Below are positions 1 through 64,000 of a stretch of 64,000 nt of DNA, one piece after another. Source of the stretch: Fidelibacterota bacterium (GTDB lineage: Bacteria; Pseudomonadota; Alphaproteobacteria; Rhodospirillales; Rhodospirillaceae). The stretch covers positions 1 to 64,000 of the forward strand of contig CANJPQ010000011.1 in the NCBI GenBank assembly GCA_947476275.1. Reading direction: 5' to 3'. A model generated the notes under the pieces. It had not been told where the DNA came from. It saw only the letters and a program-made list of their open reading frames with translations, and made no database searches. Position 1 is the first letter of the stretch. Each line of letters opens with the position of its first letter. The translations under genes were made by a program, and so were the position numbers.

Positions 1-85
1 CAACTTGCCGGCCCTGTGCCATCAGCACATCGACCTGCCGTAACTTCGAGACGATCTCTTCAGCTGTATGCCGCTTCCTGGCCAT
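1..85 (-). CDS. IS3-family transposase OrfA, N-terminal fragment
   Basis: The first 28 codons, read from the ATG at 85, begin MARKRHTAEEIVSKLRQ. This is the usual opening of the helix-turn-helix OrfA protein of IS3-group elements (HTH_Tnp_1/IS407-like). OrfA binds the element's ends and, by programmed frameshifting, makes the OrfAB transposase in this family. A strong Shine-Dalgarno (AGGAGGATAGG) lies just upstream of the ATG. The gene runs off the window, so intactness cannot be judged. Confidence 0.75.
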   Translation of the reverse strand, partial: MARKRHTAEEIVSKLRQVDVLMAQGRQV

Positions 86-147
86 TGATCCTATCCTCCT
101 GGTCAAAATCATACCTAACGGAGGACCACTTCAAAGGGGGCAGATCA
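1..147 (-). mobile_element. Partial IS3-family insertion sequence, left end
   Basis: Read on the minus strand, the sequence starts at about 147 with TGATCTGCCCCC, a typical terminal-repeat start for IS3-type elements (TG at the tip). It then carries an AGGAGG-like ribosome site and an ATG at 85 opening a transposase OrfA-like frame. The rest of the element lies beyond the window edge, so the other terminal repeat and any target duplication cannot be seen. The outer boundary at 147 is inferred from the terminal-repeat pattern only. Confidence 0.7.
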
Positions 148-288
148 CGCTATCGCATGGTTGTTGCAGCGCTCGCTGCGAATCTTCTACCCCATCCATT
201 GACGTGGCCTCATCACATGCGCGACTAGTATCGCTTCCGACTCTTGCTTCTTCATTCCCCAATACAAAGCAGTCTTCTTCACACCCCC

Positions 289-1935
289 ATGATCCGTCTC
301 GACTCCATCTCCAAGCAACACGGCCACCAGATCCTCTTCATCGATGCGGCGATGGGGCTGCAGAAGGGCGAGAAGGTCGGCCTTGTCGGCCCCAACGGCG
401 CGGGCAAATCCACGATCTTTCGGATGATCGCTGGGCAGGAGCAGCCGGACGACGGGCGGGTGCTGGTCGATAGCGGCAAGACCATCGGCTATTTCAGCCA
501 GGACGTCGGCGAGATGTCCGGCCAGAGCGCGGTGGCGGCGGTGATGGACGGCGCGGGGCCGGTGAGCGCGCTCGCGGCGGAGATGGCCGCGCTCGAAGCG
601 GCGATGGTCGATCCGGACCAGGCCGACGCCATGGAAGCCCTCGTCACCCGCTACGGCGAAGTGCAGGCCCGTTTCCAGGAATTGGACGGCTATGCGCTGG
701 AGGATCGCGCGCGCGAGGTGCTGGCGGGCTTGAGCTTCAGCGAGGCGCGGATGGACGGCGACGTCGGCCTGCTCTCCGGCGGCTGGAAGATGCGCGTGGC
801 GCTGGCCCGCATTCTGCTGATGCAGCCCGATGCCATGCTGCTCGATGAGCCGAGCAACCACCTCGATCTCGAAAGCCTGATCTGGCTCGAAGACTTTTTG
901 AAACGCTATGACGGCGCGCTGCTGATGACGTCGCACGATCGCGAGTTCATGAACCGCATCGTGAATAAGATTGTCGAGATCGACGGCGGCTCCCTCACCA
1001 CCTATTCCGGCAACTACGATTTCTACGAACAGCAGCGCGCCCTGTCCGAGGCGCAACGCCAGGCGCAGTTCGAGCGCCAGCAGGCCATGCTGGCCAAGGA
1101 GATCAAGTTCATCGAGCGCTTCAAAGCGCGCGCCTCCCACGCCGCGCAAGTGCAAAGCCGGGTGAAGAAGCTCGACAAGATCGAACGGGTGGAGCCGCCC
1201 AAACGCCGTCAAACCGTGCAGTTCGAATTCCGCAGTCCGCCGCGCTCCGGCGACGACGTGGTCAGCTTTAAGAACGTGCACAAGGCCTATGGCACCCAAA
1301 CGATTTACGCGGACCTCGACTTCCAACTGAAGCGCAAGGAGCGCTGGTGCATCCTGGGCGTCAACGGCGCCGGGAAATCCACCCTGCTAAAGCTTGTGGC
1401 GGGCGCCGAGGCGCCGGATGTGGGCGCGCTGCCCGACAAGGGCACGGTGAAAATCGGCGCCAGCGTGAAGATGGGCTATTTCGCGCAGCACTCCATGGAT
1501 CTGCTGGACGGCGACGAGACCGTGTTCGAATCGCTCGATAGCTCGTTCCCGCAGGCCGGGCAGGGGGCTTTGCGCGCGCTGGCCGGATGCTTCGGCTTCT
1601 CGGGCGACGATGTCGAGAAGCCCTGCCGCGTGCTGTCGGGCGGCGAGAAGGCGCGCCTGATCATGGCGAAGATGCTGTTCGATCCGCCGAACTTCCTGGT
1701 GCTCGACGAGCCGACCAACCACCTGGACATGGCGACGAAAGAAATGCTGGTCGCAGCGCTGGCGGAATTCGAGGGCACGATGCTGTTCGTGTCCCACGAC
1801 CGCCACTTCCTGGCGCAACTCTCCAACCGCGTTCTCGAACTCACGCCCGAAGGCCTGCACCAATACGGCGGCGGCTACTCCGAGTATGTCGCCCGCACCG
1901 GCCACGAAGCCCCGGGGCTGCACCCGGGCGGTTAG
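289..1935 (+). CDS. ABC-F family ATPase (Uup/EttA/YheS type)
   Basis: A soluble protein of 548 residues with two ABC nucleotide-binding domains in tandem and no membrane segment, which is the ABC-F layout. Domain 1 has Walker A GPNGAGKS near residue 35, signature LSGGWK and Walker B LLDEPSNHLD. Domain 2 has GVNGAGKST near 365, LSGGEKAR and LVLDEPTNHLD. The charged linker between them, rich in Q/R/K at about 250-320, is the ribosome-facing arm region of the family. ABC-F proteins act on the ribosomal E site or in DNA repair (Uup); the exact subfamily is not resolved here. The start at 289 (MIRLDSISK) fits the family; a TTG at 244 is an alternative. No good ribosome site is seen. Confidence 0.9.
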   Translation: MIRLDSISKQHGHQILFIDAAMGLQKGEKVGLVGPNGAGKSTIFRMIAGQEQPDDGRVLVDSGKTIGYFSQDVGEMSGQSAVAAVMDGAGPVSALAAEMAALEAAMVDPDQADAMEALVTRYGEVQARFQELDGYALEDRAREVLAGLSFSEARMDGDVGLLSGGWKMRVALARILLMQPDAMLLDEPSNHLDLESLIWLEDFLKRYDGALLMTSHDREFMNRIVNKIVEIDGGSLTTYSGNYDFYEQQRALSEAQRQAQFERQQAMLAKEIKFIERFKARASHAAQVQSRVKKLDKIERVEPPKRRQTVQFEFRSPPRSGDDVVSFKNVHKAYGTQTIYADLDFQLKRKERWCILGVNGAGKSTLLKLVAGAEAPDVGALPDKGTVKIGASVKMGYFAQHSMDLLDGDETVFESLDSSFPQAGQGALRALAGCFGFSGDDVEKPCRVLSGGEKARLIMAKMLFDPPNFLVLDEPTNHLDMATKEMLVAALAEFEGTMLFVSHDRHFLAQLSNRVLELTPEGLHQYGGGYSEYVARTGHEAPGLHPGG

Positions 1936-2036
1936 CCAAAGCGCAGGGTCACCGGCGGTCCGTCTTCCGGTGCAGTACGAGGTCCTGCGCAACCTCGTAC
2001 CGCTTGCCCGGTCAGTTCCGCGGTCAGGCGTGTGTG

Positions 2037-2354
2037 TTAGCGACGGTCGTAGTCGTCGCGGCGATCTTCGCGGTCACGGCGCTCTTCGCGCCGCTCTTCC
2101 CGGCGGTCTTCGCGATCCCCGCGGTTTTCCGGCGTGGTCGCCGCACCGGCCACAGCGCCGACGGCAGCGCCCGCGATCAACGGCGCGCCCAGCACGTACG
2201 CCCCGACGACACCGATGCCCGCGCCGGTCACCGCACGGGTTCCAGGTCGCGAGCCGCAGCCGCTCAACGTCCCAGCCAGAACGGCGGCCAGGGCCACGGT
2301 CGAGACGACAGACAGGCACTTCTTCGCGGTCGCGGAATGGATGGAAACGGTCAT
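2037..2354 (-). CDS. Small glycine-zipper lipoprotein-like protein
   Basis: A protein of about 105 residues. It opens with a signal peptide ending in a lipobox-like GTLSGC, so it is probably a lipoprotein. A glycine/alanine-rich hydrophobic stretch with GxxxG spacing follows (glycine zipper, about residues 40-75), and then a tail made almost only of Asp, Arg and Glu (repeated RREER/DRED blocks). The start at 2354 has GAGG six bases upstream, which is better than the GTG at 2366. Glycine-zipper lipoproteins of this size commonly sit in the outer membrane, but the function is unknown. It is divergent from the next gene. Confidence 0.65.
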   Translation of the reverse strand: MTVSIHSATAKKCLSVVSTVALAAVLAGTLSGCGSRPGTRAVTGAGIGVVGAYVLGAPLIAGAAVGAVAGAATTPENRGDREDRREERREERRDREDRRDDYDRR

Positions 2355-2553
2355 GAAAAACCTCACAGGGATTGGCAGCGGTAGTGGGATCGCGAGGTGT
2401 TAGGCCCTCCCGCCCGGTGGGTCTGTTCCGAACAGCACACCTCCCTGCGACGGTGGCGAAAACTGTCGAATTCACCTCTCGCCGCGGTGCGTCCCGTCTA
2501 CCGTTGCGCCCCCAGATTGTGGTTTAATCCCCATACGTTGGAGGGATGTATTC

Positions 2554-2898
2554 ATGACCGCCGTTTCCGGATTGAAGGGTTCGTTTCCGCTCACAGCGGA
2601 AGAGATCGATAAGCAGATCAAGTTCGTCGCGCCGGGTGTGTTCACTCTCGGCAACCTGAAGGACGACAAGTACCAGACGCTCTATGTCGGTCGCGCCGAC
2701 AAGAACCTCAAAGAGATCCTGAAGAAGTGCCTGCGCCAGACCGAGCGCTTCAAGTTCATGCTGTTCGACGATCCGGAGGACGCATTCAAGAAAGAGTGCG
2801 AGCTCTATCATCTGTTCAAACCGGCCGCGAACCGCGTGCACCCGCCGGTTCCCCCAACACGCGACTGGCGCTGCCCGGAGTGCGGGTTTAAGGGTTAG
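2554..2898 (+). CDS. Small GIY-YIG-like protein with C-terminal CPECG knuckle
   Basis: A protein of 114 residues. The middle part (TLYVGRADKNLKEILKKCL ... ECELYHLF) resembles the GIY-YIG nuclease-like fold of small uncharacterised proteins: a YVGR-type strand, then a helix with a conserved Glu. The last residues, WRCPECGFKG, look like a single rubredoxin-type zinc knuckle half. GGAGGG lies 8 bases before the ATG. There is no signal peptide, so it is cytoplasmic. The function is not known, and nuclease activity cannot be assumed because the canonical GIY/YIG pair is weak. Its neighbours give no clue. Confidence 0.6.
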   Translation: MTAVSGLKGSFPLTAEEIDKQIKFVAPGVFTLGNLKDDKYQTLYVGRADKNLKEILKKCLRQTERFKFMLFDDPEDAFKKECELYHLFKPAANRVHPPVPPTRDWRCPECGFKG

Positions 2899-2945
2899 GC
2901 CGTAAACCGCCCTTGGACATTCCCAGATTGCCGCGCGTGAGATCG

Positions 2946-3962
2946 ATGAAAGCCTTCCTCATCTCCGGCCCCGGCGGCCTCTCCGATCTCCAGATCGTCG
3001 AGCGCCCGATGCCCACGCCGCGCCGCCATGAGGTGGTGCTGCGCATGCTCGCCGCCTCGATCAATTATCGCGACCTCGAAATCTGCAGCGGCACATTCCA
3101 CACCAAGTTTCCGCTGCCGCTGATTCCGCTGTCCGACGGCGTCGGCGAAGTGGTTGCGGTCGGTGAGGACGTGCGCCGCGTGAAGGTCGGCGATCGTGTC
3201 TGCACGGCCTATTGGGCGCGCTGGGTCGGCGGCGGCATCCATATGTCCGAGGTCGGGACCCAAAGGGGCGGGCCCATCGATGGCTCCGCGGCCGAATTCA
3301 TCAGCATCGACGAGCAGGCCTGCGTCCACGCGCCGAAGCATCTCACCAACCTGGAGGCGGCGACGCTGCCCTGCGCCGCCGTCACCGCCTATCAAGCGTT
3401 GGTGCCGGAAGGCAACCTGCACGCCGGCGACACGGTTCTGGTGCAGGGCACCGGCGGCGTGTCGATCTTCGCCTTGCAGTTCGCGGTCGCCGCCGGTGCG
3501 AAGGTGTTCGTCACCTCATCGAGCGACGAGAAGCTCGCAAAAGCAAAAGCGCTCGGCGCCGCCGCCTGCATCAACTACCGCACCACGCCGGACTGGTCCG
3601 CGCCGGTTTTGGATCTCACGGACGGGAAGGGCGTCGACCAGGTGATCGAAGTCGGCGGTCCCACCACCTTCGCGCAGTCGCTGAAGGCCGTGCGCCGTGG
3701 CGGCTGGATTCATGTGGTCGGCTATCTCGGCGGCAACGACGGGCTGATCAATCCGCTCGATATCTTCCGCCGCCAGGCCAAGGTGCGCGGTAGCGCGGTC
3801 GGCAGCCGCGAGACCTTCGAGGCGATGAACCGCGCCATGGAGGTCAACCTGATCCATCCGGCGGTGGACAAGGTGTTCCCCTGGACCGATCTCAAGGCCG
3901 CGTTCGCGCACCTGCAAAGCGGTGCGCATTTCGGCAAGATCGCCCTGCACATAGCGGACTAA
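2946..3962 (+). CDS. NADPH:quinone reductase-like / zinc-type alcohol dehydrogenase superfamily protein
   Basis: An MDR-superfamily oxidoreductase of 338 residues. The GroES-like N-terminal domain runs over about residues 1-130. The Rossmann domain then begins with the dinucleotide loop VLVQGTGGVSIFALQFA, followed by the substrate segment INYRTTPDW. The usual catalytic-zinc Cys/His set is not evident, which favours the quinone-reductase/enoyl-reductase branch over true alcohol dehydrogenases. The start at 2946 (MKAFLISGPGG) matches the family's normal N-terminus. It lies 47 bases after the GIY-YIG-like gene. The substrate is unknown. Confidence 0.85.
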   Translation: MKAFLISGPGGLSDLQIVERPMPTPRRHEVVLRMLAASINYRDLEICSGTFHTKFPLPLIPLSDGVGEVVAVGEDVRRVKVGDRVCTAYWARWVGGGIHMSEVGTQRGGPIDGSAAEFISIDEQACVHAPKHLTNLEAATLPCAAVTAYQALVPEGNLHAGDTVLVQGTGGVSIFALQFAVAAGAKVFVTSSSDEKLAKAKALGAAACINYRTTPDWSAPVLDLTDGKGVDQVIEVGGPTTFAQSLKAVRRGGWIHVVGYLGGNDGLINPLDIFRRQAKVRGSAVGSRETFEAMNRAMEVNLIHPAVDKVFPWTDLKAAFAHLQSGAHFGKIALHIAD

Positions 3963-4151
3963 TCTGCCGCACTCGCGGCCGTGAAACCAAATGGCATGGC
4001 CTTCGTCCAGAGTGTCATGACCCGCGACCAACACATTTTTCCCACTCTGCCCACGGTGCGAAAACGCAAAGCCTTACGAATCAGGCTTCTGTGCCAACTC
4101 GACACCGTTGTAGCCTCACACCCGGAACGTCTTTTCCGGGGGAGGAACTCC

Positions 4152-5534
4152 ATGACTTTTCAGCAGCCCAGCCGCGCCATCGCAGCCGTTGCCGTCGCGC
4201 TTTCGGTCGCGTTCACCACAAGTGCCGCGCGCGCCGACAACATCCTGATCAAGAACGTCACGCTCTATGACGGCACCGGGGCCGCTGCGGTAAAAGGCGC
4301 CAACGTGCTGGTGAAGGGCGACAAGATTGCCGCCGTCTCCACCGGCAAAATTTCCGCCGGCGGGGCGAAGGTAATCGACGGCACCGGCAAGTTCCTGATC
4401 CCGGGGCTGTGGGATTCGCACGTACATATCCGCGGCGGTCAGAGCGGCATGGTCACGCAAGGCGAACGCCAGCCGATTGAAGATCGAGAAGCCGGCATGT
4501 CCGCGCTGCACAGCTACCTCTATCTGGGCGTGACGTCGGTTTACGATTCGGGCAACAACCCCAAATTCATCTACGGGCTTCGCGCCGATGAGCAGGCCGG
4601 CAAGATCGTATCGCCGCACATCTTCGCCGCCGGCGGCACCATCAGCGTTCCCGGCGGTTACGGCGCCGGCTTGACCGCGCTGAAGATCTCCAATTGGGAG
4701 CAGGGCGAGAAAGACCTTCGGGCCAAGATCACCAGCGAAAAGCCCGACATGCTGAAATTCATCCTAGATCGCCAGGGCAGCGGTGCCAACAAGGCCGTCC
4801 CGACCATGTCCGAGGATATATTCAAGAAGGCCACCGGCCTCGCGAAGAGCATGGGCGTGCGCAGCACCGTGCACATTTCCGCCGAATGGGACGCCGAAAT
4901 GGCCGTCAACAACGGTGTGTCGGCGCTCGCGCACCCTGTTCTGCGCGGGGTGAACAACGATTCTTTCATCAAGCTCCTGGCGGATAAGAAAATCCCCGTC
5001 GCCACCACCATGGCGGTGTTCTTCACCATCGCGCGCGTGGCCGACGATCCGAGTTTCTTCGACGAAGACATGTTCAAGGCCACCACCCCGGCCGATGAAC
5101 TCGTCAAGAGCAAGACCGAGGAACGCCAGCGCTACATCGGTTCGGGCATGTCGGCCACGTTCAAGCTGATGCAGCCCTACGCCATGGCGACCATCAAGAA
5201 GATGCAAGAAAGCGGCGTCATCCTCAGCGCCGGCACGGACCGCACCGTCGGCCCGATGCTGCATATGGAGCTGGAGCTGCTCAATCAGGCGGGCATCAAG
5301 CCGGTGGACATCATCAAGATCGCCACGTTGAACTCGGCGATCTATCTCGGCCGCGACAAGGACATGGGCTCGGTGGAACAGGGTAAGGTCGCTGACCTGC
5401 TGTTGCTCGACGCCGACCCGGCCGCCGCGGTGAAGAACTTCCGCACCGTGAACACAGTCATCAAGAGCGGCAAGAAGATCGACCGCGACGCCCTCGACCT
5501 GCCGGTCAATGCCGGCAAGAAGAAAAAGAAGTAG
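4152..5534 (+). CDS. Secreted amidohydrolase family protein
   Basis: A protein of 460 residues with a Sec signal peptide (about 1-28, ending SAARA). It is a metal-dependent amidohydrolase of the imidazolonepropionase/prolidase-like branch. Visible features are the metal motif HVH in LWDSHVHIRG, downstream metal-ligand regions TVHIS and ALAHP, and the late Asp in SAGTDRT. The C-terminal end is lysine-rich (KKKKK). The start at 4152 follows GGGGGAGGAAC, a strong ribosome site; reading further upstream would destroy the signal peptide. It probably acts in the periplasm on a cyclic amide or dipeptide-like substrate. A binding-protein gene follows after 5 bases, so the two are likely co-transcribed. 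Confidence 0.85.
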   Translation: MTFQQPSRAIAAVAVALSVAFTTSAARADNILIKNVTLYDGTGAAAVKGANVLVKGDKIAAVSTGKISAGGAKVIDGTGKFLIPGLWDSHVHIRGGQSGMVTQGERQPIEDREAGMSALHSYLYLGVTSVYDSGNNPKFIYGLRADEQAGKIVSPHIFAAGGTISVPGGYGAGLTALKISNWEQGEKDLRAKITSEKPDMLKFILDRQGSGANKAVPTMSEDIFKKATGLAKSMGVRSTVHISAEWDAEMAVNNGVSALAHPVLRGVNNDSFIKLLADKKIPVATTMAVFFTIARVADDPSFFDEDMFKATTPADELVKSKTEERQRYIGSGMSATFKLMQPYAMATIKKMQESGVILSAGTDRTVGPMLHMELELLNQAGIKPVDIIKIATLNSAIYLGRDKDMGSVEQGKVADLLLLDADPAAAVKNFRTVNTVIKSGKKIDRDALDLPVNAGKKKKK

Positions 5535-5539
5535 CCCCG

Positions 5540-7048
5540 ATGCGGGCCGTGCGTCTTGGGTTTATCGCGGCGGCGGTTATCGCCGCCGCGATGCCCGCTC
5601 TCGCCGCGGAGAAGATTTTAAGAGTCGGCATGGGCTTCATCCCTGAGAGCCCAAATCCCTATCGCGGCATCTCTCTGCCGCCGGCCTTCCCGCACCACGC
5701 AGTCTACGACACGGTGACCACGCTCGACGCCAAGGGCAATGTGGCTCCGTCGCTTGCGGTGGCGTGGAAGATGGAGTCGCCGGAGTCGTGGGTATTCACG
5801 CTCCGCAAGGGCGTGACGTTCTCAAACGGAGAAGCCCTCACCAGCGAGACCTTGCTGGTCTCCCAGCAGTACATGTCCACACCTAAAGGCCGCCCCGAGA
5901 CCATCGGCAGCACCATGTACATGGTGGACAAGGTCGAGGTGATTGACGACCTCACCGTCCGGGTGAAGTTGAACGAACCGGACCCGCTGTTCCCGTTGCA
6001 CGCCTCAGCGTGGCGCGTCACCGCGCCGAAGCATTGGAAATCCACCAATGCCGAAGTCGTCGGCAACCAGCCCATGGGCATCGGCACCGGGCCGTTCGTC
6101 ATCACCAGCTGGGAGGCCGGCAAGATTGTGATGAAGGCGAACCGGACCTCCTGGCGCGCCCCCAAGATCGACGGGCTGGAAATCCGTGAACTCCCCGACG
6201 AGGCCTCGCGCTTGCAGGCCTTCGCCTCGGGCGCCGTGAACATGGTGCTCAGCGTCGCGCCGGATGAGCGTGAATCCGTCGAAAAGATCGGCGGCACGTT
6301 CTTCCCGCGCCTGACGACCCAGGTCGCGTTCATCGGCGCGAACACATATAGCCGCGAAAGTCCTCTGAAGGACAAGCGCGTGCGCATGGCCCTCAACTAT
6401 GCGGTCAATCGCGACGCCTTGCTCAAGCAGGTCCTGCGCGATCCCGTGCCGCCGGCAGCGCAGCTCAATATTCCCGGCGCGGTCGGTTACGATCCCGACC
6501 TGAAGCCGATCCCCTATGATCCGAAGAAGGCCAAGGCCCTACTCGCGGAAGCGGGCTATCCCAACGGCTTCAAGATGGAAATGGGCGTCACGCCGGGCTT
6601 GCGCCCCAACGATACGCTTTACTACCAGCAGATCGCCTCGGATCTGTCGAAAGTCGGCGTGCAGGTGGAGCTGCGCCAGCATACCCAGGGCGTGCAGCAG
6701 AAGGACATGTTCGCCGGCAAGCTGACCGTGGAAGCGTTCAACATGATCACCCGCGGCAACGACATGATCACCGACTACCGCTTCCGCACCTGCCTGAACC
6801 TCACGCAGGGTCGTGCGCCGTTCCACTGTGAACCGGACATCACCGCGGCCGCCAAGGAGGCGATGGCGGAGATGGATCCGGTCAAGCGCGCCGGGCTCTA
6901 CAAGAAGATCTTGAAGCTCGAGAGCGAAAACCCGCCCGGCATCTTCCTGTGGCAAAGCGTAGAGTACGACGCGCTTGCCAAGGGGATCACCGGCTACGCC
7001 CCGGCGCAGGACTTCATGAATCTCCAGACCATCGATATCAAGAACTAA
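5540..7048 (+). CDS. ABC transporter substrate-binding protein, family 5 (peptide/opine type)
   Basis: A protein of 502 residues with a Sec signal peptide (about 1-22, ending ALAAE) and the SBP_bac_5 fold of peptide, nickel and opine receptors. This is seen in LAVAWKMESPESWVFTLRKG and FSNGEALTSE near the start, and in DKRVRMALNYAVNRDALL in the middle. It has no lipobox, so it is soluble in the periplasm. No family-matching permease or ATPase (DppB/C/D/F) lies nearby, so it either serves a transporter encoded elsewhere or acts as a scavenging receptor for the neighbouring hydrolases. The gap to the amidohydrolase is 5 bases and to the nitrilase 43. Confidence 0.9.
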   Translation: MRAVRLGFIAAAVIAAAMPALAAEKILRVGMGFIPESPNPYRGISLPPAFPHHAVYDTVTTLDAKGNVAPSLAVAWKMESPESWVFTLRKGVTFSNGEALTSETLLVSQQYMSTPKGRPETIGSTMYMVDKVEVIDDLTVRVKLNEPDPLFPLHASAWRVTAPKHWKSTNAEVVGNQPMGIGTGPFVITSWEAGKIVMKANRTSWRAPKIDGLEIRELPDEASRLQAFASGAVNMVLSVAPDERESVEKIGGTFFPRLTTQVAFIGANTYSRESPLKDKRVRMALNYAVNRDALLKQVLRDPVPPAAQLNIPGAVGYDPDLKPIPYDPKKAKALLAEAGYPNGFKMEMGVTPGLRPNDTLYYQQIASDLSKVGVQVELRQHTQGVQQKDMFAGKLTVEAFNMITRGNDMITDYRFRTCLNLTQGRAPFHCEPDITAAAKEAMAEMDPVKRAGLYKKILKLESENPPGIFLWQSVEYDALAKGITGYAPAQDFMNLQTIDIKN

Positions 7049-7091
7049 GCCTCACGCGCCGCCGCGCCCACCACTTCTGTTGGAGAAACTC

Positions 7092-8141
7092 ATGATTCGT
7101 CCCTGGATGGCGACCTGCATGCAGGTCTACACCCACCCGGTGAATACAGCCCCTGATCGCGCCGCCGCCATGGCGATGATCGATCAGCGCCTCGATCGCT
7201 GGATTCATCTCATCAAGTCGCGCGCCCGCGGCGCCGACGGTTTGAAGCAGCTGTTCCTGTTTCCGGAGTTCGCGCTGCAGGGCTATCCCCTCGGGGATAA
7301 GGCCGAAGCGTGGATTGAGAAGGCCTGCCTCGATATTCCCGGTCCGCAGACCGAACGGTTGCAGAAGCTCGCGCAGGAACTCAAGGTCTTCATCGGTCTG
7401 AACGCTTATTGGCGCGATCCGGACTGGAAGGGCAATTTCTTCAACACATCTTTCCTGATCGACGACACCGGCGACATTGTCCTGAAATACCGGCGCATCA
7501 ACACCGCGCAGGCCGGCTCGCCGCACGATTTCTGGGATCGCTACCTCGACAAGGTCGGCATCGAGGGCGCGTTCCCCGTTGCCAAGACCGTGCTGGGCAA
7601 TATCGCGATGATGCCCTGCGGCGAAATCATGTATCCGGAAGCCTCGCGCATGTTCATGTTCCGCGGCGCCGAGGTGCTGTTGCATCCCACCAGCGATTTC
7701 GGCGCCTGGGACAACCACGCCTGGATGTCGGCCAAGAAGGTCCGCGCGGCGGAGAACATGATGTATCTCGTATCCGCCAACACCGGCGGCTTCCGCGACA
7801 CCGGCACGCCCGACAGCGAATGCGCCGGCAACTCGCAGGTCATCGACTGGGACGGCCGCGTGCTCGCGCAAGCCTCGTCCCCCGGCGAATGCCTGCGCTG
7901 CTATGCCCTGATCGATATCGAACAGCTGCGTTTTGCGCGCGGCATCCCCACGCCGCTGAACCGTCTCATCCGCAATCGGATCGAGGTCTATCGTCCGCTC
8001 TACAACGCCGTCAGCTTCCTGCCGGCGAACACCAGCGACGGGCCGAAGCAGAACGACGGCCCCGGCGTGCGGTCGGTGTGGAAACAAGCCTTCGCCAACA
8101 TGGAGCGGCAGGGCATCGTGGTGACTCGCCTCGACGAGTAG
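7092..8141 (+). CDS. Carbon-nitrogen hydrolase (nitrilase superfamily)
   Basis: A cytoplasmic protein of 349 residues with the nitrilase-superfamily triad: Glu59 in FPEFALQGYP, Lys132 in LKYRRIN and the nucleophile Cys176 in MMPCGEIMYPEASR. These enzymes hydrolyse nitriles, aliphatic amides or N-carbamoyl compounds through a thioester. The long C-terminal region and the aliphatic-amidase-like CGE context suggest an amidase or carbamoylase rather than a true nitrilase. The start at 7092 has GGAGA five bases upstream; the TTG at 7080 is less likely. Together with the secreted amidohydrolase and binding protein just upstream it suggests stepwise amide breakdown. Confidence 0.88.
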   Translation: MIRPWMATCMQVYTHPVNTAPDRAAAMAMIDQRLDRWIHLIKSRARGADGLKQLFLFPEFALQGYPLGDKAEAWIEKACLDIPGPQTERLQKLAQELKVFIGLNAYWRDPDWKGNFFNTSFLIDDTGDIVLKYRRINTAQAGSPHDFWDRYLDKVGIEGAFPVAKTVLGNIAMMPCGEIMYPEASRMFMFRGAEVLLHPTSDFGAWDNHAWMSAKKVRAAENMMYLVSANTGGFRDTGTPDSECAGNSQVIDWDGRVLAQASSPGECLRCYALIDIEQLRFARGIPTPLNRLIRNRIEVYRPLYNAVSFLPANTSDGPKQNDGPGVRSVWKQAFANMERQGIVVTRLDE

Positions 8142-8161
8142 CCGCGCGGCGGCGTCCGGCT

Positions 8162-8198
8162 GAACTTTCCACAGACACAAAGTTCGATTCCGTATAAG
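8162..8198 (+). promoter_or_regulatory. Inverted repeat and possible promoter before the MFS gene
   Basis: GAACTTT (8162-8168) and AAAGTTC (8179-8185) form a 7-bp inverted repeat with a 10-base spacer. TATAAG follows at 8193-8198, 78 bases before the MFS start. This could be an operator with a -10 box; the -35 box is not convincing. Confidence 0.3.
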
Positions 8199-8275
8199 AG
8201 GACAGAATGTTGCGCGGTTGTGTGCCTGCCCGGCCCCGCGGGACATGACCCCTTTCATGCGAGTGTTATGCTGCC

Positions 8276-9877
8276 GTGACCGCCGCCCATTTCACGCCCA
8301 CTGAGCGCCGCATCACGATCATCGGCGTGATGATCGTGTTTTTGTTGTCCTCCCTCGACCAGACCATCGTCGCCACGGCGATGCCGCGCATCATCTCCGA
8401 GCTGAACGGGCTCGCGCTCTACGCCTGGGTCACCACTTCCTACCTTCTGACGTCGACTATCGCGGTGCCGATCTGCGGCAAGCTCGGTGACTTGTTCGGC
8501 CGCAAACCCGTGTTGGTCGCAAGCATCGCGTTCTTCCTCGTCGGTTCCTGGCTCGCCGGCCTGTCCGGCGAGTTCGGCGATCTGCCGCTGCTCGGCGGCG
8601 GCATGACCCAGCTCATCATCTTCCGTGCCATCCAGGGCATCGGCGGCGGTGGGCTGTTCACGACGGCCTTTGCGATCATCGGCGAACTCTATCCGCCGCG
8701 GGAGCGCGGCAAGATCGGCGGCCTGTTCGGCGCGGTGTTCGGGCTGTCCAGTACCGTCGGCCCGCTCGTCGGCGGCTACTTCACCGACCACGGCACCGTA
8801 GAACTCCTCGGCCATGTGATCGCCGGCTGGCGCTGGGTGTTCTACGTCAACCTGCCGCTCGGCATGCTCGCGTTGTTCCTGGTGCTGGTGGAGATGCCCA
8901 AGATGTCGCACCAGGCCAAGGGCAAGATCGACTTCATCGGCGCGGCCCTGATCATCGTCTGCATCGTGCCGCTGTTGCTGGCGCTCACCTTCGGCGGCCA
9001 CATGCGGCCGTGGGATTCGCCACTGGTGCTCGGTCTGTTTGCCATGGCAGCGGTCGGCCTCGTGCTCTACATCGTCGCGGAGAAGTACGCGTCCGATCCG
9101 ATCCTGCCGTTGTCGCTGTTCAACAACCGCATCTTCACCACCGCGAACATCGCGGGCTTCCTGATCTCCATGTCGTTCATGAGCACGGCAACGTTCCTGC
9201 CGCTGTTCATGCAGGCCGGGCAGGGTGTGAATGCCACGGTCAGCGGGCTCGCCACGCTTCCCCTCATGGTCGGTCTCATGGGCGGAGCGATTGTCGCCGG
9301 GCGGCTGGTTACGAAAACCGGCCGATACAAGCCCTTCATGCTGTTCGGTGTCGTGACCACCTTCATCGGCATTTTTCTGTTGAGCTACATGGACGCAGAC
9401 ACGTCGCGGCTCGATCTCGGTTGGCGCATGTTCGTACTCGGCCTTGGCCTGGGTCCGGGGCAAAGCGTGTTCAACATCGCCATCCAGAACGCCTTGCCGA
9501 TGTCGCAACTCGGCGTCGGCACAAGTTCGAATCAATTCTTCCGCCAGATCGGTGCGACCATCGGCGTGGCGGTGTTCGGTACGATCCTGACCAACGCCCT
9601 CAATGCCGGCCTGGGACAGATCATGCCGGGCATGGATGTCGGCAAGTTGCAGGCGCTTACGGTGCAAGTGAACACCGGCGCCGCGCCGGCATTGCCGGAG
9701 CACGTGCGCAATATCATCACCGGCGCCATCACCCACACGTTCACGCTCAGCCTGATCGTGGTCACCTGCGCCATGGTGGCGATTCTGATGATCCCCGAGA
9801 TTCCGCTGAAATCGCGGCCGAAGGGCCCGCAGCCGGAAGCCGCCTTGGCACCCGGGTCCGAAGAAGCGAAAGCTTAG
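8276..9877 (+). CDS. MFS drug:proton antiporter, 14-helix (DHA2/EmrB type)
   Basis: An inner-membrane transporter of 533 residues. It has about 14 hydrophobic segments and the DHA2 hallmarks: LDQTIVATAMPRI in helix 1, the motif-A loop GKLGDLFGRKPV and the GERGKIGGLFG-like helix 5 region. Such pumps export drugs or organic anions with the proton gradient. It starts with GTG at 8276; an upstream ATG at 8267 hits a stop after three codons. Its stop overlaps the stop of the opposite-strand hyuB gene by 4 bases. Because it lies between the amidase genes and the hydantoinase operon, it may export a product of that pathway, but this is only positional inference. Confidence 0.88.
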   Translation: MTAAHFTPTERRITIIGVMIVFLLSSLDQTIVATAMPRIISELNGLALYAWVTTSYLLTSTIAVPICGKLGDLFGRKPVLVASIAFFLVGSWLAGLSGEFGDLPLLGGGMTQLIIFRAIQGIGGGGLFTTAFAIIGELYPPRERGKIGGLFGAVFGLSSTVGPLVGGYFTDHGTVELLGHVIAGWRWVFYVNLPLGMLALFLVLVEMPKMSHQAKGKIDFIGAALIIVCIVPLLLALTFGGHMRPWDSPLVLGLFAMAAVGLVLYIVAEKYASDPILPLSLFNNRIFTTANIAGFLISMSFMSTATFLPLFMQAGQGVNATVSGLATLPLMVGLMGGAIVAGRLVTKTGRYKPFMLFGVVTTFIGIFLLSYMDADTSRLDLGWRMFVLGLGLGPGQSVFNIAIQNALPMSQLGVGTSSNQFFRQIGATIGVAVFGTILTNALNAGLGQIMPGMDVGKLQALTVQVNTGAAPALPEHVRNIITGAITHTFTLSLIVVTCAMVAILMIPEIPLKSRPKGPQPEAALAPGSEEAKA

Positions 9878-11697
9878 TTCGGCACCGTCCAGCGGATTTC
9901 GCCGGCCGATTCCAGCGCGCCAAAGCGCGTGCCCCGGTCGAACAGCGCGTTTGACGCCGTGTGCTTTAAGCGCGCTGCCTTGGTGGCCGCTGCGTCGACC
10001 GTTCCGTCCACCGCTATCACGACACCGTAGTCGGTCAGCGCCGCATCGCGTGAGATGCGCCCTTCGCCTACGTCTGTTGCGACCTTGGTCGGATCGCGGG
10101 CGAACGGATCGCCCCAGCCGCCGCCGCCGCAGGTCTGCGCTTCCAGCCGGTCGCCGGCTTTGACCGCTACCGCATCGACCTTGCAGCCAATGCGCCGTTC
10201 CTGCGGTGTGCCCGGGTTCAGCACATAGCTGGTCCCAGCGCCGGCTTTGCCGCCGGCCACGCCCCATGGCTGGGTCTGCAATCGGTCGTCGACCACGTGG
10301 ATCACGCCCGGCGCCAGGAAGCGCGTCACCCGGCGCACGCCTTGCCCGCCGCGGAACTTGCCCGGCCCGGCGGAATCGACGCGCAGACCGTCCTCTTCCA
10401 CGAGCAGCGGGTAGTGCGCTTCCATGAATTCCACCGGCCGGCTGCGACCGCGCACGTTGCCGTTGAGTGCATCCGAACCATCGAAGCCCGCGCGCCCGCC
10501 GCCGCCGCCGCCGATCCCGTCACGGAAGAACACCCGTTCCCCATACGCGTTCGTCGTGGCCACGCCCCAGGTGGAACGCGTGTCGGATGAGCCCGGCGTG
10601 CGGCCGTCGAGCGCGCGGGACAGCGCCCCCAGGCACAGTTCCGGCAACCGGAACAACGTATAGGCGCGGCAGGATGCGGACGCGGGATACTTCGCCGACA
10701 GCAGCGTGCCTTCCGGCAGCTTCACCGAGATGGCGCGCGTCGCCCCGCCGTTGAAAATCGTGTCCGGCACCAGATTGCGGAAGATGGACACGATGTACTT
10801 CACATAGAAGCGCTCATCGCCGGCGATGTTGATCGCCGCCTTGGATTGCGCATCGGTGCCGTCGAAGTCGAAGGTGACGTGGTCGCCCTGCTTGGTCATG
10901 GTGACTTTCAGGCGCAGATAGTTGCGCGTCTCCGCCGGCACCGCGCCGGCGATCTCCACGAAATCCTCGAAGGGATAAGTGCCGTCGGGGATCTGCGGGA
11001 AGGCAACGTCGCGCAACGCCCGCGCGCACCGCTCCAGCAATTCCTCGAAGGCGATTTCCAAAGTCTCTTCGCCGTAGCGGTCGAACAGCCCACGCACACG
11101 CGCCACGCCCACCCGGCAGGCCATGATCAACGCATCCAGGTCGCCCTGCACGTCGCTTGGATAGCGACTGTTATTGATGATGGTGCGGTACAGCGCATCG
11201 TTGATCTTGCCCGCGTTCACCAGCTTCACCGGCGGGATGATGATCCCTTCCTGGTGAATGTCCGTGGCCGAGATCGTCACGCTGCCGGGCGCCAAGCCGC
11301 CGACATCGCTCACGTGGCCGAAGGCTTGCGCGTAGGCGACGAGTTTGCCGCGCCACAACACCGGTTGTGTGATGCAGATGTCGGGCAGGTGGGTCAGGCC
11401 GCCGGCGGACTTGAACGGATCGTTCCACACGAACACGTCGCCGTCCTCGAGCTCCGCCAGCGGATAGTTGTCGAGGATCGGATCGACGTGGGCCGCGCCC
11501 GAGGCGGACGACACATTGCGCCCCTGGCCGTCGAAGATACCGGCGCGATAGTCGCGGCCCTCGCGGATGACGACCGAGCGCGCGGTGCGCTCCACCTGCA
11601 ATTCCATCTCGCGGCGTGTCGCCTCGATGGTGCCGCCGACGATCTCCAAGGTGATCGGATCGATGCGGCTGTTGCGCAAGCGCTGAACCACGTTCAT
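9874..11697 (-). CDS. hyuB: Hydantoinase B / oxoprolinase family protein
   Basis: A protein of 607 residues matching the Hydantoinase_B family along its full length: IDPITLEIVGGTIEATRREM at the start, DGDVFVWNDPF and HLPDI in the first third, and a glycine-rich GIGGGGGGR region late on. HyuB works with HyuA as an ATP-dependent amidohydrolase of five-membered cyclic amides (N-methylhydantoin, 5-oxoproline, related compounds). The ATG at 11697 overlaps the stop of the binding-protein gene by 4 bases (ATGA), so translation is coupled. It is the last gene of the operon, and no terminator is seen before the convergent MFS gene. Confidence 0.92.
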   Translation of the reverse strand: MNVVQRLRNSRIDPITLEIVGGTIEATRREMELQVERTARSVVIREGRDYRAGIFDGQGRNVSSASGAAHVDPILDNYPLAELEDGDVFVWNDPFKSAGGLTHLPDICITQPVLWRGKLVAYAQAFGHVSDVGGLAPGSVTISATDIHQEGIIIPPVKLVNAGKINDALYRTIINNSRYPSDVQGDLDALIMACRVGVARVRGLFDRYGEETLEIAFEELLERCARALRDVAFPQIPDGTYPFEDFVEIAGAVPAETRNYLRLKVTMTKQGDHVTFDFDGTDAQSKAAINIAGDERFYVKYIVSIFRNLVPDTIFNGGATRAISVKLPEGTLLSAKYPASASCRAYTLFRLPELCLGALSRALDGRTPGSSDTRSTWGVATTNAYGERVFFRDGIGGGGGGRAGFDGSDALNGNVRGRSRPVEFMEAHYPLLVEEDGLRVDSAGPGKFRGGQGVRRVTRFLAPGVIHVVDDRLQTQPWGVAGGKAGAGTSYVLNPGTPQERRIGCKVDAVAVKAGDRLEAQTCGGGGWGDPFARDPTKVATDVGEGRISRDAALTDYGVVIAVDGTVDAAATKAARLKHTASNALFDRGTRFGALESAGEIRWTVPN

Positions 11698-12671
11698 TTG
11701 CGGCTCTCTACAAAGGCGTTGGTCATATAGCGGTCGATCGGCAGGCTCTGCTTCACCACGCCGTACTTCTGCAAGGTCGCTTGCGTGGCGGTCCAATCGG
11801 CTTCGGACTGCATGCCATAGGGCGCGCCGGGCACGGCCGGACCCATAAAGCCGGCAGCAGCGGCAAACTCGACCTTGTCGATATGCCGGTGGCTCGCGTC
11901 GTCGTGGCCTTTGACGCGGGTGGCCAGCGCGGCCACCGCGGCGTCGGGATTGGCTTTTGCCTCCGCCCAGGCCTTGCCGGTGGCGGCGACGAAGCGCCGT
12001 ACCAGGTCGGGGTTCTTCGCCGTCAATTCCGTGGAGGTGACCAGGCTATAGCCCACCATCTTCATGCCGAAGTCGGAATACACGAAGCCCCTGGCGCCGC
12101 CGACGCTCTCGAAGATCGCATGGGCCCAGCCCGTGGCGATCATCGCGTCCACGTCGCCGTTCATGAACATGCGCGTCTTGGCCGAAGCGTCGATGGACAC
12201 CTTCCTCAAGTCGCTGTCCTTCAGGCCAGCGGTCTCCAGCACGCCCGGCAGCATGGCTTCATTGGTGCCGCCCGGCGTCACCGCGACCTTCTTGCCTTTG
12301 AGCTGCGCCAGGGTGGTGATGCCGCTCGTGTTCAATACATAGATCGCTTGGCCCATCACGGGCATGAGCGTGGCGACGCTGATCACCGGCATGCCGGCGG
12401 CAACCCCGCGCATGATCGAATCCACTGCGGCAAAGCCGAACTGGTCCTCGCCCTTGGCAACCAGCTGCACGGTCTGCACCGAGCCGCGCCCTTCGGTCAC
12501 GGCAAGGTCGATGCCCGCGTCTTTGTATATGCCGCGCTCGATGCCGTAGAAGAACGGCGCATGATAGGCCGACGCGAACCAATCGAGCCGCACGCTCACT
12601 TTGTCCGCCGCGCGCGCGGGCGCGGCAATCAGCGCGGCGCCACCGGTCAGTGCAAGACGGCGAGAGATCAT
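11694..12671 (-). CDS. ABC transporter substrate-binding protein (NMT1/THI5-like)
   Basis: A protein of 325 residues with a signal peptide (about 1-22, ending APARA). The fold is that of THI5/NMT1/SsuA binding proteins: RLDWFASAYHAPFFYG at the start and later VAVTPGGTNEAM. The RLDW...HAPF opening is closest to pyrimidine-precursor (ThiY-type) receptors, which bind small planar heterocycles and would suit a hydantoin or related ring. It lies between the permease and hyuB with 4-base overlaps on both sides. The ligand is inferred, not shown. Confidence 0.88.
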   Translation of the reverse strand: MISRRLALTGGAALIAAPARAADKVSVRLDWFASAYHAPFFYGIERGIYKDAGIDLAVTEGRGSVQTVQLVAKGEDQFGFAAVDSIMRGVAAGMPVISVATLMPVMGQAIYVLNTSGITTLAQLKGKKVAVTPGGTNEAMLPGVLETAGLKDSDLRKVSIDASAKTRMFMNGDVDAMIATGWAHAIFESVGGARGFVYSDFGMKMVGYSLVTSTELTAKNPDLVRRFVAATGKAWAEAKANPDAAVAALATRVKGHDDASHRHIDKVEFAAAAGFMGPAVPGAPYGMQSEADWTATQATLQKYGVVKQSLPIDRYMTNAFVESRK

Positions 12672-13444
12672 GATCCCAACTCCTGCAGCGCCCGCTGCGA
12701 TACGTGCCAGCGGATCACGATTTTCTCCAGCGCCGCGATGATCAGGAACAGCGCGATGCCAACGGCACTCAACAGCACGATCCCGGCGAACAGCTTCGCA
12801 GTTTCCAAATTGCCGTTGGCGACCAGCAGCACCCGGCCCATGCCCTCATCCGCTCCGATAAACTCGCCGACAATGGCGCCGATCACCGCCGCCGTCACCG
12901 ACAGCTTGAGGCCGGCGAAAATGTTCGGCATCGCCCGCGGCAGGCGAAAGCGAAAGAAGATCTGCGACGCCGTCGCCCCCATGGAGCGGGCGAGATGCAG
13001 CTTGCCGATCTCGATGGCGCGTAAGCCCACCACGGTGTTCACCACCATCGGGAAGAAGGACAACAGGAAAGCGATCAGCACTTTAGGCGCGAGCCCCAGC
13101 CCGAGCCAAACCACAAACAGCGGCGCTATTGCCACCTTGGGGATCACCTGCGCGCCGACGAGGATGGGGTAAATCGCCTTCTCGAGTGGTCGCCACGTCA
13201 CGATGGCGACGGCAAGCCCGATGCCCACGATCACGCTCAAGGCGAACCCCAGCACGATCTCCACCAGCGTATACAGCGTGGCATCGGCAAGTTCCTGCCA
13301 ATCGGCCACGAGTGCCTGCGCGACCGACGCGGGCGAGGGCAGCACGAACGGCTTCAGGCCGAACACGCGAATCGACACGTCCCACAGAACGACCAGCAGC
13401 ACGAAGGCCGTGACCGGCCACGCCCAATCCGGGAATCGCTTCAT
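12668..13444 (-). CDS. ABC transporter permease (SsuC/TauC/ThiX type)
   Basis: An inner-membrane protein of 258 residues with about six helices and the BPD_transp_1 fold. The EAA-like loop, ARSMGATASQIFFRFRLPRAMPNI, contacts the ATPase. The ATG at 13444 overlaps the ATPase stop by 4 bases. It forms an importer with the ATPase before it and the binding protein after it. Confidence 0.9.
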   Translation of the reverse strand: MKRFPDWAWPVTAFVLLVVLWDVSIRVFGLKPFVLPSPASVAQALVADWQELADATLYTLVEIVLGFALSVIVGIGLAVAIVTWRPLEKAIYPILVGAQVIPKVAIAPLFVVWLGLGLAPKVLIAFLLSFFPMVVNTVVGLRAIEIGKLHLARSMGATASQIFFRFRLPRAMPNIFAGLKLSVTAAVIGAIVGEFIGADEGMGRVLLVANGNLETAKLFAGIVLLSAVGIALFLIIAALEKIVIRWHVSQRALQELGS

Positions 13445-14220
13445 GCGGCACCCCGCCGCAATACGCCCCATTCCTCGAACAGCCCGCGGATCTGCTTGGT
13501 ATAGGCGCCGAACGCGGGCGTCTCGCGGACCGACATGGGCCGCGGGCGCGGCAGATCGATCTTGATATCGGCAGCAATCTTCCCCGGCCGCGGCGTCATC
13601 ATGATCACGCGGTCCGACAGGAACACGGCTTCGGAAATGCTGTGGGTGATGAAGATCACCGTCGTCGGCCGCGCCAGCCACATCTGCTGGAGATCGACAT
13701 TGAGTTGATCGCGGCTCAAGGCATCCAGCGCGCCGAACGGCTCGTCCATCAGCAACAGGCGCGGCTCATGGATCAGCGCGCGGCAGATCGCGGCGCGCTG
13801 GCGCATACCGCCGGAGAGTTCATGAGGCAACCGCGCCTCCGCGCCGTCCAGCCCGACCATTCGCAGCAGGTCTTGCGCGCGGGGCAGGTATTGCGCCGGA
13901 TCGCGCCCGCGCACTTCGATCTGCAACATCACGTTGGACAGCACGTTGCGCCATTCCAGCAGGTTGTGATCCTGAAACACGATGCCGAGATCCGTGTAGG
14001 GCCGGTCGACTTTGACGCCATCGATCTCGATGGTTCCGGCGCTGCGCGAGATCAACCCCGCCAGCATCAGCATGAATGTGCTCTTGCCGCATCCGCTCGG
14101 CCCCAGGATGGAGACGAACTCGCCTTCGTTGACCGTCAACGACACGGGATCGAGCGCGGCCACCTCGCCGGAGGCTACGGCATAGCGCTTGGCGGCCCCG
14201 GTGACCTGGATCAGGCTCAC
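13441..14220 (-). CDS. ABC transporter ATP-binding protein (SsuB/TauB type)
   Basis: A single nucleotide-binding domain of 259 residues: Walker A GPSGCGKST near residue 40, Q-loop VFQDHNLLEW, signature LSGGMRQRAAICRAL and Walker B LLLMDEPFGALD. This belongs to the nitrate/sulfonate/taurine and pyrimidine ATPase group. It overlaps hyuA before it and the permease after it by 4 bases each, so it is translated as part of the hydantoinase operon. Confidence 0.93.
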   Translation of the reverse strand: MSLIQVTGAAKRYAVASGEVAALDPVSLTVNEGEFVSILGPSGCGKSTFMLMLAGLISRSAGTIEIDGVKVDRPYTDLGIVFQDHNLLEWRNVLSNVMLQIEVRGRDPAQYLPRAQDLLRMVGLDGAEARLPHELSGGMRQRAAICRALIHEPRLLLMDEPFGALDALSRDQLNVDLQQMWLARPTTVIFITHSISEAVFLSDRVIMMTPRPGKIAADIKIDLPRPRPMSVRETPAFGAYTKQIRGLFEEWGVLRRGAA

Positions 14221-16277
14221 GACGCGTGCGCTCCCGCAGCCGTCGCGACGATCAGATTACCTTGGTCGTCCACCCGCGCGCGCTGCCCCGGATGGATCAC
14301 GGTAGTGGTGTCGTATTGCTCCACGATCGCCGGACCGGCGAACGCGGTGCCCGGCGTCAGCGTCGCGCGCGCATAGATCGGTGTCGGCCGGAAACCATCC
14401 GGCGCGAAATACACCTCGCGCGTGGCCGTCGGCGTCGCCACGCCGCCGCCCTGCATGGCTTTGGGGCGCAGCTCGCGCAGTTTGCCCAGTCCCGTCAGCC
14501 GCAAGTTCACCACCTCGATCTTCTGCTTGCCGCGATAGGCATAGCCATAACTCTGCTGGTGGACGTCGTGGAAGGCATCGAACATCGCCGCGACCAGGGC
14601 CGCATCGATCGCGCCGGCCGGCAGGATCACGTTCAGTTCTGTCCGCATGCCGCGATAGCGCAGATCGGCGGAGCGGATCATAACCCGATCCTTCGCCGCG
14701 AATCCCTGGCGTTCCAGGGCCTCCGTGGCGCGGGCTTCGAGCTTACCGAAATTGCGGTGCAGGCGTGCCACGTCCGCGTCCTCTTCGCGCTGGATGTCGG
14801 TCATCACCACATCCTCGCGCACATCCGAGACCAGCGCGCCCAGGGAGCAGCCGATCCCGGGCGAGGGCGGAATCAACACCTCCGGAATGCGCAGCGTCTC
14901 GGCCAGACCACAGGCATGCAGCGGGCCTGCGCCGCCGCCGGCGGTCAGCGTGAACAGCCGCGGATCGCGGCCCTTCTGCACCGACGCCTGTCGGATCGCA
15001 TCCGCCATGTTCATCTCGCCGATCTCGACAATCCCGCGCGCGAGTTCCAGCGCTGATAGCCCGAGCTGCGCGCCAAACCGCGTCAGGGCGTCCCGCGCCA
15101 AGTCCACGTTCAATGTCACCGCGCCGCCGGCAAGCTTTGTGCCCAGCCGGCCGAGAAACACATTGGCGTCCGTGATGGTCGGCTCTGTGCCGCCGCGGCC
15201 GTAACACGCCGGCCCCGGATCGGCGCCCGCGCTGCGCGGCCCCACTTGCAAGCGTTCGCCCGGCGCTAGCCACGCCAGCGAGCCGCCGCCGGCCCCCACC
15301 GTCACCACGTCGATCGCCGGTGTGCGGATGGGGTACACGTCGACTTCCACCTCGCTCACCATCGCGGGCCGGCCGTTCTCGATCAGCGCCACGTCGGTCG
15401 ATGTGCCGCCCATATCGAAGGTGATGAGTTCGCTGCGCCCGCAGTTGCGTCCCAGCCACGCCGATCCCACCACTGCGGCGGCCGGGCCGGACAGGGCGGT
15501 ATGCACGGGCTGCTCCACCGCCAGATCGGCGCGGGAGGCACCACCGCCTGATTTCATCATGTATAGCGGCGCCGCAATGCTTAGCTCGGCCATGTGCCCC
15601 TGGATCTTGCGCACGTAATCGCCCAGCAGCGGCATCAACAACGCGCTCATGCAGGTCGTGATGGCGCGCTCGTACTCGCGATACTCCGGCAGCGTTTCGG
15701 ACGAAATCGCCACATGGCAGCCGGGATACTCCTCCAGCAAGATCTCCCGCGCGCGCCGCTCATGGGCGCCGTCCGCATAGGCATTGATGAAACACACCGC
15801 CACCGTGTCGATATTGCGTTCGCGGAACCAACGCGCTTGCGCGCGGGCCGCTGCTTCGTCGAACGGTGTGATCACCCCGCCGCGCGCGTCAATGCGTTCC
15901 GGCACCTCGCGCACATTGGCCAGCGGCACGATGCGCGGCGGCTTCACCCACACATAGATCGATCCGCGCTCGCCCGGCACGGTCTGGCGCGCCATCTCGA
16001 CGATATGGCTAAAGCCTTGCGTGACCAGCATGCCCATCGGCCGGAACTTGCGCTGCAGGATCGCGTTCACCGCAACCGTCGTGCCGTGCAACACCGCTTC
16101 GATGGCGCCGGCATCGTCGCCGGTTTCCTTCAGGAACGCGGCCAGCGCGTTGCGCACGCCCAGGTCCGGGCTCGCCGGCGTTGAGGGCACCTTGATGACG
16201 CGCGTGTTGCCGTGTTCGTCGATCGCCAGAAGATCGGTGAACGTGCCGCCGGAATCGATGCCGATGCGGAAGGGCAT
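14217..16277 (-). CDS. hyuA: Hydantoinase A / oxoprolinase family protein
   Basis: A protein of 686 residues. The N-terminal Hydant_A_N domain starts with the nucleotide-binding loop IGIDSGGTFTD, and the central Hydantoinase_A domain has FDMGGTSTDVALI and VGAGGGSLAW. These are the ATP sites of the actin-like fold that energises ring opening together with HyuB. The ATG at 16277 lies 2 bases after the iclR stop. Whether the substrate is N-methylhydantoin, 5-oxoproline or another cyclic amide cannot be read from the sequence. hyuA and hyuB are separated by three transporter genes, an arrangement that ties uptake to hydrolysis. Confidence 0.92.
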   Translation of the reverse strand: MPFRIGIDSGGTFTDLLAIDEHGNTRVIKVPSTPASPDLGVRNALAAFLKETGDDAGAIEAVLHGTTVAVNAILQRKFRPMGMLVTQGFSHIVEMARQTVPGERGSIYVWVKPPRIVPLANVREVPERIDARGGVITPFDEAAARAQARWFRERNIDTVAVCFINAYADGAHERRAREILLEEYPGCHVAISSETLPEYREYERAITTCMSALLMPLLGDYVRKIQGHMAELSIAAPLYMMKSGGGASRADLAVEQPVHTALSGPAAAVVGSAWLGRNCGRSELITFDMGGTSTDVALIENGRPAMVSEVEVDVYPIRTPAIDVVTVGAGGGSLAWLAPGERLQVGPRSAGADPGPACYGRGGTEPTITDANVFLGRLGTKLAGGAVTLNVDLARDALTRFGAQLGLSALELARGIVEIGEMNMADAIRQASVQKGRDPRLFTLTAGGGAGPLHACGLAETLRIPEVLIPPSPGIGCSLGALVSDVREDVVMTDIQREEDADVARLHRNFGKLEARATEALERQGFAAKDRVMIRSADLRYRGMRTELNVILPAGAIDAALVAAMFDAFHDVHQQSYGYAYRGKQKIEVVNLRLTGLGKLRELRPKAMQGGGVATPTATREVYFAPDGFRPTPIYARATLTPGTAFAGPAIVEQYDTTTVIHPGQRARVDDQGNLIVATAAGAHAS

Positions 16278-16279
16278 GT

Positions 16280-17143
16280 TCAGGCCTTCCGCCGACGCAA
16301 AGGCATCTCAATCACCGAATCTTCCTCAACCAACGGCCGCACGTGATTGCGCAGCAAAATAGCCGGCCACAACGCGCTGACCCGCGCGGCCGTGGTCTGA
16401 AGCGACGGTACCATCGCCCGCAGGCGCTGGGCAGGCAGGCGATAGGCGGGTCCGGAAATCGAGATCACCCCCACAACCTGCTGCGCGAGCCGAATCGGCA
16501 CCGCCACCGCGACCACGTCTTCGGTATTCGCCGCCGTCTCCAGCGCATAACCCTGCGCACGGATCTCGGCGAGCTCTCGCTGCAACGCGCGCGACGGCGG
16601 ATGCGACCGCACCGGCACGTCGCCGCGCCCATGGGCCAAGGCCCGGCGCTGGTCCGCGTCGGACAGGAACGCAAGCCACGCCCGCCCGGTCGCCATGGAA
16701 TCCGGATGCGCGATGCGGCCCACCAAACCGCGCAAGGTGATGCGCTGGTCCACGTCGGCCTTAGCGATGATGCGCACGCAATCCTGCTCGACCACGGCCA
16801 GTTGCACCAGTTCGCGTACCTGCCCCGCCAAGCTCTCGAGCTCCGGCAAGAACGCCTTGGGGATGTCCAGCGCATCGACGAAGCGATAGGCCAGCGCCGG
16901 AACGCGCCAGCTCAGCACATAGCGGTCCGCCGCTTCAGGCGAGCGCCGCACGCACCGCGCGTCCTCCAGCGTCGCCAGCAGCCGCGACACGACCGAAATC
17001 TCGATATTCAGCGCGCGGCTGATCTCAGACACCGGCGCCCCCGCCGCGCAGCCGGCGAGATGTTCCAGCACGGCGACGCTGCGTCCCACCGCCGACAGGC
17101 CCGCGGAACTGCCGCGACCACGCTTTTGCGATTTCAGGGCCAT
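16280..17143 (-). CDS. IclR family transcriptional regulator
   Basis: A protein of 287 residues. The N-terminal winged helix spans about residues 20-80 (VAVLEHLAG ... EISRALNIEISVVSRLLATLE) and the C-terminal IclR effector domain about 95-270 (LRGLVGRIAHPDSMATGRAWLAFL; later AVPIRLAQQVVGVISISG). IclR proteins usually repress or activate adjacent catabolic operons in response to a substrate or product. It is the first gene of the hydantoinase/transport operon, and its start codon lies just inside a perfect 11-bp inverted repeat, so autoregulation is likely. Confidence 0.92.
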   Translation of the reverse strand: MALKSQKRGRGSSAGLSAVGRSVAVLEHLAGCAAGAPVSEISRALNIEISVVSRLLATLEDARCVRRSPEAADRYVLSWRVPALAYRFVDALDIPKAFLPELESLAGQVRELVQLAVVEQDCVRIIAKADVDQRITLRGLVGRIAHPDSMATGRAWLAFLSDADQRRALAHGRGDVPVRSHPPSRALQRELAEIRAQGYALETAANTEDVVAVAVPIRLAQQVVGVISISGPAYRLPAQRLRAMVPSLQTTAARVSALWPAILLRNHVRPLVEEDSVIEMPLRRRKA

Positions 17144-17150
17144 GACCCGC

Positions 17151-17175
17151 TTTTTGGCAACTCGGTTGCCAAAAA
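17151..17175 (-). promoter_or_regulatory. Perfect 11-bp inverted repeat, probable IclR operator
   Basis: TTTTTGGCAAC (17151-17161), spacer TCG, GTTGCCAAAAA (17165-17175). All 11 pairs match. It ends 7 bases upstream of the iclR ATG, so a bound protein would block the promoter or initiation of the whole six-gene operon. Binding by IclR is inferred from position and symmetry. Confidence 0.7.
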
Positions 17176-17270
17176 CTAAGGGATCGCGTCAGGGGTGGCA
17201 AATCAAAACCGGGTGCGATGATTCACACGCCGGCCCGATCTCCAAGGAGTGCGCGTGGGCGAAAGGCCCG

Positions 17271-17648
17271 CTAAGGAGCCACGATGGCACTTGGCGCGGA
17301 CTTCTCGTCCTTGCCCAGCGCCGCCGCCAGGGCCTTGCGCAAGCCTTCCTGCGTGTAGGGCTTGCCGACGCAGATACCGCCTTCGAATCCGGCCATGGGG
17401 CGCTCGCGCAGGGAATACCCGGTCGCAAACACGAACGGGATGCCGCGCGCCTTCAGGATTTCGGCGATCGGGAAACTCAGTTGACCGTTGATGTTCACAT
17501 CCAGTACCGCCACGTCGAACGTGCCGGCCCGGTTCCGTTTGTGCGCATTCTCGAAGGTGCTCACGATCTCGACATCGCGCACGCCCATCCCGCGCAGTAT
17601 CTGTTCCGCATCCAACGCAATCAGATATTCGTCCTCGACCAGCAGCAC
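17271..17648 (-). CDS. Single-domain response regulator
   Basis: A receiver domain of about 125 residues with no output domain. It has the acidic pair in VLLVEDEYLIALDAE, phospho-acceptor Asp in FDVAVLDVNING and the conserved Lys in CVGKPYT. This short type typically partners HWE/HisKA_2 kinases in Alphaproteobacteria. The start is uncertain: GTG at 17648 with GGGG upstream places the domain edge correctly, but the frame stays open further upstream. The remnant of an HWE-like kinase tail lies directly upstream, ending 32 bases before this start, which suggests a former kinase-regulator pair. Confidence 0.75.
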   Translation of the reverse strand: MLLVEDEYLIALDAEQILRGMGVRDVEIVSTFENAHKRNRAGTFDVAVLDVNINGQLSFPIAEILKARGIPFVFATGYSLRERPMAGFEGGICVGKPYTQEGLRKALAAALGKDEKSAPSAIVAP

Positions 17649-17680
17649 CGAAACCCCGCAAAAAAGCTCATAAAGATAAC

Positions 17681-17839
17681 TTAGGTTGGACTCGTCATGG
17701 CGCAGGAGAGCCCGCCGGACCGAAGATCGTGCTGGCACTCGCCCCGCAGGTCGTGAACCACGGCATTCCTGATCAGCCGCCTCCCGAGGCTCTCGGTGGC
17801 TTCCTTGTCGCCGATCCCAAAAGCCCCGCCAGAATGCCC
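17681..17839 (-). pseudogene. Decayed C-terminus of an HWE-type histidine kinase
   Basis: A frame of 52 codons closed by TAA at 17681 reads ...SLGRRLIRNAVVHDLRGEC...SGGLSCAM. This is like the G-F-G-x-x-L-I ... HELGG ... GLRC ending of HWE/HisKA_2 kinases. Upstream it is cut off by a TGA at 17840-17842, and no ATP-binding domain or start codon can be joined without frameshifts. I read it as a relic of the kinase that once paired with the regulator downstream. The similarity is judged by eye over a short stretch. Confidence 0.4.
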
Positions 17840-18024
17840 TCATGGCTGGGATCGAGGCGCTGGACCAGCACGTGGGCGTAGCCGGAGTCGGCCGACGCCG
17901 TTTCAACCCGCCTGGGATTGGAACGACGGCATCGGCGTAATGTTTCGTACGCCCAATTAGGATGAATTTCGCGGCTGGCTGGTTTATGCCATCCCCTCAC
18001 TTCTCATGCGGGGGAACGCGGTCC

Positions 18025-18378
18025 GTGGCCGTCACCATGTACGGAATCAAGAACTGCGACACGATCAAGAAGGCGCGCGCCTGGCTTGAGGCGCATAAGA
18101 TCGATTACGCCTTTCATGACTACAAGGCCGTCGGCATCGACCGTGCGCGGCTGGCGACGTGGTGCGACGAACTCGGCTGGGAGAGCGTGCTCAACCGCGC
18201 TGGAACCACCTTCCGCAAATTGCCCGAGGCGGACGTGCGCAATCTCGACAAGAACAAAGCGATCGCCCTGATGATCGCGCAGCCGTCGATGATCAAGCGT
18301 CCGATCCTCGATCTCGGCGCCAAGCGCATCGCCGGCTTCAAGCCCGACATCTACCAGCAGGCGTTCGATGCACGTTGA
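18025..18378 (+). CDS. ArsC/Spx family protein (YffB type)
   Basis: A thioredoxin-fold protein of 117 residues. The opening TMYGIKNCDTIKKARAWLE has the single reactive Cys of the YffB/Spx-like branch of the ArsC family, and FHDYKAVGID follows closely as in E. coli YffB. YffB-type proteins bind glutathione; true arsenate reduction is not implied. A GTG at 18025 has GGGGGAA 8 bases upstream; the ATG at 18037 is the alternative. It overlaps the start of the MFS gene by 11 bases, so the two are probably co-transcribed. Confidence 0.85.
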   Translation: MAVTMYGIKNCDTIKKARAWLEAHKIDYAFHDYKAVGIDRARLATWCDELGWESVLNRAGTTFRKLPEADVRNLDKNKAIALMIAQPSMIKRPILDLGAKRIAGFKPDIYQQAFDAR

Positions 18379-20011
18379 GCCGACCAAAGGTCACAGCCTC
18401 ACGCGCGTGGTGCTGGCTTCTGCCGCCGGCACGACGTTCGAGTGGTACGATTTCTTTCTGTTCGTACCCCTGGCGGGCATCATCTCGAAGCTGTTCTTCG
18501 CCGGGCTGAACGACACCGCGGCCTACGTGTTCGCGCTGCTTTCATTCGGCGCCGGGCTGATCCTGCGGCCCGTCGGCGCGCTGATCTTCGGCTGGACCGG
18601 CGATCGCGTCGGCCGCAAGGCGACATTCCTGATCACCATCACCCTTATGGGCGCGGCCACGTTCTCCATCGGCTTCCTGCCGACCTATGCGGATGCGGGC
18701 ATCCTCTCGCCGATCCTGTTCATCGGCCTGCGCATGTTGCAGGGCATCGCCATCGGCGGTGAGTGGGGCGGGGCGGCGATCTACATCGCCGAACATGCGC
18801 CGGTGAATCGACGCGGCTTCCTCACCGGCTGCCTCGGCACCTGCGCCGCCTTCGGCCTCGGCGGCGCCCTTATCGTCACGCTCATCACCCGCACCATCGT
18901 CGGCGAAGAGGCCTTCGTCGTCTGGGGCTGGCGTGTGCCGTTCCTGCTGTCCGCTGTATTGGTGGCCTTCTCAGTCTGGATGCGTCTGAAGCTACAGGAA
19001 AGCCCCGCTTTCACGGCCTTGCGTGAGGCCGACGGCCTCAGCAAAGCGCCCTATTCGGAGGCGTTCCTGCACTGGCCCAACACCAAGCGCGTGTTCCTCG
19101 CGCTGTTTGCGTTGATGTTCGCGCAAGGCTCGGTCTGGTACCTGACCTTCCTCTACACCCAGTTCTTCCTGGAGCGGATCCTCAAGGTCGCGCCGGCGTT
19201 CGCGAACACGGCGATGCTCACGGTCGTCGCGCTGTCCGCGCCGCTCTACATGATGTTCGGCGCCCTGTCGGACCGCATCGGCCGCAAGTGGATCATGTTC
19301 GGCGGCATGGTGCTCGTGATCGCCATGCTCTTCCCCGGCTTCAAGCTGCTCACCCGCTTCGCCAACCCGGCGATCTATGCGGCCGCGACCGCCGCGCCGG
19401 TGATCGTGATCGCCGATCCGAACGATTGCTCGGTGCAGTTCGATCCCGTCGGCAAGGCCCAGTTCCGCAGTTCCTGCGATATCGCAAAGACCGTGCTCAC
19501 CAACGGTGGCGTGCCCTACAAAAACGAGGCAGCCCCAGCCGGGTCGATCACCGTGGTCAAGTTCGGCGACACGGCCGTGACGTCGGTCGACGGCCGCGCG
19601 CTCGACGAGGCGACTGTGAAGTCCGAACGCGCCCGGGTCGAAGGCGAACTGAAATCCGCGCTGCGGGCCGCGGGCTATCCTGAGCAAGCGCCGGCCGACG
19701 AGGCCAATCTGTTCGGTGTGATCGCCGTGCTGATGATCTTTGTCGTCTGCGCCACCGCGCTCTACGGTCCGCAGCCGGCGGCCCTGGTGGAACTGTTCCC
19801 GATCCGCGTGCGCTATACGGCCTTGTCGCTGCCGTACCATGTCGGCACTGGTTGGGTCGGCGGGCTTCTGCCCGCCGCGTCCTACGCCATGGTCGCGGCC
19901 ACCGGCGATATCTACTTCGGCCTCTGGTATGCGCTGGTGATGACCGCGATCTCCGCGACCGTCACGCTGCTGTTCCTGCCGGAGACGCGTGGACGCGATC
20001 TCAGCGTCTAA
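18368..20011 (+). CDS. MFS transporter, metabolite:H+ symporter type, with a large loop insertion
   Basis: A protein of 547 residues. The start (SAAGTTFEWYDFFLF) and loop GWTGDRVGRKATF are those of the MHS group (shikimate, proline/betaine, citrate carriers), followed by GGEWGGAAIYIAEHAP. About residues 343-447 form a soluble insertion between late helices, with two cysteines (near 355 and 370) and predicted strands, probably facing the periplasm. The usual family length is about 430, so the insertion explains the excess. The final helices resume at about 449. The substrate is unknown. The ATG overlaps the yffB-like gene by 11 bases. Confidence 0.85.
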   Translation: MHVEPTKGHSLTRVVLASAAGTTFEWYDFFLFVPLAGIISKLFFAGLNDTAAYVFALLSFGAGLILRPVGALIFGWTGDRVGRKATFLITITLMGAATFSIGFLPTYADAGILSPILFIGLRMLQGIAIGGEWGGAAIYIAEHAPVNRRGFLTGCLGTCAAFGLGGALIVTLITRTIVGEEAFVVWGWRVPFLLSAVLVAFSVWMRLKLQESPAFTALREADGLSKAPYSEAFLHWPNTKRVFLALFALMFAQGSVWYLTFLYTQFFLERILKVAPAFANTAMLTVVALSAPLYMMFGALSDRIGRKWIMFGGMVLVIAMLFPGFKLLTRFANPAIYAAATAAPVIVIADPNDCSVQFDPVGKAQFRSSCDIAKTVLTNGGVPYKNEAAPAGSITVVKFGDTAVTSVDGRALDEATVKSERARVEGELKSALRAAGYPEQAPADEANLFGVIAVLMIFVVCATALYGPQPAALVELFPIRVRYTALSLPYHVGTGWVGGLLPAASYAMVAATGDIYFGLWYALVMTAISATVTLLFLPETRGRDLSV

Positions 20012-20479
20012 GTCCCAACGCAGATCGTCTTACGCTTCGCAGGTTTGCGCGGGGCGCACGATCGCAAGCGCACCGGGCCGCAGGCGACGCTCCATCTTCG
20101 CCAGGCGGCGATAGGTGGCGCCACTTCGAGGATGTAGGGGCGGATCTACGAGTTTTTCTCGTCGCTCGCCATCCACTCGACTTCGGCCGCACGCTTGATC
20201 AGATAAGTCTCGTCCATGGTTCATTTCGCTTCTGAAAGAGCCACGACGGGGGTGCGTCGCCTGCCTCTCACAAAGCAAGAAGCGGGCCAGCTCGCGACAT
20301 GGTGCTTCCCAGCGCTTCTTTTCCCCGCCGCGCGTGCGCAACCGGAAAGGGCGCGGCGTCGCCCGGGACGAACATGCTTGCGTATCAAGCCGGTGCTCTT
20401 ACGACGCGAGCGTCGGGAAACTTTACACGCACCCGAGACTGGAGAATGATCCTCCAAACCTCCGGCGCGCAGGCCCCTC
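20012..20479. other. 468-base gap; possible remnant of a small minus-strand gene
   Basis: No convincing intact gene. On the minus strand an ATG at 20217 opens 23 codons (MDETYLIKRAAEVEW...) to a stop at 20146. A neighbouring frame then carries a protein-like stretch (ATYRRLAKMERRLRPGALAIV) to about 20030. The two could be one decayed gene with a frameshift. The rest holds nothing I recognise, apart from the probable promoter region of the methyltransferase gene. Confidence 0.3.
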
Positions 20480-21634
20480 ATGACCGCGTTCTACGAAACC
20501 ACCCACCGTATGCTCGCCAAGGGCTCTCACGACGAATTGTCGCGGGAACTTTTCAATCGCTCCTTCACGCTCTACCTGGAAGCGGAAAGCCGGCCGCGCA
20601 TCCGCGAGGTCTATGAGCACACGGTAAAGCCGGCATTGGTCGCGCAGCACGGTCGCGAGCCGACGCGGCGTGAAATCGCCAAGGCCATGCGCGAAGTGCC
20701 GCCGAATCGCTGGTGGTATGCCCTGCGCACCCGCGCTCAACGAAACTCCTACGAAGTTGCCACCGCCGTGGTCGCCCGGCAGATGCCGGAGCTGACCCAG
20801 CGCGCCCGTGCGTTCGACAACAATCCCGCCGGCGGATCGCTCACGCTCGATCCCGCTCTGAAGGTCCCGAACTATCTCACCGCCCACGACATCCATCATC
20901 TCCCCGGCGGCTATCACACGGAGCGCGGCGCGAACGACTTCGCCGCCGGCGCGATCTACGACCGGCAGATGACGATCAACCGCATGGGTACGCAAGGTCG
21001 CCTCAACGACGATCCCGGCGTGTCGCTGGCGGCGTGGACGCTGGAAAAGTTTCCCGACCTGAAGCCCAGGCGGATTCTCGAAATGGGCTGCTCGGTCGGC
21101 CACAGCCTGTTGCCGTTCAAGAATGTCTATCCGGACGCGGAGGTGATCGGCATCGACGTCGCCGCCCCGTGTCTCCGCTACGGCCACGCCCGCGCCGAAG
21201 CACTGGGCGTGCCGGTGCACTTCGTCCAAGCGAACGCCGAAGCCACCACATTCGATGACGGCAGCTTCGACATTGTGTTCTCGCGCATTCTGCTGCACGA
21301 AACCTCGCATGCTGCCGTCCCGCGCATCTTCAAGGAATGCCACCGGCTGCTGCGCAAAGGCGGGGTGATGTTCCATTCCGACGCGCCGCAGTTCAACGAA
21401 CTCGATCCCTATGTCGCCTCCTTGCGCGACTGGGACATCACCTGCAACAACGAGCCATTCATGGACGTCGCCTACGACCTGCCGCTCGAGAACATGTATG
21501 CGGAGGCCGGATTCGACCGCGCGGAGGCCTTTCGCCTGCGCATTCCCAGCAAGCACGTGCAGGCCTCGGGGATCGATCCCAAGTTCACCCGTACCGGCGG
21601 CAGCATGTTCCTGGTCGCTGCGGTGAAGACCTGA
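20480..21634 (+). CDS. Class I SAM-dependent methyltransferase
   Basis: A protein of 384 residues. An unassigned helical N-terminal part of about 170 residues precedes a class I methyltransferase domain: motif I RRILEMGCSVGHSLLPF, acidic motif II EVIGIDVAAPC, then FDIVFSRILLHE and LLRKGGVMFHSD. The first glycine motif is slightly altered (GCSVGHS for GxGxG). The substrate is unknown; the N-terminal part may recognise it. The quinone reductase gene starts 8 bases after its stop. Confidence 0.82.
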   Translation: MTAFYETTHRMLAKGSHDELSRELFNRSFTLYLEAESRPRIREVYEHTVKPALVAQHGREPTRREIAKAMREVPPNRWWYALRTRAQRNSYEVATAVVARQMPELTQRARAFDNNPAGGSLTLDPALKVPNYLTAHDIHHLPGGYHTERGANDFAAGAIYDRQMTINRMGTQGRLNDDPGVSLAAWTLEKFPDLKPRRILEMGCSVGHSLLPFKNVYPDAEVIGIDVAAPCLRYGHARAEALGVPVHFVQANAEATTFDDGSFDIVFSRILLHETSHAAVPRIFKECHRLLRKGGVMFHSDAPQFNELDPYVASLRDWDITCNNEPFMDVAYDLPLENMYAEAGFDRAEAFRLRIPSKHVQASGIDPKFTRTGGSMFLVAAVKT

Positions 21635-21642
21635 CCTTGTCG

Positions 21643-22632
21643 ATGCGTGTCATCGCCTTCGCTGCGCCCGGCGGTCCGGAAGCGCTGCAACTCGCGCAAC
21701 GGCCGCGCCCGACGCCCGCCGCCGGCGAGGTGCTCATCCGCGTTGCGGCCGCTGGTGTGAATCGCGTCGACGTCCTGCAGCGTCTTGGGCGCTATTCACC
21801 ACCCCATGGCCCCAAGGACATCCCCGGTGTCGAAGTCTCCGGCACCGTCGAAGCCTGCGGCGCCGGTGCCGCGCGCTTCAAGGCCGGCGATCGTGTGTGC
21901 GCACTCGTCATCGGCGGTGGTTATGCGGAATATGTCGCGGTGCCGGAAGGGCAGGTGCTGCCGATCCCCGGCACGCTCGATTTCATCCAGGCCGCGGCGG
22001 TGCCGGAAACCTTCTTCACCGTCTGGGCCGCGCAGTACGACCACGGCCAGTTGAAGCCCGGCGAATCCTTGCTGGTCCACGGCGGCTCCAGCGGCATTGG
22101 CACCACCGCCATCATGCTCGCCAAGGCGCTCGGCGCCGGGCCGATCTTCGCCACTGCGGGCTCCGCGGAAAAATGCCGCGCGTGCGAGGACCTCGGCGCT
22201 ACCCGTGCCATCGATTACCGGCGCGAGGATTTCGTCGCCGTGGTGCGCGACGCCACAGGCGGGCGCGGCGTCGACGTCATCCTGGATATGGTGGCCGGCA
22301 GCTACGTGCCACGGAACCTGCAATTGCTCGCCGACGACGGCCGGCTGGTGTTCATCAGCGCCATGGAACGGGACTTCACCGCGTCCTTCGACGTGCTGCA
22401 GATGATGTTCCGGCGCCTGGTCATCACCGGGATTTCGCTCCGGGGCCAAAGTGTGGCCCGCAAGACCGCGATCGCGGAACGGGTCGAATGCCATGCCTGG
22501 CCGCTGCTGGCGGACGGGCGGATCGCGCCGGTGATCGACACGGTCTACCCCCTGGCCGAGGCTGCCGCGGCCCACGCCCGCCTCGAATCGAGCGGGCATA
22601 TCGGCAAGCTCATCCTCGAAATCGCCCCGTAA
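21643..22632 (+). CDS. NAD(P)H quinone oxidoreductase (PIG3 family)
   Basis: An MDR protein of 329 residues with the PIG3/TP53I3-like pattern: MRVIAFAAPGGPEAL start, GVNRVDVLQRLGRY, IPGVEVSGTV, and nucleotide loop VHGGSSGIGTTAIMLAKALG. The INTERPRO-style zinc ligands are absent, as in quinone reductases. It is the second such enzyme in the window; the two differ clearly in sequence. It follows the methyltransferase after 8 bases, so the two form a likely operon that ends at the hairpin just downstream. Confidence 0.88.
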   Translation: MRVIAFAAPGGPEALQLAQRPRPTPAAGEVLIRVAAAGVNRVDVLQRLGRYSPPHGPKDIPGVEVSGTVEACGAGAARFKAGDRVCALVIGGGYAEYVAVPEGQVLPIPGTLDFIQAAAVPETFFTVWAAQYDHGQLKPGESLLVHGGSSGIGTTAIMLAKALGAGPIFATAGSAEKCRACEDLGATRAIDYRREDFVAVVRDATGGRGVDVILDMVAGSYVPRNLQLLADDGRLVFISAMERDFTASFDVLQMMFRRLVITGISLRGQSVARKTAIAERVECHAWPLLADGRIAPVIDTVYPLAEAAAAHARLESSGHIGKLILEIAP

Positions 22633-22636
22633 AGAT

Positions 22637-22669
22637 AACGGCCCCGCTTCAAGAAGAAGCGAGGCCGTT
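22637..22669 (+). terminator. Hairpin after the quinone oxidoreductase gene
   Basis: AACGGCCCCGCTTC, loop AAGAA, GAAGCGAGGCCGTT: 13 of 14 pairs match, 4 bases after the stop codon. The run of T expected of an intrinsic terminator is missing, so it may instead be a 3' stabilising stem. Confidence 0.5.
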
Positions 22670-22736
22670 CAAGTCTTAGACGGACGCAATAAATAGTACG
22701 CTATGTAGCCTGCTATTTAACTCAGACCGTCTGAGG

Positions 22737-22832
22737 TTAGAGGCTGACAGGAACCGCGCCGAGGATGCCGGCGGCGATGAAAGCCAGGGCAATAACGATG
22801 GTGCCATTGAGAACGTTCAGGGTCTTTTCCAT
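22737..22832 (-). CDS. 31-residue small membrane protein
   Basis: A protein of 31 residues: MEKTLNVLNG followed by one hydrophobic helix (TIVIALAFIAAGILGAVPV). An AAGGAT ribosome site lies 9 bases upstream of the ATG at 22832. A long stretch without other genes on both sides and the clean ribosome site favour a real small gene. The function is unknown; single-helix peptides of this size often modify a larger membrane complex. Confidence 0.5.
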   Translation of the reverse strand: MEKTLNVLNGTIVIALAFIAAGILGAVPVSL

Positions 22833-23025
22833 AACAAGATATCCTTTTCGCTTTTTAACTGCTCGGGCGTCCGTCACGTCCGATGACCTATAGATAGCTT
22901 GCTTCTGGAATGCTGCAATGCGGAAAGGCTGCAATGCAGGCTTGAGCGCCACGCATGCCTAAGCGTGCGAATTCATCGGGGCGTAACTGGAGGGTCGCTG
23001 CGCCGACTTAATAGCTAACGATCTA

Positions 23026-23379
23026 TTAACGCGCTACCGAGTGCGGGTGCTGGTCGAAGATCGCCAACACGTCCTCAAGGCTCTGGCCTTGCTTCAGTTT
23101 CTGTAAACGGCTGGTGACCTGGAAGCGCCCGCTCCGCTTGCCCTTGCCGCCGCGGCCGGGCTCCAGCTTGGAGATCACATACAAGGGGTTTTCCATGGAA
23201 TGGCGGAAGATAAAGAAGCTCGCCATGCCAGGCCCGAAGCTGATGGCGTAGTCGCGCCATTCGCCGGTCATGACCCGCTTTGTGTAAAGCCCCAGCAGCC
23301 GGCTGAGCTCGGCGCGCGTAAAATGGAGCGAAGAAGGGCGTTTGCCCGGGCGGTCCGGAAAGCGGAGGACCGAGCTCAT
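23026..23379 (-). CDS. DUF2794 domain protein
   Basis: A cytoplasmic protein of 117 residues with the alphaproteobacterial DUF2794 pattern: FTRAELSRLLGLYTKRVMTGEWRDYAI, then FFIFRHSMENPLYVISKLEPG and a C-terminal LEDVLAIFDQ. The family function is unknown. It stands alone, about 80 bases upstream of the small lipoprotein gene on the same strand. Confidence 0.88.
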   Translation of the reverse strand: MSSVLRFPDRPGKRPSSLHFTRAELSRLLGLYTKRVMTGEWRDYAISFGPGMASFFIFRHSMENPLYVISKLEPGRGGKGKRSGRFQVTSRLQKLKQGQSLEDVLAIFDQHPHSVAR

Positions 23380-23462
23380 TCAGGCCTGAATTGCGACGTC
23401 ACGGCGCATGGGGCAATCCTCCCACAAATCCCGCGACAATCAAGGCTTCCAGGTGCCGTCCG

Positions 23463-23759
23463 CTAGTAACCTGAGGAGCCTAGCGCTTGGTTCTTGCTGT
23501 CCGGGTCCGGCCGATCGAAGCAGTTCGCGTCCGCCAAGGTCTTGTAGCAATACCGGCTGACCTGGGCGGCGCCCGGCTGGTTGGACTTCAGGCACAAGGC
23601 CCGTCCCGTACGGCTATTCATGTCGGCGCACTGGAAGCCGAAGGCCTGGGAATAGATGTGGGAGGGGTCCTGGCCGCACCCGCTCAAGGCCGCGGCGACC
23701 GCCAAGGCGGCCAAAACACTGCGGCCGCAGGTGGAAAGGCGGGCTGAAAACCGGGCCAT
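23463..23759 (-). CDS. Small cysteine-rich lipoprotein
   Basis: A protein of 98 residues: a signal peptide (about 1-27), a lipobox ALSGC, then a short periplasmic domain with four further cysteines (FQCAD, ALCLK, YCYK, NCFD). Together with the lipidated Cys these could make two disulfides. The start at 23759 has AGGA nine bases upstream; an ATG at 23777 is an alternative. The function is unknown. Confidence 0.6.
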   Translation of the reverse strand: MARFSARLSTCGRSVLAALAVAAALSGCGQDPSHIYSQAFGFQCADMNSRTGRALCLKSNQPGAAQVSRYCYKTLADANCFDRPDPDSKNQALGSSGY

Positions 23760-24018
23760 GGGCCATCCTGGAGACATGAGGGTCACAAGCCTATTCAATC
23801 CCGGCCGGGTTACCAATTCCTTACCCCGGGCCCCCAAAACGGGTCAGACCCCCGCCGTCCGGAGGCCCCCGGCGGAATTGCCATGGCCGGGTCAACTCAC
23901 TATGTTCGGGCACGTTTTTTGACCCGGCCCCGGCTGGCGCACGCGCCGCCAGGGCTGCGCCGGCGGCGGGGTTCTCGGATCCCTGAGCGTTGCGCGTCCA
24001 CGAAGCAAAGGAACTCCC

Positions 24019-24846
24019 GTGAGCAAACCCAAGGACGCCGCCCCTTCGGCGCCCCAAGAGATTCTTCCCCCGTTGCCCGCAAAGGCTGGGGCGGGAAAGG
24101 CCAAGAAGGCCGAAAAGACCGAAGAGGACGCGGAACTCGAAGGCTTTATGTCGGAGATCGAAGCCGATCTCCGCGAAGACGAACTCAAGAAGATCTGGCA
24201 GCGCTACGGCAAGACCATCATCGCCGCCATGGCGATCATGGTGCTCTCGGTGCTGGGCGTGCAGCAGTGGCGCCAGCATGACGCGGAACAGCGCCTCGAA
24301 CTCGCCGCGCGCTACGAGCAGGCCGTGAAGGACGCGTCCGCGGGCAAAACCGACGAGGCCGCGGCGATCTTCGCCGACGTCGCCAAGAACAAGGGCGAGG
24401 GCCTTGCCACCCTCGCGCAGTTGGAGCGCGCGGCCATCCTGCTGCAGAAGAACGATGCGCCCGGCGCCGTGGCGATCTATCGCGAGGTCGCGGCGGACAA
24501 CGGTGTCGATCGCACGTTCCGCGATCTCGCGATTGTGCTCGAAGCATTGCACACGCTGGATACCGCCGAACCGAAGACGCTCGAAGCCAAGCTCTCGCCG
24601 CTCAGCGGACCGGGCAACGCATTCCACAACACCGCGATCGAGCTCTCCGCCTTACTTGCGGCGAAGCAAGGCGACAACGCCCGCGCCGGCACGCTCGCCC
24701 AGCAGTTGGTCGACGATCCCACCACGCCGCAGGCGATGCGCCAGCGCGCGCAAGATCTCGCGGCGTACTATAAGGGGCTGACCGCAGCGCCGCCCGTCGC
24801 GGCCGCCGCACCGCCCGCTGCACCGGCCGAAGCCAAGAAGCCCTAA
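24019..24846 (+). CDS. YfgM-like tetratricopeptide membrane protein
   Basis: A protein of 275 residues: a charged cytoplasmic N-terminus, one transmembrane helix (about residues 72-90, TIIAAMAIMVLSVLGV) and a periplasmic TPR-type domain, as in the TPR_21/YfgM family. YfgM associates with the SecYEG translocon and periplasmic chaperones. The C-terminal end is an Ala/Pro-rich tail. A GTG start at 24019 has AAGGAA upstream. It lies 8 bases before bamB, reproducing the yfgM-bamB-der order known from other Proteobacteria. Confidence 0.85.
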   Translation: MSKPKDAAPSAPQEILPPLPAKAGAGKAKKAEKTEEDAELEGFMSEIEADLREDELKKIWQRYGKTIIAAMAIMVLSVLGVQQWRQHDAEQRLELAARYEQAVKDASAGKTDEAAAIFADVAKNKGEGLATLAQLERAAILLQKNDAPGAVAIYREVAADNGVDRTFRDLAIVLEALHTLDTAEPKTLEAKLSPLSGPGNAFHNTAIELSALLAAKQGDNARAGTLAQQLVDDPTTPQAMRQRAQDLAAYYKGLTAAPPVAAAAPPAAPAEAKKP

Positions 24847-24854
24847 GGAAATAC

Positions 24855-26225
24855 ATGCGCTCCATCGCCAATCGTCGCGACGCCCTCAGGGCGCTGAGAA
24901 CCGCGCTGGCCACCACGCTCACGGCCGGTGCGCTGTCTGCGTGCAGCGGCGGCATCTTCGGTATGTTCGATTCCAGCAAGAACAAGAAGAAGCTGCCCGG
25001 GACGCGCATCTCCGTGTTGGCGCTCGAACGCGAACTGCGCCCCAATATCGAAGCAGCGGACACCGCCATCGTCCTGCCGCGTCCGGCCGACACCGAGTCC
25101 TGGCCGGAAGCCGGCGGCTTCTCGCATCACGCCATGCATCATGTCGTGATCGGCGCGAACCCCAAGGTCGTCTGGCGCCAGAACATCGGGCAAAGCTCCG
25201 GCAAGCGGAACCGCAACCTCGCAGAGCCGATCGTCGCCAACGGTCGCGTCTACACCGTCAATGCCAAGGGCGAGGTCGACGCCTTCGACGCCGCGACCGG
25301 CAAGCGCGCGTGGCGCGTGAAATCGGCACCGAAGAAGGACGACGACGGCGCATTCCTCGGCGGCGGTGTCGCGTATGAGGACGGCAAGGTGTTCGTCACC
25401 GGCGGCTATGCGCAGGTCGTCGCCCTTGATGCCAACACCGGTGCCCAGCTGTGGCGCACGCCGGTCGATACGCCGATCCATTCCGCGCCCACGGTCAACG
25501 GCGGCCGCGTGTTCGCGGTCACGGTTGAAAATCAGGTGGTCGCCCTCGCGGCGAGCACCGGCAAGAAGCTCTGGACGTATTCCGGCGCATCGACGCCGAC
25601 CATTCTGCTCGGCGGCGCTGCCCCGGCAGTTGATGGCGGCGTCGTGGTTGCCGCCTTCACCAGCGGTGAACTGGCAGCGCTGCGCGTCGATACCGGCACG
25701 CCGCTGTGGAATGAAACCGTGGTCGCGGTGCGGCGCACCGAAGCCGCTGCCAGCCTGCCCGATGTCGCGGGCCGCCCGGTCATCGACAAGGGCCGTGTCT
25801 ACGCCGTCGGCCATTCGGGCATCCTGGTCGCGATCGATCTGCGCACCGGCCAGCGCGTGTGGGACGCGCCCGTCGCGGGCGTATACGGTCCGTGGATCGC
25901 TGGCGACTTCCTCTATGCCGTCACGCTCGATTCCGAACTGGTCGGTATCGATGTGCGCTCCGGCCGTATCCTGTGGGTGACGCAGCTGCAGCGCTTCAAG
26001 AACGAAGACAGCAAGAAAGGCCGCATCGTGTGGGCCGGTCCGGGCCTCGCCAGCGACCGCCTGATCGTCGTCGGCTCCCATGAACAAGCGTTGGCCGTCT
26101 CGCCCTACTCGGGCGAAGTACTGTCGCGCATGAAACTCGCATCGCCGGCAACCCTGCCGCCGGTGTTCGCCAAGTCGACGATGTATCTGCTCAACGACAA
26201 GGGCGATCTCGCGGCCTACCGTTAG
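24855..26225 (+). CDS. bamB: Outer membrane assembly lipoprotein BamB
   Basis: A protein of 456 residues with a signal peptide and lipobox ALSAC, then eight-bladed PQQ-type propeller repeats (recurring DAxTGKxxW-type turns, e.g. FDAATGKRAW, LDANTGAQLW, LAASTGKKLW). BamB is the periplasmic-face lipoprotein of the BAM complex that helps BamA fold outer-membrane barrels such as LptD. A basic segment of about 30 residues after the lipobox precedes the propeller. It sits between the yfgM-like gene and der, with 8-base gaps. Confidence 0.92.
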   Translation: MRSIANRRDALRALRTALATTLTAGALSACSGGIFGMFDSSKNKKKLPGTRISVLALERELRPNIEAADTAIVLPRPADTESWPEAGGFSHHAMHHVVIGANPKVVWRQNIGQSSGKRNRNLAEPIVANGRVYTVNAKGEVDAFDAATGKRAWRVKSAPKKDDDGAFLGGGVAYEDGKVFVTGGYAQVVALDANTGAQLWRTPVDTPIHSAPTVNGGRVFAVTVENQVVALAASTGKKLWTYSGASTPTILLGGAAPAVDGGVVVAAFTSGELAALRVDTGTPLWNETVVAVRRTEAAASLPDVAGRPVIDKGRVYAVGHSGILVAIDLRTGQRVWDAPVAGVYGPWIAGDFLYAVTLDSELVGIDVRSGRILWVTQLQRFKNEDSKKGRIVWAGPGLASDRLIVVGSHEQALAVSPYSGEVLSRMKLASPATLPPVFAKSTMYLLNDKGDLAAYR

Positions 26226-26233
26226 GCGATGAT

Positions 26234-27676
26234 ATGGCGCGCTCTCCGCGTAAGAAGTCTGACCACCGCGCGCGCAAACGCGATGTCAATGCAACCGGGC
26301 TCACCGTCGCCATTGTCGGGCGCCCGAACGTCGGCAAATCCACGCTCTTCAATCGCCTGATTGGGCGCCGCTCGGCGCTGGTCCACGATCGTCCGGGTGT
26401 CACCCGCGACCGCCGCGAAGGCGCGGCACAAATCGGCGATCTCGCCTTTACCGCCGTCGACACCGCGGGCTTCGAGGATGCAGGCATCGAAACACTTGAA
26501 GGCCGCATGCGCAAGCAGACGGAGAAGGCGGTCGCGGATGCGGACGTCGCCCTGATGCTGATCGACGCCCGCGCCGGCATCACCACGCTGGACGAGCAGT
26601 TCGCCGATCTCCTGCGCCGCAGCCAAACCCCGGTCGTGCTGATCGCCAACAAGTGCGAAGGCAAAGGCCAAGACGAAGCTTTCTACGATGCCTATCGCCT
26701 CGGACTCGGCGATGCCCTCGCCATCTCCGCCGAACACGGCCAGGGATTGGATTCGATCTACGACGCCCTGCGACCCTATGCGCCGGATATGGACGCGCCG
26801 GACGACGAACGCGAAGATGATGATGCCGAACCCGAACTGGCCGCCGACGATCCGGAACGCCCGCTGCAGCTCGCCATCATCGGCCGCCCCAACACCGGCA
26901 AGTCGACCCTGGTGAATCGTCTGCTGGGCGAAGACCGCGTGCTCACCGGCCCGGAACCCGGCGTCACGCGCGACGCCATCCACGTCGATTGGACCTACAA
27001 CGGCCGCCGCATTCGCCTGGTCGATACCGCCGGCGTGCGGCGCAAGGCGCGCATCACCGATGCCGTCGAGAAGCTCTCCGTCAGTGAAACCTTCAACGCC
27101 GTGCGTTTGGCCGAGGTGGTGGTGCTGGTGCTGGATGCGGAATCGCCGCTCGACAAACAGGAACTCACGCTCGCACGCCACGTGGTCGACGAAGGCCGCG
27201 CCCTGGTGGTGGCCGTGAACAAGTGGGACCTGGTCAAGGACAAGACCAAGACCCTGCGCGAGATCGAGGAGCGGCTGGCGGAATCGCTCGCCCAGGTGCG
27301 CGGCGTGCCTTTGGTCACTTTCTCAGCCAAGACCGGACAGCGCGTCGACGGATTGATGGAAGCCGTGTTCAAGATCCATCGCCTCTGGAACACCCACGTC
27401 GCCACCAACGGCCTGAACCGCTGGCTGTCGGCGATGACCCAGGCACACCCGCCGCCGCTGTCGATTCACAAGCAGCGCATCAAACTGCGGTTCATGACCC
27501 AGGTGAAGACGCGCCCGCCCAGCTTCGTGATCTTCTCCTCGCGCGCCGCGGACCTGCCGGAAGGCTACACGCGCTATCTCACCAACGGTCTGCGCGACAC
27601 TTTCGGTTTGGATGGCATCCCGATCCGGATTTCCCTGCGCAAACCCAAGAATCCTTTCGACGACGACGAGCGCTAA
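26234..27676 (+). CDS. der: Ribosome-associated GTPase Der (EngA)
   Basis: A protein of 480 residues with two GTPase domains in tandem, unique to Der: G1 GRPNVGKSTLFNRL near 25 and G3 DTAGF in the first, GRPNTGKSTLVNRL near 218 and DTAGVRRK in the second. NKCEG and NKWD are the G4 motifs. A KH-like C-terminal domain follows. Der is required for 50S ribosome assembly. An acidic linker (DDEREDDDAE) joins the two G domains. Confidence 0.97.
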   Translation: MARSPRKKSDHRARKRDVNATGLTVAIVGRPNVGKSTLFNRLIGRRSALVHDRPGVTRDRREGAAQIGDLAFTAVDTAGFEDAGIETLEGRMRKQTEKAVADADVALMLIDARAGITTLDEQFADLLRRSQTPVVLIANKCEGKGQDEAFYDAYRLGLGDALAISAEHGQGLDSIYDALRPYAPDMDAPDDEREDDDAEPELAADDPERPLQLAIIGRPNTGKSTLVNRLLGEDRVLTGPEPGVTRDAIHVDWTYNGRRIRLVDTAGVRRKARITDAVEKLSVSETFNAVRLAEVVVLVLDAESPLDKQELTLARHVVDEGRALVVAVNKWDLVKDKTKTLREIEERLAESLAQVRGVPLVTFSAKTGQRVDGLMEAVFKIHRLWNTHVATNGLNRWLSAMTQAHPPPLSIHKQRIKLRFMTQVKTRPPSFVIFSSRAADLPEGYTRYLTNGLRDTFGLDGIPIRISLRKPKNPFDDDER

Positions 27677-27678
27677 AC

Positions 27679-28458
27679 GTGCAGCGTCACCTGCCCTTCG
27701 AGCGCGGGGTAAACTTCCGCGACTTCGGCGGCTACGACACCGCCGACGGCGCTCGCGTCAAATGGCGCAAGCTGTTCCGCTGTGGGCACCTCGCGAAACT
27801 GAGCGAATCAGATCAGGCGACGCTTGAGTCGCTGCAATTGGGCTTCGTATGCGATTTCCGCTCCGAGCGGGAGAACGAAAAGCTGCCGCCGCGACTCTCG
27901 GCTGCGCTGATGGAGCGGCGCATTCTTTTGAACATTTGGCCGAAATCGTCCCGCACCATTGGCGACATGATGCGCCGGCTCGCCGCCGGCGAGATCACCG
28001 ACGAGGAAATCTATCACGGCCAGAATGTCATCTACCGTGAGTTTGTGACCGACTTCGCCGCGCACTACGGCCGGATGTTTGCGCGCCTGTTGCAGGCGGA
28101 AGGTCAGCCGATCCTGATTCATTGCACCGCCGGCAAGGATCGGACCGGGCTCGGCGCGGCCTTGATCCTGTCGGCGCTCGGCGTGCCCGAGGGTGTCATC
28201 GTCGACGACTACCTGATCTCCAACGGCTGTCCCATCCTGCGAGAAGAGATATTCGCGATCGTCCGACGCTCGCACGAACTCAAAGCCGACGACGAGCCGC
28301 GCTTCATGCGCTTGCTGGGCGCGCGCGCCGACAGCCTGCACGCCGCGTTCGCAGCAATTGCTCAAACCTCGGGGTCTGTGGACGGCTACCTTGCCGACTC
28401 CCTCGGCGTCTCCGCGCGCGACCGCGATAACCTGCGGCGCTGGTATTTGGAAGCCTGA
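27679..28458 (+). CDS. Tyrosine-protein phosphatase family protein
   Basis: A protein of 259 residues of the Y_phosphatase3 type: an N-terminal NFRDFGGY motif and the catalytic P-loop HCTAGKDRTG (Cys and Arg present) near residue 152. Such enzymes act on phosphotyrosine or on phosphoinositides. The GTG start at 27679 lies 2 bases after the der stop, so it is probably read through from the bamB-der operon. Confidence 0.85.
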   Translation: MQRHLPFERGVNFRDFGGYDTADGARVKWRKLFRCGHLAKLSESDQATLESLQLGFVCDFRSERENEKLPPRLSAALMERRILLNIWPKSSRTIGDMMRRLAAGEITDEEIYHGQNVIYREFVTDFAAHYGRMFARLLQAEGQPILIHCTAGKDRTGLGAALILSALGVPEGVIVDDYLISNGCPILREEIFAIVRRSHELKADDEPRFMRLLGARADSLHAAFAAIAQTSGSVDGYLADSLGVSARDRDNLRRWYLEA

Positions 28459-28642
28459 GGCAAGCCTCACTGGCTTCGCCCCGCCCACTGCACACACCGT
28501 GAGCTTTGACGGTTCGCCGTTTCCGTGAGACTGGTGGTGGCCGTCCCGTTTGCCCGCGTATTTCCCGCGTATTTACGCGGAGAGGCACCGAAACTTGTGC
28601 TCCTGTTTTACGCCGAAGCCTCGCGTCGCCGCGGGTCGGTAT

Positions 28643-29383
28643 TCAGGCCGTTTGGGCGGTCAGGATCTGACCGGTCTGATCGAAATCCGCGCGTGCGGCG
28701 GTCACGAACATGTCCGTGATCTGATCCGGCTGCGCCATGGTCTTGAGGTCCGCCCCGGGGAATGCGGTCGCGAACATCTTGGTCGCCACCGCGCCCGGAT
28801 CGATCAGGTTCACGCGCAGTTTGGTGTGCGCGGTTTCCTTGGCGTAGATGATCGCCAACTGTTCCAACGCGGCTTTCGAAGCGGCGTAAGGTCCCCAGTA
28901 CATGCTCTGGGAGCGCGCCGCGATGGACGTCACGAACAGCGCGCGGCCCGCGTCGGCGGCCCGTAGCAACGGATCGAGGCTACGGATCAGCCTCCAGTTC
29001 GCCGTCACGTTCACGGCGAACACTTCGTCCCACATTTTCGGCGTGTACTGTGGCATCGGCGACAACTGCCCGAGGGATCCTGCGTTGCCGACCAGGATGT
29101 CGAGCTTGCCGTAGCGCTGGAACAGCGCGCCGCCGACCTGGTCGATCTTGGCGTAGTCGGTGATGTTCTCCGCGATCAGGGTCGCAGACTTGCCGGTCGC
29201 CGCCTTGATCTCGTCGTCGAGTTCTTCCAACGCGCCCTTCGTGCGCGCCATCGCGATCACATGGGCGCCTTCCTTGGCAAAGCGCAGCGCAACTGCGCGG
29301 CCGATCCCGCGGGACGCGCCCGTGACGAGGGCGATGCGGCCCGCAAGGGCGCCGGCGCCCAGGGAGTTGTCGGCGTCGGTCAC
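28643..29383 (-). CDS. SDR family oxidoreductase
   Basis: A short-chain dehydrogenase of 246 residues: TGASRGIG cofactor loop near 21, NAG motif, and the Ser ... Tyr-x-x-x-Lys triad in VTSIAARS and YAASK. The substrate is unknown. It starts with GTG immediately after the purF stop and is the last gene of the alr-mlaEF-radA-cvpA-purF operon, a position conserved in Alphaproteobacteria. Confidence 0.9.
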   Translation of the reverse strand: MTDADNSLGAGALAGRIALVTGASRGIGRAVALRFAKEGAHVIAMARTKGALEELDDEIKAATGKSATLIAENITDYAKIDQVGGALFQRYGKLDILVGNAGSLGQLSPMPQYTPKMWDEVFAVNVTANWRLIRSLDPLLRAADAGRALFVTSIAARSQSMYWGPYAASKAALEQLAIIYAKETAHTKLRVNLIDPGAVATKMFATAFPGADLKTMAQPDQITDMFVTAARADFDQTGQILTAQTA

Positions 29384-30877
29384 TTAAGAGGCCCGCTCTT
29401 CCTGAAGCAGGGACAGTTGCTTGGGCTGCGAACCGGCCTTCTGGTCCGTCAGCGGCAACGGGTAATCGCCGGTGAAACAGGCGTCGCAATACTGCGGCTT
29501 GTCGGCGGAGCGCTTGTCCTGGCCGACCGCCTTATACAACCCATCGATGGATATGAACGCGAGGCTGTCCACACCCAGCAGCTTGGCTATGCTGGCAACG
29601 TCATGGCGCGCCGCCAGCAGCTTGTCGTAGGACGGCGTATCGATGCCGAAGAAACACGGATGTGCGGTGGGCGGCGAGGAAATGCGCATGTGCACTTCCG
29701 TCGCACCGGCTTGGCGCACCATCTCAACGATCTTGGTCGAGGTCGTGCCGCGCACGATCGAATCGTCCACCAGTACCACGCGCTTGCCTGCCAGCACGCC
29801 CTTGTTCGGGTTGTGCTTGCGCTTCACGCCAAGATGCCGGGTCTTGTCGGTCGGCTGGATGAAGGTGCGGCCGACATAGTGATTGCGGATGATACCGTAC
29901 TCGAACGGCTTGCCGGCCTGTGCCGCAAAGCCCAACGCCGCGGGCACGCCGGAATCCGGTACCGGCACCACCACGTCGCAGTCCACCGGGCTTTCGAACG
30001 CCAGCTGCGCGCCGATCTTCTTGCGCACGTCGTAAACGTTGTGATGCTCCACGTCGGAGTCGGGCCGCGCGAAGTAAATGTACTCGAAGATGCAGAAGCG
30101 CGGATTCTGCTTCGGGAACGGCTTCAGGCTGCGGATGGACCCGTCGGCGGCTAGGATCACGACTTCGCCCGGCTCGATATCGCGCACATACTCCGCGCCG
30201 ATGATGTCGAGCGCGCAGGTCTCGGAGCACAGGATGTGCGACTTATCGAGTTTCCCCAGCACCAGGGGCCGCACGCCCAACGGATCGCGCGCGCCAATCA
30301 CGGCGGAGTTGGTCAGGCAGACGAAGGAATACGCGCCTTCGATCTGGCGCAAGGCATCGATCAACCGGTCTTCCACGCTGTGCTGCTGGCTGAGCGCGAT
30401 CAGGTGGGTGACGACTTCGGTGTCGGAGGTGGACTGGAACAGGCTGCCGCGCTTCTGCAGTTCGCTGCGCAGGGTCAGCGCGTTGGTGAGGTTGCCGTTG
30501 TGGGCGAGCGCGAAGCCGCCGAACTCCAATTCCGCGAACAGCGGTTGCACATTGCGCAGGATGGTGCCGCCGGTGGTGGCATAGCGGGTGTGGCCGACGG
30601 CCATATGCCCCTTCAGGCGATCCACCACTTCACTGGTGAAGTTCTCGGACACGTGGCCCATGCCGCGGTGGCTGTGGAACTGCACGCCGTCGAAGGCGAC
30701 GATGCCGGCGGCTTCCTGGCCGCGGTGCTGCAGCGCATGGAGGCCCAGCGCGGTGTGGGCCGCGGCATCCGCATCGCCGACGATGCCGAATACGCCACAT
30801 TCTTCTTTCAGGTGATCGTCGTCGACGTCAAACGGATGGGTCGACAGCTCCGCCGGGGTGATCTCTTGCGTGCTCAT
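29384..30877 (-). CDS. purF: Amidophosphoribosyltransferase
   Basis: A protein of 497 residues for the first step of purine synthesis (glutamine + PRPP to phosphoribosylamine). The N-terminal glutaminase domain begins at the nucleophile Cys in KEECGVFGI after a propeptide of about 25 residues that must be removed. The C-terminal PRTase domain has the PRPP loop VVLVDDSIVRGTT. Cysteines in RFCIFEYIYFARPDS, AHPCFFGID and QYCDACF match the four ligands of the 4Fe-4S cluster in the Bacillus-type enzyme. It overlaps cvpA by 4 bases. Confidence 0.97.
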   Translation of the reverse strand: MSTQEITPAELSTHPFDVDDDHLKEECGVFGIVGDADAAAHTALGLHALQHRGQEAAGIVAFDGVQFHSHRGMGHVSENFTSEVVDRLKGHMAVGHTRYATTGGTILRNVQPLFAELEFGGFALAHNGNLTNALTLRSELQKRGSLFQSTSDTEVVTHLIALSQQHSVEDRLIDALRQIEGAYSFVCLTNSAVIGARDPLGVRPLVLGKLDKSHILCSETCALDIIGAEYVRDIEPGEVVILAADGSIRSLKPFPKQNPRFCIFEYIYFARPDSDVEHHNVYDVRKKIGAQLAFESPVDCDVVVPVPDSGVPAALGFAAQAGKPFEYGIIRNHYVGRTFIQPTDKTRHLGVKRKHNPNKGVLAGKRVVLVDDSIVRGTTSTKIVEMVRQAGATEVHMRISSPPTAHPCFFGIDTPSYDKLLAARHDVASIAKLLGVDSLAFISIDGLYKAVGQDKRSADKPQYCDACFTGDYPLPLTDQKAGSQPKQLSLLQEERAS

Positions 30878-31580
30878 CGCTCGCTCCCCGGTTTATCGGT
30901 GCTGTTCTGCAAGAGCTCTTCCACCTTCTTACCAATCTCGTCGGCGCCGGCGCCCGACTTCTCCGTGCCGTCCCCACCCTTGCCGCGTGCGGCGCGGGGC
31001 TGCGGTTGGGTCAGACGATCCAGCGCCCGCTTGGTTTCGGCAGCCTGGTCGACCTTGGCGGCGGCATCTTTAGCAGCATCTCCCGCGCGCTGGAAGGTGC
31101 GCGGAAGCAGGCTTTTCAACCCCTCCGCGCCGGTTTCCATCAGAGGCAGGGTTTTTGCCCCGCGCATCCAATCCGGCCGTTTGTCGGGCGTGATCAGCCA
31201 GTCGCAGATAATGAGTCCGACGCACAAAATCACCCCCCCGCGGACCAGACCGAAAACAAAGCCCAGGGAGCGGTCGAACGGGTTGAAGCCTGAGCGCCGG
31301 ACGTGGCCGGCGATGAGGTTGATGATCAGGGACAGGACGAACAGGATCGCCAGGAACAGCACCACCACGGCGGCGGCGTCGGCCGCCCAGTCGAGGGGGA
31401 TCAGCTTGCGCGCGGTCGGCTGGACGAACTTGAACCCATACAGCGAGCCGAACACCGCGCCGGCCCAGGCGCCGATGGAAAGAGTCTCTTGGACAAAGCC
31501 GCGCATGAAGGCGAGCAGCGCGGAGATCAGTAGGACGATCCCAACCGCCAGATCGAGCCCGTTGATCGGCAGGCCGGCCA

Positions 31581-31581
<1 letters not shown>
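30874..31581 (-). CDS. cvpA: CvpA family membrane protein
   Basis: A protein of 235 residues with four hydrophobic helices in the first 120 residues (LDLAVGIVLLISALLAFMRG; later AAVVVLFLAILFVLSL) and a long charged C-terminal tail. In E. coli CvpA is needed for colicin V production and bile resistance, and its gene is often linked to purF, as here. It overlaps purF by 4 bases and radA by 1. Confidence 0.92.
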
Positions 31582-32999
<1,418 letters not shown>

Positions 33000-33002
33000 G
33001 CG

Positions 33003-33779
33003 TTACCTGCGCACTTGCATCTTGATCGGCCCTTCGGCGCGGCCGTGAACGAACTGCTGCACATAGGGATTTTCGGTGCTGTCGACATCCGCCGCCGGAC
33101 CCACCCAGATCAGCTTGCCTTCATAGAGCATCGCGATACGGTCGCCGATCTTGCGCGCCGACTGCATGTCGTGCGTGATCGACAGGGCCGTGATGCCTTT
33201 CTTTTTTACTGTGGAAACGATCAGGTCGTTGATCACGTCCGACATGATCGGATCGAGGCCGGTTGTCGGCTCGTCGAAGAACACGATCTCCGGCCGGCCG
33301 GCGATGGCGCGGGCAAGGCCGACGCGCTTCTGCATGCCGCCCGACAGTTCCGACGGCGCCAGATCGGCCACCTGTTCGTCCAAGCCGACCTTGGCGAGCG
33401 TCTCAATGGCTTGCGCGCGCGCTGTGTCGCGGGACAAATGCCGGTCCCGTGCGCGCAATCCGAAGGCCACGTTTTCCCACACCGGCAGGCTGTCGAACAG
33501 CGCGCCGCCCTGAAACAGCATGCCGAACTTGGCGTTCGTCGCGTCGCGCGCGTTGGACTCAAGATGCATGACGTTCTGGCCGTCGACGGCAATAGTGCCG
33601 GTATCCGCTTCCAGAATGCCAAGGATGCATTTGATCAGCACCGACTTGCCGGTGCCGGACCCGCCGATCACCACAACGGACTCGCCCGCGGCGATATCCA
33701 GATCGATACCGCTCAGGACCTGCTTTTCGCCGAACGCCTTGGCGACGCCGCGCAGGGAGATTTTGGGGACGTCCGTCAT
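33003..33779 (-). CDS. mlaF: Phospholipid transport ATP-binding protein MlaF
   Basis: An ABC ATPase of 258 residues: Walker A GGSGTGKSVL, signature LSGGMQKRVGLARA, Walker B IVFFDEPTTGLDP. The KRV after the signature and PTTGLDPI are typical of MlaF, which drives retrograde (or bidirectional) phospholipid movement between the membranes. It overlaps mlaE by 4 bases. mlaD, the MCE-domain partner, is not in this operon. Confidence 0.93.
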   Translation of the reverse strand: MTDVPKISLRGVAKAFGEKQVLSGIDLDIAAGESVVVIGGSGTGKSVLIKCILGILEADTGTIAVDGQNVMHLESNARDATNAKFGMLFQGGALFDSLPVWENVAFGLRARDRHLSRDTARAQAIETLAKVGLDEQVADLAPSELSGGMQKRVGLARAIAGRPEIVFFDEPTTGLDPIMSDVINDLIVSTVKKKGITALSITHDMQSARKIGDRIAMLYEGKLIWVGPAADVDSTENPYVQQFVHGRAEGPIKMQVRR

Positions 33780-34549
33780 GTGCCGAAGAACATCTCCGTG
33801 ATCACATAGTTCACGATCAGGATCGCGATCGAGGACGAGACCACCGCATTTGTGGTCGCGGCACCCACGCCTTGCGCGCCGCCCTTGGAGTGATAGCCGT
33901 TGTAGCAGCCCATCAGCGCGATGATGAAGCCGAACGCCGCGGCTTTGACGAGGCCGGAGATGACGTCCAGCGCTTCCATCGCATCGTAGGTGTTGTTGAT
34001 GTAGGTGGCGGGATTGAACCCCAGCTTATACACGCCCACCACATAGCCGCCCGCGACCCCGATGATGTCGGCGATCAGCACCAGCACGGGCAGCATCAGC
34101 AGTCCGGCGATCAGCCGCGGCACCACCAGGAACTTGAAGGGGTTGGTCGAAAGCGTCGTCAGCGCATCGATCTGCTCGGTCACCCGCATGGTGCCGATCT
34201 CGGCGGCCATGGAGGCGCCGATACGCCCCGCCACCATCAGGCCCGCCAGCACCGGGCCGAGTTCGCGGGTCAGCGAGATCACCACCACATTGGCGATGGC
34301 GCTCTCGGCGGAGAAGCGCGCGAAGCCGGTGTAGCTCTGCAGCGCCAGCACCATGCCGGAGAAGATCGCCGTCAGGCCGACGACCGGCAGCGAATAGAAA
34401 CCGATATCGATGAACTGCTTCACGATCAGGCGGCCGTAGATCGGCGGACGGAAACAGTGGCTGATCGCGGTGCCCGCGAAGATCGTGAGTCGCCCGAGAT
34501 GGGCAAGGAAGTCGAGAACGACGCGGCCGATGAGGGCGAGCAGGTTCAT
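33776..34549 (-). CDS. mlaE: Phospholipid transport permease MlaE
   Basis: A MlaE/YrbE permease of 257 residues with five to six helices and the family signatures LPVVGLTAIFSGMVLALQSY, TRELGPVLAGLMVAGR and GASMAAEIGTMRVTEQIDAL. It partners MlaF. It overlaps alr and mlaF by 4 bases each, so translation is coupled. Confidence 0.95.
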   Translation of the reverse strand: MNLLALIGRVVLDFLAHLGRLTIFAGTAISHCFRPPIYGRLIVKQFIDIGFYSLPVVGLTAIFSGMVLALQSYTGFARFSAESAIANVVVISLTRELGPVLAGLMVAGRIGASMAAEIGTMRVTEQIDALTTLSTNPFKFLVVPRLIAGLLMLPVLVLIADIIGVAGGYVVGVYKLGFNPATYINNTYDAMEALDVISGLVKAAAFGFIIALMGCYNGYHSKGGAQGVGAATTNAVVSSSIAILIVNYVITEMFFGT

Positions 34550-35721
34550 GGCTTCGCCGCCGGCGCGGGCAGGTATCGGCGGTGATAGCGGCTGCCGAGA
34601 GACGTCAGGATTTCGTAGCCCACGGTGCCGGCCTCGCGCGCGAGATCGTCGACCGTATGCGTCGTGCCGATCACTTCGATGAACTGGCCGGGCTGGGCGG
34701 CGGACTCTGCCACGGCGGACACATCGAAGGTGGTGAGGTCCATGGACACGCGGCCCAGGATCGGCACCCGCAGGCCGTCGAGCAGTCCGTGGCCGCCAGC
34801 GCCGGCGCTGCGCAGCAAGCCGTCGGCATAACCCATTGATACGGTTGCCAATTTAGCTCCATCCGGGGCCTGGACGGTGGCACCGTATCCAACCGGTCCC
34901 GCTTGGTCAACGCGCCGCACCTGGAGGATCCGGGCGAGCAGCCGCACGACAGGAACGACCGGCCAGCGCGGCTTGCCGTCGGCGGGTGGGTTTTCCGGGT
35001 GCGACCCGTACAGTGCAATGCCCGGCCGCGCGAACTGAAAGTGCCATGCCGGTCCGAGCAGCAGCCCGGCGGAGTTGGCCAGCGATCCTCGTGCATCGGG
35101 AAAGCGCCCGCGAAAGGTGCCCAGCGCGGAGAAAAAGCGGTCCAGCTGCTGCTTATTCAACGGATGCGCAGGCGTGTCGGCGCAGGCGAGGTGACTCATG
35201 AGTGCCAGCGGATGAAGCCCCAGGAAGCCATCCGGGTCGTCCATGTGGGCGGCGAATTCCGCGGGTGTCAGGCCCAGGCGCTGCATGCCCGTGTCGACCT
35301 GCACGAAGGATTCCATCAGCACGTCGTTGGTGGACGCGAACGTGCGCCAGGCTTTGATCTGCTGCGGGCTGCTCAACACAGGGATCACGTTAAAGCCGGC
35401 GAAATCCCGCTCGGTCTTGCCCGGCGCGGGCCCGTGCATACACACGATGCGCGGGGTCGCGCCAACCGCTGCGCGCAAAGCCACCGCTTCGTCCAAATGC
35501 GCGACATAGAAGGTGACGCAGCCGGCGGCCTTCAGGGCCTGGGCGACCTGGACCATCCCCAGGCCGTAGGCGTCGGCCTTCACAACCGCGCCGACATCGG
35601 TTCCGGGAGCCTGCTTTTTCAGGCGCCGCCAATTCTCCACAACCGCGGCCAGGTCGATGGTCAACAGCGCGCCAGCGCGGTCGTCCGGGGCCGAAGCGAG
35701 GGTGGGGGCACGGGGGCTCAT
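34546..35721 (-). CDS. alr: Alanine racemase
   Basis: A protein of 391 residues that makes D-alanine for peptidoglycan. The PLP lysine lies in AVVKADAYGLG near residue 45. The catalytic Tyr lies in GYGAT, and the second-domain start is in VRLLARILQVRRV. ARPGIALYG is also conserved. The start at 35721 (MSPRAPTLAS) gives the normal length; an in-frame extension upstream is unlikely. It is the first gene of the mlaEF-radA-cvpA-purF run. Confidence 0.95.
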   Translation of the reverse strand: MSPRAPTLASAPDDRAGALLTIDLAAVVENWRRLKKQAPGTDVGAVVKADAYGLGMVQVAQALKAAGCVTFYVAHLDEAVALRAAVGATPRIVCMHGPAPGKTERDFAGFNVIPVLSSPQQIKAWRTFASTNDVLMESFVQVDTGMQRLGLTPAEFAAHMDDPDGFLGLHPLALMSHLACADTPAHPLNKQQLDRFFSALGTFRGRFPDARGSLANSAGLLLGPAWHFQFARPGIALYGSHPENPPADGKPRWPVVPVVRLLARILQVRRVDQAGPVGYGATVQAPDGAKLATVSMGYADGLLRSAGAGGHGLLDGLRVPILGRVSMDLTTFDVSAVAESAAQPGQFIEVIGTTHTVDDLAREAGTVGYEILTSLGSRYHRRYLPAPAAKP

Positions 35722-35762
35722 GCGCCCGTTGTGTAGGACATTTGGCGGCGCAGCGCAGCCAC

Positions 35763-36161
35763 TCAGTTGGGGCCGGCAGTGTGACAAACCACGCAGAGCT
35801 TGTTGCCGTCCGGATCGCGGAAGTACGCACCGTAGTAGTCGGCGTGGTACTGCGGCCGTAGGCCCGGCGGGCCTTCGCAGGTCGCGCCGTTGGCAAGCGC
35901 CAGGGCGTGGCAGCGATCGACAAGCGGACGCGTTGCGGCAAGCAGGGCCACCATTTGCCCGTTTCCGGGTAGGGCCACATTGCCGTCGTAGGCGCGTCCG
36001 ATCACAAACAGCGGCCTGTCATGGTCCGCCTGCTTCCATGCGGCCCACCCCCTGCCTGCATCGGCAAACTTGGTGACCAAGCCGAGCGCCACCATCAGGG
36101 GTGAATAGAACGCGTGCGCGCGCTCAAAGTCCGTGATTCCGACATAGACGTGAGAGAACAC
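35763..36161 (-). CDS. VOC family (glyoxalase-like) protein
   Basis: A protein of 132 residues with the vicinal-oxygen-chelate beta-alpha-beta-beta-beta pattern: FSHVYVGITDFERAHAFYSPLM at the start and YFRDPDGNKLCVV at the end, both typical of glyoxalase/bleomycin-resistance proteins. The metal His near residue 4 and a late Asp/Asn region are visible. The function is unknown. It lies between dnaB (9 bases) and alr (41 bases). Confidence 0.88.
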   Translation of the reverse strand: MFSHVYVGITDFERAHAFYSPLMVALGLVTKFADAGRGWAAWKQADHDRPLFVIGRAYDGNVALPGNGQMVALLAATRPLVDRCHALALANGATCEGPPGLRPQYHADYYGAYFRDPDGNKLCVVCHTAGPN

Positions 36162-36170
36162 GGCGCGCGC

Positions 36171-37697
36171 CTATTCCATCTGACTGGGGACGTATTCGTT
36201 GTCGATGTGGTCGGTGAAGTGGGTGAACTCCGCCTCGAAGTGCAGTCTCACCGTGCCGATGGGGCCGTGGCGCTGCTTGGCGACAATCACTTCGGCGATG
36301 TTGTGCGCCTGTTCGCAGCGCTGCTGCCACTCGATGATCCGCTCGTGATGATGATCCGAAGTCTCATTGTCGCGGCGCGCCGGCTCGCCGCCGCGCTCGA
36401 GATAGTACTGCTCGCGAAACACGAACATGACCACGTCGGAGTCCTGCTCGATGGTGCCCGATTCGCGCAAGTCGGCGAGTTGCGGGCGCTTGTCTTCGCG
36501 CTGTTCGACGGCACGGCTGAGCTGAGACAGCGCCAGCACGGGCACCTTCAGATCTTTGGCCAGCGCTTTCAAGCCGCGGGTGATGGCGGAGATTTCCTGC
36601 ACGCGGTTCTCAGCCTTCTCGCTCCGCGACGCCGAGATCAGCTGCAGATAGTCGATGACGATCAGTCCGAGGCCGCCTTCGCCGTTCTTGGCTTGGCGCG
36701 CGAGGCGCCGGCAGCGCGTGCGGATCGCGGACACCGTGACGCCCGGGGTGTCGTCGATATCGAGCGGAAGGTCGCCCATCTCGGTGGACGCATGCACCAG
36801 CCGGTCGAAGTCTTCGTTCGACAGCGAGCCCGTGCGGATCGAGTGGCTGTTGATGCGCGAGCACTCCGCCAGGATACGATTCGCCAACTGCTCGGCGGAC
36901 ATTTCGAGAGAGAAGAACGCGACATGCTTGCCGCGATCCTCGGCCCGGTCGGTGGTGCGGAAATAACGCGCCGCGTTGTAGGCGATGTTGGTGGCCAAGG
37001 CGGTTTTGCCCATCGACGGGCGGCCCGCCAGAATGAGCAGATCGGACGGGTGGAGACCGCCGAGCTTCTTGTCGAGATCCGTCAGACCTGTCGTGACGCC
37101 GGCCAGGGCGCCTTCGCGCCGGTGCGCTGCTTCCGCCAGATCGACCGCGTCTTTGAGTGCCTTGGAGAAGGTCTTGAAGCCGCCTTCCGAACTGCCGCTG
37201 GAGGCGAGGTCGAACAGGCGCTGTTCCGAGCCTTCGATCTGGTCCGTTGCGGTCTCGTCAAGTTGCACGTCGAACGCGCCGTTGACCATCTCCTCGCCGA
37301 TGTTGATCAGCTCCCGGCGGAGGAACAGGTCGTAGATGATCTTGCCGTACTCGCCGGCATTGATGACGGTCACGACGCTGTTCGCGAGCCCGGCGATGTA
37401 TTTCATGCCGCCGGCGGCGATCACCAGCTCATCGCGCTCGAGGTAGGTCTTCAGGGTGACCGGATTGGCCTGGTGGCCCTGCTCGATCAGCTTGATCAGG
37501 GCGCTGTAGATGCGGGCATTGGCGGGATCCGTGAAGTGATCCGCCAGCAGGTAATCGCCCACCTTTTCGTACGCGCGGTTGTTGAGAAGGATCGCCCCCA
37601 ATAACGCGCGTTCCGCGTCCACGTTATGGGGCGGCGTCCGGAGGAGTCCCGGGGACGCATCCTGGGGCTCGGTGTTGGCGCGGAGGGCTGTGGGCAT
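36171..37697 (-). CDS. dnaB: Replicative DNA helicase DnaB
   Basis: A protein of 508 residues: the N-terminal DnaB domain (NVDAERALLGAIL), a linker and the RecA-like C-terminal motor with Walker A GRPSMGKTALATNIAYN, followed by FSLEMSAEQLANR and LALSQLSRAVEQR. It unwinds DNA at the replication fork. No intein or insertion is seen. Confidence 0.97.
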   Translation of the reverse strand: MPTALRANTEPQDASPGLLRTPPHNVDAERALLGAILLNNRAYEKVGDYLLADHFTDPANARIYSALIKLIEQGHQANPVTLKTYLERDELVIAAGGMKYIAGLANSVVTVINAGEYGKIIYDLFLRRELINIGEEMVNGAFDVQLDETATDQIEGSEQRLFDLASSGSSEGGFKTFSKALKDAVDLAEAAHRREGALAGVTTGLTDLDKKLGGLHPSDLLILAGRPSMGKTALATNIAYNAARYFRTTDRAEDRGKHVAFFSLEMSAEQLANRILAECSRINSHSIRTGSLSNEDFDRLVHASTEMGDLPLDIDDTPGVTVSAIRTRCRRLARQAKNGEGGLGLIVIDYLQLISASRSEKAENRVQEISAITRGLKALAKDLKVPVLALSQLSRAVEQREDKRPQLADLRESGTIEQDSDVVMFVFREQYYLERGGEPARRDNETSDHHHERIIEWQQRCEQAHNIAEVIVAKQRHGPIGTVRLHFEAEFTHFTDHIDNEYVPSQME

Positions 37698-37905
37698 GGC
37701 GCGGACACTATTTCGTCACAGGACGCAGGTCATTAGTTTTCAAAGGCAAAATAAAAATTTGCCCTGTGGATTACGTGAATGGCGGGGGGAAAACCCGCTC
37801 GGGACGGATCATTTTCCCACGCCGGCACGTTTTGGGAGCCATGGTCAAAAGTCTTAGGAGTTCGTCAAGGAACGTGCTGCCGGTCCGATCATCGGTGTTT
37901 GCGTT

Positions 37906-38157
37906 GTGCTTCTTCTCGGCCTCGGATTCTATAGCTGGTCGTTGCGCAGCAGTTTGTCGTCGGCTGAGGCGCGCCTTGGTCTTGTCACGAAGAACGCCGA
38001 CACCTCGAAGACCAACGCCGAAACGTTCAAGACGCAGGTGACCGCGCAGACCGCGGCCCTCGACAGCTGCAAATCCGAGTTGCAGGAAGCCAACACTCGC
38101 GCGGCCGCAGGCCAAGAGTCCGGCCAGAGCAAAAGTGGCGGCGGCAGGAGCCGGTAG
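37906..38157 (+). CDS. Small membrane-anchored helical protein, copy A
   Basis: A protein of about 83-98 residues. A hydrophobic helix (VVLLLGLGFYSW) is followed by a helical, Ala/Thr/Ser-rich region with one Cys (LDSCKSELQEA) and a Gly/Ser/Arg tail. It resembles the protein at 38262 (AGPII-GV against AGPIV-GV; DSCKSEL against EKCAVDL). The true start is unclear: the frame is open and similar to its neighbour from about 37864, just after an AGGAG ribosome site, but has no ATG, GTG or TTG there. The first standard start is the GTG at 37906, which would cut the helix. Confidence 0.5.
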   Translation: MLLLGLGFYSWSLRSSLSSAEARLGLVTKNADTSKTNAETFKTQVTAQTAALDSCKSELQEANTRAAAGQESGQSKSGGGRSR

Positions 38158-38193
38158 TCAGCGGCGGGTCGAGGGCGTACGCTCACCGATGCA

Positions 38194-38226
38194 GAAGGCC
38201 TGACGGCGTCATGCCGTCGGGCCTTC
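38194..38226 (+). terminator. Hairpin between the two small paralogues
   Basis: GAAGGCCTGACGGC, loop GTCAT, GCCGTCGGGCCTTC: 13 of 14 pairs match. It lies between copies A and B. A weak pyrimidine-rich tail (CCCGCTTCT) follows. It is a probable intrinsic terminator or attenuator. Confidence 0.55.
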
Positions 38227-38261
38227 CCCGCTTCTGCCATCGCATCGGGGAGGGTGCCTGA

Positions 38262-38534
38262 ATGGAAAAATACGCCGGGCCCATTGTCGGGGTCGTTATC
38301 GTCGCGTTGGTGGGGCTTGGCCTTTACACACTGCAAGTCCGCGGCGAACTCGCCAAGGCCAAGATGGCCTCCGCCGCCGCCGTACAACAAGTCGCCGCTG
38401 CGCAGAAGCAGGCAACCGATGCTGCGACCAAATCCGCTATCGCGCAGGGCGACTTTGAGAAGTGCGCAGTCGACCTGAAGACGGCGCAGGACGAACTCGC
38501 TGCAGTGCCCAAGAAAGTCGTTCCCAAACGCTAA
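38262..38534 (+). CDS. Small membrane-anchored helical protein, copy B
   Basis: A protein of 90 residues: MEKYAGPIVGVVIVALVGLGLYTLQV (one helix), then an Ala/Lys/Gln-rich coiled-coil-like stretch with one Cys (FEKCAVDLK). A GGGGAGGG ribosome site precedes the ATG. It is similar in plan and partly in sequence to the protein at 37906. Unknown family; possibly a membrane-tethered dimer through the Cys. Confidence 0.6.
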   Translation: MEKYAGPIVGVVIVALVGLGLYTLQVRGELAKAKMASAAAVQQVAAAQKQATDAATKSAIAQGDFEKCAVDLKTAQDELAAVPKKVVPKR

Positions 38535-38745
38535 GTGGTCGCGACCGCGCCCAGTGAACGAGCGCTGCGCAGATCCGCTGATTCACCTCGGGCTCGCGCC
38601 GGCGCGATCTGATCTCAGGCCGCCTCCATCGTGACGCCTTCCTTTCGTTCTTGCAGGTCTCGCGCGGTGCCCAACGGACGCTTGCCAAGGCGAAAGCGGT
38701 CTGTCCAGATGCGGCTCGCCCTCGTTCTTGTCTTCGCCGGTGCCC

Positions 38746-39561
38746 ATGGATCTATCGACCGCTTTTCAAGCATTTCTTCTCGGCATTGTCGAAGGCATCA
38801 CCGAATTCCTCCCGATCTCCTCTACCGGCCATCTTATCCTGGTGCAGGACATGCTTGGTTTCCAGGGGCCAGCCGGGGAGTTGTTCCCGATCGTCATCCA
38901 GCTCGGCGCGATCCTCGCGGTGTGCTGGCTCTATCGGGTGAAGTTGATCAACACGGTTTTGACGCTCCAGCGGAATTCGGGCGCCCAGCGCTTCACGTTC
39001 AACATCCTGATCGCCTTTCTGCCGTCGGCGGTGATCGGTGTGCTGGCGTATAAGTTCATCAAGCAGGCGTTGTTCTCGCCGCTGGTGGTGGCAATCGCGC
39101 TGATCGTCGGCGGCATCGCCATCTTGATCATCGAGCGCCTGCCGTCCGTGACGGCGCCAAAGGTGCGCTACGAGACCATCGAAGCGATTCCCTATAGCCG
39201 CGCGCTGGCAATCGGCTTCTTCCAGTGCATCTCCATGATCCCGGGCACCAGCCGTGCCGCGGCGACGATCATGGGCGCGATGTTGGTGGGCGTGAGCCGC
39301 GAAGCCGCCGCCGAGTTCTCCTTCATGCTGGCGATCCCGACCATGCTGGGTGCCACGGTGTACGACACCTACAAGAACCGCGCGACGCTCTCGCTCGAGG
39401 GCATGGAGATCATCGCCATGGGCTTCGTGACGGCGTTTATCGTCGCATTGTTCGTAATCCGGTGGATGATCGGCTACGTCTCGCGCCACGGCTTCGCGCC
39501 GTTCGCCTATTACCGCATCGTGCTCGGCGCACTGATGCTCGGGCTGTTGCTGCTGCGTTAG
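38746..39561 (+). CDS. uppP: Undecaprenyl-diphosphatase UppP (BacA)
   Basis: A membrane protein of 271 residues with the two BacA active-site motifs: GIVEGITEFLPISSTGHLIL at the start and PGTSRAAATIMGAML near 165. It recycles the undecaprenyl-PP carrier for peptidoglycan and confers bacitracin resistance. The start at 38746 (MDLSTAFQAF) fits the family; GTG at 38728 is possible. Convergent with the WD40 gene, 16 bases apart. Confidence 0.95.
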   Translation: MDLSTAFQAFLLGIVEGITEFLPISSTGHLILVQDMLGFQGPAGELFPIVIQLGAILAVCWLYRVKLINTVLTLQRNSGAQRFTFNILIAFLPSAVIGVLAYKFIKQALFSPLVVAIALIVGGIAILIIERLPSVTAPKVRYETIEAIPYSRALAIGFFQCISMIPGTSRAAATIMGAMLVGVSREAAAEFSFMLAIPTMLGATVYDTYKNRATLSLEGMEIIAMGFVTAFIVALFVIRWMIGYVSRHGFAPFAYYRIVLGALMLGLLLLR

Positions 39562-39577
39562 CTAGCCGCGCCCAGCC

Positions 39578-40600
39578 TTAACCACGAAAGTCGGCCAGCA
39601 CGACTTTGCCGGCTTCGTTGCCGGTGAGCATGCGGTCGCCGGCGGCATTCCACACGATCGACGTGACCGGCGAAGTGTCCGCCTCGACGATGCTCACGGC
39701 CCGCGGGGCGTCGGGTTGGCCGATAATTACAGCGCCGTTCTCGAAGCCGGCCGCCATCAGGTCACGCTTGGGATTGGCGGCAACCGCCGTCACCGCCGTA
39801 CCTGCGCCCGCGCCGATAGCACCGTTGCCGAACTCGGCCGGCGCCTTGCCCATGGGGCCGCCGCCGGTGAAGGGCCAGCAGATCACCGTATCGGCACCGC
39901 CCGTGGCCAGCCACGCGCCTTTGCGCATAAAACTCATGGAGCGCACCTTGGCGCCATAGCCCTGCATGCGCATGTGCTGCGCATCAGACAGGCGCCAGCC
40001 GTGCAAGGCGTTCTCCTGCATGGCGGTGATGACGTAATTCCCGTCAGGGCTCCACAGCGCCTGAAGGTGCGAGCCCTTCCATTCCAGCAGTTGCGGTTTG
40101 GAGTCCTGGGATGCCAGCCACCACAAACTGACCCCGTTGTAGTGGGTGACGGCGATGCGCTTGCCTTTCGGGTTGATCGCGAGGCCGCCGACGGAGGTGG
40201 GATGCGGCAGGTGGCGCGGTGTATCCTTGTGCTTCTTATCGAGCACATAGACGTCCTTGCCGCTGGCATAGGCGCGCACGCCGGCACCCGCGTGGGCGGT
40301 GACGTGGTCGATCCACTTGTTCTTGAGGGTGGCGATGGTTTCCGTCTCGCCCGACGCGGACAGTCGCACCACCTGGCCGTCGTCGCCGCCGCTCAGGAAG
40401 GCATCGTCGTCGACGTCCGCGCAAAGGCTGAGGCAGGCGCCCTTGTGCAGTGTAATCGGCGTGGGCGCCGGTGCATCGACATCGATCAGGCGCGCCGTGC
40501 CATCGCCCAGGCCGACGGCAAAAGTCTTGCCGTTGCCGGACAGCGCGATGCCCACGACAAAGGCGTCGAAGGTCCAGGTTTGAAGCGGAAGGTCGGCCAC
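39578..40600 (-). CDS. WD40 repeat protein
   Basis: A cytoplasmic propeller protein of 340 residues. Repeats have WD40-like ends (TARLIDVDAP, VSLWWLASQ, LHGWRLSDA, VICWPFTGG) at roughly 40-residue spacing, seven in all. Such proteins are scaffolds. It follows the CobW gene by 9 bases in the same direction, a pairing seen in Alphaproteobacteria, and may help present zinc or a client protein to the CobW GTPase (inference). Confidence 0.85.
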   Translation of the reverse strand: MADLPLQTWTFDAFVVGIALSGNGKTFAVGLGDGTARLIDVDAPAPTPITLHKGACLSLCADVDDDAFLSGGDDGQVVRLSASGETETIATLKNKWIDHVTAHAGAGVRAYASGKDVYVLDKKHKDTPRHLPHPTSVGGLAINPKGKRIAVTHYNGVSLWWLASQDSKPQLLEWKGSHLQALWSPDGNYVITAMQENALHGWRLSDAQHMRMQGYGAKVRSMSFMRKGAWLATGGADTVICWPFTGGGPMGKAPAEFGNGAIGAGAGTAVTAVAANPKRDLMAAGFENGAVIIGQPDAPRAVSIVEADTSPVTSIVWNAAGDRMLTGNEAGKVVLADFRG

Positions 40601-40609
40601 GGATGTTCC

Positions 40610-41650
40610 TTAGGCGATGCAGGACTCGAAGCCGCGCTTCAGCATCTCTTGGTCGAGATCGCGACCGATGAACACCAGGCGCGAACGCCGATTGTCCTTG
40701 GACGGCCACGGGCCCGCGAAGCCGCCTTCCGAGACCATATGCACGGCCTGGAACACATAGCGCTGGTCGGTTCTGACCATATTGAGGATGCCCTTGGTGC
40801 GCAGGATGCTCTGGCCGATGTTCATCAGCACGTCGTTGATCCAGGTGTCGAACTTCACCGGATCGAGCGGCTTGTCGGTGGCGACCGACAGGCTCTTGAT
40901 GTCCTCGTCGTGGGTCAGCGCCGCATCGGTGTGATCGTCGTGATGATGATCGTGGTGGTCATGCCCATGTCCATGATCATGGTGATGATGATCGTGATGC
41001 TCGTCCTTCAGGAAGTCCGGGTTCAGGGCCAGCGCGCGCTGCAGGTCGAAGGCGCCGCGGTCGAGGATCTGGTCGAGCGCGATGTTGCCGCGCTGGGTGT
41101 GATGGATGGTCGCGAACGGATTGAGCGTCCGCAGACGCTTCTCCACCCGCTTCAATTCATCGGGCGATACGAGGTCGGTCTTGTTGAGCAAGATCACGTC
41201 CGCGAAGGCAATCTGATCGTCCGCGGTCTCGGTATCGGCAAGCCGCTGTTCCACATGCTTGGCGTCGACCACCGTGACGATGGCATCGAGCTTCGTCTTT
41301 TTCTTGATATCGTCGTCGGTAAAGAAGGTCTGCGCGACGGGCGAAGGATCCGCGAGCCCCGTGGTCTCCACAAGAATTCCGTCGAACTTGTCCTTCCGCT
41401 TCATCAGGCCGCCCAGGATGCGGATCAGGTCGCCGCGCACGGTGCAGCAGATGCAGCCGTTGTTCATCTCGAACACTTCTTCGTCCGCGCCGACCACCAG
41501 GTCGTTGTCGATGCCGATCTCGCCGAACTCGTTGACGATCACTGCGTACTTCTTGCCGTGGTTCTCGGTCAGCACGCGGTTGAGCAGCGTGGTCTTGCCG
41601 GCGCCGAGGAAACCGGTGAGCACGGTGACGGGGATCTGCGGGTCGGCCAT
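40610..41650 (-). CDS. CobW/COG0523 family GTPase, metal chaperone
   Basis: A protein of 346 residues: Walker [15 protein letters not shown] near 13, the metal-binding CxCC motif in [12 protein letters not shown] near 64-67 and NKTDLV (G4). A histidine/aspartate-rich loop (about residues 215-245, more than a dozen His) separates the GTPase from the C-terminal CobW_C domain. COG0523 GTPases deliver Zn or Co to target enzymes, and the His loop suggests zinc storage or sensing. It precedes the WD40 gene by 9 bases. Confidence 0.92.
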
Positions 41651-41692
41651 GGCTTATAGTCCTTGGGGGGAGGCGGTCGGGCTCATATAAGA

Positions 41693-41734
41693 CGGAAAAG
41701 CAAACGGCGCGACTCCGTTTCCAGAGCCGCGCCG
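41693..41734 (-). terminator. Intrinsic terminator of the rpsF-rpsR-DUF2232-rplI operon
   Basis: On the minus strand, CGGCGCG pairs with CGCGCCG (7 of 7). An inner stem, CTC...GAG, helps close the loop. A T-rich run (TTTGCTTTT) follows directly. It lies 25 bases after the rplI stop. Confidence 0.75.
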
Positions 41735-41759
41735 ATTGGAAAGGCTAAGAGAGAAGCCT

Positions 41760-42344
41760 CTAAGCGTTCGCTGCGGCCGCTTCGGCTTCGCCGGCGCTCT
41801 CGCCCGCGGCTTGTTCGGCTTCGGCCACCAGCTTCTCGGCGTCTTCGGCGCGCTCCAGAAGCTCAGCGGCTTCCGCGGCGCGTAGGTCGGCCTCTTCCAT
41901 CGAGCGGGCGACGGTGAAGTCGACGTCGATCTTCACTTCCGGATGCAGGCGAACCGGGGTCTTGAAAGCCCCCAGCACCTTCACCGGGGCGTTCAGCAGC
42001 ACCTGGGTGCGCTCAACGTGGTAGCCCTGCTTGGTGATCTCTTCGGCGATGTCGCGCGCCGAGACCGAGCCGTACAGCTGGCCACCTTCACCGGCCTGGC
42101 GCACGATGACGACCTTCAGGCCGTCCATCTTCTTCGCAATCGCCTGCGCTTCGTCGCGGCGCTTGAGGTTGTTCGCCTCAAGCTCGACGCGCTTGCTCTC
42201 GAACAGCGCCTTGTTGTCCTTGTTGGCGCGCAGCGCCTTCTTCTTCGGGAAGAGGAAGTTCCGCGCGAAGCCGGGCTTCACGTTGACCACATCGCCCATC
42301 TGACCCAAGCGCTCAATGCGCTCCAGCAGGATTACGTCCATCAC
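41760..42344 (-). CDS. rplI: Ribosomal protein L9
   Basis: A protein of 194 residues. The N-terminal domain has the L9 signature (VILLERIERLGQMGDVVNVK and GFARNFLFPKKKA), followed by the long helix and the C-terminal domain. After about residue 148 there is an extra tail of about 45 residues rich in Ala and Glu, an alphaproteobacterial feature. It overlaps DUF2232 by 4 bases. Confidence 0.96.
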   Translation of the reverse strand: MMDVILLERIERLGQMGDVVNVKPGFARNFLFPKKKALRANKDNKALFESKRVELEANNLKRRDEAQAIAKKMDGLKVVIVRQAGEGGQLYGSVSARDIAEEITKQGYHVERTQVLLNAPVKVLGAFKTPVRLHPEVKIDVDFTVARSMEEADLRAAEAAELLERAEDAEKLVAEAEQAAGESAGEAEAAAANA

Positions 42345-43303
42345 TCACCTCCGTTGCGCGGGCGGCTCAAAAGCCGGGCGCGTATCTGAAAAAAGTGTTC
42401 CATCACCCCTAGCATCACGACCAACGCGACTGCCGCGCCGGCCAGAACCAGGGCCACTCCGTAGAAAGCCACCAACGCCATCCGTCCGTAGCCGAACGAC
42501 GCGGTCGCCACATGCACCACCGCCAGGCCTTGCAGCACCAGCGGCAAACTCAGCGCCGCCACGGCATTGGCGACGACGTATCCCGCATCTCCCGGTGCGA
42601 GCCAGGCCGCAACCGCTGCGACCCAAAACACACCGATGTACCACCCAGGCACCGCAAACGTGCGGTAGGCCGGGGTCAGCCAGCGCGCGAAACCGTCGCG
42701 CGCCAGAAACATCTGGGCCAGCACCGCGCTGACCAGCGCGCGGAAGGCCCAATTCCAGGCCGCGGCCCCGGGAAGAACCCGGGCGAGGCCCTGTACCAAA
42801 GCGTCCTTGGCCTGCGCGTCATTGCCGGCCATTGGCACCTGCGCCACCAGCTCCGTGAGCCGTTCGCGCAAGGCCGCTTCCATTCCATTCGGCCCGGACG
42901 GAAACGCCGCGAGCCCTACCGCCATCACCAGGACCGCGGCGAACGCCAGGAGCGCCACCACCAGTCCCAAATCCCAGCCGCGAAGACCCTGCGGCGGATC
43001 CATCGCGGCCCGTTTCTGCGCCATCAGGTCGATCCGTGCCAGGATCGCCACCGGCGCCGCATCGACCACCACGTACAAGGCAGCCAACGCGAACGAACCC
43101 GTTACCGCCGTCACCGCCACCGCGCCGGCAAGAATGCTTAGCGGCAGGTAGCGAAGGCCGAGACACAGCGCCGTCATGGCCAGCGGCATCGGCGAGAACA
43201 TCATTCCCAGGGCAACACCCAGGAACGAGCCGCGCCAACCCGCCACCAACAACAGTGCCCCGAGAACACCCGCGGCAACGGCAATCAACGCATCGCGTTT
43301 CAT
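42341..43303 (-). CDS. DUF2232 membrane protein
   Basis: A protein of 320 residues with about nine hydrophobic segments and no signal peptide. It lies between rpsR and rplI, the typical place of the DUF2232 family in Alphaproteobacteria. The family is related to YybS-like membrane proteins; its role is unknown. It overlaps rplI by 4 bases. Confidence 0.85.
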   Translation of the reverse strand: MKRDALIAVAAGVLGALLLVAGWRGSFLGVALGMMFSPMPLAMTALCLGLRYLPLSILAGAVAVTAVTGSFALAALYVVVDAAPVAILARIDLMAQKRAAMDPPQGLRGWDLGLVVALLAFAAVLVMAVGLAAFPSGPNGMEAALRERLTELVAQVPMAGNDAQAKDALVQGLARVLPGAAAWNWAFRALVSAVLAQMFLARDGFARWLTPAYRTFAVPGWYIGVFWVAAVAAWLAPGDAGYVVANAVAALSLPLVLQGLAVVHVATASFGYGRMALVAFYGVALVLAGAAVALVVMLGVMEHFFQIRARLLSRPRNGGE

Positions 43304-43334
43304 GCCGGCGCCTTAGTGCGCACGGGTGCGGTGA

Positions 43335-43568
43335 TCACACCGCCACGACGTAAGGCAGCAGCGCCAGGAAACGCGCGCGCTTGATGGCTTTCGCCAGCTC
43401 GCGCTGCTTCTTGGCGGACACCGCAGTGATGCGGCTCGGCACGATCTTGCCGCGCTCGGAGATGTAGCGAGACAGCAACCGGGTGTCCTTGTAGTCGATC
43501 TTCGGTGCATTCGGGCCCGTGAACGGGCAGCTCTTGCGGCGCCGGAAAAACGGCTTACGACCCTTCAT
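43335..43568 (-). CDS. rpsR: Ribosomal protein S18
   Basis: A protein of 77 residues with the S18 pattern ([12 protein letters not shown] ... [24 protein letters not shown]). It binds 16S rRNA as a dimer with S6. Its ATG overlaps the last base of the rpsF stop codon (TAATG), so the two are made in fixed proportion. Confidence 0.97.
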
Positions 43569-44086
43569 TAGCCTTCTCCCGTGCCAGCATCACGCCGCGG
43601 ACGGCCGGAGTCGAAGCGACCACCGCCACCGCCGCCACCGAAACCACCTTCTTCGCGCGGACGACGCGGGCCGCCGAAGCCGCCACCGCCGCCGCCGTCA
43701 CGATCGCGACCACGCCCGCCGCCGAAGCCGCCGCCGAAGCCGCGGCTTTCGCCTTCCGGACGGCCCTTGTTCTGCAGAACGGCAGAGGGCTGCTCTTCGT
43801 GTTCTTCCACGGCGACCGTGAGATAGCGCAGCACATCTTCATTGATGCGCATGCGCCGTTCGTATTCGGTGATCGCAGCAGCCGGCGCGTCGATATTGAA
43901 GAACAAGTAGTGCGCCTTGCGGTTCTTCTTGATGCGGTAGGTGAGGGACCGCAGGCCCCAATTTTCGCGCTTGGTGACCTTGCCGCCGCTTTCGCCGAGG
44001 ATAGCGGTCAGTTCGTCGGCCAGGGTGTCCACCTGGGTGGTGGAGATGTCCTGACGCGCAATGACAGTGCTCTCGTAAAGAGCCAT
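43568..44086 (-). CDS. rpsF: Ribosomal protein S6 with long Gly/Arg-rich tail
   Basis: A protein of 172 residues. The S6 core occupies about residues 1-105 ([14 protein letters not shown] ... [20 protein letters not shown] ... [15 protein letters not shown]). The remaining ~65 residues form an [19 protein letters not shown] low-complexity tail with RGG-like repeats. S6 proteins are commonly 95-140 residues, so this tail is long. The start at 44086 is the normal S6 start. Confidence 0.95.
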
Positions 44087-44116
44087 AGCTTGAACACCCC
44101 TTTTGGCTTGTCTCGT

Positions 44117-44172
44117 CCGGAAAGGCCCGACCATCGGGCCTCCGGCATAGCCGACCCCGCAGGGAGGTCGGC
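44117..44172 (-). promoter_or_regulatory. Tandem hairpins in the rpsF leader
   Basis: Two stems in the rpsF leader. The proximal one pairs GGCCCGA (44124-44130) with TCGGGCC (44134-44140), extended by CCGG/CCGG. The distal one pairs GCCGACC (44150-44156) with GGTCGGC (44166-44172). The S6:S18 dimer is known to bind rpsF leader RNAs in many bacteria, so this is a candidate autoregulatory leader. Confidence 0.45.
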
Positions 44173-44276
44173 AAGGAGCTATGTAAGGGCGCGGAATATA
44201 CACATCGGCAGAGACCGGGCAAGGAATTGCACGCCGCCAAGGGGTTAAATCGCACCTGCCCCAGATATGGATCGGC

Positions 44277-44307
44277 AAGCCACTGAATTATCTATAGAAA
44301 GTGGCTT
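44277..44307. promoter_or_regulatory. Inverted repeat in the rpsF-fabD divergent region
   Basis: AAGCCACT (44277-44284) and AGTGGCTT (44300-44307), 8 of 8 pairs, enclose the only AT-rich stretch of this region (GAATTATCTATAGAA), which could carry a -10 box on either strand. A possible operator shared by the two divergent operons. Confidence 0.4.
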
Positions 44308-44385
44308 CCTTGACAGGGGGAGCGCTGTCGGGCACGTCTCCGGCCCCCGTCCGGATCAAGGGTGACGGGTGAAATAGGGGTGCGC

Positions 44386-45330
44386 ATGAGCTGGGCATAC
44401 GTGTTTCCGGGGCAGGGTTCCCAGGCCGTCGGCATGGGCAAGGAACTGGCCGCGGCCTTCACCGAGGCGCGCGAGATCTTCGGCGAGGTCGATGAAGCGC
44501 TGCAGCAGAACCTGTCCAAGCTCATGTTCGAGGGCCCGGACGATATGCTCACCCTGACTGAGAACGCCCAGCCCGCGCTTATGGCGGTCAGCATGGCGGT
44601 GATCGCCGTGCTGGAGAAGCAGGGCAAGATCAGCATCCGCAACACCGCACGCTACGTCGCCGGCCATTCGCTGGGGGAATATTCCGCCCTGGCCGCCGCC
44701 GGCTCGCTGACCCTGTCCGATGCGGCGCGTCTTCTCAAGATCCGCGGTCAGGCGATGCAAAAGGCCGTGCCTGTAGGCGAAGGCGCGATGGCCGCCTTGC
44801 TCGGGCTCGATCTCGATCAAGCGCAGGAAGTCGCTGGCGAAGTCACCGCCAACGGCGAGATATGCGCCGCCGCAAACGACAATGCGCCGGGCCAAGTTGT
44901 GGTGTCGGGTCACAAGGCCGCGGTGGAGCGCGCCATCGTGCTCGCCAAGACCAAGGGCGCGAAGCGCGCCCTGATGCTGCCGGTAAGCGCACCGTTCCAT
45001 TGCCCGCTGATGAAGCCCGCCGCCGACGTGATGGCCGAAGCGCTCGCCAAGGTGACGGTGAAGTCGCCGGCGGTACCGGTGATCGCCAATGTCACGGCGT
45101 CCACAGTGATCGATCCCGACGAGATCCGCCACCTGCTCGTGGAGCAGGTGACCGCGCTGGTGCGCTGGCGCGAGAGTGTGCATCTGATGAAAGAGGCCGG
45201 TGTCACTACGCTGATCGAATGCGGCGCGGGCAAAGTGCTCACCGGATTGACGAAGCGCATCGACGGCGATCTCACGGGCATTTCTCTGCAGTCGCCGCAG
45301 GACATCGAAGCGTTCATCAAGAACGCCTAA
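44386..45330 (+). CDS. fabD: Malonyl-CoA:ACP transacylase
   Basis: A protein of 314 residues that loads malonyl onto ACP. Catalytic Ser in GHSLGEYSALAA near 95; the FPGQGSQ start motif; the catalytic His in APFHCPLM. The start at 44386 (MSWAYVFPGQG) follows TAGGGG. First gene of the fab operon. Confidence 0.97.
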   Translation: MSWAYVFPGQGSQAVGMGKELAAAFTEAREIFGEVDEALQQNLSKLMFEGPDDMLTLTENAQPALMAVSMAVIAVLEKQGKISIRNTARYVAGHSLGEYSALAAAGSLTLSDAARLLKIRGQAMQKAVPVGEGAMAALLGLDLDQAQEVAGEVTANGEICAAANDNAPGQVVVSGHKAAVERAIVLAKTKGAKRALMLPVSAPFHCPLMKPAADVMAEALAKVTVKSPAVPVIANVTASTVIDPDEIRHLLVEQVTALVRWRESVHLMKEAGVTTLIECGAGKVLTGLTKRIDGDLTGISLQSPQDIEAFIKNA

Positions 45331-45346
45331 AGAGAGCGGGGGCCTC

Positions 45347-46084
<738 letters not shown>

Positions 46085-46247
46085 GGCGATGGTCCGACCG
46101 GGGGGACCCGTTGGACGGAACGCCTGGGAGACGCCGCCTAGCCAAGGAAAATGTTATGTGCTACTCCAACCCTCACGGGGACGGATGACCTCGCCTAAAG
46201 TCCAATTATCCTAATCCACTGAACTACATAGCTTTGAGGAAAGACGA

Positions 46248-46487
46248 ATGAGCGACGTCGCCGAGCGCGTGAAGAAGATCGTTGTGGAACACCTGGGCGT
46301 GGAAGAAGCCAAGGTCACCGACAACGCGAGCTTCATCGACGACCTGGGAGCAGACAGCCTCGACACGGTCGAACTCGTCATGGCCTTCGAAGAAGAATTC
46401 GGCGTCGAGATTCCGGACGACGCGGCCGAGAAAATCCTGACCGTGAAGGACGCGATCGCGTTCATCCAGCAGAACGCCAGCAAGTAG
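46248..46487 (+). CDS. acpP: Acyl carrier protein
   Basis: An acidic protein of 79 residues with the phosphopantetheine Ser in [12 protein letters not shown] (residue 37 or close). AGGAAAG precedes the ATG. The 163 bases before it probably hold its own promoter, as ACP is needed in excess. Confidence 0.98.
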
Positions 46488-46622
46488 CGGCGCGGACGCG
46501 CGGTTGCGCGGCTTTTCCGACCGCAGGAATGCGTGCAATGGGGCCTTCGGTCAGCGACCGGGTCCCTTCGCCGTTTCTGGAGCACCGCTTCGATTTGTCT
46601 CTGACAGCGCGGATGGTCTCTC

Positions 46623-47897
<1,275 letters not shown>

Positions 47898-47916
47898 CCC
47901 GATCGCGTAGCGGCCG

Positions 47917-48879
47917 ATGCGCCTCCTCCTGACCTTCGTCGTTCTCGTCGGCCTGGCTGCCGGCGTGTCCTTCGGCGCATACCAGTGGTTCCTCGGCGAA
48001 GTCGCAAAGCCCGGGCCGCTTGCGGCACCGGCGACCGTCGTTATTCCACAAGGCACCGGTCTCAAAGCCATCGCTCATCAACTCGCCGAGGCAGGCGTGG
48101 TGCGCGAAGCCTGGATGGTGGAGCTGGAGGCGCGTCGGTCGGAACAGGCCCGCGCGCTCAAGCCGGGCGAATACCGCTTCGATCCCGGCGTCAGCATCCA
48201 AAGCGCGCTGGGCAAGATCGTCCGCCGCGACGTCGTGGCGCATTTCCTCACCATCCCCGAAGGCCTGGTGACCTCGGACATCCTCAGGCTCATCGCCGCG
48301 GCGGATGTTCTGCAGGGCGACGTCACCGCGTCCGTGAAGGACGGCGATCTCCTGCCGGAAACCTATCGCTATGAATACGGCGATACCCGCGGTGTCGTCG
48401 TGGCGCGCATGAAGCAGGCGCGCGACGCGGCGCTCTCCGAACTCTGGGCGGGCCGCGCGCAGGGTCTCCCGATTGCGACGCCGGAAGAAGCCGTGGTGCT
48501 GGCCTCCATCGTCGAGAAGGAAACCGGCCTTGCAGCGGAACGTCCCAAGGTTGCGGCGGTGTTCGTCAACCGCTTGCGGCGAAGCATGCGCCTGCAGAGT
48601 GATCCGACCGTCTCCTACGGCATCGCGCCGGACGGGCTGGGGCGCACGCTCACCCGCGCCGACCTCGAACACCCCACGCCCTTCAACACCTACACAATCG
48701 ACCGCCTGCCGCCGGCGCCGATCTGTCATCCCGGGCGCGCGAGTTTGAACGCCGTGCTCCACCCTGCCGAAAGCAACGACCTGTATTTTGTCGCCGACGG
48801 CAGCGGCGGCCATGCTTTCGCGGCGACCCTTGACGAGCACAATCGTAACGTGGCCCGGTGGCGCCAACTGCAGCGTTAG
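47917..48879 (+). CDS. mltG: Endolytic murein transglycosylase MltG
   Basis: A protein of 320 residues: one N-terminal membrane helix, a LysM-like region (VVIPQGTGLKAIAHQL) and the YceG domain with the catalytic Glu in SIVEKETG near 200 and LQSDPTVSYGI. It cuts nascent glycan strands. 19 bases after fabF, as in most Alphaproteobacteria. Confidence 0.95.
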   Translation: MRLLLTFVVLVGLAAGVSFGAYQWFLGEVAKPGPLAAPATVVIPQGTGLKAIAHQLAEAGVVREAWMVELEARRSEQARALKPGEYRFDPGVSIQSALGKIVRRDVVAHFLTIPEGLVTSDILRLIAAADVLQGDVTASVKDGDLLPETYRYEYGDTRGVVVARMKQARDAALSELWAGRAQGLPIATPEEAVVLASIVEKETGLAAERPKVAAVFVNRLRRSMRLQSDPTVSYGIAPDGLGRTLTRADLEHPTPFNTYTIDRLPPAPICHPGRASLNAVLHPAESNDLYFVADGSGGHAFAATLDEHNRNVARWRQLQR

Positions 48880-48950
48880 GGCGATAACGCGCGTTTGATA
48901 CTGGCGCGCGGGCAAGGCATGCTACCCACTGTATTCAGGCGCAGGGGCCC

Positions 48951-49673
48951 ATGGACGCGTTACTTAATCCCGACATCTTGGCGGCGTTCTTTACGCTTAC
49001 CGCGCTCGAGATCGTGCTCGGCATCGACAACGTTATCTTCCTGTCGATTGTCGCCAATCGCGTGCCACCCGAAAGTCGCGCCAAAGTCCGCCGTATCGGG
49101 CTGGCGCTCGCGCTAATCCTGCGGCTGGCGTTGTTGGGCAGCATCAGCTGGCTCGCCGGCCTGACCACCCCGATCACCACGATCGCCGGATTTGAACTCA
49201 GCTGGCGCGACATCGTGCTGGGCGGCGGCGGCCTGTTCTTGATCTACAAGGGCACGTCGGAGATCCACAATATGATGGAAGGCGGCGGCCATGGCGAAAG
49301 CGGCGGCGTCCAGTTGACGGTCGCCAGCGCGATCTTTCAGGTCGTGCTGCTCGACGTGGTGTTCTCGCTGGACTCCGTCATCACCGCCGTGGGCATGACC
49401 GACAATTTGCCGGTGATGATTGGCGCGATCATCGTCGCCATCATCATCATGATGGTCGCCGCCGGGCCGATTGGCGATTTTGTTAACCGTCATCCCACTG
49501 TGAAGATGCTGGCGCTGGGATTTCTGCTGTTGGTTGGCGCCGCACTTATGGCTGACGCTGGTCACTTCCATATCCCACGCGGGTACATCTACTCGGCGAT
49601 TGTCTTCTCCGGCCTGATCGAGACCCTGAACTTGATCATGCGCCGAAAGACCCCACCGGGCGGCCACGCGTGA
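48951..49673 (+). CDS. TerC family integral membrane protein, copy 1
   Basis: A protein of 240 residues with seven helices and TerC motifs LEIVLGIDNVIFL near 20 and VVFSLDSVITAVGM near 140. The acidic residues in these helices are thought to bind metal; related TerC proteins act in manganese efflux or metallation of exported proteins. Its TGA overlaps the GTG of copy 2 (GTGA). Confidence 0.9.
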   Translation: MDALLNPDILAAFFTLTALEIVLGIDNVIFLSIVANRVPPESRAKVRRIGLALALILRLALLGSISWLAGLTTPITTIAGFELSWRDIVLGGGGLFLIYKGTSEIHNMMEGGGHGESGGVQLTVASAIFQVVLLDVVFSLDSVITAVGMTDNLPVMIGAIIVAIIIMMVAAGPIGDFVNRHPTVKMLALGFLLLVGAALMADAGHFHIPRGYIYSAIVFSGLIETLNLIMRRKTPPGGHA

Positions 49674-50398
49674 TTGCGTTCATCACCAATCCCGACACGT
49701 GGTTGGCGCTGCTAACCCTGACGGTGCTCGAGATCGTTCTCGGCATCGACAACCTTGTGTTTCTCGCGATCACGTCCTCGCGGCTGCCGCCAGCGCAGCA
49801 GCCGCTGGCGCGGAAGATCGGATTGCTGCTCGCGCTCGGCCTTCGCGTCGGTCTCCTCGCGACCCTGACCGTCATCGCCAAGCTGACCACGCCCATCATG
49901 ACCGTCGGTGATTTCGCACTGTCCTGGCGCGACATCGTGCTCGGGGTCGGTGGGATTTATCTCATCTACAAGGGTGCGGACGAGATCCACGAGACCATCG
50001 AAGGCCCCGCCGAGAAAGAAGGCGGCCGGGCCCCCGCCAAGCTGCTTCCGGTGATCCTGCAGATCATGGCGCTCGATTTGGTGTTCTCGCTGGATTCCAT
50101 CATCACCGCTGTCGGCATGACCGACAATCTGCCGGTAATGATCATCGCCATCGTCATCGCCATCTTGGTGATGATCTTCTGCGCCGGGGCAGTGTCAGGT
50201 TTCATCGAGCGCCACCAAACCGTGAAGATGCTGGCGCTCGCCTTCCTGCTGCTGGTGGGCACGGCCTTGGTTGCGGATGCCGCGCACTTCCACATTCCGC
50301 GCGGATATCTCTACTTCGCGATCTGCTTCTCGATCATGGTGGAAAGCTTGAATATCTGGGCGCACCGCAACTCGCAGAAGCGCACGAAAAGCGGATAG
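49670..50398 (+). CDS. TerC family integral membrane protein, copy 2
   Basis: A protein of 242 residues, close to copy 1 throughout (LEIVLGIDNLVFLAI, LVFSLDSIITAVGMTDNLPVMI), with the same seven-helix plan. It starts with GTG inside the stop of copy 1, so the two are translationally coupled and probably form a heteromer. Its stop abuts the stop of the opposite-strand SDR gene. Confidence 0.9.
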   Translation: MIAFITNPDTWLALLTLTVLEIVLGIDNLVFLAITSSRLPPAQQPLARKIGLLLALGLRVGLLATLTVIAKLTTPIMTVGDFALSWRDIVLGVGGIYLIYKGADEIHETIEGPAEKEGGRAPAKLLPVILQIMALDLVFSLDSIITAVGMTDNLPVMIIAIVIAILVMIFCAGAVSGFIERHQTVKMLALAFLLLVGTALVADAAHFHIPRGYLYFAICFSIMVESLNIWAHRNSQKRTKSG

Positions 50399-51166
50399 CT
50401 ACTCCTTGGCCGGCAAACGCCCCGTCAATGCCTCGGCGATGCGGTCCGGCAACGCCGCAATCACCCACATCACGAACATCATCGGCCAAGGGAACGCGAT
50501 GCGGCCGCGGTTCGCCGCAAGGCCCGCCTGGACGATTCGTGCTGCCCGCGACGTGTCCATCAGGAACGGCATCGGAAAGCGGTTTACGGCCGTCATGCGG
50601 CTGACGACGAAGCCCGGGCAGATCACCGACAGCCCTATGCCGTCCTGCGCCAGCATCGGCCGCACGCCTTCGCCCCACACCCGCACTGCCGCCTTTGAGG
50701 CGCTGTAGGCAGGCGCCCCGCCGATGCCGCGAAAGCTCGCCAGCGAACTCATTAGCGCGATCTGGCCCCGGCGACGTGCGCGCATGCGCGGGATCGCCGG
50801 CAACACCGTATTCAGCACGCCGCCCAGGTTCACATCGAAGATGTGACGGCCCCGGCTCGCCGCCGTGCCGCCTTCGATACCGGATGTGCCGCCGGAAATG
50901 CCGGCATTGGCGATGACCAGATCGAGTGGGGCGGCATCATCCCGCGCCAGGATCCAGCGCTCCATTGCGGCCTGATCCGTCACGTCCATCACACATGCAT
51001 CGACGGTGGCACCTTTGTCGCGGCAGGCTTGCGCGACCCCTTCGAGGCGCGGCGCATCGCGCCCGCTCAGGCTCAGAACGGCGCCAGGGGCGGCATAGAT
51101 ATGCGCGAGGGCTTCGCCGATCCCGGAGGAGGCGCCGGTGATCAGGACATGAAAAGGGGCCGTCAT
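50399..51166 (-). CDS. SDR family oxidoreductase
   Basis: A protein of 255 residues: TGASSGIG near 10, Ser in MSSLASF and Tyr-Lys in YSASKAA; a hydrophobic C-terminal end (FPWPMMFVMWVIAAL) suggests membrane association. The ATG at 51166 sits in a hairpin (see 51152-51188), with a GGATAG ribosome site in its loop. It follows kaiB on the same strand by 49 bases. The substrate is unknown. Confidence 0.9.
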   Translation of the reverse strand: MTAPFHVLITGASSGIGEALAHIYAAPGAVLSLSGRDAPRLEGVAQACRDKGATVDACVMDVTDQAAMERWILARDDAAPLDLVIANAGISGGTSGIEGGTAASRGRHIFDVNLGGVLNTVLPAIPRMRARRRGQIALMSSLASFRGIGGAPAYSASKAAVRVWGEGVRPMLAQDGIGLSVICPGFVVSRMTAVNRFPMPFLMDTSRAARIVQAGLAANRGRIAFPWPMMFVMWVIAALPDRIAEALTGRLPAKE

Positions 51167-51188
51167 GATGTTCTATCCTGACGGCCCC
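51152..51188 (-). terminator. Terminator-like hairpin overlapping the SDR start codon
   Basis: On the minus strand GGGGCCGTCA (51188-51179) pairs with TGACGGCCCC (51165-51156), 10 of 10, with a 13-base loop and TTTT directly after. It lies 27 bases after the kaiB-like stop. The loop holds GGATAG and the A of the SDR ATG; the T and G are in the stem. It can act as an intrinsic terminator or hide the SDR start. Confidence 0.6.
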
Positions 51189-51215
51189 GCGCGTGGGCAG
51201 CAAGGCTTAGGGGGA

Positions 51216-51521
51216 CTAAGCGGTTGCTGCCAGTGTCACAGACTTGGTGTCGAGTTTGAGGGCGCCGATGACCTTGTCGGTCGCGCTGAAATCTCCGAAC
51301 ACACGCGGCTGCACCCCTGGGCCCAGCCGCAGCAGGGTCGGCGTGGCGAAGATCTTGTCCCGTTCCGCCGCTTCCGGGTCGTCGAGCACGTCGATCACTT
51401 CGCAGTGGATCGTGCTCTCACCGGTGGTATGCGCGAGCCGGCGCTCCAGGTCGCGCAGCGCCAGGCGGGCGCGCTCGGCGCTCACCGTGCGTCCGGTCAC
51501 GTACAGCCGCAGCCGGATCAT
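51216..51521 (-). CDS. KaiB-like protein
   Basis: A protein of 101 residues with the KaiB pattern: IRLRLYVTGRTVSAERARLAL (N-terminal beta-alpha), EVIDVLDDPEAAERDKIFATPTLLR (family core) and a C-terminal GDFSATDKVIGAL. KaiB is a thioredoxin-like fold-switching partner of KaiC; bacterial homologues occur in stress and redox signalling. The start codon overlaps the response-regulator stop by 4 bases. No kaiC or kaiA is in the window. Confidence 0.88.
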   Translation of the reverse strand: MIRLRLYVTGRTVSAERARLALRDLERRLAHTTGESTIHCEVIDVLDDPEAAERDKIFATPTLLRLGPGVQPRVFGDFSATDKVIGALKLDTKSVTLAATA

Positions 51522-51943
51522 GAGTGCACCGACGGGACGGTCGTCCATCCGTCGCCGCCGACGGGAAGCGGGCCCACCATGCCGATGCGTCCCGCCGCAA
51601 TCGCCTTGATCTCGGTTGCGGTCAGCGGTTTGCGCGCGAGGTTGAAGTCCACGCCGCGGCTCTGGAGCTCCCGCAACGGTGCGATGAACTCGCCGTAGAA
51701 GCCGGTCACGACGTACACCGGCGTGCGCGGGCAGGTGTCCTGAAGTTGCTTGAGGGTATCGACACCGGACAGGCCCGGCATCTTGAGGTCGAGGAACACC
51801 AGATCGGGGCGCTCCGCCTGGGCCGACTCGATGCCGGAGACGCCGTTCTCGGCGGTGCTCACCTGATAGCCCGCGTCCTCAAGCGCCGCGCGGAAAGATT
51901 CGCGCACGCCCCCATCGTCATCGATCACCAACACCCTCTTCAT
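51518..51943 (-). CDS. Response regulator (single receiver domain)
   Basis: A protein of 141 residues: a receiver domain with DDD in VLVIDDDGGVRES, phospho-acceptor Asp in LVFLDLKMPG and Lys in LARKPLTATE; a tail of about 20 residues has no known output domain. AAGGAAA precedes the ATG. Its TGA overlaps the kaiB-like start (ATGA). No kinase is adjacent. It is divergent from the PAS-GGDEF-EAL gene. Confidence 0.9.
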   Translation of the reverse strand: MKRVLVIDDDGGVRESFRAALEDAGYQVSTAENGVSGIESAQAERPDLVFLDLKMPGLSGVDTLKQLQDTCPRTPVYVVTGFYGEFIAPLRELQSRGVDFNLARKPLTATEIKAIAAGRIGMVGPLPVGGDGWTTVPSVHS

Positions 51944-52104
51944 CGCAAGTTTCCTTTTGCACGTAAGGTGTTAACTCGCCCGTCGGGAGCCTGGCCGAGG
52001 GCCGAAATCCGGATCTAGTCAGCGACGTGGATCACCGCATTCACCGAATCTTCGCCCTCGGTCTGGCCACGGCTTGCCGATGCTCGCCGCGCCTCCTAGT
52101 ATAG

Positions 52105-52133
52105 TTTCGAGTTCAAATAATATCTACTCGAAA
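52105..52133. promoter_or_regulatory. Inverted repeat and AT-rich promoter region before the GGDEF-EAL gene
   Basis: TTTCGAGT (52105-52112) and ACTCGAAA (52126-52133), 8 of 8, with a 13-base spacer containing AAATAATAT, which could be a -10 box. It lies 30 bases before the ATG at 52163 and within the divergent region shared with the response regulator. Candidate operator. Confidence 0.5.
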
Positions 52134-52162
52134 TTGTGCCTACAGAAGTGGGGGATCAGGGG

Positions 52163-54295
52163 ATGGATCACGCGACGTCAGGTTCGGGGGCCGGACAGTC
52201 AGGGGCCAGCGCGGTGCCCGATGCGCCGCTTACTGCGCCGCCCGCGCCGCACATCGCCCAGGCGTTAAATCGCCCGAAGTCCCGCGTGCGCGTGCGCACA
52301 GGGACGCGTACCGCACAGCAGGAGGTCTATCAGCGCGTCGTGGACCACGCCCGCGATGCCTTCCTGATCGTCGACGACACCGGCGTCATCGTGTTCTGCA
52401 ATCCCGCCGCCACCCGCCTGTTCAGCATGGCGGCGGAGGATCTGCTGGGCCGAAACTTCGGGTTCTCCTTCGGTCCTGACGGCGAGCCGACGCCGATCGA
52501 ACTCCTGAGCGGCGTCCTCTCTCCGTTGTTCGTCGAGATGGTGGCGACGCCCTTAACTTGGGAAGGGCGTGCGGCAAGCTTGGTGTCGCTCACCGATATC
52601 ACCGCGCGGCGCGCGCGAGAGACCGAAATGATGATCCACACCACGGCGATGGAAACCGCCGCCAACGGCATCTTCATCACGGACCGCGGCGGGCTCATCA
52701 AATGGGTCAACAAGGCGTTCGAGGACCTCACCGGGTATGCCCGCGCATTGTTGATCGGCATGAGCGCCGATCAGCTCAAGTCCGGCCGCGAAAGCGATGC
52801 AGTCTTCGCCGACATGAACGCGCGGCTGAGCGCCGGGCAGAATTGGAAGGGGCGCATCGTCTGCCGCCGAAAGAACGGCGACGTCTATACCGCCGAACAG
52901 ACCTCGACGCCGATTCCAGATCCCACGGGCCGCTTCTCGCACTTCGTCTCGGTGCAGGAGGACATCTCCGAGCGCCTGCGCGCACAGGATCAGCTTATTC
53001 AGTTGTCGGAGTACGACGGCCTCACCGGCCTGCCGAACCGCCATCAGTTCATGGAGCGCCTGAAGTCCGCCATCGAACGCGCCAACCGCGCCGATAGCGC
53101 TGTGGCCGTGATGGTGATGGACCTCGACAACTTCAAGGCCATCAACAACACCCTGGGGCACAAGGCCGGGGACACGCTGATTCGGGCGATCTCCGCGCGC
53201 ATCGCCAAGCTGATGCGCACGACCGATACGCTGGCCCGCATCGGCGGCGACGACTTCGGCTTCATCTTCGAGAATGTCAGCGACATGGCCGGCGCGAGCC
53301 GCACGATGCGCCGCATTCTTGACTGCCTTAGGCAGCCGGTGATCGTGGAAGGCCGACACCTGAAGGTGGCGGCTTCGCTCGGCATCGCTGCCTATCCCAA
53401 GGACGACATCGATCCCTTGTCGCTCCTCCGCCAGGCGGAACTCGCCATGTACCAGGCCAAGGCGCAAGGAGGCCAGTCCTTCAAGTACTTCGACAAGGAC
53501 ATGGACGCGGACATCCGCCGCCGTGTGCAGCTTGAATCGGATCTGCGCCGCGCCATCGAGAACGGCGAACTCTGGCTCGCTTTCCAGCCGCAGCTGGACC
53601 TGCGCCGCCGACGCATCGTCGGCGCGGAAGCCTTGATCCGCTGGAACCATCCCACCCGCGGTCTGGTGTCGCCGGGCGAATTCATTCCCTGCGCCGAAGC
53701 CTCGGGCCTCATCCTACCGATCGGCGACTGGATCATCGAAGAGATCTGCCGCCGCAGCGTCGCATTCGCCGAAAAAGGCCTGCGCGACGTGCAGCTCGGG
53801 TTCAACGTCTCCGGCGTGCAGTTCCGCCAGCGCGATCTTTACAGCCAGGTGACAAGCTCCTTGAACCGCACCGGCCTCGGCGTCGAAGCCCTCGACCTGG
53901 AGATCACCGAAACCGTGGCCATGGAACGCACCAAGCAGGTGACGGAGAACGTGGAAAAGATCACCGCGGCCGGCATCTCCATCTCCATGGACGATTTCGG
54001 CACCGGTTACTCGTCGCTGTCGAATCTCCAGGCATTCCCGGTGAAGCGGCTGAAAGTAGACGCCTCCTTTGTGCGCGGCATCGGCCAGAACCGCGACGAT
54101 GAGAAGATCGTCGAAGCGGTGGTCCGGCTCGGCCAAAGCCTGGGGCTGCGGGTGGTGGCGGAGGGCGTCGAGACCACCGCGCAGAAGGAATTCCTGCACG
54201 AGCGCGGCTGCGACGAAATCCAAGGTTATCTGTTGGCGAAACCAATGCCGCCGGAGCAATTCGTCACGTTTGTGTCCGACTTCCAGGACAGCTGA
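52163..54295 (+). CDS. PAS-PAS-GGDEF-EAL cyclic-di-GMP enzyme
   Basis: A cytoplasmic protein of 710 residues. Two PAS domains lie at about 50-155 and 160-275 (ITDRGGLIKWVNKAFEDLTGY; a PAC-like end KNGDVYTAEQTSTPI). The GGDEF domain (about 285-445) has RIGGDDFGF, so the fourth signature residue is Asp, not Glu. The EAL domain (about 460-705) has GAEALIRW, FNVSG, LEITET, MDDFGTG, LKVD and AEGVET, the full catalytic set. It probably breaks down c-di-GMP, with uncertain synthase activity. The ATG at 52163 follows GGGGGATC; GTG at 52136 is possible. Confidence 0.92.
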   Translation: MDHATSGSGAGQSGASAVPDAPLTAPPAPHIAQALNRPKSRVRVRTGTRTAQQEVYQRVVDHARDAFLIVDDTGVIVFCNPAATRLFSMAAEDLLGRNFGFSFGPDGEPTPIELLSGVLSPLFVEMVATPLTWEGRAASLVSLTDITARRARETEMMIHTTAMETAANGIFITDRGGLIKWVNKAFEDLTGYARALLIGMSADQLKSGRESDAVFADMNARLSAGQNWKGRIVCRRKNGDVYTAEQTSTPIPDPTGRFSHFVSVQEDISERLRAQDQLIQLSEYDGLTGLPNRHQFMERLKSAIERANRADSAVAVMVMDLDNFKAINNTLGHKAGDTLIRAISARIAKLMRTTDTLARIGGDDFGFIFENVSDMAGASRTMRRILDCLRQPVIVEGRHLKVAASLGIAAYPKDDIDPLSLLRQAELAMYQAKAQGGQSFKYFDKDMDADIRRRVQLESDLRRAIENGELWLAFQPQLDLRRRRIVGAEALIRWNHPTRGLVSPGEFIPCAEASGLILPIGDWIIEEICRRSVAFAEKGLRDVQLGFNVSGVQFRQRDLYSQVTSSLNRTGLGVEALDLEITETVAMERTKQVTENVEKITAAGISISMDDFGTGYSSLSNLQAFPVKRLKVDASFVRGIGQNRDDEKIVEAVVRLGQSLGLRVVAEGVETTAQKEFLHERGCDEIQGYLLAKPMPPEQFVTFVSDFQDS

Positions 54296-54378
54296 GTCGC
54301 CGTCGGCGCGGGCCCAATTTGCAATCGGCCAAGCCCTCGATATAAAGGCCCCGTGCGGTAGGCACCTGGGGGCAAGGA

Positions 54379-55311
54379 ATGGCGTCGGTCACAAGCATGA
54401 CGGGCTACGCGCGCGCCGAAGGGCGTTGCGAGCTGCCCGGGCTGCCCGCCCCTTTCGGTTGGATCTGGGAAGCCAAGAGCGTCAACGGCAAGGGCCTGGA
54501 CGTGCGCGTGCGTTTGCCCGCGGGGTTCGATTCGCTCGAACTGCCGACACGCCAGGCCGCCACCGCAGGCCTCGGCCGCGGCTCGCTTTCCATCAGTCTT
54601 CATATCTCCACCGACACCGCTGTGGGGACCTTGCGGATCAATGAGCCGCTTTTGGATGCCGCCATCGCCCTGGCGGTCAAGAAAGCCGCAGAGCTACCCG
54701 CCGGCGTCCTCGGCAAGACCATCGCGCCGGCGTCGATCGACGGCCTGCTGTCCTTGCGCGGTATCCTTGATGCGCCGGACTCGGGGCCCCTTCCCACCGA
54801 GGTCATGGCGGCGCGCGATCAAGCCCTTCTCAAGGGCCTCGCGACTGCGCTGACGCAGTTGAGCCTCTCGCGCCGTGAAGAGGGCGCGCGCCTGGCACCG
54901 GTGATGGTCGGCCATCTCGACGACATCGCCCGCTTCAGCGCGGAAGCGCGTACCGTCGCGGCCACGCAGCCCGCCATGTTGAAGGCCCGGCTGACGCAGC
55001 AAGTGAAGGAACTGGCGGACGCCGCGCCCGCGCTCACGCCGGAACGCCTTGCACAGGAAGTCGCCTTGCTCGCCCTCAAGGCCGACGTGCGGGAGGAACT
55101 GGATCGCCTGAGTGCCCACGTCGCCCAGGCGCGCGAACTGCTCGACAAGGGCGAGCCCTGCGGACGCCGGCTCGATTTCCTGTCCCAGGAATTCAATCGC
55201 GAAGCCAACACCCTTTGTTCCAAGTCCACCGACGTCACGCTCACGCGCATCGGTCTCGGCCTGAAGACCGCGATCGACCAGTTCCGTGAGCAGATACAGA
55301 ATATCGAATAG
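54379..55311 (+). CDS. yicC: YicC family endoribonuclease
   Basis: A protein of 310 residues with YicC_N (SMTGYARAEG; GKGLDVRVRLP) and the C-terminal DUF1732 region (KGEPCGRRLDFLSQEFNREANTL). The family has been linked to RNA decay. Seven bases before gmk, the usual order. Confidence 0.93.
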   Translation: MASVTSMTGYARAEGRCELPGLPAPFGWIWEAKSVNGKGLDVRVRLPAGFDSLELPTRQAATAGLGRGSLSISLHISTDTAVGTLRINEPLLDAAIALAVKKAAELPAGVLGKTIAPASIDGLLSLRGILDAPDSGPLPTEVMAARDQALLKGLATALTQLSLSRREEGARLAPVMVGHLDDIARFSAEARTVAATQPAMLKARLTQQVKELADAAPALTPERLAQEVALLALKADVREELDRLSAHVAQARELLDKGEPCGRRLDFLSQEFNREANTLCSKSTDVTLTRIGLGLKTAIDQFREQIQNIE

Positions 55312-55318
55312 GCGTGCC

Positions 55319-55960
55319 ATGACCGAGCAGACCATCACCCGCCGCGGCTTGATGCTGGTGCTCAGCTCGCCGTCCGGCGCCGGCAAGACCACCATCTCGC
55401 GCGCGCTGCTGGAGGCGGAGCCGAACCTGTCCATGTCCGTATCCGTCACCACGCGTCCGCCACGTCCCGGCGAGAAGGACGGTAAGGATTACTATTTCGT
55501 CAGCGTGCCGGACTATGAGCGCATGGTGCGTGACGGCGAACTTCTCGAACATGCGCGCGTGTTCGACAATCTCTACGGAACGCCGCGCGCGCACGTGGAA
55601 CGCACGCTTTCCGCCGGGCGCGACATCCTGTTCGATATCGACTGGCAGGGCACGCAGAAGCTGAGGGCCGCCGCGCGCGACGACGTTGCGACAATCTTCG
55701 TCTTGCCGCCGTCGCACGAAGAATTGGAGAGGCGGCTGCGCTCACGCGCGCTGGATTCCGACGAGGTTGTGCGCAAGCGCATGGCGCGCGCCGCCGACGA
55801 GATGAGCCACTGGCCTGAATACGACTACATCATCGTCAATCGCAACGTGGACGAAAGCATCGCCCAGGCGCGGGCGATCCTCCACGCGGAACGCCTCCGC
55901 GAAAGCCGGCGCAGGTCCGGCCTGATCGACTTTGTCAACGGACTGCGCGGCGTTAACTAA
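55319..55960 (+). CDS. gmk: Guanylate kinase
   Basis: A protein of 213 residues that phosphorylates GMP to GDP. P-loop [13 protein letters not shown] near 18, [20 protein letters not shown] (GMP site) and lid [11 protein letters not shown]. The start at 55319 follows the yicC stop by 7 bases. Its end overlaps the opposite-strand rsmA end by 8 bases. Confidence 0.95.
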
Positions 55961-56789
55961 GAGAGTCGACGTTGCGCGCGAGCGCGCAGAACTGCTCGAC
56001 CGAAAGCGCTTCGGCCCGTGCCGTTGGGTCCACCCCTGAGGCCTCGCAGAGGGCAATGGGATCGCCGCCGAGTGATTTCAAGCTTTGCCGTAGCATCTTG
56101 CGTCGCTGGCCGAACGCTGCCGCGGTGACGCGTTGCAACGTCGCGGCATTTGCCGGCGCCAGCGGTACGGCGCGCGGCTTGAGCGAGATCACGGTCGAAT
56201 CCACTTTCGGCGGCGGCGTGAAGGCGCGTGGGTTGATGTCGAAAGCGATCGCCACTTCGCACAACCACTGGCTCATGACGCTCACGCGCCCGAAGGTCTT
56301 GCTGCCGGGTTCCGCGGCGATGCGCTGGGCGACTTCGCGCTGGAACATCAATGTCATCGATTCGAAAGCCGTCGGGGTCTTCAGCCACGTGAACAGCAGC
56401 TCTGTGGCGACGTTGTAGGGCAGGTTGGCGACGATCCGGCGCGGTCCACGGCCGAGCGTGCTGATGTCGAGTTTCAAGGCATCGCCGGAAATCACCTCAA
56501 GTCGCCCCGGCACCGCCGCGGCCAGTTCGGCCAGCAAGGCGACGCAGCGCGGGTCCTTCTCGACCGCAATCACATGGGCGCCCGCCTCCAGCAGCGCGCG
56601 CGTCAATCCACCGGGTCCGGGGCCGATCTCGATGCAGGTTCCTTGCGTCACGTCGCCGGCGGCGCGGACGATGCGCGCGCACAGATTGAGGTCGAGCAGG
56701 AAGTGCTGACCGAGGGACTTGTCGGCGCCAAGCCCGTGACGCGCGATCACATCGCGCAACGGGGGCAGGTCTTTAATCGCGTCGCTCAA
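55953..56789 (-). CDS. rsmA: 16S rRNA dimethyladenosine transferase RsmA (KsgA)
   Basis: A protein of 278 residues: [10 protein letters not shown] start motif, SAM motif [16 protein letters not shown], acidic VIAVEKDP, and catalytic [11 protein letters not shown]. It dimethylates A1518 and A1519. The start is a TTG at 56789 overlapping the pdxA stop (TTGA), giving the standard length; no ATG fits. Confidence 0.93.
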
Positions 56790-57787
56790 TGGGCCGCGCT
56801 CGTGCGCCGCGCGCTCATCTCTGCGGCCATCGCGATCGCCGCGATCAAGCTCGACGGGTCGGCGACGCCCTTGGCGGCGATATCCAGCGCCGTGCCGTGA
56901 TCCGGCGAGGTGCGCACGAACGGCAGCCCCAGGGTTACGTTGACGCCGCCGGCGAAGTCGATGGTCTTCAGCGGGATCAGCGCTTGGTCGTGATACATGC
57001 ACAACGCCAGATCGAAATGCGCGCGTGCGTCGGCGTGGAACAAGGTATCCGCCGGCGCAGGCCCGCTCACCGCGATGCCTTCCGCACGCAGTTCGTCGAT
57101 GGCCGGCATAATGATCGTGTGTTCTTCGTCGCCCATGGTGCCGGCCTCGCCGCCGTGCGGGTTGAGCGCGGCCACGGCGATGCGCGGCTTGGCGATCCCG
57201 AAGTCGCGGCGCAGGGCGGCGGCGGCGATGCGTCCATGCTGGACGATCGCCTTCGTTGTCAGCGCTGTGGCAACGGCGGCAAGGCGCAGGTGAACGGTGA
57301 CGGGAATGACCCGCAAGCCCGGCACCGCCAGCATCATCACCGGCATCGAGTCCGCGAGATGCCCGAGATATTCCGTGTGGCCGGGATAGGCGAAGCCGGC
57401 GCTCTGCAGCACGGCCTTTTGGATCGGATTGGTCACGAAGCCGCGGGCGTCGCCCGCTTTCGCCAACGCTACGGCGCGGTCGATCGCGGCGATTACGGCC
57501 GCAGCCGTGCTCGGTGTGGGTGTGCCGAGGGTTGCTGCGGAGAGGTCGACGCCGAGGTCCAGCACCGGCAGGGCGCGATTGAAGACCGCAGCGGCATCCT
57601 TCGCGTGCTTGATGACGGTGACCGGGCAGGGAATTCCGAACCGCGTTGCGATGGCCTCTAGCCGTGCGGCGCTATCGATGGCGAAAAAGACCGGCGTACG
57701 ATCGGTTCGTCGGGCCCAGGCCTTGAGCAGGATTTCACCGCCGATCCCCGCCGGCTCGCCCATGGTCACTGCGAGCGGTGCGGGCAT
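56786..57787 (-). CDS. pdxA: 4-hydroxythreonine-4-phosphate dehydrogenase
   Basis: A protein of 333 residues for vitamin B6 synthesis: [12 protein letters not shown] start, TNPIQKAVL ... GHTEYL (metal His) and [10 protein letters not shown] (metal His), plus DHGTALDIA near the end. It follows surA after 10 bases. Confidence 0.95.
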
Positions 57788-57797
57788 CGAGACGGTC

Positions 57798-59099
57798 CTA
57801 GAGGCGCACGTCGATCAGCGCCTGACGGCGCAAGTCGCGCAAGCGCTGCCGCGCGACGTTCTCAAGCTTGTCGCCTTCCAGCTTGGCGTAAATCTGGTCT
57901 TCGGACGGCAAGCCGCTATCGTCCTGACGCTGGCAGACGATGGCGAACAGCTTGGCGCCGGGAATGTCGATCGGCTGGCTCACCCGGTTGACCGGAAGCT
58001 TCACCACCACGTTGCGCACTTTCTCCGGGAGCATGCCGATACGCAGCGGTTCCAGCACGGGACCGGAACCGGGCCCGCCCATTTCTGCGGCGATCTTGTT
58101 CATGTCGTCGCAGTTGGTGACCTTGGTCGCGACGGTCTCGGCGATTTGTTGGGCCTTCGCCGCATCCGGCGCGCGCCCGCCCACTGTGGGAATGTACAGT
58201 TGGCTCATGGTGATCGCCGCCATCAGCGGATCGGATTCGCCCGACGCGCGGCGGGCCTTCAGCTGCACGATGTGATAGCCGGCGGCGGTGCGGATCGGTT
58301 CGGAGATCTCGTTGGGCTCCATGCGCGCGATTGCGGAATCCACTTCGTCTTCGAGTTCACCGCGCAGCACCCAGCCGAGATCGCCGCCCACGGCCGCAGT
58401 CGGGCTCTGGGAGAACTGCTGTGCGAGGGCCGCGAATGCCGTGCCGCCGCGGGCCTGCTGCACCAGCCGTTCCGCCAGCGTGCGCACATCGGCGTCGCGC
58501 GTCGTCACGTTGATCGGCAGGAAGATTTCGGAGACTTGGTTTTCCGGCTTGCCTTGGTTCGCCTTCAGGCGCACCAGCACGCTCTTCACTTCTTCCGGCG
58601 CGATATTGACGTCGCGGCGCAACTCCTGGCGCACGACCTTCATCCACGCCATGTCCGCTTCGATCTGACCGTAGAGCGAGCTCATGTCGATGCCCTGGGA
58701 GTCCAGCATCTTACGGAAGGTGCCGGGCTGCATGCCGTTGTTCTGCTCGATCTGCTCGACCGCTTGGCGAACCTCGGCTTCCGTGGTCTCGATCTTGAGG
58801 CGCTTGGCTTCCTGCAGCTTCAGGTGTTCGTCGATCAGACCTTGCACGACCTGGGGCAGCAGGCGGCGCTGCATCTCCGGGCTGTTGTCGAGGCCGGAGG
58901 TGGCGATGAACACGCCGGTGCGCGCCTGCACGTCGTACACCGTGATGATGTCTTCGTTCACCACCGCGGCGATCTGCATGGCATTGCTCGGCAATCCCTG
59001 CTGGCCGGCGGGCTGCTGCAGGCCTTGGCCGAAGGCAGGGCCGCCCAAAACGGAGGCCACAAGCGCGAGCGCGATCAGCTTCGAGCGGCGGAACGGCAT
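57798..59099 (-). CDS. surA: Periplasmic chaperone/peptidyl-prolyl isomerase SurA
   Basis: A protein of 433 residues: signal peptide (about 1-25, ending PAFGQ), a SurA N-terminal chaperone domain with VVNEDIITVYDVQART, and one parvulin-type rotamase domain (about 205-310; GGDLGWVLRGEL, AAGYHIVQLKARR). It escorts outer-membrane proteins. The start at 59099 is chosen for the signal peptide; ATG at 59123 is an alternative. Confidence 0.88.
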   Translation of the reverse strand: MPFRRSKLIALALVASVLGGPAFGQGLQQPAGQQGLPSNAMQIAAVVNEDIITVYDVQARTGVFIATSGLDNSPEMQRRLLPQVVQGLIDEHLKLQEAKRLKIETTEAEVRQAVEQIEQNNGMQPGTFRKMLDSQGIDMSSLYGQIEADMAWMKVVRQELRRDVNIAPEEVKSVLVRLKANQGKPENQVSEIFLPINVTTRDADVRTLAERLVQQARGGTAFAALAQQFSQSPTAAVGGDLGWVLRGELEDEVDSAIARMEPNEISEPIRTAAGYHIVQLKARRASGESDPLMAAITMSQLYIPTVGGRAPDAAKAQQIAETVATKVTNCDDMNKIAAEMGGPGSGPVLEPLRIGMLPEKVRNVVVKLPVNRVSQPIDIPGAKLFAIVCQRQDDSGLPSEDQIYAKLEGDKLENVARQRLRDLRRQALIDVRL

Positions 59100-59223
59100 G
59101 GTTTCAAGCAAAAGCATCAGCATCCGTCGTGCAAGGTTGGAAGGGCCGTCCCGGCGAAGCCAGGGCCCTGGCGCGGGGCACCATAGGCGGAAAACATGGC
59201 GAAAACCAGACCAGTAGGCCGGG

Positions 59224-61455
59224 CTACCGCCGGCCACCCACGTCCGTATTGAGGCGCAAATCGCCAATGGTTTTGAGGCTGAATCGCAGCAGGACGCCGA
59301 TTCCGCTCTTGAAATCGCGATCCGAGGTGTTGTCCCGGGCCAAATTCAGGTCAAACGCGAAACATTCGTCCTCGTACGAAATCACCATGTCGGTGCGGAT
59401 GCTGCCGCCGCCCAGCGCCAGGTTTTCGCGATGGCCGGCGCTCACCCGCCAGTACTGCGAGAGCCGGGTGGAAATGGAGGTGTAGAGCTCCTTGCGTTGA
59501 TCCAGCGCCGTGGCGGTCGGATCGGCCGAGCGGATGTCGAGGTAGCTGACGTTGACGCGCAGCACGTCCGGGCCGAGCAGCCCGTTGATCTCGCTGCGAC
59601 GGTTGGCGAGGGAATCCTTGTCGAGCCGGAAACGGTACTGAAGGCTGACGTACTGGTTCGGGCTCACATCGATGCGGCCGACATAGTCCGACAGCTTGGT
59701 GTCGAGGCCGGACAAGGGCTGGAACGGATTTAAGCGGGCGAAGCGGTAGCTCTGCCCGATCAAGGCCGAGATCACGCCGCCTTTGCGGTTGTACGCCGAC
59801 CACCGCACCGCATAGCTCACGCGCGGGCCGCCTTCGACCCGGTCATAGCCGGAGAAGCGCTGCTCGGCGAACAGGTTGGTATCGTCGAATTCGAAGTCGA
59901 GGCTGTCTTCGTTCGGAATGCGCGGATCGTTGTTGCCGACCGGGCTGACGAACGTCTTCACGATCGGCTCGATCACCTGGGTGAATTGGTCGCCGTGGCT
60001 GGACAGCGGGAAGCGCCATTCCAGCGACGCCTCCGGTACCGTGCGGCCGACCGTGCCGGTGAATTGCTTGCCGGTGGTCGGCAGCGTGAACTTATTCACG
60101 TAATACCCGTCGGCGCGATAGGCCGCGCGCGCGGTGAACACGTGGCCGCCGCTGGTGGTGAAGGGCAGCGTATAGGAGACCGTGGTCGACAGGCGCTGCG
60201 TGTCGCTGCCTTTGATGCGCGTCAGCACCACGCCGCTGGCGTCCACCGCGAGATATCCGCCCCAGGGCATCGTATCGCTGGTGTAGTTGTAGCTCATCAG
60301 CGGCGTGATGACCGGAGAGGGTGCCGCGATCACGTCGCGCTGGCGTTGGAAATAGTAGCTGTTGGCCGAGAAGTAAGAATTGCTGCCGAAGCGTTCGACG
60401 AAGGCATTGGTCGTCAGCCACGTCGACGACGTGCGGTCGAAATTGTAACGGCGCAAATAGGTCTGGTCGCTGGCGAGGTTGACGTTCGCGCCCGAGCGCC
60501 AGTTTTCGTCAATGTCCCATCGTGCCCAGCTCGCGATATGGCCGCGGAACTGTTCCTTGATCGCCGGGTCGTCCGTGACCGCACTGCCGAAGAAGAAAAA
60601 CCGGCCGCGCTCGAAGTCCTGGCGGTACTCGGCGGTGGCGCCTTTACCGGCCGCGGTCGTCAGCAGCGTCGCGAGCGTCGCGTCCTTATCCGGCGCAATG
60701 TTGATGTAGTAGGGCTGCGCGTAGGAGACGCCCAAGTTGCTGCCGCCACCGATCACCGGTAGGAGGAACCCGCTCTTGCGGCCTGCCGTGGGATCCGGGT
60801 GCGCGAGGTAGGGCGTGTAGAACACCGGCACGCCCAGCAGATCGATCCACACGTTATTGTAGTAGATCATGCGTTTTTCAGTGTCGCGGCGCACCTTTTC
60901 GGCGTTCACCTGCCACACCGGCGATTTGCCTTCACACACGTCGCAAGCGGTATAGGCGGCGGTATAAAGCTCGTCGGTGGTCTCGTTGACGCGACGGAAC
61001 GCGCGGCTGGTCATGCGCGATTTGTCGGCCAGCAACACCCGCAACTCACTGGCCAGGGCCTGCTTGAGATCGCTAGTGACTTCCACCTGTTCGACATACA
61101 TCACCGTGCCATTGGGCTCGGTCAGGCTGACGTGGCCGGTGGCGACGGCGATGTCTTTATTGCGGTCGTAGACCACCGTGTCGGCGAGCAACAGGTTGCC
61201 TTCGCGCGCGATCTCGACGTGGCCCGAGGCCGTGACGATGTCGTTGTCCCGGTCGTAGGAGACTTCGTCCGCCTGCAGCAGGGAATTGGGCTCCGCGGCC
61301 TGCACGAGCGCGGGCGTGAGCGCAGTCGCGCCCAGCAACACGCCGGCGAACGACAGGATCCCGCAAAGGCGCAGGCGCACAGGGCGCACGCCACCGGGCG
61401 CATCGGTGCGGGCAAACGCGGAAGCGGTTGGGGTGGGTCCTCGGCGCATGCTCAC
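59224..61455 (-). CDS. lptD: LPS-assembly protein LptD
   Basis: An outer-membrane protein of 743 residues: signal peptide, OstA N-terminal domain (ADEVSYDRDNDIVTASGHVEI, ADTVVYDRNKDIAVATGHVSL) and a 26-strand LptD barrel region. CDVC at about 175-178 and a late Cys near 715 can form the interdomain disulfides. It inserts LPS into the outer leaflet. It follows lptF by 34 bases. Confidence 0.95.
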   Translation of the reverse strand: MSMRRGPTPTASAFARTDAPGGVRPVRLRLCGILSFAGVLLGATALTPALVQAAEPNSLLQADEVSYDRDNDIVTASGHVEIAREGNLLLADTVVYDRNKDIAVATGHVSLTEPNGTVMYVEQVEVTSDLKQALASELRVLLADKSRMTSRAFRRVNETTDELYTAAYTACDVCEGKSPVWQVNAEKVRRDTEKRMIYYNNVWIDLLGVPVFYTPYLAHPDPTAGRKSGFLLPVIGGGSNLGVSYAQPYYINIAPDKDATLATLLTTAAGKGATAEYRQDFERGRFFFFGSAVTDDPAIKEQFRGHIASWARWDIDENWRSGANVNLASDQTYLRRYNFDRTSSTWLTTNAFVERFGSNSYFSANSYYFQRQRDVIAAPSPVITPLMSYNYTSDTMPWGGYLAVDASGVVLTRIKGSDTQRLSTTVSYTLPFTTSGGHVFTARAAYRADGYYVNKFTLPTTGKQFTGTVGRTVPEASLEWRFPLSSHGDQFTQVIEPIVKTFVSPVGNNDPRIPNEDSLDFEFDDTNLFAEQRFSGYDRVEGGPRVSYAVRWSAYNRKGGVISALIGQSYRFARLNPFQPLSGLDTKLSDYVGRIDVSPNQYVSLQYRFRLDKDSLANRRSEINGLLGPDVLRVNVSYLDIRSADPTATALDQRKELYTSISTRLSQYWRVSAGHRENLALGGGSIRTDMVISYEDECFAFDLNLARDNTSDRDFKSGIGVLLRFSLKTIGDLRLNTDVGGRR

Positions 61456-61489
61456 TGGATGTCGGACGGAACGCTACTCAGAAGGCTGG

Positions 61490-62644
61490 TCATATCGGCA
61501 TCGCGGAGATCGGCTCGCGACGTCGCCCCGCCGGGTGGAAGGACACCGGCGAGGCGATGATATACAAGCCCATCGCGGTCGGCAGCAATCCCACCAAATA
61601 CATCAGAGCGGCGCCGTCTGGATTCCGGCCGACAAAATCCCCGGCGGCCAGGGAGGCCGCCTCAAGGGCCACCAAGGACGCCACCGCGCCGCAAATTCGC
61701 AGCAACTGGCCCCGCTTGTCGAAGGCGCCGGTCATCAGGAAGCACAGGCCCGCCATCACGAACGAGAAGCAGGTGAGGGGTCCCACCAGGCGTTGATGCG
61801 CCTCGGCCCGCATCCGGCCCACTTCGCGGGGCGCGAAACCGTCCTCGGCCTTAAGTGTGAGCAGCTCGAGCAAGGACCGTTCCCGGTAATCTGCGGTGCG
61901 ATCGGCGTCGCCGGCCCCGGTCGTGCCGAAATCGACCGTGTAGCTGTCGAAGTACAGAACGGAGAGCTCGCGTCCGGTCCGGTCGAGCTGCTGGCGGCTG
62001 CCGTTGAACAGGAGGACGTGCGGCCCGGCCGCGCCGCCGGCCAGAACCCCCCGCTCGGCGAGCAACGTCAACGGCGCGTCCGGCTTGCGGGTGTCATGCA
62101 CCATGATGCCGATCAGCTCGCCCGCTCCGCCGCGGCCCCGCACATAGACCGTCAGGCCCTGAACGATTTGGTTGAACGTGCCCTCGCGCAGCAACACCTG
62201 CGAGGCGTCGTTGCGGATCGAGAACTGCAACTCGCGGAAGGCGCGGGTGGAACTGGGGATCACCACGAGAGTCAGCAGGTAGCACACAAGAGCGCCGAGC
62301 GACGCTGCAAGCAGCGCGGGTCGGCACAACGCGAAGCGGCTGATCCCGGCGGCTTGCGCCACCACCAGCTCACGGTCGACGGCCAGTCGGTTGTAGATGA
62401 ACAATGCCACGAAGAACAAAGCCGGCGGAATTACCACCACCAGGAATTCCGGCATCAGATACAGCGTGAGCCGCAGCCACGCGCCGACCGACAGCCCTTT
62501 GTTCACCACGTACTGCAGAAAGCGTAGGGATTGCGTCAGCCACACGATGCACGCGAGCGCCCCGGCTACCACAATGGTACCGGCGACAAGCTGGCGTAAA
62601 ATATAGCGAGTGATCCCAGTCACGAATCGCTGCCCGATGTCCAA
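61490..62644 (-). CDS. lptF: LPS export permease LptF
   Basis: A protein of 384 residues: six helices around a beta-jellyroll periplasmic domain, YjgP/YjgQ family. It has LIVWLTQSLRFLQYVVNKGLS-like and VLLREGTFNQIVQGLTVYVR features of the LptF branch. It pairs with LptG and LptB. lptG, which normally comes next, is absent; lptD follows instead. Confidence 0.88.
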   Translation of the reverse strand: MDIGQRFVTGITRYILRQLVAGTIVVAGALACIVWLTQSLRFLQYVVNKGLSVGAWLRLTLYLMPEFLVVVIPPALFFVALFIYNRLAVDRELVVAQAAGISRFALCRPALLAASLGALVCYLLTLVVIPSSTRAFRELQFSIRNDASQVLLREGTFNQIVQGLTVYVRGRGGAGELIGIMVHDTRKPDAPLTLLAERGVLAGGAAGPHVLLFNGSRQQLDRTGRELSVLYFDSYTVDFGTTGAGDADRTADYRERSLLELLTLKAEDGFAPREVGRMRAEAHQRLVGPLTCFSFVMAGLCFLMTGAFDKRGQLLRICGAVASLVALEAASLAAGDFVGRNPDGAALMYLVGLLPTAMGLYIIASPVSFHPAGRRREPISAMPI

Positions 62645-62770
62645 AACGCGGCTACCCAGCCGCGACTATACCGAAGCGTACGTCGCTCGCACGGACCTTT
62701 ACGGCCCTTTCGGGCTGCGGGCGGCCTCGGTACACTGAAGGCCTCAGGTAAGCCCATCCGAGGGGGTCGT

Positions 62771-63322
62771 ATGTTTCGAGCACGATTGATGCTGGCGGTC
62801 GCGGGAATTGCCGCGGTGCTTGGGTCTTCGGCCATGGCCGGGTCGGCGCCCCTGCCGTGTGCGTCCGACGATGAAGCCCGGGGTTTCGTCCTGCGTCATC
62901 TGCAAAGCAAGCTGATGGTCGCCGCGTTGTCCTGCAATCAGCGCGACGCGTACAACACGTTCATGCAGCGCTTCATGCCCGAGCTCACCGACGGCGGCAA
63001 AGCCTTCGCCTCGTACTTCACGCGCACGGGCCTGGGCGCACCGGCGCTCAACAGTCATGTCACGGAAATCGCCAATGCAGCGGGCCTGAGCCGCGCGGCC
63101 AACCCTCGTTACTGCGAAGCGACGTGGCAACTGTTCTGGGATCTGCAACAGGAGCCGCAGCGCCTTGCCGAATTTGCGATCGACAACCAAATGAGCTCCA
63201 TGGCGATGCCGCGGTCGTGCGCCGCAGTCGCTCCCGCTCCGGCGCGCCGTCCCGCCCCAAACAGAACCGCCGCCCCCCTGGAAAGAGAGGCGGCGGTTCG
63301 AAACCAAGTGGGCCGCAACTAA
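62771..63322 (+). CDS. Secreted hypothetical protein
   Basis: A protein of 183 residues with a signal peptide (about 1-23, ending SAMAG). The mature part has four Cys (LPCAS, SCNQ, RYCEA, RSCAA) that may make two disulfides, and a Pro/Arg-rich C-terminal tail. No recognised domain. It is divergent from lptF; the hairpin at 63264-63299 lies in its last codons. Confidence 0.6.
   Translation: MFRARLMLAVAGIAAVLGSSAMAGSAPLPCASDDEARGFVLRHLQSKLMVAALSCNQRDAYNTFMQRFMPELTDGGKAFASYFTRTGLGAPALNSHVTEIANAAGLSRAANPRYCEATWQLFWDLQQEPQRLAEFAIDNQMSSMAMPRSCAAVAPAPARRPAPNRTAAPLEREAAVRNQVGRN
63264..63299 (-). terminator. Hairpin downstream of the OmpA-family gene
   Basis: GAACCGCCGCC and GGCGGCGGTTC, 11 of 11, 14-base loop. 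On the minus strand it follows the OmpA stop by 38 bases with a short TGTTTGG tail, so it may end that transcript. It lies inside the last codons of the plus-strand gene. Confidence 0.5.
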
Positions 63323-63337
63323 GTCGGTGGCGTCCTC

Positions 63338-64000
63338 TTATTCGAGGACGATCTCGACCCGGCGATTCTGAGGCTCTTTCACGCTGTCACCGGTCGCGAC
63401 CAGCGGCTGGCTTTCGCCCTTCCACAAGATCGAGATGCTGCTCGCCGGAATGCCGAGCTTCACCAGTTCAGCCTGCACCGCCTTCGCGCGGCGTTCGGAC
63501 AGCGCGAGGTTATACGCCGGCGTGCCGGACGTATCGGTGTGGCCGGTGGCCGTGATGCGCGCCTTGCCGTTGCGCTTGGCGTAGTCCGCGGCTTCCGAGA
63601 CGATACGCGTTGCATCGGCGCGCAGGTTCGAGCGATCGAAGTCGAAGAACACCAGGAACTTCTGCTCCACCGGCGGCGGGGCCGGACGCGCGGCGGCGGC
63701 CGGCGGCGGCGGGGGCGGCGGCGGTGCGGCCGCGGCCGCGGCCGTGCGGGTCGGTGCGGCTTTCTGGGCCGGCTGGCCGAGCGCATAGCGGATGCCGAGC
63801 TTCACGCGGTTGGATCGCGCGTCGTAGTCGCGGATCAGATTTGGCGGGAGCTGGCTGTTGAACGCGTTGTTGTTCGAGCCCTTGTAGCGGAAGTCGAGCG
63901 TCACCTGCGTCTGCGGCGACACAGTGACGGCGACGCCGACGATGCCTTGGAAGGCCATCTTGGTGTTCGAGCCGTTATAGATCGGCGGCGTCTGGCCCTT
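63338..64000 (-). CDS. OmpA family outer-membrane protein, C-terminal part
   Basis: The gene runs off the window; about 220 residues are visible. A final part of a beta-barrel (VTVSPQTQVTLDFRYK; SNRVKLGIRYAL) is joined by a Pro/Ala-rich linker to an OmpA/MotB peptidoglycan-binding domain (FFDFDRSNLRADA, TGHTDTSGTPAYN, LSERRAKAV, NRRVEIVLE). It anchors the outer membrane to the cell wall. The 5' end is missing. Confidence 0.9.
   Translation of the reverse strand, partial: KGQTPPIYNGSNTKMAFQGIVGVAVTVSPQTQVTLDFRYKGSNNNAFNSQLPPNLIRDYDARSNRVKLGIRYALGQPAQKAAPTRTAAAAAAPPPPPPPPAAAARPAPPPVEQKFLVFFDFDRSNLRADATRIVSEAADYAKRNGKARITATGHTDTSGTPAYNLALSERRAKAVQAELVKLGIPASSISILWKGESQPLVATGDSVKEPQNRRVEIVLE

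Follow-up and report, generated by a model that had tools for sequence, protein, structure and literature searches.

KaiB has mostly been studied as a clock part and as a fold-switching protein, and its roles beyond the clock in bacteria are described as not fully understood in the available text of PMC10808063. In Rhodopseudomonas palustris and Rhodobacter sphaeroides, kaiC-kaiB-PAS/histidine-kinase operons place KaiB beside a PAS-bearing signalling enzyme (PMC4794148, available portion), and KaiBC clusters with receiver, histidine kinase, or GGDEF/EAL neighbours were noted in the Ramlibacter genome paper (PMC3164672, available portion). Such earlier-reported loci with GGDEF/EAL neighbours were not named in the first-pass annotation of this DNA. 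The locus described here lies in a 64,000-nucleotide stretch from a member of the Rhodospirillaceae, called the window. Like the R. palustris and R. sphaeroides operons, it sets KaiB beside a PAS-bearing signalling enzyme, but it is without KaiC, has a GGDEF-EAL protein as its likely output, and carries a response regulator (RR) co-translated with KaiB. The Ramlibacter clusters are defined by KaiC, whereas this module is KaiC-free, and neither a KaiC-free RR-KaiB unit nor a receiver::KaiB fusion appears in the available part of that account (PMC3164672). Searches of open-licence PMC papers turned up no KaiC-free, receiver-fused form of KaiB, although KaiBC neighbourhoods with GGDEF/EAL genes were already known.

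The KaiB of Legionella pneumophila, Lpp1115, is presumably a member of a kai operon with KaiC, whereas the module KaiB has no KaiC beside it. SasA, like the module, brings a thioredoxin-like, KaiB-like fold into two-component signalling, its KaiB-like domain being joined to a histidine kinase. SasA binds KaiC according to the title of entry 6x61, while the module KaiB is co-translated with a receiver here and fused to one elsewhere. Direct contact between a receiver fold and the KaiB fold is known from CikA, whose pseudo-receiver binds KaiB (PMC12632262, available portion); CikA contributes the pseudo-receiver of a hybrid kinase to a KaiABC clock, whereas the module lacks KaiC and its receiver carries the residues used for phosphorylation. 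Cyclic di-GMP also affects the cyanobacterial clock, tying the Kai rhythm to c-di-GMP (PMC13001216, available portion).

The features of the locus are as follows.

50399-51166, minus strand: short-chain dehydrogenase (SDR), module flank
51216-51521, minus strand: KaiB-family protein, 101 aa, starting at the ATG inside ATGA
51518-51521, minus strand: ATGA stop/start overlap of RR and KaiB, read in the sequence
51518-51943, minus strand: receiver-only RR, 141 aa, PF00072 as sole domain
52104-52133, no strand: putative dyad operator GTTTCGA-N15-ACTCGAAA, from alignment of intergenic regions
52136-54295, plus strand: PAS-PAS-GGDEF-EAL protein (Pfam)
52325-52615, plus strand: PAS1, KaiB-associated PAS subtype (profile A3)
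52643-52996, limits approximate, plus strand: second PAS domain (Pfam)
53009-53473, plus strand: GGDEF domain, altered site GGDDF at 53243-53257 (Pfam)
53540-54244, plus strand: EAL domain, catalytic motifs intact (Pfam, 237 bits)
54379-55311, plus strand: yicC, landmark on the opposite module flank

The first-pass annotation had proposed that a response regulator and a KaiB-like protein overlap by ATGA and that a PAS-PAS-GGDEF-EAL gene carrying a palindromic promoter of its own faces them. The overlap is present at 51518-51521, Pfam and the opposite strands agree with the divergent arrangement, and the palindrome proved to be a conserved inverted repeat of 8 bp with a 13-bp spacer (52105-52133), a putative operator. 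The dyad aligned in 17 of 22 intergenic regions of relatives, and in each of the 12 genomes searched it occurs at one place, always the module intergenic region; a cognate kinase was sought through extra operator sites in these 12 genomes, and none lay beyond the module. The candidate GTG start of the enzyme at 52136 is 2 bases past the dyad, and the ATG at 52163, preceded by a GGGGGA-like site, is by eye the likelier start. Starting KaiB at 51548 would give a longer frame that reaches deeper into the RR. The short-chain dehydrogenase persists in genomes without the module and is therefore excluded from it.

Searches with PF06745 and TIGR02655 found no KaiC in the genome, which is rated 100% complete (77 contigs). 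PF06745 gave two matches genome-wide, by eye RadA (32.6 kb in the window) and RecA (end of contig 33), and TIGR02655 matched the RadA site only, at 19.8 bits. The possibility that a contig end conceals a KaiC was rejected, as the 205-residue open frame ending contig 33 is RecA by eye. The genome does not have the KaiC by which a KaiABC or KaiBC clock is recognised, and the earlier claim that no KaiC accompanies this KaiB withstood a genome-wide search that could have overturned it. Its wider premise, that known KaiB-type loci have KaiC, was too strong: KaiB scores above cut-off in 37 Rhodospirillaceae genomes, 22 of these have the module form, and 20 of the 22 are without KaiC (the exceptions are G052 and G057). 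Among nine genomes outside the family bearing homologous modules, KaiC is present in one, G074. G021 is excluded from the KaiB counts (PF07689 20.5 bits, below cut-off), its candidate being by eye a thioredoxin-like stretch in a longer protein.

The module protein belongs to the KaiB family (PF07689, 53 bits; cut-off 27) and falls outside the clock-KaiB equivalog (TIGR02654, 47.4 bits; cut-off 145.3). It is the single KaiB found in the whole genome by profile search, and its orthologs are 38-63% identical to it in a 22-row alignment. An AF2 model (pLDDT 84.8) has the thioredoxin-like, fold-switched topology, with Legionella KaiB 4kun as the nearest PDB structure and 6x61 and 1t4y (SasA) as further matches. 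The Legionella protein, Lpp1115, was crystallised in the switched fold and is linked to stress, not rhythm, and AF2 also returns this fold for a KaiB whose resting state is the other one (PMC10808063, available portion). From the model, we infer that the module KaiB probably takes the thioredoxin-like fold. A redox thioredoxin was rejected, the CxxC pair being absent from all 61 KaiB rows compared. At the position that we take to be the KaiC-contact lysine K58 of T. elongatus KaiB, a basic residue occurs in 21/30 KaiC-linked rows versus 1/31 module rows, the exception being the window's own KaiB, the sole module row with lysine there; at the position presumed to be the fold-switch Asp D91, none of the 31 module rows is acidic and the window's KaiB has K. 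The protein is not SasA-type, as it is separate here and receiver-fused elsewhere, without a histidine kinase fusion. In a KaiB tree of few columns and long branches, orphan KaiBs form one group (98/87) and fused KaiBs another (100/100), with a weak joint split of both from KaiC-linked KaiBs (85/48).

Across 73 Rhodospirillaceae genomes, the RR (at least 200 bits; next match 78), the module KaiB, and the PAS1 enzyme (at least 130 bits; next match 72) occur in the identical set of 22. All 22 RR/KaiB pairs are on the same strand and at most 60 bases apart, and the 4-base overlap is kept in nine. The module site is empty in 10 related genomes; G006, G068, and G069 have scars only and no intact module member, and G011 retains, between SDR and yicC surroundings, a diverged PAS-GGDEF-EAL gene (36-38%) without RR or KaiB, in which the PAS1 profile found no match. 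Plain synteny was rejected as the cause of the pairing, as the block order is kept in genomes lacking all three genes and the pairing of RR/KaiB with the enzyme recurs in other gene contexts. That the three form a module, beyond mere neighbourhood, is well supported, and the conservation on which the first-pass annotation had staked its RR-KaiB arrangement extends over 22 genomes and other proteobacteria in different gene contexts.

The RR has the DD, D, T/S, and K residues of a single-domain response regulator and no further domain. Residues D8, D9, D52, T80, and K105 are invariant across the 22 orthologs, which are 51-71% identical to the window's RR. In the RR tree, orphan, fused, and L096 receivers group with four others (87/94), apart from RRs beside kaiBC. 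Of these four, L098 has a KaiB, L099 and L109 are without a nearby KaiB, and the L094 locus is cut by a contig end. The RR had no match in a plasmid collection at 1e-20, and a plasmid-borne relative was discounted. At the 22 family loci, where neighbours were typed only by similarity to window genes, RR-KaiB had no kinase gene next to it.

The enzyme, a candidate c-di-GMP phosphodiesterase, has the motifs EAL, DDFGTGYS, and EGVET, and EAL[IL]R occurs in 18/18 orthologs reaching that region. The GGDEF site departs from the GG[DE]EF pattern of diguanylate cyclases in the window (GGDDF) and is altered in 11 of 19 orthologs reaching it, being canonical in eight; since this site varies, the net activity of the enzyme is uncertain. 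A profile of its first PAS domain (PAS1), run against the family, gave eight near-full-length matches beyond the orthologs. Each of them is in a PAS-kinase and lies at most 93 bases from kaiB or kaiC. In these eight family genomes, a set that does not include R. palustris and R. sphaeroides, PAS1 thus stands beside kaiB/kaiC as in KaiBC-PAS-kinase operons. In seven of nine outside genomes, the best genome-wide match is the gene beside RR/KaiB; in G074 it is the gene after kaiC, with the module gene second, and one genome gave no match. Across the order, with the best 16 candidates per genome considered, KaiB is missing from the vicinity of 6/15 matches in other families (two in G170 and one each in G180, G154, G124, and G214). 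Another family of the order has KaiBC loci with RR, KaiB, and PAS1 kinase side by side. These sequence associations mark PAS1 as the probable receptor for KaiB; if so, they would also inform how KaiBC systems outside the cyanobacteria signal to their kinases. The first-pass annotation did not name this PAS1 link.

Beyond the Rhodospirillaceae-type clade, RR/KaiB adjoins a GGDEF-EAL gene at 7 of the 10 loci listed; the surrounding genes are unrelated, and the pairing extends to gammaproteobacteria. At L095 and L096, KaiB is paired with PAS-kinase hybrids and L097 has neither enzyme type; c-di-GMP is therefore not the sole output. At least eight loci outside the clade encode receiver::KaiB as a single protein, mostly with a large kinase-like gene before and a PAS-GGDEF-EAL gene after, and both Pfam domains exceed cut-off in the three fusions examined. 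Methylomonas lenta has such a receiver::KaiB protein. Fusion to the receiver puts KaiB in the output position. The order kinase, RR/KaiB, enzyme is found at L088, L091, and L098, where Pfam identified the upstream gene as a histidine kinase (3/3 examined), and a Legionellaceae MAG has kinase, RR, KaiB, and PAS-GGDEF-EAL in a row. L097 and L098 were read from open frames and profiles because codon-GC gene calling fails in low-GC contigs. The named-genome scan took the best 80 of 460 relatives and the PAS1 search the best 16 candidates per genome, so further loci exist.

Taken together, the data lead us to favour, with some reserve, a KaiC-free two-component module in which RR-KaiB acts through PAS1 on the GGDEF-EAL enzyme and sets c-di-GMP. 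A histidine kinase encoded away from the locus, adjacent in homologous modules, would phosphorylate D52 of the RR, and the phosphorylation state would alter the hold of the RR on its co-translated KaiB. KaiB would serve as the output arm, in its thioredoxin-like fold, and, free or RR-bound, would dock onto PAS1 and set the activity of the enzyme, mainly the EAL phosphodiesterase, and hence local or global c-di-GMP. Relative to KaiBC-PAS-kinase loci, the receiver would replace KaiC and the enzyme the PAS-kinase. RR phosphorylation, RR-KaiB binding, and KaiB-PAS1 binding are each proposed steps. A KaiC-free phospho-relay with KaiB as output affecting c-di-GMP had been suggested earlier; the fusions favour KaiB as RR output, and the invariant receiver residues and the kinases beside homologous modules favour a relay, while an effect on c-di-GMP turnover, and its direction, we infer from gene linkage and co-loss.

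Signal flow might instead be reversed or lateral, with the enzyme as sensor, or with KaiB as a negative regulator sequestering an RR whose main output is elsewhere, for example another kinase or a target in the flagellum or in transcription. Distant targets are common for single-domain RRs, no kinase was seen at the locus, and PAS-kinase hybrids replace the enzyme at two homologous loci; however, the fusions place KaiB at the output and the gene order at L088, L091, and L098 runs from kinase to enzyme, and we regard such flow as a minority prospect. A purely transcriptional unit without physical KaiB-enzyme contact would account for the operator common to both divergent genes, but PAS1 accompanies KaiB with kinase and GGDEF-EAL outputs alike, in several proteobacterial classes and differing gene orders, which makes this account improbable.

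The KaiBC loci with RR, KaiB, and PAS1-kinase in another family offer a possible origin for the module parts, and RR and KaiB might then be a functionless or generic relic of a lost KaiC system, with an unrelated enzyme kept by synteny. We consider this very unlikely given conservation in 22 genomes at the identities above with intact motifs, loss of the members together where they are lost, receiver::KaiB fusion elsewhere, and the same pairing in unrelated contexts in gammaproteobacteria. Scarcely any weight falls on KaiB binding RadA or another RecA-fold ATPase in place of KaiC: RadA and RecA are the sole PF06745 matches of the genome, but RadA is near-universal whereas the module is patchy, and 30/31 module rows have no basic residue at the KaiC-contact position, although the window's KaiB retains it.

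The favoured reading, RR-KaiB acting on the enzyme through PAS1, points to a further role for KaiB, apart from the clock, in everyday bacterial signalling, and offers a concrete account of what KaiB may do there. More tentatively, KaiB may be a general receiver output domain that reaches interchangeable enzymes (phosphodiesterases or kinases) through a KaiB-binding PAS subtype, with the clock KaiBC-PAS-kinase loci as one branch in which KaiC loads KaiB. Receiver, KaiB, and PAS-GGDEF-EAL protein make a small set, and the natural fusions are suited to biochemistry.

The three genes proposed in the first-pass annotation were confirmed, in existence and position, from the sequence and by Pfam:

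51216-51521, minus strand, KaiB-like protein (KaiB)
51518-51943, minus strand, receiver-only response regulator (RR)
52136-54295, plus strand, PAS-PAS-GGDEF-EAL protein (the enzyme)

RR is a receiver domain alone. D8, D9, D52, T80 and K105 are present and, by alignment, invariant across 22 orthologs, and with these residues intact RR should be phosphorylatable. KaiB starts at an ATG within an ATGA overlap with RR; the same 4-base overlap occurs in 9 of the 22 orthologs, and the two genes share a strand in every one of the 22, no more than 60 bases apart. The enzyme combines two PAS domains with GGDEF and EAL domains; the GGDEF site is altered to GGDDF, and the EAL motifs are intact. Its alignment held 20 of the 22 orthologs, leaving out G044 (off contig) and G010 (missed by the filter). 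EAL[IL]R is conserved in all 18 orthologs whose sequence extends to the motif, and the GGDEF site is canonical in just 8 of 19 (GGDDF in 6, DGDEF in 2, and GGGDF, SGDMF and GGDDY in 1 each), a pattern suggesting that the net activity is probably c-di-GMP hydrolysis. The reported absence of KaiC held for the whole genome (77 contigs, completeness rated at 100%): PF06745 matched in two places only, RadA and RecA by eye, TIGR02655 matched at the RadA place only, and the KaiB family, PF07689, matched the module KaiB alone.

PF07689 exceeded its cut-off in 37 of 73 genomes from the GTDB family. Fourteen of these are clock-like, all with KaiC (near KaiB on the same contig in 13, on a different contig in G022), one (G006) has a scar of the module, and 22 have an RR-KaiB pair. 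The RR ortholog profile (A1) matched 22 of the 73 genomes at 200 bits or more, the next match scoring 78, and the profile of the enzyme's first PAS domain (PAS1; A3) matched 22 at 130 bits or more, with the next at 72. RR, KaiB and the PAS1 enzyme occupy identical sets of 22 genomes, and the enzyme adjoins RR on the same contig in 21 (cut by the contig end in G050, G062 and G064), which establishes the gene set of the module and its linkage; in G044 the contig starts at RR and the enzyme lies on another contig, adjoining yicC. The arrangement, to which the first-pass annotation had tied its idea of a KaiC-free phospho-relay with the KaiB fold as an output affecting c-di-GMP turnover, is conserved across these genomes as yicC - enzyme - RR - KaiB - (SDR, a short-chain dehydrogenase) - terC - mltG - fabF in most loci with a long enough contig. 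KaiC is absent from 20 of the 22; the exceptions are G052 and G057, each with a kaiC locus apart from the module. In G057 (contig C23) and G052 (contig C199) this locus (L082, L005) is a tandem kaiB-kaiB with kaiC, in addition to the KaiC-free module, so the two systems can coexist in one genome. Two tandem genes named by eye as TerC-like membrane proteins adjoin the module in the window (48951-50398), and their copy number differs among relatives.

The DNA upstream of yicC was read in 20 module-free genomes, each searched with all ortholog sequences. Ten genomes of genus g19 (G043, G045, G048, G049, G051, G053, G055, G058, G059, G060) have an empty site, terC-(SDR)-yicC, with no module remnant; the single KaiB match in G053 is at chance level (27 bits), at the far end of the stretch. 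The stretch stops at a contig edge in G061, the search found no module trace upstream of yicC in G067 and G018, and yicC has different surroundings in G040, G072, G013 and G030, the last with one chance-level match (28 bits). G011 carries a diverged PAS-GGDEF-EAL gene near SDR, upstream of yicC (L179, 2639-5083), that is 36-38% identical to the module enzyme and possibly a distant relative of it; the ortholog search found neither RR nor KaiB there, and the gene gave no PAS1-profile match. Scars remain in G006 (L045; the C-terminus of the enzyme joined to that of KaiB), G068 (L176; RR residues 71-127 and KaiB 2-37) and G069 (L177; the C-terminus of the enzyme), at 83-88% identity to intact copies but 56% for one KaiB end. 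None of the three spares a whole module gene, and their differing breakpoints point to separate deletions. These scars are of use in dating module loss.

The window's 192-bp region between RR and the enzyme contains a dyad, GTTTCGA-N15-ACTCGAAA. In the 17 of 22 intergenic regions aligned, its left half and spacing are recognisable, and the right half drifts in some. Allowing up to one mismatch, the dyad occurred at exactly one place per genome, always in the module intergenic region, in 12 of 12 genomes picked because the alignment had shown the motif there (two rows in G000 are a single site seen on both strands). The reversed pattern, serving as control, matched 7 times, including 5 in G070, which shows that chance sites occur at this looseness. 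The single occurrence at the module suggests that it seems to have its own operator rather than a regulon's.

When named species genomes were scanned with the RR alignment, the best 80 of 460 relatives included 15, all among the 16 top-ranked, whose receiver gene contains KaiB or is immediately followed by it; in L094 a contig end interrupts the locus. Five (L083-L087) have the Rhodospirillaceae-type locus of the window, L086 carrying the same locus as G052. In eight others (L088-L093, L095, L097), from Methylomonas, Methylobacter, other Methylococcales or Methylococcaceae and a Comamonadaceae MAG, receiver and KaiB form a single protein of about 227-255 residues, with both Pfam domains over cut-off in all three tested (L088, L091, L093). 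This fusion makes KaiB the predicted output domain of a response regulator. L096 has separate RR and KaiB genes followed by a MASE3-PAS-kinase-receiver protein, and L098, from a Legionellaceae MAG, encodes kinase, RR, KaiB and PAS-GGDEF-EAL consecutively. A kinase lies upstream by Pfam at L088, L091 and L098 and by eye at L096; upstream proteins of 1707-1752 codons at L089, L090, L092, L095 and L097 resemble that of L088 in length, and L093 has no upstream kinase on that strand. The downstream gene encodes a GGDEF-EAL protein in 7 of the 10 loci outside the Rhodospirillaceae type, by Pfam at L088, L091, L098 and L093 (cut by a contig end) and by tblastn (36-39%) at L089, L090 and L092. It encodes a PAS-kinase-receiver protein in L095 and L096, and L097 has no downstream output gene. 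KaiC was found in one of nine outside genomes searched, whose completeness is not stated: G074, the host of L089, elsewhere in the genome. Ahead of the row of genes in L098 (3309-8415) stand small genes that by eye look STAS-like and SpoIIE-like, a hint of input by partner switching.

We compared KaiB positions K58 and D91, numbered as in T. elongatus, which we take to be the KaiC-contact lysine and the fold-switch Asp. The first is basic in 21 of 30 KaiC-linked rows versus 1 of 31 module rows, that one being the window's own, and the second is acidic in 16 of 30 versus none of 31; the rows are related to one another, one KaiC-linked gene is entered twice, and three module rows are from genomes that have KaiC elsewhere, so p values for these contrasts serve as a guide only. 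The best solved structural match of the window's KaiB is Legionella KaiB (4kun), followed by a fold-switch-stabilised KaiB and, lower, SasA. Because AF2 predicts the switched fold even for a KaiB resting in the other state (PMC10808063), the AF2 model of the window's KaiB is weak evidence for a switched, thioredoxin-like state.

Outputs of the RR/KaiB loci have in common an inner or N-proximal PAS of one subtype. A PAS1 profile built solely from the enzyme's first PAS (20 rows) was run on the 73 family genomes (scoring at most 69 PAS candidates per genome, E <= 1e-8) and gave, beyond the 22 orthologs, eight near-full-length and two partial matches (48 positions). All eight near-full-length matches are separated from kaiB or kaiC by 74-93 bases and fall in genes that are PAS-histidine kinases by Pfam; the partial ones (G024, G021) have no KaiB nearby. 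The best genome-wide match, paired by open-frame length, is the gene adjoining RR/KaiB in 7 of 9 outside genomes. In G074 the gene following kaiC ranks first and the one adjoining receiver::KaiB second, and G081 has no match genome-wide; G079 and G080 have weak partial extra matches (31 and 35 bits) away from RR/KaiB. An order-wide search (317 genomes, best 16 candidates of each scored, E <= 1e-9) gave at least 15 further matches, spread over 14 genomes outside the family. Nine of 15 lie 1.7-2.8 kb from a KaiB, in G170 (two matches) and G180 KaiB lies on contigs other than those of the matches, and G154, G124 and G214 have no KaiB; of the order's 67 genomes with KaiB, 26 gave no match among the best 16 candidates of each. 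The PAS1-KaiB link is thus strong yet not exclusive. The PAS1 genes without nearby KaiB in G170, G180 and G154 (L195, L198-L200), some with an adjoining receiver, could be orphaned outputs or reflect contig breaks.

PAS1 is linked to KaiB whether the output is a kinase or a GGDEF-EAL protein and whether KaiC is present or absent, which suggests PAS1 as the site of KaiB action. Receiver-KaiB contact has a precedent in CikA, whose pseudo-receiver binds KaiB (PMC12632262). Together with the fusions, these suggest a pathway in which a kinase would signal to the receiver, KaiB would serve as its output arm, and KaiB would act on PAS1 of the enzyme, which may in turn govern the c-di-GMP phosphodiesterase. 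Kai loci next to genes for REC, kinase or GGDEF/EAL proteins had already been described in 2011 (PMC3164672) and kaiC-B-PAS/HK operons in 2016 (PMC4794148); searches of open-licence papers yielded no KaiC-free receiver-KaiB unit, receiver::KaiB fusion or KaiB-associated PAS subtype.

The loci read beside kaiBC in f8, another family of the order, have a PAS1 kinase and RR facing a putative KaiA3-like gene, kaiB and kaiC. The window module looks like this set minus KaiC, with a c-di-GMP enzyme in place of the kinase; trees give no order of origin. The protein ahead of kaiB-kaiC in f8, facing RR and the PAS1 kinase (L189, L191, L193, L194, L196, L197), has about 287-316 codons and a pseudo-receiver-like start, and we take it to be a candidate alphaproteobacterial KaiA3.
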